NCBI GenBank assembly: GCA_013297765.1
Contig: JAAFID010000008.1
Location: forward strand, 1 to 45,971
Length of the DNA: 45,971 bases
Reading direction: 5' to 3'
Origin: Cytophagales bacterium
Lineage (GTDB): Bacteria; Bacteroidota; Bacteroidia; Cytophagales; Cytophagaceae
The position numbers and the translations under genes were made by a program. Under the pieces are notes generated by a model. The model was not told the DNA's origin, searched no databases, and saw only the letters and a program-made list of their open reading frames with translations. Positions 1 to 45,971 of this stretch are shown piece after piece (position 1 is the first letter of the stretch; each line of letters opens with the position of its first letter).

Positions 1-801
1 TCGCAATTAGACGAGCCCAGTTTTGCAATTGCGAAACAAGTTGTTTCGCAATTGCAAATTTCTAATAATGAGTTGTTTTTTAGTATTCCTTGGGGACATC
101 ATTTACTTATTGTAAGAAAAATAAAGACCAAATCAGAAGCCTGTTTTTATATCGAAAAAACGGTAGAAAACAATTGGAGCCGAGCAGTGCTTGAATACCA
201 AATAGAGACCAACCTGTTTAAAAGACAAGGAAGTGCCATTACCAATTTTAAAAACGTATTGCCCGAAACGCAAGGCGATTTGGCTAATGCTTTGCTCAAA
301 GACCCGTATCATTTTGAATTTTTAACCCTTTCTGAAAAAGCTAAGGAAAAAGATTTGGAGCAAAAACTGGTACAAGATATTTCGAAGTTTTTGCTAGAAT
401 TGGGCAAAGGTTTTGCCTACATGGGGCAGCAATATTTACTCAAAATTGGCACGAAAGAATACCGTACCGATTTACTTTTTTATCACACCAAACTCAAATG
501 TTACATTGTGATAGAACTAAAATATCAAGAGTTTGAACCCGAATTTATAGGCAAGCTAAACTTTTATATTTCAGCCATCAACGAACTGGTAAAAGACGCA
601 ACCGACAATCCTACCATTGGTATTTTACTTTGTAAAAATAAGGACAATTACGAGGTAGAATTTGCCCTCAAAGATATAAATAAACCCATAGGCGTAAGCG
701 AATACCGCTATACCGAACTGCCTGAAAATATCAAATTGGGCTTGCCAACGATGGAGCAACTTACCCAGCAATTAAAAAACATAGCAACTGACCATCTGTA
801 A
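1..801 (+). CDS. DUF1016/YhcG-type PD-(D/E)XK nuclease domain protein, 5' end outside window
   Basis: The reading frame is open from the first base to the TAA at 799-801, so about 266 C-terminal residues are visible and the true start lies upstream. A TTG at 52 is only an internal possibility. The text matches the DUF1016 family: an N-terminal block with FSIPWGHHLL and NNWSR, then a C-terminal nuclease-like core with YRTDLLFYH followed by VIELK, the D...ExK pattern of PD-(D/E)XK enzymes. Family members are often found next to restriction-modification genes and are presumed nucleic-acid acting; no activity can be read from sequence alone. The first 20 residues contain the start of a repeated 15-residue unit (SQLDEPSFAIAKQVV then SQLQ). 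Downstream lies a remnant resembling a restriction enzyme tail, which fits a defence neighbourhood. Confidence 0.85.
   Translation, partial: SQLDEPSFAIAKQVVSQLQISNNELFFSIPWGHHLLIVRKIKTKSEACFYIEKTVENNWSRAVLEYQIETNLFKRQGSAITNFKNVLPETQGDLANALLKDPYHFEFLTLSEKAKEKDLEQKLVQDISKFLLELGKGFAYMGQQYLLKIGTKEYRTDLLFYHTKLKCYIVIELKYQEFEPEFIGKLNFYISAINELVKDATDNPTIGILLCKNKDNYEVEFALKDINKPIGVSEYRYTELPENIKLGLPTMEQLTQQLKNIATDHL
22..58. repeat. Perfect 18-bp inverted repeat inside the DUF1016 gene
   Basis: Bases 22-39 (TTTGCAATTGCGAAACAA) are exactly the reverse complement of 41-58, with one base (G40) between them. A direct repeat of TCGCAATT at 1-8 and 46-53 suggests a 45-bp, 15-codon tandem unit whose earlier copies lie left of the window. 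The palindrome is within coding sequence, so the symmetry is encoded in the repeated protein segment. Confidence 0.8.
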
Positions 802-802
802 T

Positions 803-925
803 GGAAAAAAAACCGCCCAAAAGTGGCTCAAAAATCGTACACCTGAATTTGACGATATTTTTCACTATCACAAAAACATCCTTGTACTTTCAGAGTTTTA
901 CGCAAAATTAGAAGTAGCTAAATAA
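803..925 (+). pseudogene. Remnant of a restriction/N6-adenine methylase C-terminal tail
   Basis: Directly after the DUF1016 stop, a reading frame without a start codon runs to TAA at 923-925 and encodes a tail containing AQKWLKNR, then FDDIFHYHKN, and ending in KLEVAK. This resembles the conserved C-terminal tail of type ISP/N-6 DNA methylase proteins, typically like A-KWLKDR...DI-HY-KI. No methylase core precedes it; the frame runs back into the end of the nuclease gene, so only a fragment is left. The match is from memory of the family, not from a search. An ATG at 801 in another frame gives only about 37 residues without family likeness. The remaining bases to 1011 are AT-rich with nothing recognisable. 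Confidence 0.4.
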
Positions 926-1011
926 AATGATAAAATTCTGAAAATGTAAAATATATCACATTTGGTTTTATCTAAATATAAGATGTAAATACCCAAAATT
1001 ATATCCTCATT

Positions 1012-2118
1012 ATGCCATCAACTCACCATGTACTAGGGCTGATGTCGGGTACTTCGCTCGACGGGCTAGACCTTGCTTATTGCAGTTTTTCTAAAACTGA
1101 AGAAGGCAAATGGAGTTACCAAATATTGTCAGCAACTACTGTGGCTTACAGCAATGATGTTAAAACCAAACTAAAATCACTGCCCCATTTAGCTGCAATA
1201 GAATTGCTGAAAGCGAGTAATTGGTTTGGCGATTTGTGCGGCAATGAGGCGAACGATTTTTTAGACCAATACTCTGCTAAGGTTGATTTTATTGCTTCGC
1301 ACGGCCATACTGTATTTCACAATCCTGCCGATGGATATACGTTGCAAATAGGTAGCGGAGCGAATATTCATGCAAAAACGGGATTGTCTGTAGTTTGCGA
1401 TTTCCGAACGGTAGATGTAGCGCTTGGCGGTCAAGGAGCACCGCTAGTGCCTGTGGGGGACAAGTTGCTGTTTCACGAATATACTTTTTGCCTCAACCTT
1501 GGGGGCATTGCCAACATTTCTTTCGAAGAGAATGATAATCGCATTGCTTTTGACATTTGCCCTGTAAACATAGTGTTAAATGCCTTTGCCGAAAAATTTA
1601 ATTCTTCACTTGCTTACGATGCCAATGGCGATATAGCCCGCAGTGGTGTGGTAATTGATACCTTATTAAAAGCATTGAACAATTTGAGTTTTTATGACCA
1701 ACCCTATCCCAAATCGTTGGGCAAAGAATGGGTCGATGCAACCATATTTCCACTATTAGCTTCCTATAGTTCACATACCATTCCCGATTTGTTGTGTACT
1801 TTTTGCCATCATATCGCTATGCAAATAGCGAGTGTTGCTAAGGCTTTTTGCAATAGAAATGATTTGAGTAATGCTTCTTTGCTCGTTACAGGCGGTGGGG
1901 CTTTCAACGGCTTTTTATTGCAATTACTTCAGCAGTATTTGGGCGAAACTGTAAAAATTATTATTCCCGACGAGCAAACCATTTCTTTCAAAGAAGCCTT
2001 AATTTTTGCTTTCTTAGGTGTGTTGCGTATGGAATCTGAAAACAATAGCTTGGCCAGCGTAACTGGTGCAAGTAGAGATAGTATAGGTGGTGCAGTGTAT
2101 GGAAATTTGAAAAAATAG
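1012..2118 (+). CDS. anmK: Anhydro-N-acetylmuramic acid kinase
   Basis: AnmK cleaves and phosphorylates 1,6-anhydro-MurNAc to MurNAc-6-phosphate in the cytoplasm, part of cell-wall recycling. The 368-residue length is typical. Seen: phosphate-binding GLMSGTSLDG at about 9-18, SHGHT at 96-100, the FRTVDVALGGQGAPLVP block at 131-147, a second nucleotide loop NLGGIAN at 162-168, YDANGD, and TGGGAFN near the C-terminus. These are the ASKHA-fold signatures of this family. The ATG at 1012 directly precedes the conserved N-terminus. No murQ or transporter partner is adjacent, so the gene appears to stand alone. The next gene is convergent. Confidence 0.95.
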   Translation: MPSTHHVLGLMSGTSLDGLDLAYCSFSKTEEGKWSYQILSATTVAYSNDVKTKLKSLPHLAAIELLKASNWFGDLCGNEANDFLDQYSAKVDFIASHGHTVFHNPADGYTLQIGSGANIHAKTGLSVVCDFRTVDVALGGQGAPLVPVGDKLLFHEYTFCLNLGGIANISFEENDNRIAFDICPVNIVLNAFAEKFNSSLAYDANGDIARSGVVIDTLLKALNNLSFYDQPYPKSLGKEWVDATIFPLLASYSSHTIPDLLCTFCHHIAMQIASVAKAFCNRNDLSNASLLVTGGGAFNGFLLQLLQQYLGETVKIIIPDEQTISFKEALIFAFLGVLRMESENNSLASVTGASRDSIGGAVYGNLKK

Positions 2119-2231
2119 AATGAGTATTCACTAGCATATTTTTCAATATATTTCTTAAAGAAAACTTTTTCTTAATCCCCATCACTGCCGCACCTACTAG
2201 CTGCTGGTTATTGACTTTTATCTCTTATCTC

Positions 2232-3332
2232 TTATCTTCTAGGTTTCGCATTGTAGCCAAATGATATACCGAACCTCATACCATTTTTGGTGGGAATAAA
2301 AAATGCGTTGATAGGAATGTTCATTTTGCCTGATTTTATCGTTTTGCCCGCTGCTATTACAAAATGGGAAGTAAACTTTATATCGCCACGGCTATCGCTT
2401 CGGGTTTCGGTGGGTGGTGGCGTTAGGTTTGGATTTGCTTTTGTCCAATCTTCTTTTAATTGCCAACTTCCATTGCTATCTATAAAGCCTTTAGCTTTAT
2501 GATCAATACTAAACGAAGGGCCAAAGGCAAATTCCCAACCACTTACATTGCTACGCAATCCATTGAGGATACTTATACTGGGCAAAAATTTGCCTTGATC
2601 TAAACCTGTAATCATCGGGATAAATTCAAGTAGTGCCTGAAAATTTCCTTCATTTAGATATTGTTTTTCAAACTGATACCCAAATTGAAACATGACAGGA
2701 AAAGCGTCATAGCCACCAGCTTCAGTTTTGCGTAGCAATAGCTCTGCTTGTGCACCAGTAAAAGCAATGCAACCCATTCTAGGGCCACTTAGGTGCAGTA
2801 TATCTTGTTGCGGCGTATTTACGGTGCTGGCAAATGTATTTTTTTTGGTCAATTTGTCGAGTAATATTGCATCTTCTTTTTTGCCAAACATGCGGCGTAG
2901 GGTAACGCCTACCATCGTTTGGAGTTCTTCTTGCAGGTCTAGAAACTCTATAATTTCGGTATGCTGCACTTCCTCTTTTTTTACATCAATCATTTTGAGG
3001 GTTACTACTATGCTTTTGCTTAGTATTTCAGCACTACCCGTTAGCATCAAATCGGCATTGATGATTTTGCCCACTTCAATAAGACATATTTTGCCGTAGC
3101 AGTTGTTGGTATTTAATTTGTTTTTTTCAATCACATAGTTCACGTCATATTTATCCATTACTTCAAACGTGTCTAGCTTGTCTAGCTCGGTTCGTACCAA
3201 ACTGCCCATTTGCACAGGGTCTAGGGTTATTCCCTTGGTATCAATGTTTAATACAGTTACTTTACTTCTTTGAGCTATAGCTACACTGGCCATTGAACCC
3301 ATAATTAAAAATGCGAATACTAGCTTTTTCAT
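2232..3332 (-). CDS. Exported CsgG-like N-terminal / beta-rich C-terminal protein
   Basis: 366 residues beginning with a clear signal peptide (MKKLVFAFLIMGSMASVAIA-Q), so periplasmic or outer-membrane located. Residues about 22-155 look like the CsgG/TolB-N type domain: a strand (KVTVLNIDTKG), then TELDKLDTFEVMDKYDVNYV, a C-YGKIC pair, and GKIINADLMLTGSAE followed by VVTLKMIDVKK. Residues about 180-366 are rich in alternating aromatic strands and end in FGISFGYNAKPRR, suggesting a small outer-membrane-like barrel or beta sandwich. Family identity is inferred from pattern only; the exact role is unknown. It has its own likely promoter at 3358-3365 and is convergent with anmK. Confidence 0.6.
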   Translation of the reverse strand: MKKLVFAFLIMGSMASVAIAQRSKVTVLNIDTKGITLDPVQMGSLVRTELDKLDTFEVMDKYDVNYVIEKNKLNTNNCYGKICLIEVGKIINADLMLTGSAEILSKSIVVTLKMIDVKKEEVQHTEIIEFLDLQEELQTMVGVTLRRMFGKKEDAILLDKLTKKNTFASTVNTPQQDILHLSGPRMGCIAFTGAQAELLLRKTEAGGYDAFPVMFQFGYQFEKQYLNEGNFQALLEFIPMITGLDQGKFLPSISILNGLRSNVSGWEFAFGPSFSIDHKAKGFIDSNGSWQLKEDWTKANPNLTPPPTETRSDSRGDIKFTSHFVIAAGKTIKSGKMNIPINAFFIPTKNGMRFGISFGYNAKPRR

Positions 3333-3357
3333 AAAATTTATTTTTTAAAGATTTATT

Positions 3358-3365
3358 CAAAAGTA
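3358..3365 (-). promoter_or_regulatory. Candidate Bacteroidota -7 element for the CsgG-like gene
   Basis: The minus strand reads TACTTTTG, matching TAnnTTTG, about 25 bases upstream of the ATG at 3332. No convincing -33 TTTG at the usual distance was seen, so this is a motif-based call only. Confidence 0.45.
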
Positions 3366-3594
3366 TAGGGCATTTGCAAAGCAATGAAATTGATTTGGGA
3401 GGCAGGTATTCAATAGTATGGCATGTTTTGCAAAAAATGACCAATAATTTTAACCCCTATTTTGATTTGTGCAAAAAATGCAACTTGAAAATTTCGTTTG
3501 GTATTTTTTGCAAATAATACTTCACAACATTATAAAAGCGTGCAAAACAAAAGCTATAAAAAATGCACCATCAATTTCTGAAAAAAATAAAAAG

Positions 3595-3627
3595 GCCACA
3601 AATACGCTATAAAAATGTATTTGTGGC
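3595..3627 (-). terminator. Rho-independent terminator of the DUF1573 gene
   Basis: Perfect 11-bp stem GCCACAAATAC (3595-3605) with GTATTTGTGGC (3617-3627) and an 11-base loop. On the minus strand the stem is followed by a T-rich run (complement of 3584-3593), 42 bases after the stop of the DUF1573 gene. Confidence 0.85.
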
Positions 3628-3668
3628 TCATAAAAAATATTTTAGAAGCTCAACAATGCTCAAATTTA

Positions 3669-4115
3669 TTATTTTTTAGCAATAACTACTCCTTTAATAT
3701 TTAGATTTACAGGCCCACCGTCAATATTGGCAGTTACCGTTACATTTCTATTAAATTCTCCCACTTTTGATGCATCGTAGGTAGCTTTCACCCATCCTGT
3801 TTTGCCAGGCGGTATAGGAGTAGGGATAAATTCTGCCTTAGTACATTCGCAAGACCCTTTTGCTTGAGTTATTACTAGAGGAGCATTGCCAGTATTGGTA
3901 AATGTGAAAGTAAATGTTTGTGGTTTATTTTGAGTCATTTTGCCAAAGTCGTGCAACGTAGTATTCCATTTAAAATTCGGTGCTTTGGTGTACATGTCGT
4001 TTTCGTTGCCTCCGCTTAGGTTTATTTGAGCTTGACTTTTAGTGTGATACATAGATAAAAATACAACCAAAGCAATAGCAATGCCTTTTTGAATGTGAGC
4101 AATTTGTGGTTTCAT
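3669..4115 (-). CDS. DUF1573 domain exported protein
   Basis: 148 residues with an N-terminal signal peptide (hydrophobic IAIALVVFLSMYHTKSQAQ). The single DUF1573 domain spans about residues 48-148: KWNTTLHDFGKM, TFTFTFTNTGNAPLVIT, the GSCECTKAEF cysteine pair, PPGKTGWVKATYD and VTVTANIDGGPVNLNIKG. This is an Ig-like/ASH-type beta sandwich very common in Bacteroidota, exported, with unknown function. It is transcribed alone, with a candidate TAnnTTTG promoter at 4189-4196 and a strong terminator downstream. Confidence 0.9.
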   Translation of the reverse strand: MKPQIAHIQKGIAIALVVFLSMYHTKSQAQINLSGGNENDMYTKAPNFKWNTTLHDFGKMTQNKPQTFTFTFTNTGNAPLVITQAKGSCECTKAEFIPTPIPPGKTGWVKATYDASKVGEFNRNVTVTANIDGGPVNLNIKGVVIAKK

Positions 4116-4501
4116 ATAATAAAAGAGTTTAAGTATGATATTATTGTTGCACTTTGTCGCAAACCGTGCCAGTTTGTATTTTTCCGTACAAATATATTAT
4201 ATTTTTTTACCTCAATAAAGTCTCTTTGAAAGTATAATATTTAATTATTCTTATAAAATATAGTATTCTAAATAAAATTAATTGAAAGGTAATATTTGTA
4301 AAAAAATATTTTTTAAGTCATGTTTAATGTATTTTTAATGCATTTATGGTTTAAAATTTACTTTTATCTAAAATTTAAGTTAAAAATTTAGGCTGTTTGT
4401 TAAAAAATATTTATGTTTGAATTAATATTGAATTGAGAAATAACTTAACCATTATATCACTCTATCAATATTTTTAAATAACTCACTAAATACTAACATT
4501 T
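4116..4501. other. Divergent promoter region of 386 bp
   Basis: Very AT-rich spacer between the divergent DUF1573 gene and amtB. The minus strand carries TATATTTG at 4189-4196, a -7-like element for the DUF1573 gene. The plus strand carries TATGTTTG at 4412-4419, a -7-like element that would give amtB a leader of about 75-80 bases. No riboswitch fold or nitrogen-control operator was recognised. Confidence 0.5.
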
Positions 4502-5887
4502 ATGACACAAAAACTCTCGATTGTACCATTCATTGTTTTGGCGGTAATTACTGGCGTTGCCTTTTGGCTCTCTACGAGCGTTCCGGGGCCTATTGTTACA
4601 GAAGGCATAAATTCAGGCGACGTTGCTTGGATGCTTACCTCATCAGCATTGGTACTGATTATGACACCAGGTTTGGCTTTATTTTATGGAGGCATGGTAA
4701 ACCCAAAAAACGTAATTTCTACTATGCTACAAAGCTTTGTATGTATGGGAATTATGAGTATTCTTTGGGTTACTGTAGGTTTTAGCTTAGCATTTGGCGA
4801 CCCACTGATAACTACTTCTAATGGTAGTTTCCTCGGCGACCCTACCACTTTTTTTATGTTTAAAGGCGTATTAGATGGCAAGCCTTGGCCATTGGCAGCA
4901 ACAATTCCTTTAGCTTTGTTTGCTTTCTTTCAACTAAAATTTGCGGTAATCACTCCAGCACTTATCACTGGTTCATTCTCAGAAAGAATTAAATTTACTT
5001 CTTACATCTTATTCATCTGTTTGTTCAGTATTTTCATTTATGCACCTATTGCACATTGGACCTGGCATCCAGAAGGTTTCCTTTTCAAAATGGGCGTATT
5101 AGATTTTGCAGGTGGTACAGTAGTACACATTTCTGCGGGTTGTGCAGCATTAGCAGCAGCTATTTATTTAGGTAAAAGAAGTGGCGATTCTCACCCAACG
5201 CCTGCAAATATTCCTTTTGTATTGTTAGGTACTGGTTTGCTATGGTTTGGTTGGTTTGGTTTCAATGCAGGTTCGGCAGTAGGTGCTGGTACATTGGCAG
5301 TATCTGCTTTTGCAACAACCAATACAGCGGCAGCAGCAGCAGGTTTGGCATGGATGTTTTTCGATGCAGCTAGAGGCAAAAAACCCTCGGCTCTTGGTTT
5401 TGCCATTGGTGCAGTAGTAGGTTTAGTAGCCATTACTCCAGCAGCAGGTTTTGTAAGTATTCCAGCAAGTATATTTATAGGTACTGTAGCTTCTATCATT
5501 TCTAATATGGTTGTAGGTTGGAGAGCAAAATCTGGTTTAGACGATACTTTGGATGTGTTTCCTTGCCATGGTGTAGGTGGAATAGTAGGTATGATTATGA
5601 CTGGTATTTTTGCTAACGGTGCAATCAATGGTGTAGTAACAATGGAAGGTGCTCTAGGCAATGGATTACTTTTTGGTGACACTGCTTTGTTTTTAGCACA
5701 CATGAAAGCATTGGTTATTGTAGTCGCATTCTCTTTTTTAGGGTCTTATGCTTTACTTTACATCACTAACTTTATATCTCCACTACGTGTAAGTGAAGAA
5801 GAAGAAAAAATGGGATTGGATTTATCTCAACACGAAGAAAAAATGCTTATCAATTCATTGCTTACAAAGGAAGGAATTGTAAAATAA
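4502..5887 (+). CDS. amtB: Ammonium transporter (Amt family)
   Basis: 461-residue inner-membrane channel of the Amt/MEP/Rh family that conducts ammonium/ammonia. Seen: the N-terminal SGDVAWMLTSSALVLIMTPGLALFYGG region, ample hydrophobic segments consistent with 11 membrane helices, HWTWHPEGFLFKMGVLDFAGG with D201 at the position of the structural/binding aspartate, pore histidines H209 (VVHISAG) and H356 (CHGVGG), and a short acidic C-terminal tail from about 435. An extra N-terminal hydrophobic stretch (residues 5-24) may be a cleaved leader as in other Amt proteins. No glnK/PII gene is adjacent, so the usual amtB-glnK pairing is not kept here. It has its own terminator at 5912-5940. Confidence 0.97.
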   Translation: MTQKLSIVPFIVLAVITGVAFWLSTSVPGPIVTEGINSGDVAWMLTSSALVLIMTPGLALFYGGMVNPKNVISTMLQSFVCMGIMSILWVTVGFSLAFGDPLITTSNGSFLGDPTTFFMFKGVLDGKPWPLAATIPLALFAFFQLKFAVITPALITGSFSERIKFTSYILFICLFSIFIYAPIAHWTWHPEGFLFKMGVLDFAGGTVVHISAGCAALAAAIYLGKRSGDSHPTPANIPFVLLGTGLLWFGWFGFNAGSAVGAGTLAVSAFATTNTAAAAAGLAWMFFDAARGKKPSALGFAIGAVVGLVAITPAAGFVSIPASIFIGTVASIISNMVVGWRAKSGLDDTLDVFPCHGVGGIVGMIMTGIFANGAINGVVTMEGALGNGLLFGDTALFLAHMKALVIVVAFSFLGSYALLYITNFISPLRVSEEEEKMGLDLSQHEEKMLINSLLTKEGIVK

Positions 5888-5911
5888 TTTTTTTTTAATC
5901 ATTTTTTTTTT

Positions 5912-5940
5912 AAGACTGTTCTGCCTATTAGAACAGTCTT
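5912..5940 (+). terminator. Rho-independent terminator of amtB
   Basis: Perfect 11-bp stem AAGACTGTTCT/AGAACAGTCTT with a 7-base loop (5923-5929), followed by a T-rich run on the plus strand. Confidence 0.9.
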
Positions 5941-5968
5941 TTTTATTTTTATAATCTTTAATTATTGC

Positions 5969-5976
5969 TATTTTTG
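5969..5976 (+). promoter_or_regulatory. Candidate -7 promoter element for the PorP/SprF operon
   Basis: TATTTTTG matches TAnnTTTG, placed 26 bases before the ATG at 6003 and after the amtB terminator, so a new transcript plausibly starts here. Confidence 0.5.
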
Positions 5977-6002
5977 AACTACTTATTTTTTTTATTCTAC
6001 CA

Positions 6003-6959
6003 ATGAAATACAGTGTTGTGTTTTTGCTATGTTTAAGTTTCTGTCATCTATACAGTCAGCAAGCACCTACGTATGCCCAGTACCCATATCATCAGTTATT
6101 GATCAACCCAGCCGTAGCAGGTAGCGACAAAGGGATAGTACTTTCGATTTCGCAACGTAAGCAATGGCAATCAGTAGAAGGTGCACCTACCACACAAGCA
6201 TTTAGTTTACATGCCCCCATAGTTCATAAAAGCATTGGTATAGGCACATTTGTGGTAAATGAACGTGCAGGTATGCTACAACAGTTGTATTTAGGTACCT
6301 GTTATGCTTATAAAATTAATTTGCTTTCTGGGGTATTTTCTTTTGGCATAAAAGCAGGAGCTATTCAGGTAGGCATTAATCCTTCAAACATAGATCCTAA
6401 AGATATTGACGACAACTCTTTGCTTGTGGCTAATACCAAAATTTGGTTATTAGATATGGGTGCAGGAGTTTATTATCAATCTTCAAGGCTTACTTTGTCT
6501 ATTTCGTCGCAACATTTGAATCCTTCAAAAAACAATATTGGAAACGGTGTATATACTAATTTTACATTGAACAATATTTCTTATCTGCTGGCTACTTATA
6601 CTTTGCCATTGACTACTGATTTCTCTTTAATGCCTGCTGTAAATGTTAGGCATACCCTTCAAGCAACTACTCAATACGATATTGGCTTGTATGCCAAGGA
6701 AAAACATTCTTGCAGTATGGGAGTGAATTATAGAAATCAAGCAGTATGGAGTTTTCAATTAATGCTAAACTCTGCTTTGTTTTTCCCTAAAATAAAAGAC
6801 CAATGGTCTATTGGATACGCTTATGATTATGCTACAAGTGGTCTTACCAATACCAATGTATTGGGTAATGAACTATTACTGATTTACAAAATAGCACCAA
6901 AGAAAAGATTTTCTACTTTGGAAAAACAATTGCCTCATGTTTCGCCAAAGTTTTTTTAA
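6003..6959 (+). CDS. PorP/SprF family type IX secretion-associated membrane protein
   Basis: 318 residues with a signal peptide (KYSVVFLLCLSFCHLYS-Q). The start of the mature protein, QQAPTYAQYPYHQLLINPAVAGSDKG, is the hallmark of PorP/SprF proteins, as are the repeated amphipathic strands and SFGIKAGAIQV and ISYLLATYTLPL segments. The family is thought to form outer-membrane barrels linked to T9SS substrates and to surface anchoring, often encoded next to a very large T9SS substrate or a PorE-like protein. The next gene begins 23 bases before this one ends, so the two are almost certainly one operon. It ends with a short basic tail. Confidence 0.9.
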   Translation: MKYSVVFLLCLSFCHLYSQQAPTYAQYPYHQLLINPAVAGSDKGIVLSISQRKQWQSVEGAPTTQAFSLHAPIVHKSIGIGTFVVNERAGMLQQLYLGTCYAYKINLLSGVFSFGIKAGAIQVGINPSNIDPKDIDDNSLLVANTKIWLLDMGAGVYYQSSRLTLSISSQHLNPSKNNIGNGVYTNFTLNNISYLLATYTLPLTTDFSLMPAVNVRHTLQATTQYDIGLYAKEKHSCSMGVNYRNQAVWSFQLMLNSALFFPKIKDQWSIGYAYDYATSGLTNTNVLGNELLLIYKIAPKKRFSTLEKQLPHVSPKFF

Positions 6960-8181
6960 CCTAATTTTAAGTATTGTTGCTTGGTTGCTTTGCTCGATAT
7001 GCACTGCCCAACAATACGTAGTGCAAGGCCTGCAAGTAGCCGATATGGAATTTGAAAAAAAGCATTTTGCAAAAGCACTTGAAACCTATCAATTTTATAA
7101 CAGTCGAGGCGTTGAAGATGCTCGATTGAATATACAAATAGCTCGTTGTCATCATCAACTTAGAAATTTTGAAAGTGCAATAGCATATTTTGAAAACGCA
7201 TTAGCCTCAAATCAGTCGGCACTAGAAATAGAGCAAGAGTACATTAGGTGCCTCATGGCGAATGAACAATATCAAAAAGCCAAGCAGAGATTGGCTTTAC
7301 AACCAACAGACACTTTAAATGCTAACCTTATTGCCTCCTGCGACTCCGCAATCATTTGGAAAAATAATCCTACCTGTCAAGTTGTAAACTTATCAGCAGT
7401 AAATTCTATTTATTCAGAAATGGCTCCTGCACCATATAAAGATGGAATTGTTTTTTGTACTAATAGAACAGGTGTTTCCATACAAAAACAATCAGAAAGA
7501 GACGGCCTGCCGCTTTATGATTTGTACACGACAACGCCTAATGAAAAAGGGCTGTGGGCTAAGCCTGCTTTATTTTCCAGTAAACTAAATTCAAGTCAGA
7601 ACGAAGGGCCTTTATGCTTTAACCATACTGGAGATACGGTGTATTTTTCTAGAAATTACGAATCAAGTTCCCAATCTCATTTGAAAATGTATCGCTCAAC
7701 AAAAGTTGGAAATAGATGGAGCAAGCCACAAAGTTTTATGCTCAATGATACCTCGGCTTCTTTTGCCCATCCCAGTATTTCGACCGATGGTAAATTGTTT
7801 TTCTTTACTTCAAACATGAAAGGTGGCTTTGGCGGAACTGATATTTATGTATGTGTTTTAATCGACAGCAGTTGGAGTATGCCCATTAATCTGGGAAGTG
7901 CCATTAACACTGCTGGTAATGAAATATTTCCTAGTGTAAATCTAGAGGGCAACCTCCACTTTGCCTCCGACGGGCATATAGGCATGGGTGGTTTTGATGT
8001 ATATATTTCTAAGCAAATAAATGGCGAATGGCAAAGTGCCGAAAACTTGAAATCGCCTATCAACAGTAGTGCCGATGATTTTGGATATGTGAAATCGCAA
8101 ACTGGGAAAGCGTATTTTACCTCCAATAGAATAGGAGGGAAGGGCGATGATGATATTTATGAAGTACTTTTTTTTAAGTAA
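6937..8181 (+). CDS. TPR and PD40 beta-propeller exported protein, T9SS-associated
   Basis: 414 residues, signal peptide about 1-24 (ILSIVAWLLCSICTA-Q). Residues about 35-125 read as tetratricopeptide repeats (FEKKHFAKALETYQFYN; NIQIARCHHQLRNFESAIAYFENAL). Residues about 150-414 contain PD40/WD40-like propeller blades: EGPLCFNHTGDTVYFSRN, HPSISTDGKLFFFTSN with GGFGGTDIYV, EIFPSVNLEGNLHFASDG with GMGGFDVYIS, and GKAYFTSNRIGGKGDDDIYE. The order is that of the PorE-like proteins, but the peptidoglycan-binding OmpA domain these often carry is absent. It overlaps the PorP/SprF gene by 23 bases, supporting a shared role at the outer membrane. Confidence 0.85.
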   Translation: MFRQSFFNLILSIVAWLLCSICTAQQYVVQGLQVADMEFEKKHFAKALETYQFYNSRGVEDARLNIQIARCHHQLRNFESAIAYFENALASNQSALEIEQEYIRCLMANEQYQKAKQRLALQPTDTLNANLIASCDSAIIWKNNPTCQVVNLSAVNSIYSEMAPAPYKDGIVFCTNRTGVSIQKQSERDGLPLYDLYTTTPNEKGLWAKPALFSSKLNSSQNEGPLCFNHTGDTVYFSRNYESSSQSHLKMYRSTKVGNRWSKPQSFMLNDTSASFAHPSISTDGKLFFFTSNMKGGFGGTDIYVCVLIDSSWSMPINLGSAINTAGNEIFPSVNLEGNLHFASDGHIGMGGFDVYISKQINGEWQSAENLKSPINSSADDFGYVKSQTGKAYFTSNRIGGKGDDDIYEVLFFK

Positions 8182-8205
8182 TATTTAAAACATGATCAAT
8201 TTCAG

Positions 8206-9687
8206 ATGAATACCTACTTTACACTTTTGAAATACGAATGGTTCTCTGCCCTTCGCAGCCCTATGTGGGCAAAAAATTTGATATCCTTGTTGATGAATTT
8301 CCTAGGATTTGCCATGTTTCTTATCATAGTGCCTATGACGGGGTATTATTTTGGCGACATATTATTTACTCTACGCCCTGGGGCTATGCCTTATATGACT
8401 GTTGCCGGGTACTTGCCCCAGTACTTTATTACCACTACAGTTTTTTTGGCCTTGAGCCTAAATGCCACTACTGATATTCCTACACTTTACCTCATCATGC
8501 CAAAAATGCGGAGCAAAGTGGTGTGGTACTTACTGTCAAAGTCATTGCTACATGGGCTGCAACGGTTGTTTATTTTGTTTTTTTTGCCATTTGCTTGGCA
8601 TTACATATTGCCCCAATATGGCTTGCTAAAAACGCTTTTTGTTATTTTCGGCTATTTGCAAATACACCTAATCACTACATTGCTGGTGCTGCTGCTCAAA
8701 AATATGGCGGTAAAAAGTTGGCTCATAAGTTTAGGAGCTATTATAGTATTGATTGTATTGACAGTGCTGAACAAGCTGGGCTACTTAGATACTGAATCTA
8801 TTGGGTGGTATGTAATGGAAAAATTGGTTTCTATCAATATCGTATTTCATGCGACATTGTATCTCACCTTTTTTTTATTGATGGAGAAAAATTTTACGCT
8901 CTTGTCTCAGTCTTTTACCGCTGATTTTACTGCTACTAAAAAAGTGGGAAATGAGGGTTGGTTCAGTGATTTGATTTTACACAAATTGCCCATTAACTGG
9001 CTTTACCTGTTTCGCTTGATAGGCTACGACAATTTGAAAAGACCAAGTTTTATCATTGCACTACTTGCCCATACTATATTTATGGGATTGTTTGTATTTG
9101 TGCCTACTATGTTTGCCAATACTTTAAATATGTTGATGTATTTTCAAATGCTGGCTAGTTCATTAGTCGTCAATGTACTTCCTGCATTTTTTACTTTTTC
9201 CAGCAGTTATATGGACGGTTTGGCAACACGCAAAATCAACCTTGCTCAATTGCTGATATTACATTACCGAATGATTGTTGGAATATATTTTATGCTGCTT
9301 ATTTGTTGGCTGCCTTTGCTGTATTGGAAAACAGATAGTTTAGGTTTGATATTGGCACTTAGTTTATTTCATGCTGGGTTTACTGCTTGTGTATATATCC
9401 TTAATGCCTATTTTTTTGCGGGCAGGGTAGAGCTAGGCAATAAAAAAGCAAATGCGAGGGGAGGCAAACTGATGGGTGGTAGCATTGCCGCTTTGCTTGG
9501 AATATGGGGATTAACCATGTTTATCTATGCCGTAATAGGCACAGTATTAGGAAAACCAACTGCACTTATCATTATGGGAAGCATTGGTTTATTTTTTATA
9601 GCCACACATTCAGTATGGCTTAAAGAAATCATGCTCCACTTTGACAAAAACAAATACCAAAAGCTAGCAACGTATAGGGCGAAGTAA
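8206..9687 (+). CDS. DUF5687 family multi-pass membrane protein (ABC-2-like permease)
   Basis: 493 residues with roughly a dozen hydrophobic segments. The N-terminus, YFTLLKYEWFSALRSPMWAKN, and the internal YLFRLIGYDNLKRP are typical of the Bacteroidota DUF5687 family, regarded as ABC-2-type permeases. Such genes often neighbour an ABC ATPase gene, but none is present here: upstream is the PD40 gene (24-bp gap) and downstream is a convergent desaturase 9 bp away. Co-transcription with the PorP operon is plausible from the spacing. Substrate unknown. Confidence 0.75.
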   Translation: MNTYFTLLKYEWFSALRSPMWAKNLISLLMNFLGFAMFLIIVPMTGYYFGDILFTLRPGAMPYMTVAGYLPQYFITTTVFLALSLNATTDIPTLYLIMPKMRSKVVWYLLSKSLLHGLQRLFILFFLPFAWHYILPQYGLLKTLFVIFGYLQIHLITTLLVLLLKNMAVKSWLISLGAIIVLIVLTVLNKLGYLDTESIGWYVMEKLVSINIVFHATLYLTFFLLMEKNFTLLSQSFTADFTATKKVGNEGWFSDLILHKLPINWLYLFRLIGYDNLKRPSFIIALLAHTIFMGLFVFVPTMFANTLNMLMYFQMLASSLVVNVLPAFFTFSSSYMDGLATRKINLAQLLILHYRMIVGIYFMLLICWLPLLYWKTDSLGLILALSLFHAGFTACVYILNAYFFAGRVELGNKKANARGGKLMGGSIAALLGIWGLTMFIYAVIGTVLGKPTALIIMGSIGLFFIATHSVWLKEIMLHFDKNKYQKLATYRAK

Positions 9688-9696
9688 GTGGTAAAA

Positions 9697-10764
9697 TTAT
9701 GCTCTACCCAATCTTCTTATGTGTGCCAAATGAGAGCCAAACGCAGATACGATGGAAGGGTATTCAATATAAGGCACGTTGAATTGAGCACAAGTTTCCT
9801 TGAGCATTTTGTTAATTTGGGGATAGTGTACGTGGCTTATTTTTGGAAATAAATGGTGCTCAACTTGAAAGTTTAACCCACCGAGCAACCAAGAAACTAC
9901 GCTACTTTTTGTTGCAAAATTTGCAGTAGTGCTCACTTGGTGCAACGCCCATTCTTGATTTATTTTTGAATGTTCATCAGGGGTTGGGAATTGAGTATCC
10001 TCAACTACGTGTGCCATTTGGAATACTATACTTATGGCCAAGCCACATACAAATACCACAATAGAAAATCCCACAAAAGCTTTTAGCAAACCAACCATAA
10101 AAATTGGGATAACTATATATACTACCACATACATTATTTTTGTGACCCAAAATATGACGTGTTCTTTGAAATTGAAAGTATTGGCGGTTTTCAATTGACC
10201 TATTTTTCCTGTAAAATATTTTACAAAATCTTCCATAAAAATCCACACTACATAAGAAATACCGTAAAGTATGACCCAATAAATATGCTGAAAACGATGA
10301 AACCAATACCTTGGCTGAGCCTCGTTGGTACGCATATAAGGCAATATATCAATATCACTATCCATGCCTTCAATGTTGGTATAGGTATGGTGATTGATGT
10401 TGTGCTTGATTTTCCAAAAATGAATATTACCGCCCAAGATATTTAAAAAATGCCCAGAAGTTTCGTTTAACCAAGTATGTTTTGAAAAGCTATTGTGGCC
10501 ACCTTCGTGCATTACATTAAACCCTATTACCCCTAGATTAATACCTAGTGCACAACATAGAAATATAGATAGAGCCACAGGAGGCGTAAAAAAAACCAGC
10601 CATACATACAGCCCAATAGCAGTGCCTACTTGAATGGCACTTTTGATATATAATTTTCTATTTCCAGAGGTGTGAATTTTATTATCTGAAAAATACAAAT
10701 CAACTTTTGACTTTAAAGATTTGAAAAATAGATTTTGTTTGTTGTTAAACGATACTTTAGACAT
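9697..10764 (-). CDS. Membrane fatty-acid (acyl-lipid/acyl-CoA) desaturase
   Basis: About 355 residues from the preferred ATG at 10764 (MSKVSFNNKQ); an upstream ATG at 10794 in the same frame would add ten residues of poorer quality. All three histidine boxes of the membrane di-iron desaturases are visible: HEGGHNSF, HNINHHTYTN and QVEHHLFP. The QxxHH third box is typical of front-end (delta-5/6-like, linoleoyl-CoA) desaturases. There is no fused cytochrome b5 domain. Four or more membrane segments lie between the boxes. It introduces a cis double bond in membrane lipids, plausibly for fluidity control. Monocistronic by context. Confidence 0.93.
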   Translation of the reverse strand: MSKVSFNNKQNLFFKSLKSKVDLYFSDNKIHTSGNRKLYIKSAIQVGTAIGLYVWLVFFTPPVALSIFLCCALGINLGVIGFNVMHEGGHNSFSKHTWLNETSGHFLNILGGNIHFWKIKHNINHHTYTNIEGMDSDIDILPYMRTNEAQPRYWFHRFQHIYWVILYGISYVVWIFMEDFVKYFTGKIGQLKTANTFNFKEHVIFWVTKIMYVVVYIVIPIFMVGLLKAFVGFSIVVFVCGLAISIVFQMAHVVEDTQFPTPDEHSKINQEWALHQVSTTANFATKSSVVSWLLGGLNFQVEHHLFPKISHVHYPQINKMLKETCAQFNVPYIEYPSIVSAFGSHLAHIRRLGRA

Positions 10765-11052
10765 ATAAATATTTCTTGAAATAATATGGGGCAAAGGAAA
10801 TACCTTAAATAAATAAGGATTTTAAAGTAGAAAGAGGAGGAGGGTAATGTAAACTCGTCCTGTAATAGGTAAACTAAGGTGTCTTCGACAAAGTTTCAAA
10901 GACTGTACCTATAACGAATAGGAGAAGTAATTGTTGAATTTGCTTTGGGCTATTGCAAATTTAAGGTTAAAAATGGAATATTTTAGCTTATCGAAAAATA
11001 TTCATGGCAGTAATGGAAGGGTTTTTTGATAACAATTGTAGGTTTGAATGGT

Positions 11053-11358
11053 TTATTTCACAAACTCAAATCCTTGCTCGTGCCCATTGCTGATATAATT
11101 TACTTTGCAACCGAAGAGAAACATCAAATGTTTTTTTTCTACAAATACATTGATACCATCTAGGTCGTAAATTTTGTCGGTGTCTTTGATTTTATCAAAT
11201 CCAATGATATGCTTTACAGCAGCACAACCCCCACCTTCAGTGGCTACTCTCAGGCCATATTCCTTGGGAATATTTTTGGAATGATATATTTTGTGAATTT
11301 CTGCTTTAGCTTCTGTAGTAAATGTAACTGGGCATAGCGACAAGGCCAATATTTCCAT
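11053..11358 (-). CDS. IscA/HesB-like iron-sulfur assembly family protein lacking the C-terminal CxC
   Basis: 101 residues from the ATG at 11358; a TTG at 11370 overlapping the stop of the upstream gene is less likely. The HesB fold is clear: PVTFTTEAKAEIHKIY, YGLRVATEGGGCAAV, IGFDKIKDTDKIYDLDGINVFVEKKHLMFLFGCKVNYI and GFEFVK at the end. One conserved cysteine (GGGC) is kept, but the usual C-terminal Cys-Gly-Cys is missing, as in a Bacteroidota subgroup. It may bind metal or clusters differently from canonical A-type carriers, or have lost that role. It lies 8 bases after the phosphoribosyltransferase gene and is probably co-transcribed. Confidence 0.85.
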   Translation of the reverse strand: MEILALSLCPVTFTTEAKAEIHKIYHSKNIPKEYGLRVATEGGGCAAVKHIIGFDKIKDTDKIYDLDGINVFVEKKHLMFLFGCKVNYISNGHEQGFEFVK

Positions 11359-11366
11359 AGGCTGTA

Positions 11367-11867
11367 TCAATGTAAAAATGCTCCAAAACGATGCTCATCG
11401 AAACTTACTTCTACATGCTCTTTGAATGTGGTAGCCAAGCTGTAGCCCACAAAATCGGCAACTATAGGGTAGTGCTGATGACTTCGGTCTATCATCACTG
11501 CTGTTTGAATTTTTTTGGTGTAAATCGACAAGAATGGTTGAAGTGCATACGCCAGTACTCTACCTGTATTTAGTACATCATCTACCAATACAATTACCTT
11601 GTGTGCTAGTGTTTCTAGTGGTGCATCAGTGGCTATAGATGTTTGTGTAGTTGCACCTTTGTCCAGCTCAATTTTCACCAGCGACACATTGGTGCCCTGT
11701 GCTATTCTGGCGAGTTCTTGTTGCAACATGCTTGCAAATACATATCCATTAGGGGCAATGCCTGCGATGACAATTTCAGGTTCTTGAAAATTATGCTCGT
11801 ATATCTCTATGGCTATTCTATTGATTTTTTGAATCAATTGTTTTTTATCTAAAATCAAACTTTCCAT
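11367..11867 (-). CDS. PyrR-like phosphoribosyltransferase
   Basis: 166 residues of the type I phosphoribosyltransferase fold. The PRPP loop is VIVLVDDVLNTGRVL at about residues 90-104, and the N-terminal ...EPEIVIAGIAPNGYVFA segment and the C-terminal IDRSHQHYPIVADFVGYSLATT segment resemble PyrR, which has uracil phosphoribosyltransferase activity and, in Firmicutes, regulates pyrimidine genes by RNA binding. No pyrimidine operon or attenuator is nearby, so a regulatory role is not supported here; salvage of a base is the cautious reading. First gene of a likely two-gene unit with the IscA-like gene. Confidence 0.8.
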   Translation of the reverse strand: MESLILDKKQLIQKINRIAIEIYEHNFQEPEIVIAGIAPNGYVFASMLQQELARIAQGTNVSLVKIELDKGATTQTSIATDAPLETLAHKVIVLVDDVLNTGRVLAYALQPFLSIYTKKIQTAVMIDRSHQHYPIVADFVGYSLATTFKEHVEVSFDEHRFGAFLH

Positions 11868-11946
11868 GACTAGGTTTTATGAAGGTAAAATTAATATAAA
11901 GAATATGTTATAGTTAAAATTCTTGAAAGTAGCATCTCGGCTTGAA

Positions 11947-12255
11947 TCATTTTATCGTAATGGAACCTTTAGTAGTGTTATATTTTTCTGTTTGATGCCA
12001 TTTGCCCTTGTCGTCTTGGTAGATGATGCCATGTTTTTCTAATGTTTCAATCGCTAAAGTCGTAGCGTCCTCAAAATGGTCAAGGTTATCTTGCCAATTT
12101 TTAAACTCCACATCATCTCTATCCGTCATATTGAAATCGTTTTGATTCCAATCACAAATCACATCTTCTCTTTCAATCCAAACATCAACCCAAGCCTTTA
12201 TTTTGCCATCTTGAATTAAAACTGTATCTTTTTCATAGCGAATAGCTTTCATCAT
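11947..12255 (-). CDS. Small hypothetical protein, third gene of the restriction operon
   Basis: 102 residues, acidic and Trp-rich in the middle (WVDVWIEREDVICDWNQNDF). I recognise no family. Its ATG overlaps the TAA of the large restriction enzyme gene by one base (TAATG), so it is translationally coupled and belongs to the operon. A second ATG follows immediately. Being encoded with the enzyme suggests an accessory or modulating role, which is inference only. The sequence has no signal peptide or membrane segment. Confidence 0.7.
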   Translation of the reverse strand: MMKAIRYEKDTVLIQDGKIKAWVDVWIEREDVICDWNQNDFNMTDRDDVEFKNWQDNLDHFEDATTLAIETLEKHGIIYQDDKGKWHQTEKYNTTKGSITIK

Positions 12256-15200
12256 TAATCCATAGGTTTTATCATTTTTTCAATAAACTCAATTTCTTCT
12301 TTGTTCAGCTTGTATTTTGTATATAATTGTTGGTCAATTTCAGCTACTGATTTAGTCCAATCAATATCAGATTTGAAAGTGAAGTTTTGAAGAGGAACAT
12401 ATTTCCATACATCTTTATTGTTATCTTGTGTAACTTTCAATACTCCTAGCATTGAACGAGTGAATTTTGTTTTAATGTACTTCAAACATGACTCGGCTTC
12501 TTCCTTTGTATCAAAGGAACCAATACTTATGAATGACTGGGTATATCCTGTTCCTATCTGCCCAATGACAGGCTCTCCAATTAACGAAGTCGGTACAACT
12601 TCTCCTAAAGCTCCTGAACCGTTACTTTTGGGAAGAATAACTTTAAATTTATTTGTATTTTTATGCTCCTCAATATATTTAGCAGGTATAAAGCGATAAG
12701 TTCTAGTATTTTTAAATAGCCCCAAAATACAAATATCGTTTTCGTTTTTAGGTTTTTCGCTAAATATTGGCAGCTGGTCAAAAATTGAAGTTGTCAATCG
12801 TTTCTCTTTGCCAGCACTGCCTATGATATTTTTATATGTTGGATAATCTTTATAAAGAGATTCTACATCAAATTTATTCTGGGTATGTATTGCAGCCTCT
12901 ATTGACTCAAAGTCTGTTGCTTTAATTACGTTAAGTAGAATTGAATTAATTTCTTTAAACTTTGAAAAAACTCCAATTTTTTCAAAGCTTTGTTTTTTGT
13001 CCCTTAATGTAATTGTTATTCCACCCATTAAGTTGACTTCAGGAAATGCATCACTGCTTCTACTGAAAAAAGACTGAACTTTTAAGTGTTTGTCATTTAA
13101 CATCTTTTTATTCCACTGACTTGGCGTTTTACCAGCATCAAAAAGAAATCTACCAGGCGTTACAAGTACAGCTTTTTCACTTAATTGGTGAGCTATATCC
13201 ATAAAAAGATGATAAATCGGATTAGCACTTGTTCCTTCTCTTCTATCTTGGTAAGGGGGATTGCCTATAATTGCATCAACTTTCATAAACTTGTTGTTTA
13301 TTTTTAAGGTTTCTTTTTCAATCAAATTATTTTCTTTGATCAAATCTAAGGATGTATAATTATGTTCAATTAGGTTCACATCTAACCCTAGTAGAGTGTA
13401 AACTTTTCGGGTGAACTCATAAGTAAGTTTTGAAGTAGCTATTGAATAAAAATTACTTGCCGTTGTCTTCCCAAATTTTTTATAAATGGCGTAAACAAAT
13501 TCTCCTTGTTTTGAAGCAATGTCCAATAGTACCGATGAATCTGTAACTGAATTTTCTGGTAAAGAGTTAATCATCAATTCGGTAATGTTTGTAGGTGTAA
13601 CTACTTCCCATTCAGAAAGACGACTAAACTTTTTCATTGCATTCCCCGCTCTTTCTATTGGAGTAATTGCAGTATCGTTGGCAAGTGAATTAATGTTGTG
13701 AATTTTATAATCTAGCTCGCTTAAAATAAATGGATTGATATGTTTTTGAAATAAATCAAGTATGGTAGTTTCAAGGTTCAAATTTGAAGCAATACGCAAA
13801 TTATCCTTATTATCCTTGATGTGATGAATGATTTCTTGTAGGGATTTAACTCTCGAATCTGTCAAAAATGAGAAGAATAAAATTCTTGCGTAATACATGG
13901 CAAATTGACCTTTATAATCAGTTGTATCATCGTCTTTTGCTTTAGAATTTGGATTGCCCTCAACTACTTCACCGTTTAGATTAGTTGAATCCTCTATATC
14001 AATTTCGTCTCCTTCCCCCACTGAAGGTTTAATTTCAATACCTCCTCGAGAACCTATTTTGTTTTGTCTTTCTATTTCAGCTTTTATGGCGGCTATATTT
14101 AACAAAGAATAATCTATGGAAATAGTGGTAGCTTCATCAAATACGCTTCTACTACTCGAATACTTGCGCACAGCATCCAAAATATCAGCTGGTTGTATTT
14201 GAACAATTTTGTTGTTGTTTAATACCACAATGGGAGATATTTCCAGTTCCCTTCGAATTCTTTCTTCTAATTTGTTGTTACCATTAGATTCTGTATTTAC
14301 ATTGTAAATTTGCGATTTATGTTCCTGCATTTGGAACATTCTGTTTGGGTTAAAGTCAACCAATAAAGTTTGTGGTTTCATATTGAACTTAACCACATCT
14401 CCGCTTGGCTCTTTTAAAACCTTGACATATTGATTTTGTAAGCGAAAAATGGCTTGGTCGTATTCTTGGGGTGAAGCTGTATCTTTTAGGTAGAGCATTG
14501 TATCCCATTCAGCCACAGTGCTTCCTGTAAGCATTCTGTTTACTGTCAAGGTAATTGTTTTTACATTTTCACCTTCACATTTTTTTATTTTGGCTTGAAC
14601 TGCTTCTGTGTCTTTAAATTTGTTTTCGTTCTCTACCCCTGAGATGTTGATGATTTTATAATTGCTAAGATGTATAAAATCTTGGTTCGTGATTAATTCT
14701 TCCAATGCGTCGCAGGATGCTCTGTACGGCAAAACACACACGATATGACGGCACATTTTGCCTTCTTTTATTTTGTCGTAATCTAGGAAACTCAATAAAT
14801 TTTCATCTGTTTCTGAACCGTCCATTACTTTTAATAGGTCCAAAATTTCCTTTTCGTGAATAAACTTTTGATGAAGATTTGTTATGGTGTCTTTGGAAAT
14901 GGACTGCGGTTTGAAAAGTTCTGAAAAAGCATAAGTCACACCATTCTTTTTCATTTCTTCCATCTTTTTTCGGGAAGATTCATTGGGATTAAAAGCAAAA
15001 CGTATCATTTGAGGGAATCCATAATAAGGATTATCCCATTCTTTGATTTCGTCTTTGTTTAGATTTTCTACATCCCATTGTTGTTGGTCTTCTGCAATGT
15101 TAGTGAATTGGTAGAATGCAATAATATCATCACTTGTGAACTCACTATTCATCAAAATACGATATGGCGTACCAGAAAGATGAATGCGAATTTTTGCATT

Positions 15201-16208
15201 AAAAACTTTATTGGCAATTTCTAAATCGTCTAAAGTATTGTCATTCTGCTTTAATTCGTTTTTTATTTCCTTGTTACTTAGGTTTTCCTCTTTTAAGACT
15301 TTGCCATATTCAGTTGCCCTTGCTCCAAAATGTGTTTCATCTATGAGCAATAAATCAATTTGATTTTCAAATACTTCTTTATGCTTTATTTTTATTTCAT
15401 CGCCTTGTAAGTCTTGTAAGGTGATGAATAAAACGATTTTTGCATTTATCTTTTGTTTTTCGGTAATGATAAACTCATTTCTGATTAAATCTTTGCTTTC
15501 TAAAAAACAATACCCATCAAATTTAACGTGACTTTCCACAGTTCTTTTCCATTCCCCTTTCACGTCAGCTTTTGCAGAAACCACTACCACAAGGTTAGCC
15601 CCCATTTCAAGGGCACAGCACATGGAGGTAAATGATTTGCCAAAACGCATCACAGCATACATCAGCAAATTTGTTCTGCCTTTATTTATGGCTTTCGTAA
15701 AATTATCTACTGTTTTTTGTTGATTGGGTCGTAAAGGATATTTTTCATCTCTTCTGTAGGTAAAGTCAGTGGGAATAGTACTTTCATCGAAGCGATAATA
15801 TTGATATTTGGATTGGTTGTTAATATGACCGTTTTTAATATCTTCTATTGCTGCCTGTAGGTCTTCCTTAGTTGCATTTTCAAAAAACTCATTTGAGTAA
15901 TAAGGAATTCCTTTTAAGGCGTTAGGCTTTAATCGACGTCTTTTTAATTCATTTTCGAGAAAAAAATGAACTGCATAATCTCTGAAAAAAGTTTCATCAT
16001 CAACTTTAGCAACGTTACCATACTTCTTTTCTAGGTTAGGGAAGTATTTACGCCATTCGTTTAACCTTATTTCAATGGGTCGATAGGTATCGCCCACTTT
16101 TAGATAATTCGGTATTGTTTCAGTTGTAAAAGCATATATTTGTGGTTCTACTCTTCCAATGATTATATTGTCAAGTATATCTACATTAATTGCATTAGTT
16201 TTTGGCAT
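12255..16208 (-). CDS. Fused GIY-YIG nuclease / SF2 helicase / N6-adenine methylase restriction enzyme
   Basis: 1317 residues combining three activities. Residues about 20-125 look like a GIY-YIG domain of the T5orf172/MUG113 type: IYAF at 24-27, YLKVG at 35-39, R48, and E107 in NEFFE. Residues about 155-640 form an SF2 helicase: RPNQQ at 160-164, Walker A MRFGKS ending at K191-S192, DETH at 290-293, LSGTP, and a late QAIFRLQNQY motif. Residues about 850-1200 carry an adenine methylase: a degenerate motif I starting at D896 (DIASKQGEF) and NPPY at 983-986. This resembles single-chain restriction-modification proteins near the Eco57I and type ISP groups. It starts 3 bases after the preceding subunit gene ends. 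Confidence 0.82.
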   Translation of the reverse strand: MPKTNAINVDILDNIIIGRVEPQIYAFTTETIPNYLKVGDTYRPIEIRLNEWRKYFPNLEKKYGNVAKVDDETFFRDYAVHFFLENELKRRRLKPNALKGIPYYSNEFFENATKEDLQAAIEDIKNGHINNQSKYQYYRFDESTIPTDFTYRRDEKYPLRPNQQKTVDNFTKAINKGRTNLLMYAVMRFGKSFTSMCCALEMGANLVVVVSAKADVKGEWKRTVESHVKFDGYCFLESKDLIRNEFIITEKQKINAKIVLFITLQDLQGDEIKIKHKEVFENQIDLLLIDETHFGARATEYGKVLKEENLSNKEIKNELKQNDNTLDDLEIANKVFNAKIRIHLSGTPYRILMNSEFTSDDIIAFYQFTNIAEDQQQWDVENLNKDEIKEWDNPYYGFPQMIRFAFNPNESSRKKMEEMKKNGVTYAFSELFKPQSISKDTITNLHQKFIHEKEILDLLKVMDGSETDENLLSFLDYDKIKEGKMCRHIVCVLPYRASCDALEELITNQDFIHLSNYKIINISGVENENKFKDTEAVQAKIKKCEGENVKTITLTVNRMLTGSTVAEWDTMLYLKDTASPQEYDQAIFRLQNQYVKVLKEPSGDVVKFNMKPQTLLVDFNPNRMFQMQEHKSQIYNVNTESNGNNKLEERIRRELEISPIVVLNNNKIVQIQPADILDAVRKYSSSRSVFDEATTISIDYSLLNIAAIKAEIERQNKIGSRGGIEIKPSVGEGDEIDIEDSTNLNGEVVEGNPNSKAKDDDTTDYKGQFAMYYARILFFSFLTDSRVKSLQEIIHHIKDNKDNLRIASNLNLETTILDLFQKHINPFILSELDYKIHNINSLANDTAITPIERAGNAMKKFSRLSEWEVVTPTNITELMINSLPENSVTDSSVLLDIASKQGEFVYAIYKKFGKTTASNFYSIATSKLTYEFTRKVYTLLGLDVNLIEHNYTSLDLIKENNLIEKETLKINNKFMKVDAIIGNPPYQDRREGTSANPIYHLFMDIAHQLSEKAVLVTPGRFLFDAGKTPSQWNKKMLNDKHLKVQSFFSRSSDAFPEVNLMGGITITLRDKKQSFEKIGVFSKFKEINSILLNVIKATDFESIEAAIHTQNKFDVESLYKDYPTYKNIIGSAGKEKRLTTSIFDQLPIFSEKPKNENDICILGLFKNTRTYRFIPAKYIEEHKNTNKFKVILPKSNGSGALGEVVPTSLIGEPVIGQIGTGYTQSFISIGSFDTKEEAESCLKYIKTKFTRSMLGVLKVTQDNNKDVWKYVPLQNFTFKSDIDWTKSVAEIDQQLYTKYKLNKEEIEFIEKMIKPMD

Positions 16209-16211
16209 AGA

Positions 16212-17195
16212 TTACTTTTCTAAAAGAGATATAAATTTAATCGGCTTTTCTATATTCCAATCCATAATATTGCAATAGATGCCACTGTGCTTTTTTATAT
16301 TGTTTTGAAAACAGCCCTCGCAAAAAGTAGAAACATATTCTCTTTCTCCAAATAAATTTTCTTGAACTTTAGTAGTACCTGTACAACTATTGGGAATAAT
16401 ACCTTTCAATCCATCCATTTGCCAAATATTCCAAGAAATGATTCTTGCAATATTTTTGATGATTTCCAATGTTGGTTCAGACTCAAATTTGTGTGTAAAG
16501 TTTTCAATGAATGTTATAAGCAATGCTTCACGAGCTAGAAGTAAACTATCGCCCTGCCATTCAAAACCATAAATATTTTTGTAGGCTATTTCGGTAGCCA
16601 TTAACCATTGGCTTGGTTCATCAGCATTTTCATTTACTACCCTTAATTTTCTGTCTAAAAGTCCAATGCGATTTCCTATTTCTATGAACGCCCCAGTTGT
16701 GGTGTCGTATCTACTTGCCAAATAGGGTGCTTCGCCGCAAGTTATTTCCATTCGAGTATCGGCAATATAATCTTGCCAAGCCTTCCCTTTAGGAAATACA
16801 ATTTTTTCTTGTGTTGTCTGCCAAGATTTTGTTCCATTCTTTAATACGATTTCATTATTGAACACACCTTCTTTTTCAAACCAAGAATTGTCAACTATAT
16901 TGTTTTGAGCATTGCATATCCAAGATGGAGTAAATACTTCTGCCATCTCTTTTGAGCGAGATAATTGTAAAATTTTGTCCTTTTGAACTCTGGGCATTAT
17001 TACATGACCTTTTTCTCCAGTAATTAATTCAGGCGATATTTCTGAATTAAATTTGTACAATTCTCCAAAGTGAATGTAGTTGTTTGTAGCCCAAAAAATA
17101 TTTTTTTGAGTGGTTTGGTCACGTAGTAGTATTATGAGAATGTCAGGGTACTTCTCTATTAAGTCGTTTTCTAATATGTCGATAACTACTTGCAC
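16212..17195 (-). CDS. Restriction-modification partner subunit (methylase-associated)
   Basis: 327 residues from a GTG start at 17195; an in-frame stop lies a few codons upstream and no ATG is available before residue 60. It resembles proteins annotated as restriction endonuclease subunit M that sit beside Eco57I-like enzymes. Seen: SKEMAEVFTPSWICNAQNN, like the motif X region of adenine methylases; ITCGEAPYLASRYDTTTGAF; GLLDRKLRVV; and GFEWQGDSLLLARE. The C-terminal part has CTGTT, CEGCFQNN and YCNIMDW, four cysteines that could bind zinc. No NPPY motif is present, so the catalytic motif is expected from the large protein. It is the first gene of a three-gene operon and may provide specificity or complete the methylase; this is inference. 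Confidence 0.7.
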   Translation of the reverse strand: MQVVIDILENDLIEKYPDILIILLRDQTTQKNIFWATNNYIHFGELYKFNSEISPELITGEKGHVIMPRVQKDKILQLSRSKEMAEVFTPSWICNAQNNIVDNSWFEKEGVFNNEIVLKNGTKSWQTTQEKIVFPKGKAWQDYIADTRMEITCGEAPYLASRYDTTTGAFIEIGNRIGLLDRKLRVVNENADEPSQWLMATEIAYKNIYGFEWQGDSLLLAREALLITFIENFTHKFESEPTLEIIKNIARIISWNIWQMDGLKGIIPNSCTGTTKVQENLFGEREYVSTFCEGCFQNNIKKHSGIYCNIMDWNIEKPIKFISLLEK

Positions 17196-17290
17196 TCGTG
17201 TATTTCTTCGTTAGTTTTTAAATTTATTTTGCATCAATACCTAAAATGTTCGCTATCTTTTGTAGGCTTCTACATTGAACACTACAACTC

Positions 17291-18214
17291 TTATTTCAGT
17301 ATTTCCAATGTCTGCCTCACCGCATTTTTGTTAGACGTAGGCAAGTAGTTGAATTTCTTTACAAACTTAGAAGAATCGAAAAAATAATCCCTATCGTATT
17401 GGTATTTCATCTCATACATTTCTTTTAAAATAGGAACGAATAGCCCCAATATTTTGATACCCCAAGCAGGTAAAACCTGCACTTTGTTGTTAGTATTCAT
17501 TTGCTCTGCAAATAGTTGCACCCATTCTCTTCCTGTAATGGCAGTGCCATCTACGGGTAAATTCCAAATTTGATTATAGGCATCATTTGCATTGCCTAGC
17601 ATTGCAGTTCCCTTGGCTAAATCTGGTGTGTAGCCTGTAGAGTGCACCACATCTGCATTACAAAACCATTGTGCAGATTTACCTTTTACCAAATTGTCGT
17701 AAATCATATTCATCACTAAACTTTTGGCTTTTTCAGGGCCAAAGAAATCTGGCGATCGAGCTATGATAGCTTGCAATTTGCCTTTCTCTACATGTTCTAA
17801 AATATGCTTATCTACCCATGCTCTTACCTCTCCTTTTTTGCTTGATGGGCTGATGGGAGATTGTTCGGTAATATGCCGAATATTATCGCCACCGATAGCA
17901 TATACATTATCAAAAAATACCAATTTGGATTGATGTTGCACACAGGCCTCCACCACGTTTTTAATCAAAGTTGGCCATTGCTGTTGCCATAGCTTGGTTT
18001 GATAATCAAAGCCTATGGTAATATAGCAAATGCTACTACCAGCCACAGCTTTGTTTACTTGAGCCTTGTCTGTCAAATCTGCTGCAAATAGCTTATCCGT
18101 ATCATTTATTTTTTTGGGATTTCTACTTACCAATTTGATGTCGCTAGTAAAGGCTACTAGGGCTTTGCTTAGCTCTATGCCTATGGCACCACCTGAACCT
18201 AATATTGTTTGCAT
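17291..18214 (-). CDS. NAD(P)-dependent epimerase/dehydratase family protein (SDR)
   Basis: 307 residues, extended SDR fold. The nucleotide-binding loop is ILGSGGAIG at about 4-12, followed by FAADLTDKAQV and the FFDNVYAIGG region where the catalytic Tyr (VYAIG) sits, then IARSPDFFGP. These are standard for atypical SDR epimerases. Substrate unknown. It is transcribed in the same direction as the restriction operon but separated from it by 95 bases, and the restriction genes look inserted between it and the phosphoribosyltransferase. Confidence 0.85.
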   Translation of the reverse strand: MQTILGSGGAIGIELSKALVAFTSDIKLVSRNPKKINDTDKLFAADLTDKAQVNKAVAGSSICYITIGFDYQTKLWQQQWPTLIKNVVEACVQHQSKLVFFDNVYAIGGDNIRHITEQSPISPSSKKGEVRAWVDKHILEHVEKGKLQAIIARSPDFFGPEKAKSLVMNMIYDNLVKGKSAQWFCNADVVHSTGYTPDLAKGTAMLGNANDAYNQIWNLPVDGTAITGREWVQLFAEQMNTNNKVQVLPAWGIKILGLFVPILKEMYEMKYQYDRDYFFDSSKFVKKFNYLPTSNKNAVRQTLEILK

Positions 18215-18435
18215 CTGTTAATATTTAAAGATTTTAGACCCTAGCAACATACATAAATATGATTTTGATAACAAGCAAATTCAAGGGACATGGAATATAT
18301 TTTAGCAATAGAAAACAAAAGATGGTTTGTAAATTTTGGAAAGTATATTTTACTAATTTTTAATTTTTGTTGCTCAATAATCTGTTCCTAATTTTATTTT
18401 TGGGAAGCATTTGTAAATTAGTTGTTACAATTACT

Positions 18436-18666
18436 TCAATCTCTATTCTCTCTCATTTTCTTTTCTATTTTAGCTATTTTTTTATCCAGCAGTAACAGGT
18501 ATATCAGCATTCCTAAAAACAAAATAGCCATTACAGTTACTACTACATATATTTTACCATTAGCCCGCATTTCGTCGGCCATAGGCACATCGGGTACTTG
18601 TGCTTTTGCAGCTAATAGGGTAGTTAAAAAGGTAATCATTGTTAAATAAAATTGCTTTTTCATCAT
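18436..18666 (-). CDS. ccmD: CcmD-like cytochrome c maturation membrane protein
   Basis: 76 residues: an N-terminal signal-like hydrophobic stretch (QFYLTMITFLTTLLAAKAQ), a spacer DEMRANGKIY, one membrane helix (VVVTVMAILFLGMLIYLLLL) and a basic coiled end KKIAKIEKKMREN. The Bacteroidota CcmD family has this layout, with an extra leader compared with proteobacterial CcmD. CcmD helps CcmA/B/C deliver haem. It follows ccmC by ten bases in the same direction, supporting the call. Confidence 0.75.
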   Translation of the reverse strand: MMKKQFYLTMITFLTTLLAAKAQVPDVPMADEMRANGKIYVVVTVMAILFLGMLIYLLLLDKKIAKIEKKMRENRD

Positions 18667-18676
18667 TTTTTTGAGG

Positions 18677-19348
18677 CTAATGTTCTAATTTATTTTCTAT
18701 CAATCGCAGTCTTACTCTTAGTTGGGTAAACCAAACCCCTAGCAATATAAAACCTATTACTGCCGGGTAAAATACCAGCCGCATGCGGCTATCCAAATCG
18801 TATTGGCTAAAGGCTGGGTTTCCTCCATTGCCAGGGTGCAACGAGTCTGTAAGCCTAGGTAAAATGTAGATGATGGAAATGAAAATAGGAAAGGCAAAAA
18901 GGTTAAATATGGCTCCTATTCTTGCTCGTTGTTGCTCGTCGGTAAAGGAACCACGCAGAATAATATAAGCAATGTAAATAAGCTCGCCTACTGCGGCAGC
19001 GTTTAGCTTTGGGTCGCTTGTCCAGAAGGTGCCCCAGGTAAATTTTGCCCAAAGTGAACCAGTAAGTAAGCCCAGCACACCCATAAAAACCCCAGTGTTG
19101 GCAGCCTCTACCGCATACAAATCATTTTTTATATTTGCTTTGCCCAAATACAGTGCAGAATGTACCGCAGAAATAAGTAATAAAACTGTCATGCAAAACC
19201 ACATAGGTACATGAAAATAGAGGTTTCTGATGGTTTCATTCAATATGGGTAAACGTGGCGATGGTACCAACAAGCCTGCTAATACAGTGTATATGACTAA
19301 TATTACACATAGATATTTCCACCAACTATTTTTCAAATTCAAAATCAT
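18677..19348 (-). CDS. ccmC: Haem handling protein CcmC (CcsA/CcmC family)
   Basis: About 223 residues from the ATG at 19348 (MILNLKNSWWKYL), preferred over an upstream ATG at 19390 that adds a hydrophilic stretch. Six membrane helices and the tryptophan-rich signature WGTFWTSDPKL in the periplasmic loop identify the CcmC/CcsA family; histidines in NLYFHVPMWF and LDSRMRLV surroundings fit the haem-binding scaffold. It loads haem for c-type cytochrome maturation. ccmB lies 86 bases upstream and ccmD just downstream. In this window the ATPase gene ccmA is not seen. Confidence 0.92.
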   Translation of the reverse strand: MILNLKNSWWKYLCVILVIYTVLAGLLVPSPRLPILNETIRNLYFHVPMWFCMTVLLLISAVHSALYLGKANIKNDLYAVEAANTGVFMGVLGLLTGSLWAKFTWGTFWTSDPKLNAAAVGELIYIAYIILRGSFTDEQQRARIGAIFNLFAFPIFISIIYILPRLTDSLHPGNGGNPAFSQYDLDSRMRLVFYPAVIGFILLGVWFTQLRVRLRLIENKLEH

Positions 19349-19434
19349 TTTGTTATTTTTTTTAAGTATTTCATTGTAGCCATGCCTCACAAAATAGGAA
19401 GCTCAAGTTAGTGTACAAAATTGGGAAAATGTGC

Positions 19435-20115
19435 CTAACTACGCCAAAGAAATGGGAATAAAATATAGGAAAGAGCCCCTAGCAATATGTTCAATGCAGC
19501 CAATTGTATCATTTCGTCATAGCTACTAATCCAAGGCAGACCATCTATAGCATTTTTAGCAAATTTCATCAATACCAGTAGTAGGGGTATGATGAGGGGA
19601 ATACTCATAATCGCCATCAAAGAACTGTTGTTGCCTGCCTTTGATGCTATGGCCGATATGAGGGTGAAGGTGCTAGAAAACCCAAATGAACCCAGCAACA
19701 AACATACTGCAAACTGCCCCATTTCCTGTATAGGGTTGCCCATAATGCCCACGTATAAGGCAAAACCAATAAATGAAAGAAGACTTACCAGGAATGAATT
19801 GTAAATGATTTTGGAAATAATCAATGCTTGTGGGCTTACTAGCGTGTAGTAGTAGAGGTTTCGCTGCTTGTCTTCTTGCAAAAAACTTTTTGTTACAGCA
19901 TTGATGGCGGCAAACAACAAGATAATCCAAAACAATGCACTCCAAGTATTGGGGATAAGTCGACTGCCTTTAATACCTATACTTAAATAGCAAACAAACA
20001 CTGCACAGCCCATGTACAGCAGCACACTTTGTATGGCAAACCGCTGCCGCCATTCTAGGGCAAGGTCTTTCTTGACCAAAAGAATAATTTCTTTAAAAAC
20101 AGAGATAGTAGCCAC
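19435..20115 (-). CDS. ccmB: Haem exporter protein CcmB
   Basis: 226 residues with six hydrophobic segments. Start region FKEIILLVKKDLALEWRQRF, then LFAAINAVTKSFLQEDKQRNLYYY and GFSSTFTLISAIASKAGNNSSLMAIMSIPLIIPLLLV, are characteristic of CcmB permeases of the CcmAB ABC complex. First gene of ccmB-ccmC-ccmD on the minus strand. CcmB normally needs the ATPase CcmA, which is not encoded within this window. Confidence 0.92.
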   Translation of the reverse strand: MATISVFKEIILLVKKDLALEWRQRFAIQSVLLYMGCAVFVCYLSIGIKGSRLIPNTWSALFWIILLFAAINAVTKSFLQEDKQRNLYYYTLVSPQALIISKIIYNSFLVSLLSFIGFALYVGIMGNPIQEMGQFAVCLLLGSFGFSSTFTLISAIASKAGNNSSLMAIMSIPLIIPLLLVLMKFAKNAIDGLPWISSYDEMIQLAALNILLGALSYILFPFLWRS

Positions 20116-20428
20116 TACAAGAGATTTGATGAGAAATTAAAATTAAGATTTTAATTTGGGCTTTGTAGCCAAAAGAGATTAAGTTTTATACTTTCAAGGT
20201 ATAAAATCATATTTCAACGTTGCCAAATGATTTAAACAATAATGGATATAGCTTTTCCATATTTTATCCTTCATAGATTGCTGCACTCATAAAATGGTTA
20301 TGGATTTAGTGGTATTGATTCTTTCAAATTTATCTTACACAAATACGATATGTGATGCCACTAATTTGTACATCTGACAATAAAACGAGATATTAGAATT
20401 TTGAAAAATATTTAATACCACAATTGAT
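20116..20428. other. Divergent intergenic region of 313 bp
   Basis: Separates ccmB (minus) from tpiA (plus). It contains an inverted repeat with 8-bp arms TTTTATAC (20184-20191) and GTATAAAA (20199-20206) and a 7-base spacer, of unknown role; no T-run follows, so it could be an operator. A CAAATTTA at 20325-20332 is a possible minus-strand -7 element. No convincing plus-strand promoter motif for tpiA. Confidence 0.45.
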
Positions 20429-21187
20429 ATGAGAAAGAAAGTAATAGCAGGAAATTGGAAAATGAATAAAACCCTTGAGGATAGCTTGAAACTGGCTACA
20501 GAGGTGGTAACAATCGCAAATGACGAGGTAAATAACAATGTGCAAATAGTGATGTGTGTGCCTTTTACCTCACTATATGCAGTTTCCAATATTGTAAAGG
20601 GAACCAAAGTAGCTCTAGGTGCACAGAACTGCTACAGCAAACCTTCTGGTGCATATACTGGAGAAATTTCTGCCGAAATGTTGAAATCTGTTGGCGTGCA
20701 ATATGTGATTTTAGGGCATAGCGAACGAAGAGAATATTTTGGAGAATCTAACGCCCTACTTGCTGACAAAGTAAACATAGTATTGGCAACAGGCATGACC
20801 CCAATTTTTTGTTGTGGCGAAACCTTAGCACAAAGAGAAAAAGGCATTCACATAGATTTTATAAATGCCCAATTGACCGATAGTTTATTTCATTTGGCAC
20901 CTGCCGATTTTCAGAAAATAATCATTGCCTACGAGCCTATTTGGGCAATAGGTACAGGTGTTACAGCCACTACCGCACAAGCACAAGAAATGCACGAAAA
21001 AATAAGAAACCATATTGCTAGCAAATATGGTACTGAGGTAGCCGAAACCATAGTGATACAATACGGCGGTAGCATGAAACCCGATAACGCAAAAGAATTG
21101 CTTTCTTGCAAAGATGTAGATGGTGGCCTTATTGGCGGTGCATCGCTAAAGGCCCGTGATTTTATAGACGTAATCAAAGGGGCTTAA
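20429..21187 (+). CDS. tpiA: Triosephosphate isomerase
   Basis: 252 residues, normal family length; interconverts dihydroxyacetone phosphate and glyceraldehyde 3-phosphate in glycolysis in the cytoplasm. Catalytic residues are visible: K11 in GNWKMN, H97 in ILGHSERR and E169 in AYEPIWAIGTG. The flexible loop 6 and the phosphate-binding YGGSMKP and GGLIGGASL segments are intact. A strong palindromic terminator follows, so transcription of tpiA is probably separate from that of prmA. Confidence 0.98.
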   Translation: MRKKVIAGNWKMNKTLEDSLKLATEVVTIANDEVNNNVQIVMCVPFTSLYAVSNIVKGTKVALGAQNCYSKPSGAYTGEISAEMLKSVGVQYVILGHSERREYFGESNALLADKVNIVLATGMTPIFCCGETLAQREKGIHIDFINAQLTDSLFHLAPADFQKIIIAYEPIWAIGTGVTATTAQAQEMHEKIRNHIASKYGTEVAETIVIQYGGSMKPDNAKELLSCKDVDGGLIGGASLKARDFIDVIKGA

Positions 21188-21208
21188 TATTTTCTTAAAT
21201 TCATTTTT

Positions 21209-21236
21209 CAAAAGCGGAAGCATGCTTCCGCTTTTG
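21209..21236 (+). terminator. Palindromic terminator of tpiA
   Basis: Bases 21209-21222 (CAAAAGCGGAAGCA) are perfectly complementary to 21223-21236, giving a 28-bp palindrome, followed by ATTTTTTCT on the plus strand. It lies 22 bases after the tpiA stop. Confidence 0.88.
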
Positions 21237-21261
21237 ATTTTTTCTAGCATTCCATTTACTT

Positions 21262-22098
21262 ATGATTCAGTACACTGTAATTACGCTATATGCCGCTAAC
21301 GAAAATTTTGAAATACTTACTGCAGCCTTGCTAGACATGGGGTGCGATTCGTTTTCAGAAGAAGACAATAAGCTGCTAGCATACATAGAAAAAGAGTTGT
21401 ACAGCGAAGCACAACTTCAAAACTTACTCTCTATTTATCAACCTCAATTTGATATTCAATATGAGGTATCAAATTTGGAAAATAAAAATTGGAATGAAGA
21501 ATGGGAAAGTAATTTTGAGCCAGTAACGGTAGGCAATGAGTGCATTGTAAGGGCATCATTTCACCCCAAAGACAAAGAATATGCCTATGATATTGTTATT
21601 AACCCTAAAATGTCTTTTGGCACAGGGCACCACGAAACTACACACATGATGCTAGACCATATATTGAATATGGATATGGAGGGCAAAACAGTGATGGATG
21701 CTGGGTCAGGAACAGGCATACTTGCTATACTGGCAGCTATGCGAGGGGCTACCAATATTGTAGCCTTTGATATTGAAGATTGGGCATTTCACAACGCTGT
21801 GGAGAATGCTGCACTAAACCGTTGTGGGCATATTCACGTATTGCAGGGTTCTATCAATACTTTAGATTTGCCATTTGCCACTTATGACATTGTACTGGCA
21901 AATATCAATAAAAATGTACTATTAGAAGAAATTTCTGTATATTATAAGTTTCTGAAACCAAGCGGAAAATTGGTGCTAAGTGGATTTTACGAGCATGATA
22001 TTTCTGACTTAGACAAAAAAGCAAAAACATTACACTACTTATCTGAAAAAATAAATGTTAAGAACAATTGGGCATCGATTATTTATGGCAAGACCTAG
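21262..22098 (+). CDS. prmA: Ribosomal protein L11 methyltransferase
   Basis: 278 residues. PrmA trimethylates ribosomal protein L11 using SAM. The N-terminal substrate-binding domain has the ENKNWNEEWESNFEPV block; the catalytic domain begins with NPKMSFGTGHHETTHMML, has the SAM loop DAGSGTGILAILAA, and the ANINKNVLLEE motif (N-I-N variant of motif IV). All family hallmarks are kept. The reading frame overlaps the start of the following giant gene by 14 bases (ATG at 22085), indicating an operon. Confidence 0.96.
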   Translation: MIQYTVITLYAANENFEILTAALLDMGCDSFSEEDNKLLAYIEKELYSEAQLQNLLSIYQPQFDIQYEVSNLENKNWNEEWESNFEPVTVGNECIVRASFHPKDKEYAYDIVINPKMSFGTGHHETTHMMLDHILNMDMEGKTVMDAGSGTGILAILAAMRGATNIVAFDIEDWAFHNAVENAALNRCGHIHVLQGSINTLDLPFATYDIVLANINKNVLLEEISVYYKFLKPSGKLVLSGFYEHDISDLDKKAKTLHYLSEKINVKNNWASIIYGKT

Positions 22099-25000
22099 CA
22101 TTATTGCCGTATTTATATTTTTAATTTTTTGCAGTAATCATAGTATAGCACAATACAAATTCTCTGCTGACCCAGCACAGTTTGTAGGCGATGTAACGGG
22201 TATGCTGAACTCGTCGAAGTCGGCACCTATGCAACAAACCTCTCTCGATTTTCAGAATGCGTGGCCCAATTTTGCAGCTCTGCAACAAAAGAAAATAATA
22301 GAGGTGTCGCAAAAAATGTTGAAAACTAAAAGGTATAGACCCAACCCACACTTTGTAGACTTATTCGCTGCATTATGTGCCGCCAAAAATAAGGGATTAA
22401 TATCGCAACAAATTGACTCATTGCTCTATGTTACCGACAAAACAGTAGATAAGCTAAATGCAAAACAGGTAAGTGCATTTTTGGCAAATATCAGAATGTT
22501 TCTGGAAAGTGGATTTGTATATAAAACCAAGTTCAATTCATTGTATGTAGAGGGTGGTAGCTATTCTTTCAAATACGTGCTAAGCGTTAACGATATGCCC
22601 CTACCAGAAATGCCTAGTGATACTGCTGGGGCTGCCAAGACGAATGTTTTTAGCGATTGGGATACGCCACTTAAAACTGCCGATGAACTTGGTACTTTAC
22701 CTAGTGGTGATACAACGCCAGTAGAAAATATATTTGAAGTTGGTTTTATGGCATCTCCGCAACCGCAGATAGAAGGACCGGTCATAGAATTTAAGAATAT
22801 TGACTTCATAATTAACACACCTTACGATTCTGCTGCAAGACTAAGAGGAACTTCTGGCTCGTTGATGCTGAACAACAATATATTCGTGGGCAAAGGTGGA
22901 AAAATGGATTGGTCGACTGCTGGGCTTGCTGCCGACGAGGCATTTTGCACTTTCGAGCAGTACAATTTTAATGTAAAAAGCCCAAAAATATTGGTCGAAA
23001 CGGCAACACTTCACTATCCTACCAAAACCGAAAAACCTGTAAAAGGAATATTTGAGTACGACAGCAAACGTCATACACGCCCTGAAGACAACCATTATCC
23101 AAGGTTTAAATCGAATGGTAGTAATGTAGAGCTAAAAGGAATGGGTGAAAATATGACCTACAAAGGTGGCTTTTCGCTAGGCGGTAGGCGTATTTACAGT
23201 TCTTCAGTGGATGAAGGTTATGCTACCATCGTCATTAAACATGCAGGAGAACCAAAAATAAAATCGGTTTCTAATAAGTTTGAATTGGGGGACTCGCTGG
23301 TCTCGGCAGATGTTTCTAATATTGTGCTGTATATGGGCAGTGGCGATTCTATCTACCATCCTGGAACAATTTTTAAATTCAATAAAAATTCAGAAACACT
23401 GAAACTATACAAGCAACCTGGCTACAAGCAAGCTCCATTCATTGATACTTATCACAAAATAGAGATTTTGGCCGATGCCTTGACCTGGAACTTGAATGAA
23501 CCTAAAATTGATTTTAGCATCATCAATGCAAGAGAGCAAATACCCGCTACCTTTGAATCGGAAGAATTTTTTAGTGGCGACAAATATGCCATGATGAAAG
23601 GGCTGTACACCTTTCATCCCTTGCAAATGATTGTAGGCTATTCCGAACGGAAAAAGACCAATGCCTTCAATGCAGAAGAAGTTGCCGCTGATGTTAAGCT
23701 TTCTGCACAAACCATTCGTGGAGCAATGGTGAGCTTGATGAAAGGCGGATTTATTGATTACAACGTTCGTTCGGGCGACATAAAACTGAGACCCAAAGCC
23801 ATTCACTACGTGCTATCTCGCCGAGATAAAAAAGATTATGACAACATCAATTTTGTGTCGATATCGTCTGATGGTAAAAATGCAACACTGGACCTAAACA
23901 CACATGAACTAACGGTGAGAGGGGTAGAAAGAATTTATATCTCTGATTCGCTTAAAGTAGAATTTATTCCCGAAGGCAAGGAGCTAAAAATTTTGAAAAA
24001 TAGAGATTTTAAATTTAATGGGAATATAAAAACCAAAAATTTTGAATTTGTAGGCAAGGATTTTCAGTTTAATTATGATAGTTTTTTGGTGCATTTGCCT
24101 ACCATCAATTCTATCAAGCTAATGGTAAAACCCAAAGAAGACAAAGACCCCAATAACAAAGACCGCAAAGTAGGAAATGAACTTACTTATTCTTCGGGCA
24201 CGCTTTACATCAACAAACCCAATAACAAATCGGCTAGAAAACGCTACAACCAATACCCCATATTTGATGCTAAAACTGGTGCTTCAGTGGTTTTCAACAA
24301 GCCCAATGTGGCTCAAGGTGCTTACGATTCTACTATTCAATTCAAAATTCCTCCTTTTAAAATAGATTCTCTCAGCAGCAATGACCCCAATGCCATTGGG
24401 TTTGAAGGAGAATTTATTTCAGGAGGCATATTCCCAAACTTTAAAGAAAAACTAGTAGTCATGTCAGATTATTCGATGGGCTTTGAACACAAAGTACCCA
24501 AAGAAGGATTTCCTTTATATGAAGGAAAAGCTAAGTACTACAATAAAATAACCCTAAACAGCCAAGGTTTGAGGGGCGATGGAGAGATACATTACCTCAA
24601 TACTACTTTGCAGTCCAAAGATTTCTTTTTCCTAAAAGATTCGGTACTCACTATTGGTACCAAGGCCGTAACCAAAGAGGGGTCACACCCCGATGCAGAG
24701 CCAGATGTAAAATTTCCAGATATGGTGGTGGAAGAATACCGCATGAAATGGCTTCCAAAAACTGACCAAATGTATATCTCTGACACCAAAAATCCAATAT
24801 TGCTGTACAAAGGAACTGCATCGTTGCAAGGTACTGCCAACATCACCAAAAAAGGAATGATGGGAGAAGGGATATTGCTTACCAGAGGTTCAGAGGTAGA
24901 GTCGGCCGACTACAAATTTAGCCAAGCCAAATTTGTAGCAGGCAATGCCCATTTTCAAATCAAATCCGATAACCCTACCAAGCCAGCTTTGCTTTGTAGA

Positions 25001-27124
25001 GGGGTGAAATTTGACTTTGATTTAGACAAGGCCATTGCACATTTTACGCCAGAGGTCGAGGGCGAGGCAAGCAACGAATTTCCCTATGCTATGTACAAAA
25101 GCTCGCTAAATAATGGGGTTTGGGATTTGCACAAAAAAATAGTAAGCATGAAGATGCCCGAAGGAGGCGACATTGCAAAATCCTATTTTTACTCTACACG
25201 GCTAGATCAAGATTCGCTAGTATTCAATGCCACAGAGGCTGTGTATGACATTACCAAACTAACCCTCAACATCAAAGGCATCCCATTTATACGGGTGGCC
25301 GATGGCAAAATATTTCCCGAAGATAGTAAAGTATCTGTAACAGAAAATGCTGTAATACAAACATTAACCAAGGCAAAAATCACACTAGACACTGCCAAAG
25401 AGTACCACCACCTTTATGATGCCACCATTGATATTCGCTCAAGAAGCAGGTTTGAAGGTGCGGCCACTTACCAATACATTAATCTAGGCGCCGATACATT
25501 GGCTATTAAATTTCAAGAATTCTCATCGTTTACAGAAGACAACAAGCGTAGCAAGCTGGCTGGAACAGTTCACACGGTAGCCACAGGATTGATTAAAGAG
25601 GAAGAGAATTTTCGTATAGGACCAAAAATATTTTTCAAAGGTAAAATCACCATGTATGCCCATCGCAAATTTTTGGCTTTGGATGGATACATAAAGCTAG
25701 ATTTGAAAGGAGCATTGCAAAATGCCCAGTGGCTGAAATTTAGCAATACGGGCGATAGCAGTGCAATTACTATAGAGTTAAAAAATGCAACTGCCGATGA
25801 TGGTAGTATTATCTCTTCAGGTATGCACTTCGATGCCAATACCAATGAACTCTATACCACTTTTATTGCAGCCAAACATGCTCCAGCAGATATCGATATT
25901 TTTAGCTGTTCGGGCTTGCTCAATTACAATGGAGAGAAAAATGAATTTAGCGTAGCACCTATTTCCAAACTTGCCGACATCACTAGCAAAGGAAGCCTCA
26001 TTAGTTACAACGATGCCAAATCTTCCATAGGATATGTAAGCAGATTCAATTTATTGAACCCCAATAAAAATATAGAATTAGTCGCAACAGGTTTTGGTGA
26101 GGGGCGACTAGACGATGGTAAATACAAGTTCAATACCTTGCTGGCCTTCAACCTCAAGTTTGACTCAAAAATATATGCCGCTATAGGCAAAAGTGCAAAG
26201 CAAATCTTGCAATTTGCCGAAGATACCACCAGCCAAGAAAGTGCTGAGGCCCGTGACCGTACCATGAGCTACAAAATAGTAGATGTAGCGGGTACCAAAG
26301 CTTGGGAAAAATATAAAGTAAATAAAGTATTGAATAATGGTGCATTGGCACAACTGTCATCAGAATTTACTAAAGGCTTAGTGTTTTCAGATGTAAATCT
26401 AGTATGGTCGCCCGAGCATAAATCGTTTCATAGCGTAGGGGCAATATTTTTATCAAATGCCCAAAAAGAAGACATTGGAAGAGCTATACATGGGCATATA
26501 GAAATACAAAAAACAACAGAAGGAGATATTATTAATATTTATTTTGAGCCCATAAAAGGAGCCTGGTATTATATAAATTATGAAAATAATCGTTTGGCCA
26601 TGGTATCATCAAACGATGATGTAAATAGTGTAATTGATTCCAAAGATGATGGAGAAAAAATGGATCGTTCCAAATATTTTGTAACCAAAGCCGAACCATC
26701 CGAGCGGTATCAATTCATGGTAAATTATTATAAAAAATACTTTGGAAAAACCTTTGACGAAGAAGCCCCTGTGGTAGAAGAAACGCCAGTAATACAAGAG
26801 CAAAGTGTAGGTGAGGAAACCCCAAAACCTGAACCAGTAAGGGAAACTACTAAACCAGAAGAGGCTAAAAAAGAAGAGGTCAAACCTGAGCAACCAAAGA
26901 CCGAGGAAACTGCTGCTGAGACCAATTATGAAATAGACGAGTCGCTACCACAACTTTCAGAAAAAGAAAAGAAAAAAGCGAAGAAACATAAAAAGAAAAC
27001 AAACTTTATGATGCCTCCACCCGAAGCACCGCCCGAGGAGCCCAAATACAATGGAAATACCATAGAAGAGCATCAAGAAAAACAAAAAGACCAAAATAAG
27101 ATGCAAGATTTGATAGGTAACTAA
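22085..27124 (+). CDS. Giant exported beta-rich protein of unknown function
   Basis: About 1679 residues from the ATG at 22085 (MARPSIIAVFIFLIFCSNHS), chosen over 22055 because it begins a clean signal peptide ending in SIAQ. The mature protein has no domain I recognise. It is dominated by short amphipathic strands with recurrent phrases such as FEGEFISGGIFPN, LRGDGEIHYLNT, MMGEGILLTRGS and FFKGKITMYAHRKFLALDG, reminiscent of OstA/LptA- or AsmA-like stacked beta structures, although no homology is claimed. Residues from about 1550 form a Glu/Pro/Lys-rich, probably disordered tail with a lysine cluster (KEKKKAKKHKKK) and proline runs (MMPPPEAPPEEP). It overlaps prmA by 14 bases. Confidence 0.7.
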   Translation: MARPSIIAVFIFLIFCSNHSIAQYKFSADPAQFVGDVTGMLNSSKSAPMQQTSLDFQNAWPNFAALQQKKIIEVSQKMLKTKRYRPNPHFVDLFAALCAAKNKGLISQQIDSLLYVTDKTVDKLNAKQVSAFLANIRMFLESGFVYKTKFNSLYVEGGSYSFKYVLSVNDMPLPEMPSDTAGAAKTNVFSDWDTPLKTADELGTLPSGDTTPVENIFEVGFMASPQPQIEGPVIEFKNIDFIINTPYDSAARLRGTSGSLMLNNNIFVGKGGKMDWSTAGLAADEAFCTFEQYNFNVKSPKILVETATLHYPTKTEKPVKGIFEYDSKRHTRPEDNHYPRFKSNGSNVELKGMGENMTYKGGFSLGGRRIYSSSVDEGYATIVIKHAGEPKIKSVSNKFELGDSLVSADVSNIVLYMGSGDSIYHPGTIFKFNKNSETLKLYKQPGYKQAPFIDTYHKIEILADALTWNLNEPKIDFSIINAREQIPATFESEEFFSGDKYAMMKGLYTFHPLQMIVGYSERKKTNAFNAEEVAADVKLSAQTIRGAMVSLMKGGFIDYNVRSGDIKLRPKAIHYVLSRRDKKDYDNINFVSISSDGKNATLDLNTHELTVRGVERIYISDSLKVEFIPEGKELKILKNRDFKFNGNIKTKNFEFVGKDFQFNYDSFLVHLPTINSIKLMVKPKEDKDPNNKDRKVGNELTYSSGTLYINKPNNKSARKRYNQYPIFDAKTGASVVFNKPNVAQGAYDSTIQFKIPPFKIDSLSSNDPNAIGFEGEFISGGIFPNFKEKLVVMSDYSMGFEHKVPKEGFPLYEGKAKYYNKITLNSQGLRGDGEIHYLNTTLQSKDFFFLKDSVLTIGTKAVTKEGSHPDAEPDVKFPDMVVEEYRMKWLPKTDQMYISDTKNPILLYKGTASLQGTANITKKGMMGEGILLTRGSEVESADYKFSQAKFVAGNAHFQIKSDNPTKPALLCRGVKFDFDLDKAIAHFTPEVEGEASNEFPYAMYKSSLNNGVWDLHKKIVSMKMPEGGDIAKSYFYSTRLDQDSLVFNATEAVYDITKLTLNIKGIPFIRVADGKIFPEDSKVSVTENAVIQTLTKAKITLDTAKEYHHLYDATIDIRSRSRFEGAATYQYINLGADTLAIKFQEFSSFTEDNKRSKLAGTVHTVATGLIKEEENFRIGPKIFFKGKITMYAHRKFLALDGYIKLDLKGALQNAQWLKFSNTGDSSAITIELKNATADDGSIISSGMHFDANTNELYTTFIAAKHAPADIDIFSCSGLLNYNGEKNEFSVAPISKLADITSKGSLISYNDAKSSIGYVSRFNLLNPNKNIELVATGFGEGRLDDGKYKFNTLLAFNLKFDSKIYAAIGKSAKQILQFAEDTTSQESAEARDRTMSYKIVDVAGTKAWEKYKVNKVLNNGALAQLSSEFTKGLVFSDVNLVWSPEHKSFHSVGAIFLSNAQKEDIGRAIHGHIEIQKTTEGDIINIYFEPIKGAWYYINYENNRLAMVSSNDDVNSVIDSKDDGEKMDRSKYFVTKAEPSERYQFMVNYYKKYFGKTFDEEAPVVEETPVIQEQSVGEETPKPEPVRETTKPEEAKKEEVKPEQPKTEETAAETNYEIDESLPQLSEKEKKKAKKHKKKTNFMMPPPEAPPEEPKYNGNTIEEHQEKQKDQNKMQDLIGN

Positions 27125-27190
27125 CTTAAATATTACATAAGACTGCACTCTAAAATTTAACAATAATTTAATATTACATTCGTTTTTTGT

Positions 27191-27198
27191 TATATTTG
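27191..27198 (+). promoter_or_regulatory. Candidate -7 promoter element for plsY
   Basis: TATATTTG matches TAnnTTTG within the 140-base gap after the giant gene, 66 bases before the plsY ATG. Confidence 0.4.
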
Positions 27199-27264
27199 GG
27201 TTAATTCCAATTGGGTAATAGTAAAATAGAGCCAATTGATAGTAATAATATTTTGATTTAAAGT

Positions 27265-27909
27265 ATGGAGATACAAATTATTTTAAGCATCGTCTTTTGT
27301 TACTTATTGGGATCTATACCTACAGCGGTATGGTACGGTAGGTTATTTCACGGAGTAGATGTAAGAGAATATGGGTCTGGCAATGCAGGTGCTACCAATA
27401 CCTTAAGAACACTGGGCAAGCAAGCTGGTGTCATTGTAATGATATTAGATGTATTGAAAGGCTGGGCAGCAACCTATAGTGCCACTTATTTGGTCATATC
27501 GGGTGCTATTCCCGAGCAACATTTGATGATATATAAAATTGGATTCGGAATAATTTCTGTTGTGGGGCATATATTTCCCATTTTTGCTAGGTTCAAGGGT
27601 GGTAAAGGGATTGCTTGTTTGTTAGGTATGATATTGGCCATTAACCTTGAAGTAGCATTGATTTGCGTAGGGGTATTCTCCATAGTTTTTCTACTTTCCA
27701 AATATGTTTCGCTAGGCTCTATGTTGGCAACACTGGCTTTTCCAGTGATTATTTTACTCTTCCCTCGTTTCAATGATGGGGGGCCACTGGTTATTGTGTT
27801 TGGGTTTGCTATTTTTTCTATTGTAGTACTTACACACCAAAAAAACATCATCAGACTGATTAATGGTGAAGAAAGTAAAGTAAGGCTAGGTAAAAAGGAC
27901 AAAAAGTAA
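27265..27909 (+). CDS. plsY: Glycerol-3-phosphate acyltransferase PlsY
   Basis: 214-residue integral membrane enzyme that transfers an acyl group from acyl-phosphate to glycerol 3-phosphate, the first step of phospholipid synthesis. The three conserved cytoplasmic motifs are present: LLGSIPTAVWYGRL, then EYGSGNAGATNTLRTLGK, and ARFKGGKGIACLLG near residue 113, followed by YVSLGSML. Five hydrophobic helices. It stands alone after the giant gene, with a hairpin terminator at 28003-28035. Confidence 0.97.
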   Translation: MEIQIILSIVFCYLLGSIPTAVWYGRLFHGVDVREYGSGNAGATNTLRTLGKQAGVIVMILDVLKGWAATYSATYLVISGAIPEQHLMIYKIGFGIISVVGHIFPIFARFKGGKGIACLLGMILAINLEVALICVGVFSIVFLLSKYVSLGSMLATLAFPVIILLFPRFNDGGPLVIVFGFAIFSIVVLTHQKNIIRLINGEESKVRLGKKDKK

Positions 27910-28002
27910 AATACCAAAAACGCAGTTAAATTTTTTTATACTAGTTTTATCTGCAATGGTCTTTTAAAAAAAATCTATCGTAAACAGGTAATAAAAAACA
28001 AG

Positions 28003-28035
28003 AGAGCGTGTATATATAAAATATGTACACGCTCT
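28003..28035. terminator. Terminator downstream of plsY, possibly bidirectional
   Basis: 10-bp stem AGAGCGTGTA (28003-28012) with TACACGCTCT (28026-28035). T-rich sequence follows on both strands, stronger on the minus strand. Confidence 0.75.
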
Positions 28036-28380
28036 TTCTTGTTTGGGGTTAAACACTTTTAATCTTTATTCATTAAGGGTATGGTCAAATATAGTATTTG
28101 AGTTCATCACCGCTAAATTTCTTTCTTCTAAAAGTCAATTTATTGCTAAATATATCCACCTAGAAATCTTAAAAATTATAGCCTGTGACTAATTGTAAAA
28201 ATAATTAAATGGCTAATAAATAATAGCTTGACTTTTTAATAAATTATAGGTTGTTCATGCTATTGACTAATTGAGGTTTTGGATGCAAAGAAATGTGATT
28301 TCTTAATAGGTGTGCTTTATGGCTAAATTTAGATGTACTTGTTTGTCGCAATTAGATGCCATAATAGATATATAAAAGTA

Positions 28381-28411
28381 GAGGCGAGCACCTCGTATAG
28401 GTACTCGCCTC
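28381..28411 (-). terminator. Terminator of the T9SS type A cargo gene
   Basis: 12-base arms GAGGCGAGCACC (28381-28392) and GGTACTCGCCTC (28400-28411) with one mismatch that is a G-U wobble in the minus-strand transcript. A T-rich stretch follows on that strand. It lies 60 bases beyond the stop. Confidence 0.75.
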
Positions 28412-28470
28412 TGTAGTTTAAAAAATATGCAGATAAAAAAACTGCCTTTGTTTGGCCTATCGGCCATTCC

Positions 28471-30330
28471 TTATTTTACTACTAATTTCACAGTTTTTAC
28501 AGTAGTACCAGTTACCGCTCTAGCGATGTAGATACCTTTTACCAATTGTGAAGCGTTCAACTCAGTTTTGATAGTACCAGCACTTACAAAATTGTTTACC
28601 AATTCTGCAACTACGTTACCTTTCATATCCATGATAGAAAGATTCAAGTTACCAGCGTTAGCTATATAAGTAGAGATAAATGCAGATTCAGCAACTGGAT
28701 TTGGCGATACAGTCATTACCAAGTTGGTTTCAGAAGCATCGTTAGTACCAACTTCACCGTTAAGATACATTTTCAATTTAGGATGCTCGAAAGAAGCACC
28801 AGTTAAATAAGCAGCACCTTCTGTTAACGAATAATCTACGTTTGCAAAGCTAATTCCTGCAATAGAACCTTTGGCATCGCCAGTATATAAACCAGATTTA
28901 AAAGGTATAGTAGTCGCCGATGTATCATTTCCAGTAGCACCAGTGACACCAGTTGCAGGACCAGCAACTATCCAAGTTTTAATTCCCCAACCTGTTAAAC
29001 CTGTTGGAATATTAGAAGTAGCGAATTTAGAACTTCCAGAACCGTATCCAAAAATTGAATTTCTAATTGTGATAGAATCTGCATCAGCTTTTGTTTGAAC
29101 CGAAGGAGTAATATCAGACTTAGGATGATTCAAATTTAATTGAACAGTATATCCAGTTACTATAGAATTAAATACAGAAGAGCCATTGTTTGTTCTCATT
29201 AAAACACCAGCACCAAATCTAGTAGCAGCAGTAGCATTTAAAGAAGCGGTAGCAGTTCCTCCAGCAGGGATTGCACCCACCATAGTTATGTTAGAAAAAG
29301 TTACGTTTGTAACAGGATTAGGATTGTTAATACCTGGTACTACTTGACTTGTACCACCAAGACCAGTATTATTGTCAAGTTCCATACCATTAGAAGCTGC
29401 CGTTCCAGTCAATTCAAATACTGCTGGGTGCTTTACAGCAAGTGCAAATTGAACTTTACCTCTGTAACCCTCGTCACAATCAAAATCATCATCAGTACCA
29501 GCAAAAGCAATTAAATATTTGTGCATAGTAGTACCGCCAAACCATTCGAATGAATCATCTTGAGAATAAGAAACTTGTATGTAATCGGCTTTAGTTCCAG
29601 AACCGCAACCTGCAAGTGTAAGACCATTTATTTCAGAGTTTGATATACCAGATGGGTTATTTCCAGCAAATTCAATTCGTACATATTTTAAAATTCCTGA
29701 ACTATGCATATCGTCAGGAGATGCACCTCCGCCATACACAGCAGTAGTAATGCCTGGCAACGCTTCATATTGACGGCTTCCAGCAGGTATATTTAATTTT
29801 GCTTTACCAATAAGTAAAATGCCACCCCAATCTCCACGATTACGAGTTGGAGCTTCTCCAGCCATTACTGGTGCTTCTCCAGAAGTAAAAATAATTGGTT
29901 TTTCTGCTGTCCCTACTGCTTCTAATTTAGCTTCTTTGGTAATCAATAAAGTACCTTTATCAGCGGCAGCTAAACCTGCTTTACCACGTATTACTGTACC
30001 TTCTTGTATTTTTAAAGTACCTGACATTACCTCAACTAAACCTGACAATTCATAATATTTATCATTAGTCCAGTTGATTACTTGGCCAGCACCTGGATCT
30101 AACTTTCCAGTGATTGCTACTTTAGTAGGGTTGGCTGGCAAACCTGCTGGTGCTACATAACCCGCATCGCCTGGATATTTGGTCACTGCTGGTGTCCAGT
30201 TTGCCCAAGGCTTAGACCAATCAGTAGTGCCAAATGCACCCCTATAATCTACTTTGTCGAAAAATTCTTGAGCTGATACACTTGCACTAAGTGCCATAGC
30301 TGCTAAAAATAATTTGTAATTTCTTTTCAT
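28471..30330 (-). CDS. Secreted protein with T9SS type A sorting domain
   Basis: About 619 residues from the ATG at 30330 (MKRNYKLFLAAMALSASVSA-Q), preferred to the ATG at 30354 because it starts a standard signal peptide. The mature body repeats short strands and has GDWGGILLIGKAKLN, DDSFEWFGGT, and an Asp-rich FAGTDDDFDCDEGYRGKVQF, suggesting a right-handed beta-helix-like secreted protein. The last ~75 residues are a type A T9SS sorting domain: VSPNPVAESAFIS, LSIMDMKGNVV, LNASQLVKGIYIARAV and VKLVVK. It is thus exported across the outer membrane. It forms a pair with the TonB-dependent receptor gene upstream and has TTAACA repeats like those before the receptor. Function unknown; phosphate scavenging is inferred from the repeats. 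Confidence 0.85.
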   Translation of the reverse strand: MKRNYKLFLAAMALSASVSAQEFFDKVDYRGAFGTTDWSKPWANWTPAVTKYPGDAGYVAPAGLPANPTKVAITGKLDPGAGQVINWTNDKYYELSGLVEVMSGTLKIQEGTVIRGKAGLAAADKGTLLITKEAKLEAVGTAEKPIIFTSGEAPVMAGEAPTRNRGDWGGILLIGKAKLNIPAGSRQYEALPGITTAVYGGGASPDDMHSSGILKYVRIEFAGNNPSGISNSEINGLTLAGCGSGTKADYIQVSYSQDDSFEWFGGTTMHKYLIAFAGTDDDFDCDEGYRGKVQFALAVKHPAVFELTGTAASNGMELDNNTGLGGTSQVVPGINNPNPVTNVTFSNITMVGAIPAGGTATASLNATAATRFGAGVLMRTNNGSSVFNSIVTGYTVQLNLNHPKSDITPSVQTKADADSITIRNSIFGYGSGSSKFATSNIPTGLTGWGIKTWIVAGPATGVTGATGNDTSATTIPFKSGLYTGDAKGSIAGISFANVDYSLTEGAAYLTGASFEHPKLKMYLNGEVGTNDASETNLVMTVSPNPVAESAFISTYIANAGNLNLSIMDMKGNVVAELVNNFVSAGTIKTELNASQLVKGIYIARAVTGTTVKTVKLVVK

Positions 30331-30353
30331 AATTGATAGTTTAATATTTTGCA

Positions 30354-30410
30354 CAAATATAAATAGCCCAATGTTATCGCAATGTTAAGGTAGGTTAAGC
30401 AATTGTTAAG
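30354..30410 (-). promoter_or_regulatory. Pho-box-like direct repeats and -7 element before the T9SS cargo gene
   Basis: On the plus strand GTTAT/GTTAAG elements start at 30373, 30384, 30394 and 30405, i.e. steps of 11, 10 and 11 bases. On the transcribed (minus) strand this reads TTAACA, TTAACC, TTAACA and ATAACA. The -7-like TATATTTG occupies 30354-30361, one helical turn downstream, 24 bases before the ATG. The layout matches response-regulator (PhoB/PhoP-type) activation from just upstream of the promoter. Confidence 0.7.
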
Positions 30411-30428
30411 TTTTGAATTTTTCAAAAT

Positions 30429-30468
30429 AAAAATGGGTTCAAATCGCATGCGATTTGAACCCATTTTT
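30429..30468 (-). terminator. 40-bp palindromic terminator between the receptor and cargo genes
   Basis: Bases 30429-30448 are perfectly complementary to 30449-30468 with no loop base excluded (core GGGTTCAAATCGCATG). On the minus strand a T-run (TTTTTATTTTG) follows. It ends the transcript of the TonB-dependent receptor gene 16 bases after its stop, so the cargo gene relies on its own promoter. Confidence 0.88.
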
Positions 30469-30483
30469 TAAATATTGAGTAAC

Positions 30484-33333
30484 TTAAAAAGTATATCCTA
30501 AAGAGAAATTACTAGTCCAGCCAAATAGGTATTTGAAAGTTTCTACATCTCTATCTTTATCATATTTACCATTATTATTCAAATCTTGATAGAAAACTAA
30601 TGGTTGCGATTTAGCAAGTAAATCGCCTAGTACAGCTCTGACGGTTAGTTTTTTGAAAAACTTTTTAGAAACAGAAAAGTCAAGTACGGTACGAGAATTT
30701 TCATAAATCAAAAATTGAGATTCATTGGCTACAAATGCAATTCTACGTCCTATTCTATTTACCGCCAATGTTACATCAAATCCTTTTTCTAGATTACTAT
30801 ATTGTATTCCACCATTTAATATATATGGCGATTGCCCTTGCAAAGGCCTAGTACCAAGTGTTGCAGCATCTGTTCCTTTTAAATCTACAGTGGACCTGAT
30901 TAAAGCATAATTTGTATACAATGTGAAATTTTCAAATATTTTAGCACCTATTAAGTTGTCAATTTTTTTCAAAGAACTTCTAAATTCAAGTTCAACACCA
31001 AAATTTTGTGCACTTTTAGCATTTACATAAGTAAATGCACGACCACTTGCATTGGGCTGTACACTAGATTCTACTGGACTAGTAAATTTTTTATAAAAAG
31101 GAGTGATGGAGAAAACTTGACCCTCGCCAGGAAATATTTCATATTTCAAATCAATATTATGTATTGTAGCTCTAGTTAAATCCTTGTTCCCAGTTATTAT
31201 TGCATTCAAATTAAAGTCTAGAAATGCAAGAGGAGCAAATTCTCTGAATTCAGGGCGAGAAAGTGTTTTGGAATAAGACAGCCTTAAATTTGATTTTTCA
31301 TTTATTGAATAAATTAAATTTGCAGAAGGCAAGGGATCTGTCCATGTTTTATTGATAGCTATTGGCTCGCCTAAATAGGAAGAATTTAGTTTTTGATTAA
31401 ACGATTCAATTCGAAGTCCCCAAATTAGTCGAAATTTATCATTAAATCTGTTATCAATCATCACAAAACCAGCATTTAGAGTAGATTTAGCCGTGTATCT
31501 GTCTTGTGGTGAAGTTGTTTCTTTCTGGTAAATTCTATCTTTTCTAATATTGTCGCTATTAAAAATAGTAGATGGGGAATTTTGAAAAATGTCATAATCG
31601 GAAAAGCTGTTTTCATTATATGCAAAAACATAATTACGGGCATTAAATACTCTATCTCTATATTGATGAAAGCCACCAATTTTTATTTCATTCTTCACTA
31701 GAAATATGAATGGAATGTTTAATGAATAAGATCCACTGTAAACATTTTCATTTAATGTAGAAGTAAATCGGCCAGAAGTTGATGGCGTAAAAGAAGCACT
31801 TTGCGTTTGTATTATGGCTTGAGATGGCATGAATTCATCAAAACCAGTAGGTTTGTCACTAGAATATAGCAATCTTTTATAGTCTGGAATATTTCTATCT
31901 ATTCTAGTATATCCTGCATTATATTTTAGTTTTATCTTACTATCTCCGAAAGAACTCTCTCCAATTAGTTGAGAAGAAAGCATTTTATTGTCCTGAAACC
32001 AAAACGAATAATCTTGTAGTTTGCTCGTTGATTGGCGTTCTTCAGCATATTTTACACCATTTCTTAGTATGGTTTGATCATCGGAATTGACAGTGTACAA
32101 ATTTTTAAGAGATATTTTATTGTTTAAACCTATTCTGTATGATAAGTTTAATATAGTACCACTGTTTATAGATGTTTTATAGGTATTTATGTTTAAAAAT
32201 TCACCATCTGTTTTTGTAGCATCATTGGTTTCCGATTTACCAAGAAGGGGATTATTGTTTGAGAATGGTGTAAATCTGAATCCTTTGCTATAGGTAGTAG
32301 AAAACAATATTCCGAGTGGATTACCTGCCAAATTTATCCTTCTTGAAAATCCTCCCTGTAAAGAATAATTTGGAGCAATTGATGCGACTCTTTTGGCTTC
32401 AAAATTATTATCAAATAATTTTGATTGAGCAACTAAAATATTAACATCCTTAGTTTTTAATGCAGTTTCGGTATTAAGAATTTCTGAGTTAGGAGCTTCG
32501 CCATTTCCTATAATACTTAACGAATTTTTTGTTGGGCTTTGGTAATACTCTTTAAAAGTAGTTAATGAGTGCGTACTTGCACCCACATTTAGGAAAAACG
32601 AATTTTCTTCGGGGATATCTTTGGTATTGATTTGAATAATTCCTCCTGCAAAGTCACCTGGCATATCTGGCGTTGCCGTTTTTGATATCATTAAATTATC
32701 TAAAAGATTGGCTGGAACAATATCAAACGAAAAAGCTTTTCTATCAGATTCTGTGCTCGGCATAGGTACACCGTTTAGCAAGGCCATATTGTATCTATCG
32801 TTTAGCCCTCTGATGATGGCAAATTTATTTTCTTGTATGCTGGCTCCACTTATTCTTTTTAACACATCGCTGGTAGACTTATCTGGCAATCTTCTAAACT
32901 GCTCCGCAGATATACCAGTAACCATCGCCACTGAATTTTTTTGTTGTATTAATAGGGCATTTACCGTCTCTCTCTTGGCCTCTGCCTGCACTACTACTTC
33001 GTTTAGTTGTTCGGCGGCTTCAGCTATTACGGCATTGGTGTAGGTAGTTTCTTTGTCTTTAACTTCTACACCGCTTATTTCTTCAGGGGTGTATCCCAAA
33101 TATTCTATTTTTAGTTTGTAGGTACCTGCGGGTACGGTGATAAAATAATTGCCATCAAGGTCAGTAACACCGCCAGTATTGGCACCTTCTACGGTAATGT
33201 TGGCACCGATTACGGTTTCGCCTGTGTTTTTATCTACTACTTTTCCTGCTATTTTTCCTTGGCCAAAAGTGGCTACTGCTGCTAGCAAACCTAATATAAG
33301 TGTTGCCGCAACTTTCATAAAATTTGTATTCAT
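30484..33333 (-). CDS. TonB-dependent outer-membrane receptor
   Basis: About 949 residues from the ATG at 33333 (alternative 33318); an upstream in-frame ATG at 33420 would put 29 hydrophilic residues before the signal peptide. Order: signal peptide (AATLILGLLAAVATFG), carboxypeptidase-like regulatory domain (GKVVDKNTGETVIGANI...GYTPEEISG) at about 26-110, plug domain (ISAEQFRRLPDKSTSDVL, then IRGLNDRYNMALLNGVPMPS) at about 130-245, and a 22-strand-type barrel ending in aromatic F (NFSLGYTF). It takes up an unknown ligand with TonB energy. No SusD partner is present, so this is not a classical glycan (Sus) locus. Three TTAACA repeats lie upstream. Confidence 0.95.
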   Translation of the reverse strand: MNTNFMKVAATLILGLLAAVATFGQGKIAGKVVDKNTGETVIGANITVEGANTGGVTDLDGNYFITVPAGTYKLKIEYLGYTPEEISGVEVKDKETTYTNAVIAEAAEQLNEVVVQAEAKRETVNALLIQQKNSVAMVTGISAEQFRRLPDKSTSDVLKRISGASIQENKFAIIRGLNDRYNMALLNGVPMPSTESDRKAFSFDIVPANLLDNLMISKTATPDMPGDFAGGIIQINTKDIPEENSFFLNVGASTHSLTTFKEYYQSPTKNSLSIIGNGEAPNSEILNTETALKTKDVNILVAQSKLFDNNFEAKRVASIAPNYSLQGGFSRRINLAGNPLGILFSTTYSKGFRFTPFSNNNPLLGKSETNDATKTDGEFLNINTYKTSINSGTILNLSYRIGLNNKISLKNLYTVNSDDQTILRNGVKYAEERQSTSKLQDYSFWFQDNKMLSSQLIGESSFGDSKIKLKYNAGYTRIDRNIPDYKRLLYSSDKPTGFDEFMPSQAIIQTQSASFTPSTSGRFTSTLNENVYSGSYSLNIPFIFLVKNEIKIGGFHQYRDRVFNARNYVFAYNENSFSDYDIFQNSPSTIFNSDNIRKDRIYQKETTSPQDRYTAKSTLNAGFVMIDNRFNDKFRLIWGLRIESFNQKLNSSYLGEPIAINKTWTDPLPSANLIYSINEKSNLRLSYSKTLSRPEFREFAPLAFLDFNLNAIITGNKDLTRATIHNIDLKYEIFPGEGQVFSITPFYKKFTSPVESSVQPNASGRAFTYVNAKSAQNFGVELEFRSSLKKIDNLIGAKIFENFTLYTNYALIRSTVDLKGTDAATLGTRPLQGQSPYILNGGIQYSNLEKGFDVTLAVNRIGRRIAFVANESQFLIYENSRTVLDFSVSKKFFKKLTVRAVLGDLLAKSQPLVFYQDLNNNGKYDKDRDVETFKYLFGWTSNFSLGYTF

Positions 33334-33432
33334 AAAATTGGTTAGTTTCTCGAAGAAATATGATTTGTTAAATCTGCATGGTTTAACAGTTACAAAATTA
33401 CTACATCCACTTTGTGGCATGCTAAAATGTAT

Positions 33433-33460
33433 GTTAAGGAATTGTTAAGCTAATGTTAAG
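33433..33460 (-). promoter_or_regulatory. Three 11-bp-spaced TTAACA repeats upstream of the receptor gene
   Basis: GTTAAG begins at 33433, 33444 and 33455 on the plus strand, exactly 11 bases apart; on the minus strand each reads CTTAACA/CTTAACAT. This is the same element as before the cargo gene. Possible -7 elements on the minus strand are TACATTTT at 33424-33431 (one mismatch) and TAATTTTG at 33393-33400, which is farther away. Confidence 0.65.
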
Positions 33461-33600
33461 AAATATTTTTAAAAATCAGATTTGATTTTTAAAGTACTGA
33501 TGGCTTGTTGGTTTTATAAATTGTCGAAAAAATGCCGTATTTTAGACATATTTCATTTTTTTTAACAATTAAAAAACACCCTTTCAGCCTTATTAAAACT

Positions 33601-33948
33601 ATGGCCAAGAAATCAAATACAGAGATTGGTCGCCAAGGCGAACTACAAGCCTTAGCTTTGCTAGTAAGTAAAGGGTATGAAATTCTAGAAACCAATTACC
33701 GTTACAAAAGAAGTGAAATAGATATTATTGCTAGTTGTAACAATACCATTGTATTTGTGGAGGTGAAATTTCGTAAGGGTATTTTTTTTGGTAATCCTGA
33801 AGAATTTGTGTCTGATGCACAAGCTGAAAGGGTACATGCCGCTGCTGAGCAGTATATTTTTGATAAAAATTGGAATCGCAACATTCGATTCGACATCGTA
33901 GCCATCATCGCTGGTAGCGAGGTGTTACATATTGAAGATGCTTTTTAA
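33601..33948 (+). CDS. YraN/UPF0102 family protein
   Basis: 115 residues from the ATG at 33601 (MAKKSNTEIGRQGE), a start that matches the family; the frame extends to an upstream ATG at 33532 with an unlikely hydrophobic leader. Seen: GRQGELQALALLVSKGYEIL, NYRYKRSEIDIIAS and VFVEVKFRKG, the D...ExK core of a PD-(D/E)XK nuclease-like fold. The family is conserved in bacteria and its physiological role is poorly defined. It is divergent from the TonB receptor. Confidence 0.92.
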   Translation: MAKKSNTEIGRQGELQALALLVSKGYEILETNYRYKRSEIDIIASCNNTIVFVEVKFRKGIFFGNPEEFVSDAQAERVHAAAEQYIFDKNWNRNIRFDIVAIIAGSEVLHIEDAF

Positions 33949-33955
33949 AAATGGC

Positions 33956-34405
33956 TTATCCTCGTAGTTTGTCTAGTAGTGCATTTAGTTGTTGTACTTC
34001 TTCTGTATTTAGATTTTCAAAAGTTTTCTCAAACTCGTATAGTTTTTTGTCTATTTTTTCCAGCAGTTCTAATCCTTTTGTATTAATTACTATATCTGCT
34101 GCTCGCTTATCGTAAACAGATATAGTGCGATCTAATAGGTCTTTGATACGCAAGCGTTCTACGATTCTTGAAGCGTCTGACATTTTATCTAATACCCTTT
34201 CTCTAATCAAGTTTACAGTTGCTCCTTTAGGATATTGCCCTCTTATAATGCGTAGCACGTTGTATTGCTGAGGAGTAAGATCGTATTTTGCAAAAAATAC
34301 TTTTGCCCTTCCTTCTAGCCAAGAGGCTGTATAGGTTAAATTTACAATGCCTTTGCTATATTCGTTTTGAAATTGTTTTTGCTTTATTTCATCTTCTAAT
34401 CTCAT
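33956..34405 (-). CDS. MarR family transcriptional regulator
   Basis: 149 residues, typical length. Winged helix-turn-helix body: LTPQQYNVLRIIRGQYPKG, then DKMSDASRIVERLRIKDLLDRT and the wing SVYDKRAADIVINTKGLELLEKI. N- and C-terminal helices form the dimer interface. It is divergent from gldC, and two inverted repeats with the same 8-9-8 geometry lie between the two starts, suggesting it represses itself and gldC. No cysteine is present, so a thiol-switch OhrR mechanism is not supported; a small ligand or other signal is more likely. Confidence 0.9.
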   Translation of the reverse strand: MRLEDEIKQKQFQNEYSKGIVNLTYTASWLEGRAKVFFAKYDLTPQQYNVLRIIRGQYPKGATVNLIRERVLDKMSDASRIVERLRIKDLLDRTISVYDKRAADIVINTKGLELLEKIDKKLYEFEKTFENLNTEEVQQLNALLDKLRG

Positions 34406-34439
34406 GTATTTGGTTTTTAATTTTTTAAAAAATATTTCC

Positions 34440-34489
34440 TTTGATGGGTTAAACTACCATCAAAATATCAAATTTACTACCTTTGATAT
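34440..34489. promoter_or_regulatory. Two adjacent inverted repeats in the marR-gldC intergenic region
   Basis: Site 1: TTTGATGG (34440-34447) and CCATCAAA (34457-34464). Site 2: ATATCAAA (34465-34472) and TTTGATAT (34482-34489). Both have perfect 8-bp arms and 9-base spacers, and they abut each other. The geometry fits MarR dimer binding. Confidence 0.7.
34478..34485 (+). promoter_or_regulatory. Candidate -7 promoter element for gldC
   Basis: TACCTTTG matches TAnnTTTG, lies within the second inverted repeat and is 18 bases before the gldC ATG. A regulator bound there would cover the promoter, so repression is the expected effect. Confidence 0.6.
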
Positions 34490-34503
34490 TACAACTATTT
34501 ATT

Positions 34504-34845
34504 ATGAGAACATCAAATATAGAATTAAGCATTGCATTAGACAACGCCAACATCCCCGAATCTATTGTTTGGAATGCGAGCGACAGCCCTACAGGCAAGC
34601 CCGAATCTACCAAAGCAATGGCATTAGCCCTTTGGGACGATAAAAATCAGACCACCATGAAAATTGATTTATGGACTAAGGACATGCCAGTGGATGAAAT
34701 GAAATTATTTTATATCGAGGCTATTGGCGGTATGTCGGAAACCCTCTTGTCAGCTACTGGCGATGAGTTGATGTACCACGAATTGAAAAATGTATGCGAG
34801 AAGTTAATGCAACATTTGAACAACGAATTACAAAAAAATAATTGA
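34504..34845 (+). CDS. gldC: Gliding motility protein GldC
   Basis: 113 residues from the ATG at 34504. The sequence fits the GldC family: RTSNIELSIALDNANIPESI, WNASDSPTGKPESTKAMALALWDD, MKIDLWTKDMPVDEMKLFY and TGDELMYHELKNVC. GldC is a small cytoplasmic protein of the Bacteroidota gliding machinery, contributing to efficient gliding in Flavobacterium johnsoniae; its molecular role is not well defined. Its usual gldB neighbour is not seen in the window. It is divergent from a MarR regulator. Confidence 0.88.
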   Translation: MRTSNIELSIALDNANIPESIVWNASDSPTGKPESTKAMALALWDDKNQTTMKIDLWTKDMPVDEMKLFYIEAIGGMSETLLSATGDELMYHELKNVCEKLMQHLNNELQKNN

Positions 34846-34852
34846 AAGAATA

Positions 34853-34878
34853 AAAGCCCTCGACTATGCGAGGGCTTT
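34853..34878. terminator. Convergent terminator between gldC and the methyltransferase
   Basis: 10-bp perfect stem AAAGCCCTCG (34853-34862) and CGAGGGCTTT (34869-34878) with a 6-base loop; the T-run is better on the minus strand. A second small palindrome TACCCCAGGGGTA follows directly (34878-34890). Confidence 0.8.
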
Positions 34879-34903
34879 ACCCCAGGGGTAAGGGTGATAA
34901 ATG

Positions 34904-35569
34904 CTATTTGTAAAGTATGTACAGGCTACGTTCTTTTTCGGTAGCAGTTTTATAATCTTTCATGGCTACTTTTTTAAACCCAGCTTTTTGGGCATACTTT
35001 TCTATATTTTCCAAATTGGGAATAAAACAATCCAAATTGCCATAGGGGCTTTCAAAGTGAATGTGTTGTTTGTCGGCATGTTGTGCAAATGTTTGCACTC
35101 CAAATCGGGGCAAATCCATAATTATTTTCCCCCCTTCGTTCAACTGCCCACACACAATTTCAATGCATTCTTGCTGCTCTGATTCTGTAAAATCTATAAA
35201 CCCCGACCACATCCACAGGGCAATATCGACCTTGGTAGGCAATTTTAATTTTTTAATGTCTTGTTGTAATATGGTTGCGTGTGGTGTATAATTATCTTTT
35301 AAGTGCATAGCAAGCGTGTTGCTATACTCTACTGCATAAATTTTGCCTTTATATTTTTTCTTTTTCAGAAAGTCAATGCAACGGCCATAACCCGCACCCA
35401 ATTCTACTACAGCGTTGGTGTTTTTGATATATTCATAAGCCAATTCTAAGTCTATAAAGGAATCAAAACCGCCTATCTCAGCCATTATTTTAAAAGGATC
35501 TACACCTATATTGTTGTAGAAATCTATATTTTTGTCGTTGTTGTTGCCTTTTAGAGAATTCGCTTGCAT
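34904..35569 (-). CDS. Class I SAM-dependent methyltransferase
   Basis: 221 residues. The SAM-binding core is seen: VVELGAGYGRCIDFLKKKK (motif I), YAVEYSNTLAMHL, then VDIALWMWSGFIDF (motif IV area) and GGKIIMDLPRFG. Target unknown. The start codon at 35569 has little leader and no clear promoter motif. It is convergent with gldC and shares a terminator. The fold is common, so function is not assignable. Confidence 0.8.
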   Translation of the reverse strand: MQANSLKGNNNDKNIDFYNNIGVDPFKIMAEIGGFDSFIDLELAYEYIKNTNAVVELGAGYGRCIDFLKKKKYKGKIYAVEYSNTLAMHLKDNYTPHATILQQDIKKLKLPTKVDIALWMWSGFIDFTESEQQECIEIVCGQLNEGGKIIMDLPRFGVQTFAQHADKQHIHFESPYGNLDCFIPNLENIEKYAQKAGFKKVAMKDYKTATEKERSLYILYK

Positions 35570-35719
35570 GATGAAGTAATGTTTAAGCCATATACGTTAT
35601 TTCACAACTTTGTTATCATTTTAGAGATAACCATTGGTAATAAATTCTGAAAAAATAATCCACAACATAAGGGCTTGCCGTATGTTGAACTATCAGTTTA
35701 TTTGTTTAAATATATGTTC

Positions 35720-36421
35720 ATGGCCAAATACATAGTTTCCATTTTACTAATTTTAATTTTTGCGGCTGCTTGTAGCAAAAGCACCAACCCTATACCTATG
35801 AATACAAATACTGCTAAAAAATATACTATATTGGGCTTAGGCGACTCTTATACTTTTGGGCAAAATGTAGATACCAGTGAGCGGTATTTGTCGCAGCTAT
35901 ACCGCCAACTAATAGCACAAAAATACGAAGTGCAATACCCCAAAATCATAGCCCGTACAGGTTGGCGTACCGATGATTTAATGAAAAATATTGCCACTAT
36001 AGGCGATAATAATAAATACGATTTTGTTTTTTTATTGATTGGTGTCAATAATGAATATCAAGGTTATAGCCCAGAAAGTTACAGAAGTGAATTTATAAAC
36101 TGCCTAGACACGGCACTTTCATTTGCCTCGGGTGTGGCCGACCATGTATTTGTGGTTTCCATACCCGATTATAGCGTAACAAAATTTAAAAATAGATTGG
36201 CTGTACCCAATGATATATCTAGGCGGATAGATGCCTATAATACAATTAATAAAGAAGAGGCGGGAAAGAGAAAAGTGAACTATATTGAAATTACTGCGGA
36301 TAGCCGCCTTGCCTATAACGATGATAGCCTCATTGCCTCTGACGGGTTGCACCCATCGGGTAAAATGTATAGCAATTGGGTCAATAAAATTTTACCATTA
36401 ATAGTAAAAAAGATGCAGTAA
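35720..36421 (+). CDS. SGNH/GDSL-type lipase/esterase lipoprotein
   Basis: About 233 residues from the ATG at 35720; earlier ATGs at 35714 and 35675 are less likely. A lipoprotein signal is present (VSILLILIFAAAC-S), so the protein should be anchored in a membrane, probably the outer one. The SGNH blocks are complete: LGLGDSYTFG (Ser), GVNNEY (block III Asn) and DGLHPS (Asp-His). It hydrolyses an ester substrate that is not predictable. Confidence 0.9.
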   Translation: MAKYIVSILLILIFAAACSKSTNPIPMNTNTAKKYTILGLGDSYTFGQNVDTSERYLSQLYRQLIAQKYEVQYPKIIARTGWRTDDLMKNIATIGDNNKYDFVFLLIGVNNEYQGYSPESYRSEFINCLDTALSFASGVADHVFVVSIPDYSVTKFKNRLAVPNDISRRIDAYNTINKEEAGKRKVNYIEITADSRLAYNDDSLIASDGLHPSGKMYSNWVNKILPLIVKKMQ

Positions 36422-36481
36422 TGTTCAGCCTTTTTCTAAGTGCGAGTTATATTGCTAAGAAATTTTTAAAATACAATATTC

Positions 36482-36616
36482 ATGTTCAATTACTTTAATC
36501 TATTACTCGCAAAAACAGCCTTCGACAACATTACAGCAGGCGATGTGTTCACTTTGCTAATCGGATTATTTATATTTTCCATAGTGGCCTATTTTGTGAT
36601 GAAAGCCAAAAAATAA
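36482..36616 (+). CDS. Small single-pass membrane protein (44 residues)
   Basis: An ATG at 36482 starts a 44-residue frame with a central membrane helix (LLIGLFIFSIVAYFVM) and a basic end (KAKK), terminating in TAA at 36614-36616. It is 61 bases after the lipoprotein gene and 33 bases before polyprenyl synthase, on the same strand. No family is recognised; shape and position argue it is real, for instance a small subunit of an enzyme complex, but it could be a chance frame. Confidence 0.5.
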   Translation: MFNYFNLLLAKTAFDNITAGDVFTLLIGLFIFSIVAYFVMKAKK

Positions 36617-36648
36617 TAGTATCCATTAATATCAAAAAAATATCATCC

Positions 36649-37626
36649 ATGATGCTGACTCCTGCCAACATTCTAAAAAAAATTAATATCGAAATAAAGC
36701 AATATCACTACGGCAATCACCCAAAAAATCTGTATCAGCCCATTGCTTATATTATGGATTTGGGTGGAAAACGGCTACGGCCTATGCTGGCGGCTTATGC
36801 TTTTGGACTTTATAAAAATGATATTGCAGAGGTAATAAAGCCTGCTATAGCCATTGAAATATTTCACAATTTTACGCTCATGCACGACGACATCATGGAT
36901 AATGCCCCACTAAGACGAGGCAAACCTACGGTGCACGAAAAGTGGGACAATAATATTGCTATTCTTAGTGGCGATGTGATGCTTGTAAAAGCCTATCAAT
37001 TGCTAGAAGATTTGAAAAGCGAGCATTTTAAAAAAGTTTTCGTGGCTTTCAATGCGTGTGCTGCTGGGGTATGCGAAGGGCAACAACTAGACATGGATTA
37101 CAGCAAACTAGAGACTGTATCTATGACTGATTATCTGGAAATGATACGGCTCAAAACAGCCATACTACTTGGTTTTAGTTTACAAATGGGTGCTATACTA
37201 GCCGATGCCTCAGAGGCAGATACCAACCATCTAAAGGCCTTTGGCGAGGCGATAGGCATAGCTTTTCAAATAACGGATGATTTGCTAGACGCCTATGGCG
37301 ATGCCGATAAGTTTGGCAAGAAAGTAGGCGGTGATATTGTAGAAAATAAAAAAACATTTCTATCTATTAAAGCCATGGAGATAGCTTCTAAAGCAGAGAA
37401 ACAAGCACTGAAAACATTGTTTGAAAATACTAAGCTAAGTGCCGATATTAAAGTAACCGAGGTAAAAAAAGTGTACGATAAACTGAAAATTAAGCATATT
37501 ACACAAGCCGAAATTAACGTGTATTTTGAAAAAGGATTACAACATTTGAGCAAAGTAAAGGCAGATATTTTTCGAAAAGGTTTGCTCAAAAATTTTGTTA
37601 CAAACCTGATGCAAAGGGAAAATTAA
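36649..37626 (+). CDS. Polyprenyl (isoprenyl) diphosphate synthase
   Basis: 325 residues of the trans-isoprenyl diphosphate synthase family. Both aspartate-rich motifs are intact: LMHDDIMD (first) and ITDDLLD (second), with GGKRLRPML for the IPP/allylic site and a downstream GKKVGGDI. It extends an allylic diphosphate with IPP, for quinone side chains, carotenoids or cell-wall carrier. Phe at position -5 from the first motif fits a short-to-medium product, but the chain length cannot be fixed. Starts at 36649 or the following ATG 36652. Confidence 0.93.
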   Translation: MMLTPANILKKINIEIKQYHYGNHPKNLYQPIAYIMDLGGKRLRPMLAAYAFGLYKNDIAEVIKPAIAIEIFHNFTLMHDDIMDNAPLRRGKPTVHEKWDNNIAILSGDVMLVKAYQLLEDLKSEHFKKVFVAFNACAAGVCEGQQLDMDYSKLETVSMTDYLEMIRLKTAILLGFSLQMGAILADASEADTNHLKAFGEAIGIAFQITDDLLDAYGDADKFGKKVGGDIVENKKTFLSIKAMEIASKAEKQALKTLFENTKLSADIKVTEVKKVYDKLKIKHITQAEINVYFEKGLQHLSKVKADIFRKGLLKNFVTNLMQREN

Positions 37627-37656
37627 AAGCAAAACCAATAAATTTTTAAAGACTTT

Positions 37657-37944
37657 TTATTGCTCACTATGAGTAGATTTGCTTTGTACATCTTTTTCAA
37701 TTTTTTGCTCAAATTTTTCTACCTTCTGATAGTATAAGAATACGGGCAATTGTTGATTAATATCTTTGCGAAGATGCCTATGCGAACGATTTTGGTAATG
37801 GGGAATGTGGGTTGTTTCTCTATGATGTGCAGCTTTGGCATAAAGTATAGCATTGGTGGGCGTAGCATGAGATTGGCCTAGGCATAATGATGTCGAAAAT
37901 AATCCAATAGCTATGGTGGCAAAGAATTTTGTGATATTTTTCAT
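37657..37944 (-). CDS. Small His-rich exported protein
   Basis: 95 residues with a signal peptide (FFATIAIGLFSTSLCLGQ). The mature part has several histidines (AAHHRETTHIPHYQN, then SHRHLRKD) and a lysine/glutamate C-terminal helix-like end (KVEKFEQKIEKDVQSK). No family is recognised; the histidine density could suggest metal binding, which is inference. It is convergent with the polyprenyl synthase gene and divergent from the YitT gene. Confidence 0.6.
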   Translation of the reverse strand: MKNITKFFATIAIGLFSTSLCLGQSHATPTNAILYAKAAHHRETTHIPHYQNRSHRHLRKDINQQLPVFLYYQKVEKFEQKIEKDVQSKSTHSEQ

Positions 37945-38026
37945 GGCAATATTATTTTATAAGTAGAACTATAAATTGAATAATAAAATATAGTGCCATA
38001 ATCTGTAGATAAACTGAAGAGGTGAC

Positions 38027-38887
38027 ATGAAAACGAAATCGCAACTAACCTTAGAAAGAAGAATCAAAGATAGCCTACTCATTGGGCTGGGGATTGCCTC
38101 GGCAGCCTTTGGGCTAGAGAGTTTTTTACTGCCCAATAATTTTATAGATGGTGGCGTGACTGGTATTTCTTTATTGATATGCGAAGTAGCCTATGTGCCT
38201 TTGCCACTTCTGATTGTGGTAATCAATATTCCATTTATAATTCTAGGCTTTAGACAAATCTCTCGCACCTTTGCCATCAAATCATTCATAGCAATAGCCA
38301 CACTAGCCGTAGTATTATCAATTTTTAGTTTTCCTATCGTTACCCATGACAAATTGCTTATCTCGGTATTTGGAGGTTTCTTTTTAGGTATGGGTATAGG
38401 CCTTAATATACGTGGAGGATGTGTGATAGACGGCACAGAAATATTGGCATTGGCCATGAGCAAGCGAACCGGGCGCACCATTGGCGATTTAATTCTACTG
38501 ATTAATATTTTAATCTTTGGCGTTGCTGCATTTCTACTGGGTTTGGAAATTGCTTTGTATTCTATTCTCACCTATTTTTCAGCTTCCAAAACATTAGATT
38601 TTATCATCAATGGTATAGAGGAATACATTGGTGTTACCATTATTTCAGAACATCATCAAGAAATAAAACAATGTATCATTGAGCAAATTGGTCGTGGAGT
38701 TACTATTTACAAGGGTAAAAAGGGGTTTGATAATAAAGAAATTGATATTCTATATACCATCGTTACCCGACTGGAAACCAACAAGCTAAAAAATGAAATT
38801 GAAAATATAGATGCAGATGCATTTGTAATTGAAAATGCGGTAAACGATACCAAAGGAGGGATGATTAAGAAAAAATATTATCATTAA
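38027..38887 (+). CDS. YitT family membrane protein
   Basis: 286 residues. N-terminal membrane region of about five helices with the family phrases LPNNFIDGGVTGISLL, GMGIGLNIRGGCVIDGTEILA and TGRTIGDLI; C-terminal soluble DUF2179 domain with GRGVTIYKGKKGF and IDADAFVIENAVND. The YitT family is widespread and its transport role is unclear. Not operonic with its neighbours. Confidence 0.93.
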   Translation: MKTKSQLTLERRIKDSLLIGLGIASAAFGLESFLLPNNFIDGGVTGISLLICEVAYVPLPLLIVVINIPFIILGFRQISRTFAIKSFIAIATLAVVLSIFSFPIVTHDKLLISVFGGFFLGMGIGLNIRGGCVIDGTEILALAMSKRTGRTIGDLILLINILIFGVAAFLLGLEIALYSILTYFSASKTLDFIINGIEEYIGVTIISEHHQEIKQCIIEQIGRGVTIYKGKKGFDNKEIDILYTIVTRLETNKLKNEIENIDADAFVIENAVNDTKGGMIKKKYYH

Positions 38888-38926
38888 AAAAACGGTAATA
38901 AATTTTATTTGTACGTAAAAAAATAA

Positions 38927-38934
38927 TATTTTTG
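38927..38934 (+). promoter_or_regulatory. Candidate -7 promoter element of the DUF6364/PIN module
   Basis: TATTTTTG matches TAnnTTTG 24 bases before the antitoxin ATG. An imperfect inverted repeat with TACGTAAAAA on one side and TTTTTGACGTA on the other (38912-38939) surrounds it and may be an operator. Confidence 0.45.
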
Positions 38935-38957
38935 ACGTATAAATAAATAATTAAAAT

Positions 38958-39215
38958 ATGGATACCAAAGTAACCCTTAGCTTTGATGAAGATGTAATCG
39001 TGAAAGCAAAACAATTTGCAGATGCCAACAACATTAGTCTTTCTAGGCTTACCGAGTATCTATTTCGCAAAATTACCACCTCCAATTACAAATCGCTAGA
39101 AGATTTACCCATATCCGATTGGGTATCTGTGGTGTCAGAGGGTGCACTCGAATACAAAACCAAGTCTCAAAATAGAAAGGCATTGAAGCAAGAATATTTT
39201 GATTCTAAAAAATGA
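38958..39215 (+). CDS. DUF6364-family antitoxin
   Basis: 85 residues with a ribbon-helix-helix-like start (KVTLSFDEDVIVKAKQFADANNISLSRLTEYLFRKI), typical of DUF6364 antitoxins paired with PIN toxins, and a charged C-terminal tail that would cover the toxin. The gene overlaps the toxin gene by 4 bases, a classic toxin-antitoxin layout. It probably binds its own promoter and an inverted repeat around 38912-38939. Confidence 0.82.
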   Translation: MDTKVTLSFDEDVIVKAKQFADANNISLSRLTEYLFRKITTSNYKSLEDLPISDWVSVVSEGALEYKTKSQNRKALKQEYFDSKK

Positions 39216-39628
39216 AAGTATTTTTAGATGCCAATATTCTTGTTTCTGTATTGAACAATGAAGTACCCTTGCTTACGTACACGGCTCGCATACTTAGCTT
39301 GGCAGATCATAAAAAATTTAAAGTGTACACTTCGCCACTATGCCTAGCGATTGCTTTTTATTTTTCGGAAAAGAAAAGTGGTCATGAACAGGCGAAGAAA
39401 AAAATTGCTTTGCTGAATAGTAAAATCAATATTACGGATTTGGATGGCAGCATGGCTACTGCATCATTGACCGATAAACGTATCAAAGATTTTGAAGATG
39501 GTATGCAATATTTCTCTGCCGTAAAAGCTGGTTGCAAATGCATTATCACTGAAGATACCGACGATTTTTACTTTGCTAACATTGAAGTTAGCAATTCTAA
39601 AGATTTTGTAGAGAAATATTTATTGTAA
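39212..39628 (+). CDS. PIN-domain toxin (VapC-like)
   Basis: 138 residues. PIN signatures: MKVFLDANILVSVL at the start with D6, then DFEDGMQYFSA in the middle of the C-terminal half and ITEDTDDFYF. PIN toxins are RNA-cleaving enzymes inhibited by their antitoxin. The second acidic residue normally in the early TSP... segment is not evident, so I do not assert a full four-acidic site. Frame overlaps the antitoxin by 4 bases. Convergent with hemH, 24 bases apart. Confidence 0.85.
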   Translation: MKVFLDANILVSVLNNEVPLLTYTARILSLADHKKFKVYTSPLCLAIAFYFSEKKSGHEQAKKKIALLNSKINITDLDGSMATASLTDKRIKDFEDGMQYFSAVKAGCKCIITEDTDDFYFANIEVSNSKDFVEKYLL

Positions 39629-39652
39629 ATCAGACACAATAAACACTCGTAT

Positions 39653-40678
39653 TTACACCTGCTCCACCATCTCTTTGAGGCAGGCAACCCAAGTAGGATG
39701 TGCATTTAGGCTTTCTACTAGTTGCCAATGTTCGCCTCCATTTTCCTCAAACAATTCTTTGTATTCTACCCCACCCTCAATGGTTGTTTCTAAGCAATCG
39801 GCAATGAATGATGGCGAAAAAGCCAATACACTTTTCACCCCTTTTGCTGTCAATTCTTTAATAATATCGTCGGTGTAGGGCTTTATCCATGGGGTTTTGC
39901 CCAATCTCGATTGAAAACAGATGGTATATTTTTCTTTAGGAATACCCAATTGTGCAACAAGCAAGCGAGTGGTAGCAAAACATTGGGCACGATAGCATAG
40001 TTTATTTTTGGAATGATAGCTTTCGCAACAGCTGCCTAGTTTGCAATAGTTATCTACAGATGCTTTCATAATCTGCCGCTCGGGTAGCCCATGGTAAGTA
40101 AATAAAATGTGATCGTAAGCATGTGCTGCCAAATATTTTTTACCAATTTCTACGAAAGATTGAATAAACATGGGGTGTTCAAAAAAATTGCTAATCACCT
40201 TTACATTTGGTATCAATTCCCATTGCATGATAATACGCATCGCCTCTTCAATAGCAGACCCTGTGCTGGCAGAGGCATATTGGGGAAATAAAGGAAGAAC
40301 GATGATTTCATCAAATGCCTTGCCTTCAAATTCTTTAGCAGCCTCGGCTATACTTGGGCTTTGGTAGCGCATACCTAGTGCTACGTGGTAATTTTTACCC
40401 AATGCCTCTTGCAACAATTGCTTTACTTGAATGCCATAAAACTTGAGTGGAGAGCCTTCTGGTTGCCACAATTCTTTATATACCTTGGCCGACTTGGGTG
40501 CACGAAATGGTGCTATGATGCCATTGATGAGTAGAAATCGACTAACTACGGGAATGTCTATCACTCTTCTGTCCATTAAAAATTCTCTCAAATATTTGCG
40601 TACATCGCTGGTGCTAGGTGAATCAGGCGTACCTAAGTTAATTAAAAATACGCCTGTTTTTTTGGGGGAATTTGTCAT
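39653..40678 (-). CDS. hemH: Ferrochelatase
   Basis: 341 residues; inserts ferrous iron into protoporphyrin IX, the last step of haem synthesis. Seen: GVFLINLGTPDSP, LREFLMDRRVID, LPLFPQYASASTGSA, catalytic FTYHGLPER (His), and FIADCLETTIEG (Glu) near the C-terminus. A cysteine cluster lies between them: C-x4-CC-x9-C-x4-C within NYCKLGSCC and KLCYRAQC. Clusters in similar places hold a [2Fe-2S] centre in some bacterial ferrochelatases, but binding cannot be told from sequence. Candidate -7 element at 40695-40702. Confidence 0.96.
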   Translation of the reverse strand: MTNSPKKTGVFLINLGTPDSPSTSDVRKYLREFLMDRRVIDIPVVSRFLLINGIIAPFRAPKSAKVYKELWQPEGSPLKFYGIQVKQLLQEALGKNYHVALGMRYQSPSIAEAAKEFEGKAFDEIIVLPLFPQYASASTGSAIEEAMRIIMQWELIPNVKVISNFFEHPMFIQSFVEIGKKYLAAHAYDHILFTYHGLPERQIMKASVDNYCKLGSCCESYHSKNKLCYRAQCFATTRLLVAQLGIPKEKYTICFQSRLGKTPWIKPYTDDIIKELTAKGVKSVLAFSPSFIADCLETTIEGGVEYKELFEENGGEHWQLVESLNAHPTWVACLKEMVEQV

Positions 40679-40694
40679 GAGAATTTTTGAAATG

Positions 40695-40702
40695 CAAATT
40701 TA
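40695..40702 (-). promoter_or_regulatory. Candidate -7 promoter element for hemH
   Basis: Minus strand TAAATTTG matches TAnnTTTG 16 bases upstream of the hemH ATG at 40678, giving a short leader. Confidence 0.45.
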
Positions 40703-40875
40703 AAATTATTTGTTAAATAGCAAGATTTATCACAAGGCAATTATATACACAAAGTAATCTATAAAAGATTGGCAGACGCTTATACCTGTTAAATAAACAA
40801 TTTTAATAGATGTTAGTTTTGTTCTTGTCAAACTTTGTAAAGTGTGTTGTATAGCGTATCTTTACACCATACACT

Positions 40876-41160
40876 ATGATAAATTCTATTCGACACAAAG
40901 GCTTAAAATTATACTGGACTAAAGGCGACGAAAGTAAATTGGCTTATGAAAGTTTAAATAAAATTAGAAGAATCCTCGACGCAATTGATAATGCAACCCA
41001 AGTACCACAAGATTTTGAGTCTTTTAAAAGTTGGGGTATTCATCCATTAAAAGGAGAATATAAAGATTTTTGGTCTTTAGATGTTACAGGAAATTGGCGA
41101 ATAATTTTTCGGTTTGAAAATGGAAATGCAGAAGATGTTGACTTACTAGACACGCACTAA
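40876..41160 (+). CDS. higB: HigB-type toxin
   Basis: 94 residues, RelE/HigB fold: HKGLKLYWTKGDESKL at the N-terminus and the typical LKGEYKDFWSLDVTGNWRIIFRFENG sheet with basic/aromatic active-site residues toward the C-terminus. HigB toxins cleave mRNA on the ribosome. The toxin gene comes first and is separated from the antitoxin gene by two bases, the standard HigBA order. Confidence 0.9.
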   Translation: MINSIRHKGLKLYWTKGDESKLAYESLNKIRRILDAIDNATQVPQDFESFKSWGIHPLKGEYKDFWSLDVTGNWRIIFRFENGNAEDVDLLDTH

Positions 41161-41162
41161 AT

Positions 41163-41483
41163 ATGGAAAGAGGAATAAAAATAAATACACATCCTGGAGA
41201 ATTAATATATGAAGATATTATTAAGGAAAATAATTTAACAGTTTCTAAAGTAGCCACTATGTTGAACGTAACTAGAGCAACTCTTTCAAATGTGTTAAAT
41301 GGCAAAGCAGGAATATCTTCTAACATGGCACTAAGGCTTGAAAAAGTTTTTGGCGGGAATGCTCTATTTTGGGTGAGAATGCAAGCGGCTTATGATTTAA
41401 GAGAAGCGAAAAATAACTTTGAAAAGAACATGGTTTCCCTTAAACCTTTCAAATTTTTAAATGCTCAATACATTCACCAATAA
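41163..41483 (+). CDS. higA: HigA-type antitoxin, HTH domain
   Basis: 106 residues. XRE-like helix-turn-helix: NTHPGELIYEDIIKENNLTVSKVATMLNVTRATLSNVLNGK and a dimerisation end with ALRLEKVFGGNALFWVRMQAAYDLREAK. HigA binds HigB and represses the operon. It is 2 bases behind the toxin gene. A short palindromic-looking stretch of GTGT/ACAC near 40840-40875 may be the operator, but the arms are irregular. Confidence 0.93.
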   Translation: MERGIKINTHPGELIYEDIIKENNLTVSKVATMLNVTRATLSNVLNGKAGISSNMALRLEKVFGGNALFWVRMQAAYDLREAKNNFEKNMVSLKPFKFLNAQYIHQ

Positions 41484-41515
41484 TTTGCGTAATTATTTTT
41501 TTTCAATCCTTACGC

Positions 41516-41523
41516 TATCTTTG
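41516..41523 (+). promoter_or_regulatory. Candidate -7 promoter element for glycyl-tRNA synthetase
   Basis: TATCTTTG matches TAnnTTTG, 39 bases before the ATG at 41563, in the short gap after higA. No -33 TTTG at normal distance was evident. Confidence 0.55.
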
Positions 41524-41562
41524 CACACTTGTAATTATTACTCATCAGATTTTTGACACAGA

Positions 41563-43041
41563 ATGGAAAAGGCAGCAGCACCAACAGAAAATAGTACTTT
41601 TAAAAATATTGTATCACATGCCAAGGAATACGGATTTGTATTTCCATCGAGCGAAATATACGATGGCTTGGCTGCAGTTTACGACTATGGCCAAAATGGA
41701 GTAGAGCTTAAAAACAACCTGAAAAATGTGTGGTGGAAAGCCATGACACAGCTTCATGAAAATGTGGTAGGCATTGATGCTGCCATATTTATGCACCCGA
41801 CTACATGGAAGGCTAGCGGTCACGTTGATGGGTTCAGCGACCCTATGATTGACAACAAAGATTCTAAAAAAAGGTACCGTGCCGATGTGCTGATAGAAGA
41901 TTGTGCAGCAAACTATGAGGCAAAAGGTGAACCTGAAAAAGCCAAAACACTAGTGCAACAAATGGCTAGATTTTTAGAAGCAGAAGACCTTAAAAGTGTA
42001 CAAGAATTAATCATCAGTGAAAATATAGTTTGTCCTGTGTCGGGAACAGCTAACTGGACGGAAGTACGCCAATTCAACCTTATGTTTTCTACCCAAGTGG
42101 GTTCGGTAGCAGAAGATGCCACCGCTATTTACCTAAGACCAGAAACAGCACAAGGCATTTTTGTAAATTTCTTGAATGTTCAAAAGTCAGGAAGAATGAA
42201 AATTCCATTTGGCATAGCACAAATAGGCAAAGCATTTAGAAACGAGATTGTAGCAAGGCAATTTACCTTTCGTATGCGTGAGTTTGAGCAAATGGAAATG
42301 CAATTTTTTATTCGCCCAGGCGATGAAAAACAATGGTACGAAGCGTGGAAACAAATTCGTATGAAATGGCATTTGGCCATAGGTTTACCTGCAGAAAAAC
42401 TGAAATTTCATGACCATGAGAAACTAGCTCATTATGCCAATGCTGCTGTGGATATTGAATACCAGTTTCCATTTGGGTTTAAAGAAATAGAGGGCATACA
42501 TTCTCGTACCGATTTTGACCTTAGTAGCCACGAAAAATTTTCTAAAAAGAAACAACAATATTTTGATACAGAACTTAATAAAAATTATGTTCCATACGTG
42601 GTAGAAACCTCTGTGGGGGCCGACCGTGTATTTCTCGCAACGCTTTGCAACGCCTATACCGAAGAGGTAACAGGCGAGGGGGAAGACAAAAAAGAAAGGG
42701 TATTCCTAAAGTTTCATCCAGCACTTGCCCCTGTGAAGGTAGCTATTTTGCCCATCACCAAAAAAGATGGCTTGCCTGAATTGGCAAGACAAATTTTTGA
42801 AGATTTGCGTTATGATATGAATGTGGTGTATGAAGAAAGAGATTCTATAGGCAAACGCTACACCCGTCAAGATTTGATAGGTACACCATTTTGTATTGCG
42901 GTAGATCACGACAGTTTGCAAGATGCCAGCGTAACCATTCGCCACCGTGATACCACAGTTCAAGAAAGAGTAAAAATTGCAGACCTTAAAAACATTCTTT
43001 TGGAAGCTGTTTCTATCAAAAGAATATTTGAAAAATTGTAA
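41563..43041 (+). CDS. glyS: Glycine--tRNA ligase, dimeric (alpha2) type
   Basis: 492 residues, the eukaryote/Bacteroidota-type single-chain enzyme. Seen: FPSSEIYDGLAAVYDYGQNG at the start, class II motif 2 FRNEIVARQFTFRMREFEQME, RPETAQGIFVNF before it, and motif 3-like GADRVFLATL. The C-terminal anticodon-binding domain has LAPVKVAILPITKK, YEERDSIGKRYTRQDLIGTPF and VTIRHRDT. It charges tRNA-Gly in the cytoplasm. Not followed by a clear plus-strand terminator. Confidence 0.97.
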   Translation: MEKAAAPTENSTFKNIVSHAKEYGFVFPSSEIYDGLAAVYDYGQNGVELKNNLKNVWWKAMTQLHENVVGIDAAIFMHPTTWKASGHVDGFSDPMIDNKDSKKRYRADVLIEDCAANYEAKGEPEKAKTLVQQMARFLEAEDLKSVQELIISENIVCPVSGTANWTEVRQFNLMFSTQVGSVAEDATAIYLRPETAQGIFVNFLNVQKSGRMKIPFGIAQIGKAFRNEIVARQFTFRMREFEQMEMQFFIRPGDEKQWYEAWKQIRMKWHLAIGLPAEKLKFHDHEKLAHYANAAVDIEYQFPFGFKEIEGIHSRTDFDLSSHEKFSKKKQQYFDTELNKNYVPYVVETSVGADRVFLATLCNAYTEEVTGEGEDKKERVFLKFHPALAPVKVAILPITKKDGLPELARQIFEDLRYDMNVVYEERDSIGKRYTRQDLIGTPFCIAVDHDSLQDASVTIRHRDTTVQERVKIADLKNILLEAVSIKRIFEKL

Positions 43042-43067
43042 TACAAAACTTCATTTGCTTAAATAAA

Positions 43068-43098
43068 AAGTGGGTTGATAAAATTTATCATCCCACTT
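43068..43098 (-). terminator. Terminator of the T9SS type B cargo gene
   Basis: Left arm 43068-43082 (AAGTGGGTTGATAAA) pairs with 43084-43098 with one mismatch across a single-base centre. On the minus strand a T-run (CTTTTTATTT) follows. On the plus strand there is no T-run, so it is oriented for the 43196 gene. Confidence 0.8.
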
Positions 43099-43195
43099 GG
43101 GTCAAATTAACATCAGTTATTAAAACAAAGGTTATTCTATCCATAATCATTTTTATATAATGTAGTTAGTTGTTAATTTTGCTTATCAAAGCCTA

Positions 43196-45971
43196 CTACT
43201 CTTTCTTGGGTTGCACATTCAATATATGCACCCACCCTTTCAGCGAACTCTTCGCATCTCTAGGTTTTTGGCGACGTTCGTAAGTGATTAGGGCATAATA
43301 ATAATACACCCCATCGGTGAAATTCTTGTCATTTTGGTAAGGATTCCACCGCAATTCTGGGTCGCCATCTTGATAGTGAACAAGTGCTCCCCAACGGTTG
43401 TATATACTCAATTGTACACTTTTTACCCCTACAGGATATTTCATTGGCCCAAAATATTGATTGTATTTATCATCATTGGGTGTAATCAAGTTGGGCAAGG
43501 CATAATAGGCACAATTGTCGTTGCATTCTACATTACTTTGATCGCTTTCTAAACCCAGCATGCTCACCGCTGTAACACTGTAGCAAGCTGCCTGAGATTC
43601 GTTGTCAAGGTCAATGTATCGGGTGGTGTCAAAGCCAAAAAATTTGTAAAATTTATATTCACTTTCTTCGTCTGCTGCTTTGTATAGATTAAAGCCCATT
43701 AACTTAGAACTACAATTTTCAGAAGTAGTATCAAAAGTCCAGCTCAGTTTGTTTTTATAGGGGCGTATCAACAAAGAGTCTATTGGCAAATCGCAATTTT
43801 GATCTACCAGACTCAGTTTTGGTGGGCATGGCTTAGTAGAGTCGCCTGGCGACAAGCATATTTCTTGCGAAAAATTAACCAATGGTCGTGGCAAACTGTC
43901 GTAGCAATATCTGCCTCGTGTTTCTATGTAATAGCAAAGGGTGTCATCTATATCTAGCCCAGTATTGATATAGGTTGCAGGGCTTGTGGTGGCAGCAACA
44001 CTATCGATTAGGGTAAAAGTTGTTTCCTTATTTTTCTTTCTATAAATGTATTGGGTGTACTTACTATTGTCCCAAGCTGTGCTGTATTGCCACGATAAAA
44101 ATATTCTTTTGTTGCCTGGTTTGCCACTCAAAAATACCGTACTCGTTAGGGTAGTTTTGCTTTGTACAACCCCATCTTTTACCAATGCCAATTGATATAT
44201 CCATTGCTGATTTTTGGTATTTAATATTTCTAAAGAATCTACAAAAGTGGTGTCTGCCAGATTGGAAGTCGTAAAAATGGATTTGAATAAAGCGTTTTCA
44301 TTGTTACTTTTTCTACTTAATACATATTGAAAATTGCCACTTATCGCCCCCGGCGGCCGCATCCACTGAATGGCAATTTGCCCTTTTTCTACATCGGTTT
44401 TAATTACGGATACCTTGGTAAGTAATGGCTCGTAGTAAAATGAAGACATACATTGCTCTTCAGAAAGTACACTATTGCCTTGTGCAGTACCCCCGAATCT
44501 AGCACCTAGAATGTAGCAATAGTTATTGCCCTGCACAATATTGAACGTATCTAGGTACAATGTGTCGAGGTCGCTGACCGAACCTATTTTTACAAAATCG
44601 CTTGGCAGGCTAGTTTCGCAGGGCGTAGGCGTGTAGTTGCCATTGCCGCAATCTCTACGATAAATGACAATAGAATCGGCATTGGTGCATGGGTATTTGT
44701 TCCATGAAACAAGAAAACCATTTACTTGTCTATTGATTTTAACGTTGCTTGGTCTAGGTCCATTGACTTTTATTTGCCAAGTTTTGAACGTAACCAGTTG
44801 TTGCGAGGCTACTACCTGATCGGCTGCTTTGAAGGTAATAAAATAGGGCTGTTGGCGAATAGCGGCACAGCCTGCATTCCAGGTGAATATACCTGCTCCT
44901 GGATTTGCCACCAGATTTGACCCTACTGGATTTAAAGGATTAATCAAGGTAAACGAAGCACCACTGGGTAACTTTGGAGCTGTTAAGAAGATATTTTGAT
45001 AATTGCGTGGGCGAATAGAATCAGGGTCATAGGTAATAATTGTATCTTTAAAAATAGTATTAATCCCAGCCTCTACACAAGTATCGTTAGGAATAACCAG
45101 CTCTGGGCGGCGGTTAGGATTTTTCTTGATATTGATTTGCATATCCCTTACCATCACTGAAAGTTTCCTGTACCTGCCATCTATCGACGACTTTCGCCAC
45201 TCTGTTATTTCTATAGCCACGTTGTATAACCCTTCTCTAGTAGGTGCATTCCATACAAAGTCACCTTTGGTAGTACTGATATTGCTGAATGCAGCACCAC
45301 CACCTACTGCTGGACCAGGCTGAACAGATTCAGGGCTTATGAAATTATTTACTGGAAAATCTCTATCGGATTTCGGTACTGTCATGTTATAAGAAATGCT
45401 ATCGCCATCGGCATCTACTGCCCCAGGATTATGCGTAAATATTTGCCCCACTGCTCCCTCATCAATAGGTGGAATGGTAAGCCTTGGCAAAGTATTTCTT
45501 GTTTGTGTAGTAAAAATGGTTGTTTGCAAGTAGAATGGAACTTCACTAGTTTTCCTATTAATATTTTCAATTCCGTTATTCCTATTCAGTTTTACATAGC
45601 TTATGGTAAATGAGGTCCCGGGAGGAACATTTTTCACCCTACCTGTGTAGATATATTGGCGAGTATCATTATCTAAATCAGAGATAATTGGGTTTTTTAC
45701 AATAATAATTGAAGACCTATCGCTAAATTGAAATTCTGCCTGAGCTTGTGATTCGATTAAACCATCAATGTTAGTAAGCGACTCAATACTCATAAACAAA
45801 ACCATTGTAAATTCTATTTCTGAATTTGCTACAAATTTTGCTGTGATTTCGCCTGCTTTTAAGTGCGTGGCTTTCCCATTATTTGAAGCAATTAATAGAA
45901 AAGCAATTGAAAACATCCACACTAAAAATAGTTTGTAGGCATTGTATCTATTGGGTATGTGAATACTGGTT
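43196..45971 (-). CDS. Large cell-surface protein with gliding-motility-associated (T9SS type B) C-terminal domain, start at or beyond window edge
   Basis: At least 908 residues; GTG and ATG codons occur near 45922 and 45916, but the frame stays open to the window edge and includes a basic stretch (NRYNAYKLFLVWMFSIAFLL) that completes a better signal peptide, so the true start is probably further right. The N-terminal part (THLKAGEITAKF) and repeated fibronectin/Ig-like modules, e.g. PPGTSFTISYVKLNRNN and GDFVWNAPTREGLYNVAIEI, fill the body. The last ~95 residues are the type B T9SS sorting domain: LPNLITPNDDKYN, VQLSIYNRWGALVHY and DGVYYYYALITYERR. Surface adhesin-like role is inferred. Confidence 0.9.
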   Translation of the reverse strand, partial: TSIHIPNRYNAYKLFLVWMFSIAFLLIASNNGKATHLKAGEITAKFVANSEIEFTMVLFMSIESLTNIDGLIESQAQAEFQFSDRSSIIIVKNPIISDLDNDTRQYIYTGRVKNVPPGTSFTISYVKLNRNNGIENINRKTSEVPFYLQTTIFTTQTRNTLPRLTIPPIDEGAVGQIFTHNPGAVDADGDSISYNMTVPKSDRDFPVNNFISPESVQPGPAVGGGAAFSNISTTKGDFVWNAPTREGLYNVAIEITEWRKSSIDGRYRKLSVMVRDMQINIKKNPNRRPELVIPNDTCVEAGINTIFKDTIITYDPDSIRPRNYQNIFLTAPKLPSGASFTLINPLNPVGSNLVANPGAGIFTWNAGCAAIRQQPYFITFKAADQVVASQQLVTFKTWQIKVNGPRPSNVKINRQVNGFLVSWNKYPCTNADSIVIYRRDCGNGNYTPTPCETSLPSDFVKIGSVSDLDTLYLDTFNIVQGNNYCYILGARFGGTAQGNSVLSEEQCMSSFYYEPLLTKVSVIKTDVEKGQIAIQWMRPPGAISGNFQYVLSRKSNNENALFKSIFTTSNLADTTFVDSLEILNTKNQQWIYQLALVKDGVVQSKTTLTSTVFLSGKPGNKRIFLSWQYSTAWDNSKYTQYIYRKKNKETTFTLIDSVAATTSPATYINTGLDIDDTLCYYIETRGRYCYDSLPRPLVNFSQEICLSPGDSTKPCPPKLSLVDQNCDLPIDSLLIRPYKNKLSWTFDTTSENCSSKLMGFNLYKAADEESEYKFYKFFGFDTTRYIDLDNESQAACYSVTAVSMLGLESDQSNVECNDNCAYYALPNLITPNDDKYNQYFGPMKYPVGVKSVQLSIYNRWGALVHYQDGDPELRWNPYQNDKNFTDGVYYYYALITYERRQKPRDAKSSLKGWVHILNVQPKKE

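Follow-up and report, generated by a model that had tools for sequence, protein, structure and literature searches.

Pho-box-like repeat arrays upstream of a TonB-dependent receptor and a predicted T9SS-exported beta-helix protein in a Cytophagales bacterium

Two neighbouring minus-strand genes of a Cytophagales bacterium, one encoding a TonB-dependent receptor and the other a putatively secreted protein (here called the cargo), are each preceded by TTAACA-like direct repeats (Table 1). The stretch of DNA analysed, referred to as the window, is 45,971 nucleotides long (contig JAAFID010000008.1). A first-pass annotation of the window had proposed that the repeats are Pho boxes of a phosphate-starvation regulon. 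Members of the Bacteroidota contribute heavily to the breakdown of organic matter, and little of their phosphate response has been mapped. The locus raises the question of whether these repeats are genuine control elements, which signal they would serve, and whether the two genes act as a pair.

Table 1. Coordinates of the receptor and cargo genes and of their putative control elements in the window
Feature	Position	Strand	Details
Candidate Pho-box array of receptor, CTTAACA-TTAG-CTTAACA-ATTC-CTTAACA	33460..33432	minus	Three perfect half-sites, steps 11/11 bp; kept in relatives
Receptor -7 element TAATTTTG (TAnnTTTG)	33393..33400	minus	31 bp past last clear half-site
TonB-dependent receptor, 949 aa	30484..33333	minus	Carboxypeptidase-regulatory-like N-domain, plug, barrel; no adjacent SusD
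Strong hairpin with T-run, likely terminator	30430..30467	minus	Between receptor and cargo; fold -25.5 kcal/mol, z -7.2
Candidate Pho-box array of cargo, CTTAACA-ATTG-CTTAACC-TAC-CTTAACA-TTGC-GATAACA	30410..30372	minus	Four half-sites, steps 11/10/11 bp
Cargo -7 element TATATTTG	30361..30354	minus	Starts 10 bp past last half-site; 9-10 bp also before pstS in relatives
Cargo, 619 aa	28471..30330	minus	Signal peptide, YRGAFGTTDW module, right-handed beta-helix core, T9SS type A sorting domain; ElpS/FII-like family

Pho boxes of Bacillus subtilis PhoP and Escherichia coli PhoB are direct repeats with 11-bp steps, and the window arrays are alike in this respect. A triple CTTAACA array with three mismatches or fewer was found once in the window and in none of 100 shuffles, while TTAACA-N5-TTAACA with at most one mismatch occurred six times (shuffle mean 1.09, maximum 4). 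The repeats described earlier upstream of both genes are thus real and far above chance, although their coordinates had been one base off. Likewise, the repeat period of 11 bp holds at every step but one, a 10-bp step in the cargo promoter, and the half-site, first given as TTAACA, is amended to CTTAACA. Its letters resemble those of B. subtilis, whereas the geometry, with the box ~10 bp before a core promoter element, is that of E. coli; unlike either model, the arrays are coupled to TAnnTTTG, the -7 element of Bacteroidota, and up to ~5 half-sites may precede the receptor. The statement that such arrays are not seen elsewhere in the window is true of CTTAACA pairs with no more than one mismatch. 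Other two-half-site matches (1580, 21183, 27156, 41225 and 44998) are weaker, at chance level, and were set aside; the one at 27156-27173 lies ~90 bp before a plsY-like gene (27265-27909) and scores no better than chance matches.

The -7 element assigned to the cargo promoter, TATATTTG, begins one helical turn after the array, and a -7-like element absent from the first-pass annotation, TAATTTTG, was found before the receptor. A longer in-frame receptor start at 33420 would fall upstream of this proposed element and lacks support from homologues. The cargo promoter of a sister species (G001) reads CTTAACA-TTAA-CCATAGC-TTT-CTTAACA-TTTC-AGTAATA, followed after 10 bp by TAAATTTG; because its 11/10/11 layout and distance to the -7 element are identical, the 10-bp step cannot be regarded as noise. 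In pstS promoters, TAnnTTTG or TAnTTTG usually begins 9-10 bp past the second half-site. When 23 receptor promoters were aligned on TAnnTTTG, the half-site score, calculated with a hand-set list of weights modelled on pstS promoters, peaked at -38, -49, -60, -16 and -27, forming an 11-bp comb (score 3.11, compared with 2.46 for the best of 300 shuffles). A second set of 67 receptor promoters, taken from a GTDB scan with the sister species left out, was clearly separated from 353 other promoters (p = 3e-19), and its 31 anchored members reproduced the comb offsets; the two sets have a few genomes in common (L231 and G037, for instance, carry an identical promoter), making the second mostly, not wholly, independent. 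Judging by these alignments, the element before the receptor is phase-locked to the Bacteroidota -7 element across the phylum. The literature searched, mostly papers outside subscription, contained no account of tandem Pho boxes in Bacteroidota. The present analysis maps a candidate control sequence for the phosphate-starvation response of this phylum. A Pho box at a fixed distance from the phylum's promoter element would make Pho regulons readable from genomes phylum-wide.

A pattern search of the whole genome returned five exact CTTAACA-N4-CTTAACA sites, compared with none for the reversed control. Two overlapping sites precede the receptor, one sits 87 bp upstream of pstS in front of pstSCAB-phoU, one precedes a calcineurin-like phosphoesterase gene followed by a glycosyltransferase gene, and the last precedes DUF1801/nrdBA. 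The phosphoesterase is probably PlcP-like, a name that we infer from its domain and the neighbouring gene, and the arrangement fits the PlcP and glycosyltransferase lipid-remodelling genes reported in the Pho response of Flavobacterium johnsoniae (PMC8115612). The genome scan suggested in the first-pass annotation thus favoured its proposal, four of the five exact sites lying before pst-phoU, the plcP-like lipid-remodelling gene and, twice, the receptor. The fifth (G000:C157:12959-12976, L012), before DUF1801 and divergent from nrdBA, has no evident phosphate link and speaks against a Pho reading. Exact TTAACA-N5-TTAACA occurred eight times in the genome, compared with two for the reversed pattern, while pairs with one mismatch showed no genome-wide excess (52 versus 66 in the reversed control); the loose motif being unenriched, the C ahead of TTAACA evidently matters. 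Exact matches without this leading C at C2 (fabD), C85 and C243 were accordingly discounted as probably due to chance. Near the start of fabD, a TTAACA or CTTAACA pair is present in this genome (G000:C2:9060, L009) and, oriented the other way, in three genomes of another genus (L194, L198 and L201).

A single strong full-length match to a PhoB-type regulator was present in the genome, on C79 beside a PhoR-like histidine kinase (the match to TIGR02154, at 215.8 bits, falls short of the curated cut-off), and these two genes would supply the cognate PhoR-PhoB pair. No array was found upstream of the genome's own phoB, which counts against the Pho reading, and porin O/P (PF07396) is absent from the genome.

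Conservation was considered at several taxonomic distances. Nineteen genomes of the same family contained 30 exact sites, compared with a single reversed-control site, and all 59 order-level genomes contained 41 versus 8. Genes adjoining the relatives' exact sites included pstS in nine genomes, proteins resembling phosphate porins (placed with O/P by eye), cargo homologues and a PhoB-like regulator; further genes next to such sites show no evident phosphate link. Of the 19 pstS promoters in relatives, 10 carried a mismatch-free site no further than 250 bp from the start, and 11 carried one with at most one mismatch (shuffles, none). The nine pstS promoters without an exact site weigh against the Pho reading and indicate that the motif diverges beyond the nearest genera. 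Among receptor promoters, 13 of 30 had a site with at most one mismatch within the same distance (shuffle mean 0.015, maximum 1). With the cargo and receptor arrays of the sister species, these counts confirm that the arrays are conserved before orthologues. At class level, 10 of 16 pstS promoters had a match with up to three mismatches, versus 0 of 16 for the reversed control. Against the Pho reading, just 8 of 65 receptor loci from named genomes had arrays with at most one mismatch, which leaves the signal at wider range dependent on the summed score, a weaker measure. Receptor promoters L228, L252 and L276, labelled Melioribacter, Ignavibacteriae and Ignavibacteriaceae, carry the array with 0-2 mismatches, and the element may reach beyond Bacteroidota. 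One exact site in a relative (G007:C22:230004, L203) precedes a gene for a large secreted protein that starts DLLISELLPNPNGTDSPFEYVEL and by its look may contain a lamin-tail domain and be an EndA-like nuclease.

An origin of the repeats by chance in AT-rich DNA, for which the 52 versus 66 count of one-mismatch pairs might be cited, is ruled out for practical purposes by the five exact pairs against none, by the absence of the triple array from 100 shuffles and by conservation across species.

A regulator of the OmpR family sensing a signal other than phosphate (for instance envelope or redox state), with pst and the receptor-cargo pair as part of a broad regulon, is a rival explanation of the arrays. 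The PhoP motif of Riemerella anatipestifer has the core TTTAACA (PMC9603813); as the motif of a PhoP/PhoB-type regulator of Bacteroidota it resembles the window arrays and counts in favour of the Pho reading. The accessible part of that study reports PhoP binding before hundreds of genes in a regulon extending beyond phosphate, with the motif likened by its authors to that of ArcA (PMC9603813). This breadth, and the exact site before DUF1801/nrdBA, fit a broad regulon and to that extent count against the Pho reading. Unlike the window arrays, the Riemerella motif is not described in that part of the paper as an 11-bp tandem Pho box (PMC9603813). Moreover, four of the five exact sites of the genome belong to pst-phoU, the plcP-like gene with its glycosyltransferase and the receptor; sites in relatives favour pstS; and the matching F. 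johnsoniae locus was induced when Pi was depleted and repressed when N or Fe was limiting (PMC8115612). We consider a non-phosphate signal quite improbable.

Very probably, then, the repeats are Pho boxes bound by PhoB, which would induce the receptor and the cargo together with pst under phosphate starvation, the pair capturing phosphorus. As far as sequence can tell, the regulon first proposed is supported by the pst and plcP-like sites, by the arrays before orthologues, and by a PhoB homologue, often with PhoR, at the same locus in 21 of the best 80 cargo loci. Under this model, phosphate starvation would lead PhoR to phosphorylate PhoB, a regulator of the OmpR family. Each CTTAACA half-site would take up a single PhoB monomer, neighbouring monomers lining up along the same helical face, and PhoB bound in this way would place RNA polymerase on the downstream TAnnTTTG. 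The hairpin with a T-run between the two genes implies that the cargo needs a promoter of its own; receptor and cargo would thus be transcribed from separate promoters, split by a terminator, and would be induced at the same time as the plcP-like gene and pstSCAB-phoU. The T9SS would export the cargo to the cell surface or the medium, where cargo and receptor might capture phosphorus-containing molecules or aid phosphatases, and the receptor would import the product.

The T9SS part of this model draws on the C-terminal type A sorting domain of the cargo, which scores above curated cut-offs (PF18962, 37.1 bits, cut-off 27; TIGR04183, 40 bits, cut-off 23) and is also found in the sister species. 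The earlier description of the cargo as T9SS-secreted needs the amendment that its family also holds lipoproteins without a T9SS tail. The cargo itself has no lipobox, its signal peptide being followed by QEFFDKV, and for this reason it is named ElpS/FII-like rather than a typical member. The proposed pairing without SusD was likewise correct: a SusD domain was not found in the neighbouring gene, the receptor scored 72.8 bits against a SusC/RagA cut-off of 368, and the pair appears to lie outside the SusCD/PusCD systems.

The biology of such pairs is largely known, and the one described here is a variant of a system published in Flavobacterium and Caulobacter. In F. johnsoniae, PUSIV consists of phoR-phoB, the TonB-dependent receptor Fjoh_0545 and the lipoprotein FII Fjoh_0546, with receptor and FII strongly induced by low Pi (PMC8115612). 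Common to both loci are a TonB receptor, a surface protein of the beta-helix (pectin-lyase) fold, the absence of SusD and putative membership of the Pho regulon, Fjoh_0546 being likened to the cargo by description; unlike in PUSIV, phoBR here is encoded away from the locus, the cargo bears a T9SS tail but lacks a lipobox, and receptor and cargo are each preceded by a separate array. Chryseobacterium sp. BLS98, where phoR-phoB is divergent from receptor-cargo, repeats the order of Fjoh_0543-0546; Chitinophaga arvensicola also encodes the receptor-cargo pair. ElpS (CC0170) of Caulobacter crescentus is made only under phosphate starvation; when overproduced it increases alkaline phosphatase activity outside the cell, although it is itself no phosphatase, and elpS-CC0171 is reported ahead of T2SS genes (PMC2996285). 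It resembles the cargo as a phosphate-starvation surface protein encoded beside a TonB receptor, the link being made via homologues on Sphingomonas and Indioceanicola plasmids that also precede T2SS genes (Sphingomonas cargo homologue, 37% over 253 aligned positions, E = 1e-28; receptor homologue, 26%, E = 5e-48). Phylum and promoter type differ, however, and ElpS is a lipoprotein with T2SS-aided release, whereas the sorting domain of the window cargo is of the T9SS type. The Caulobacter receptor adjoining elpS was reported as constitutive (PMC2996285), which counts against a Pho reading. By these comparisons the cargo lies beside a TonB receptor of the type that accompanies ElpS/FII-like proteins.

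The alternative that survives best accepts the Pho regulon and holds that the cargo is an independent surface protein or adhesin merely adjoining the receptor. In its favour, the two genes have separate putative promoters with a terminator between them, and in the ElpS study no action of the receptor on ElpS could be demonstrated (PMC2996285). Nevertheless, a co-oriented receptor was found near the cargo in 67 of the 80 best cargo loci (not a random sample), and the adjacency extends to alphaproteobacteria with T2SS genes; an independent cargo thus seems unlikely, if by a lesser degree than the alternatives above. Read as a functional pair, receptor and cargo would most likely help to capture organic phosphorus. 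A defined Pho box would open the pair, which has relatives among the most induced F. johnsoniae proteins, to direct tests as a phosphorus scavenging system.

Sequence searches found no relative of the cargo in PDB, and the AlphaFold model of the cargo (P0001, pLDDT 70) gave only weak Foldseek matches. For a lipoprotein relative, a confident model (pLDDT 90) takes the form of a right-handed beta-helix, with NosD, pectate lyases and alginate epimerases as structural neighbours (Z 21-24); it reveals the fold, not the function. Further cargo-family proteins are encoded in the same genome (G000:C172, L138; G000:C85:537-2291, L011), with no clear array found before either gene. Most cargo relatives are lipoproteins, and in nearly all of these a YxGAF..DWT..W module is C-terminal. 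In the window species, its sister species and two other genomes the corresponding YRGAFGTTDW..W module lies instead near the N-terminus, and a Sphingomonas homologue matches it likewise in its N-terminal part. The position of the module looks like the outcome of a circular permutation or of a moved module. We would tentatively entertain, as possible though doubtful, a pair dedicated to phosphorus capture, whose beta-helix protein, rearranged and exported by T9SS, would serve its own TonB receptor as a binding partner, secreted or at the surface, in SusD's stead, within a family routed to the surface in three ways (lipoprotein anchor, T2SS-linked release and T9SS). Two acidic segments of the cargo family, DD..EWFGG and DDDFD.D.G, hardly vary, and one can only guess that they bind a metal or a ligand.
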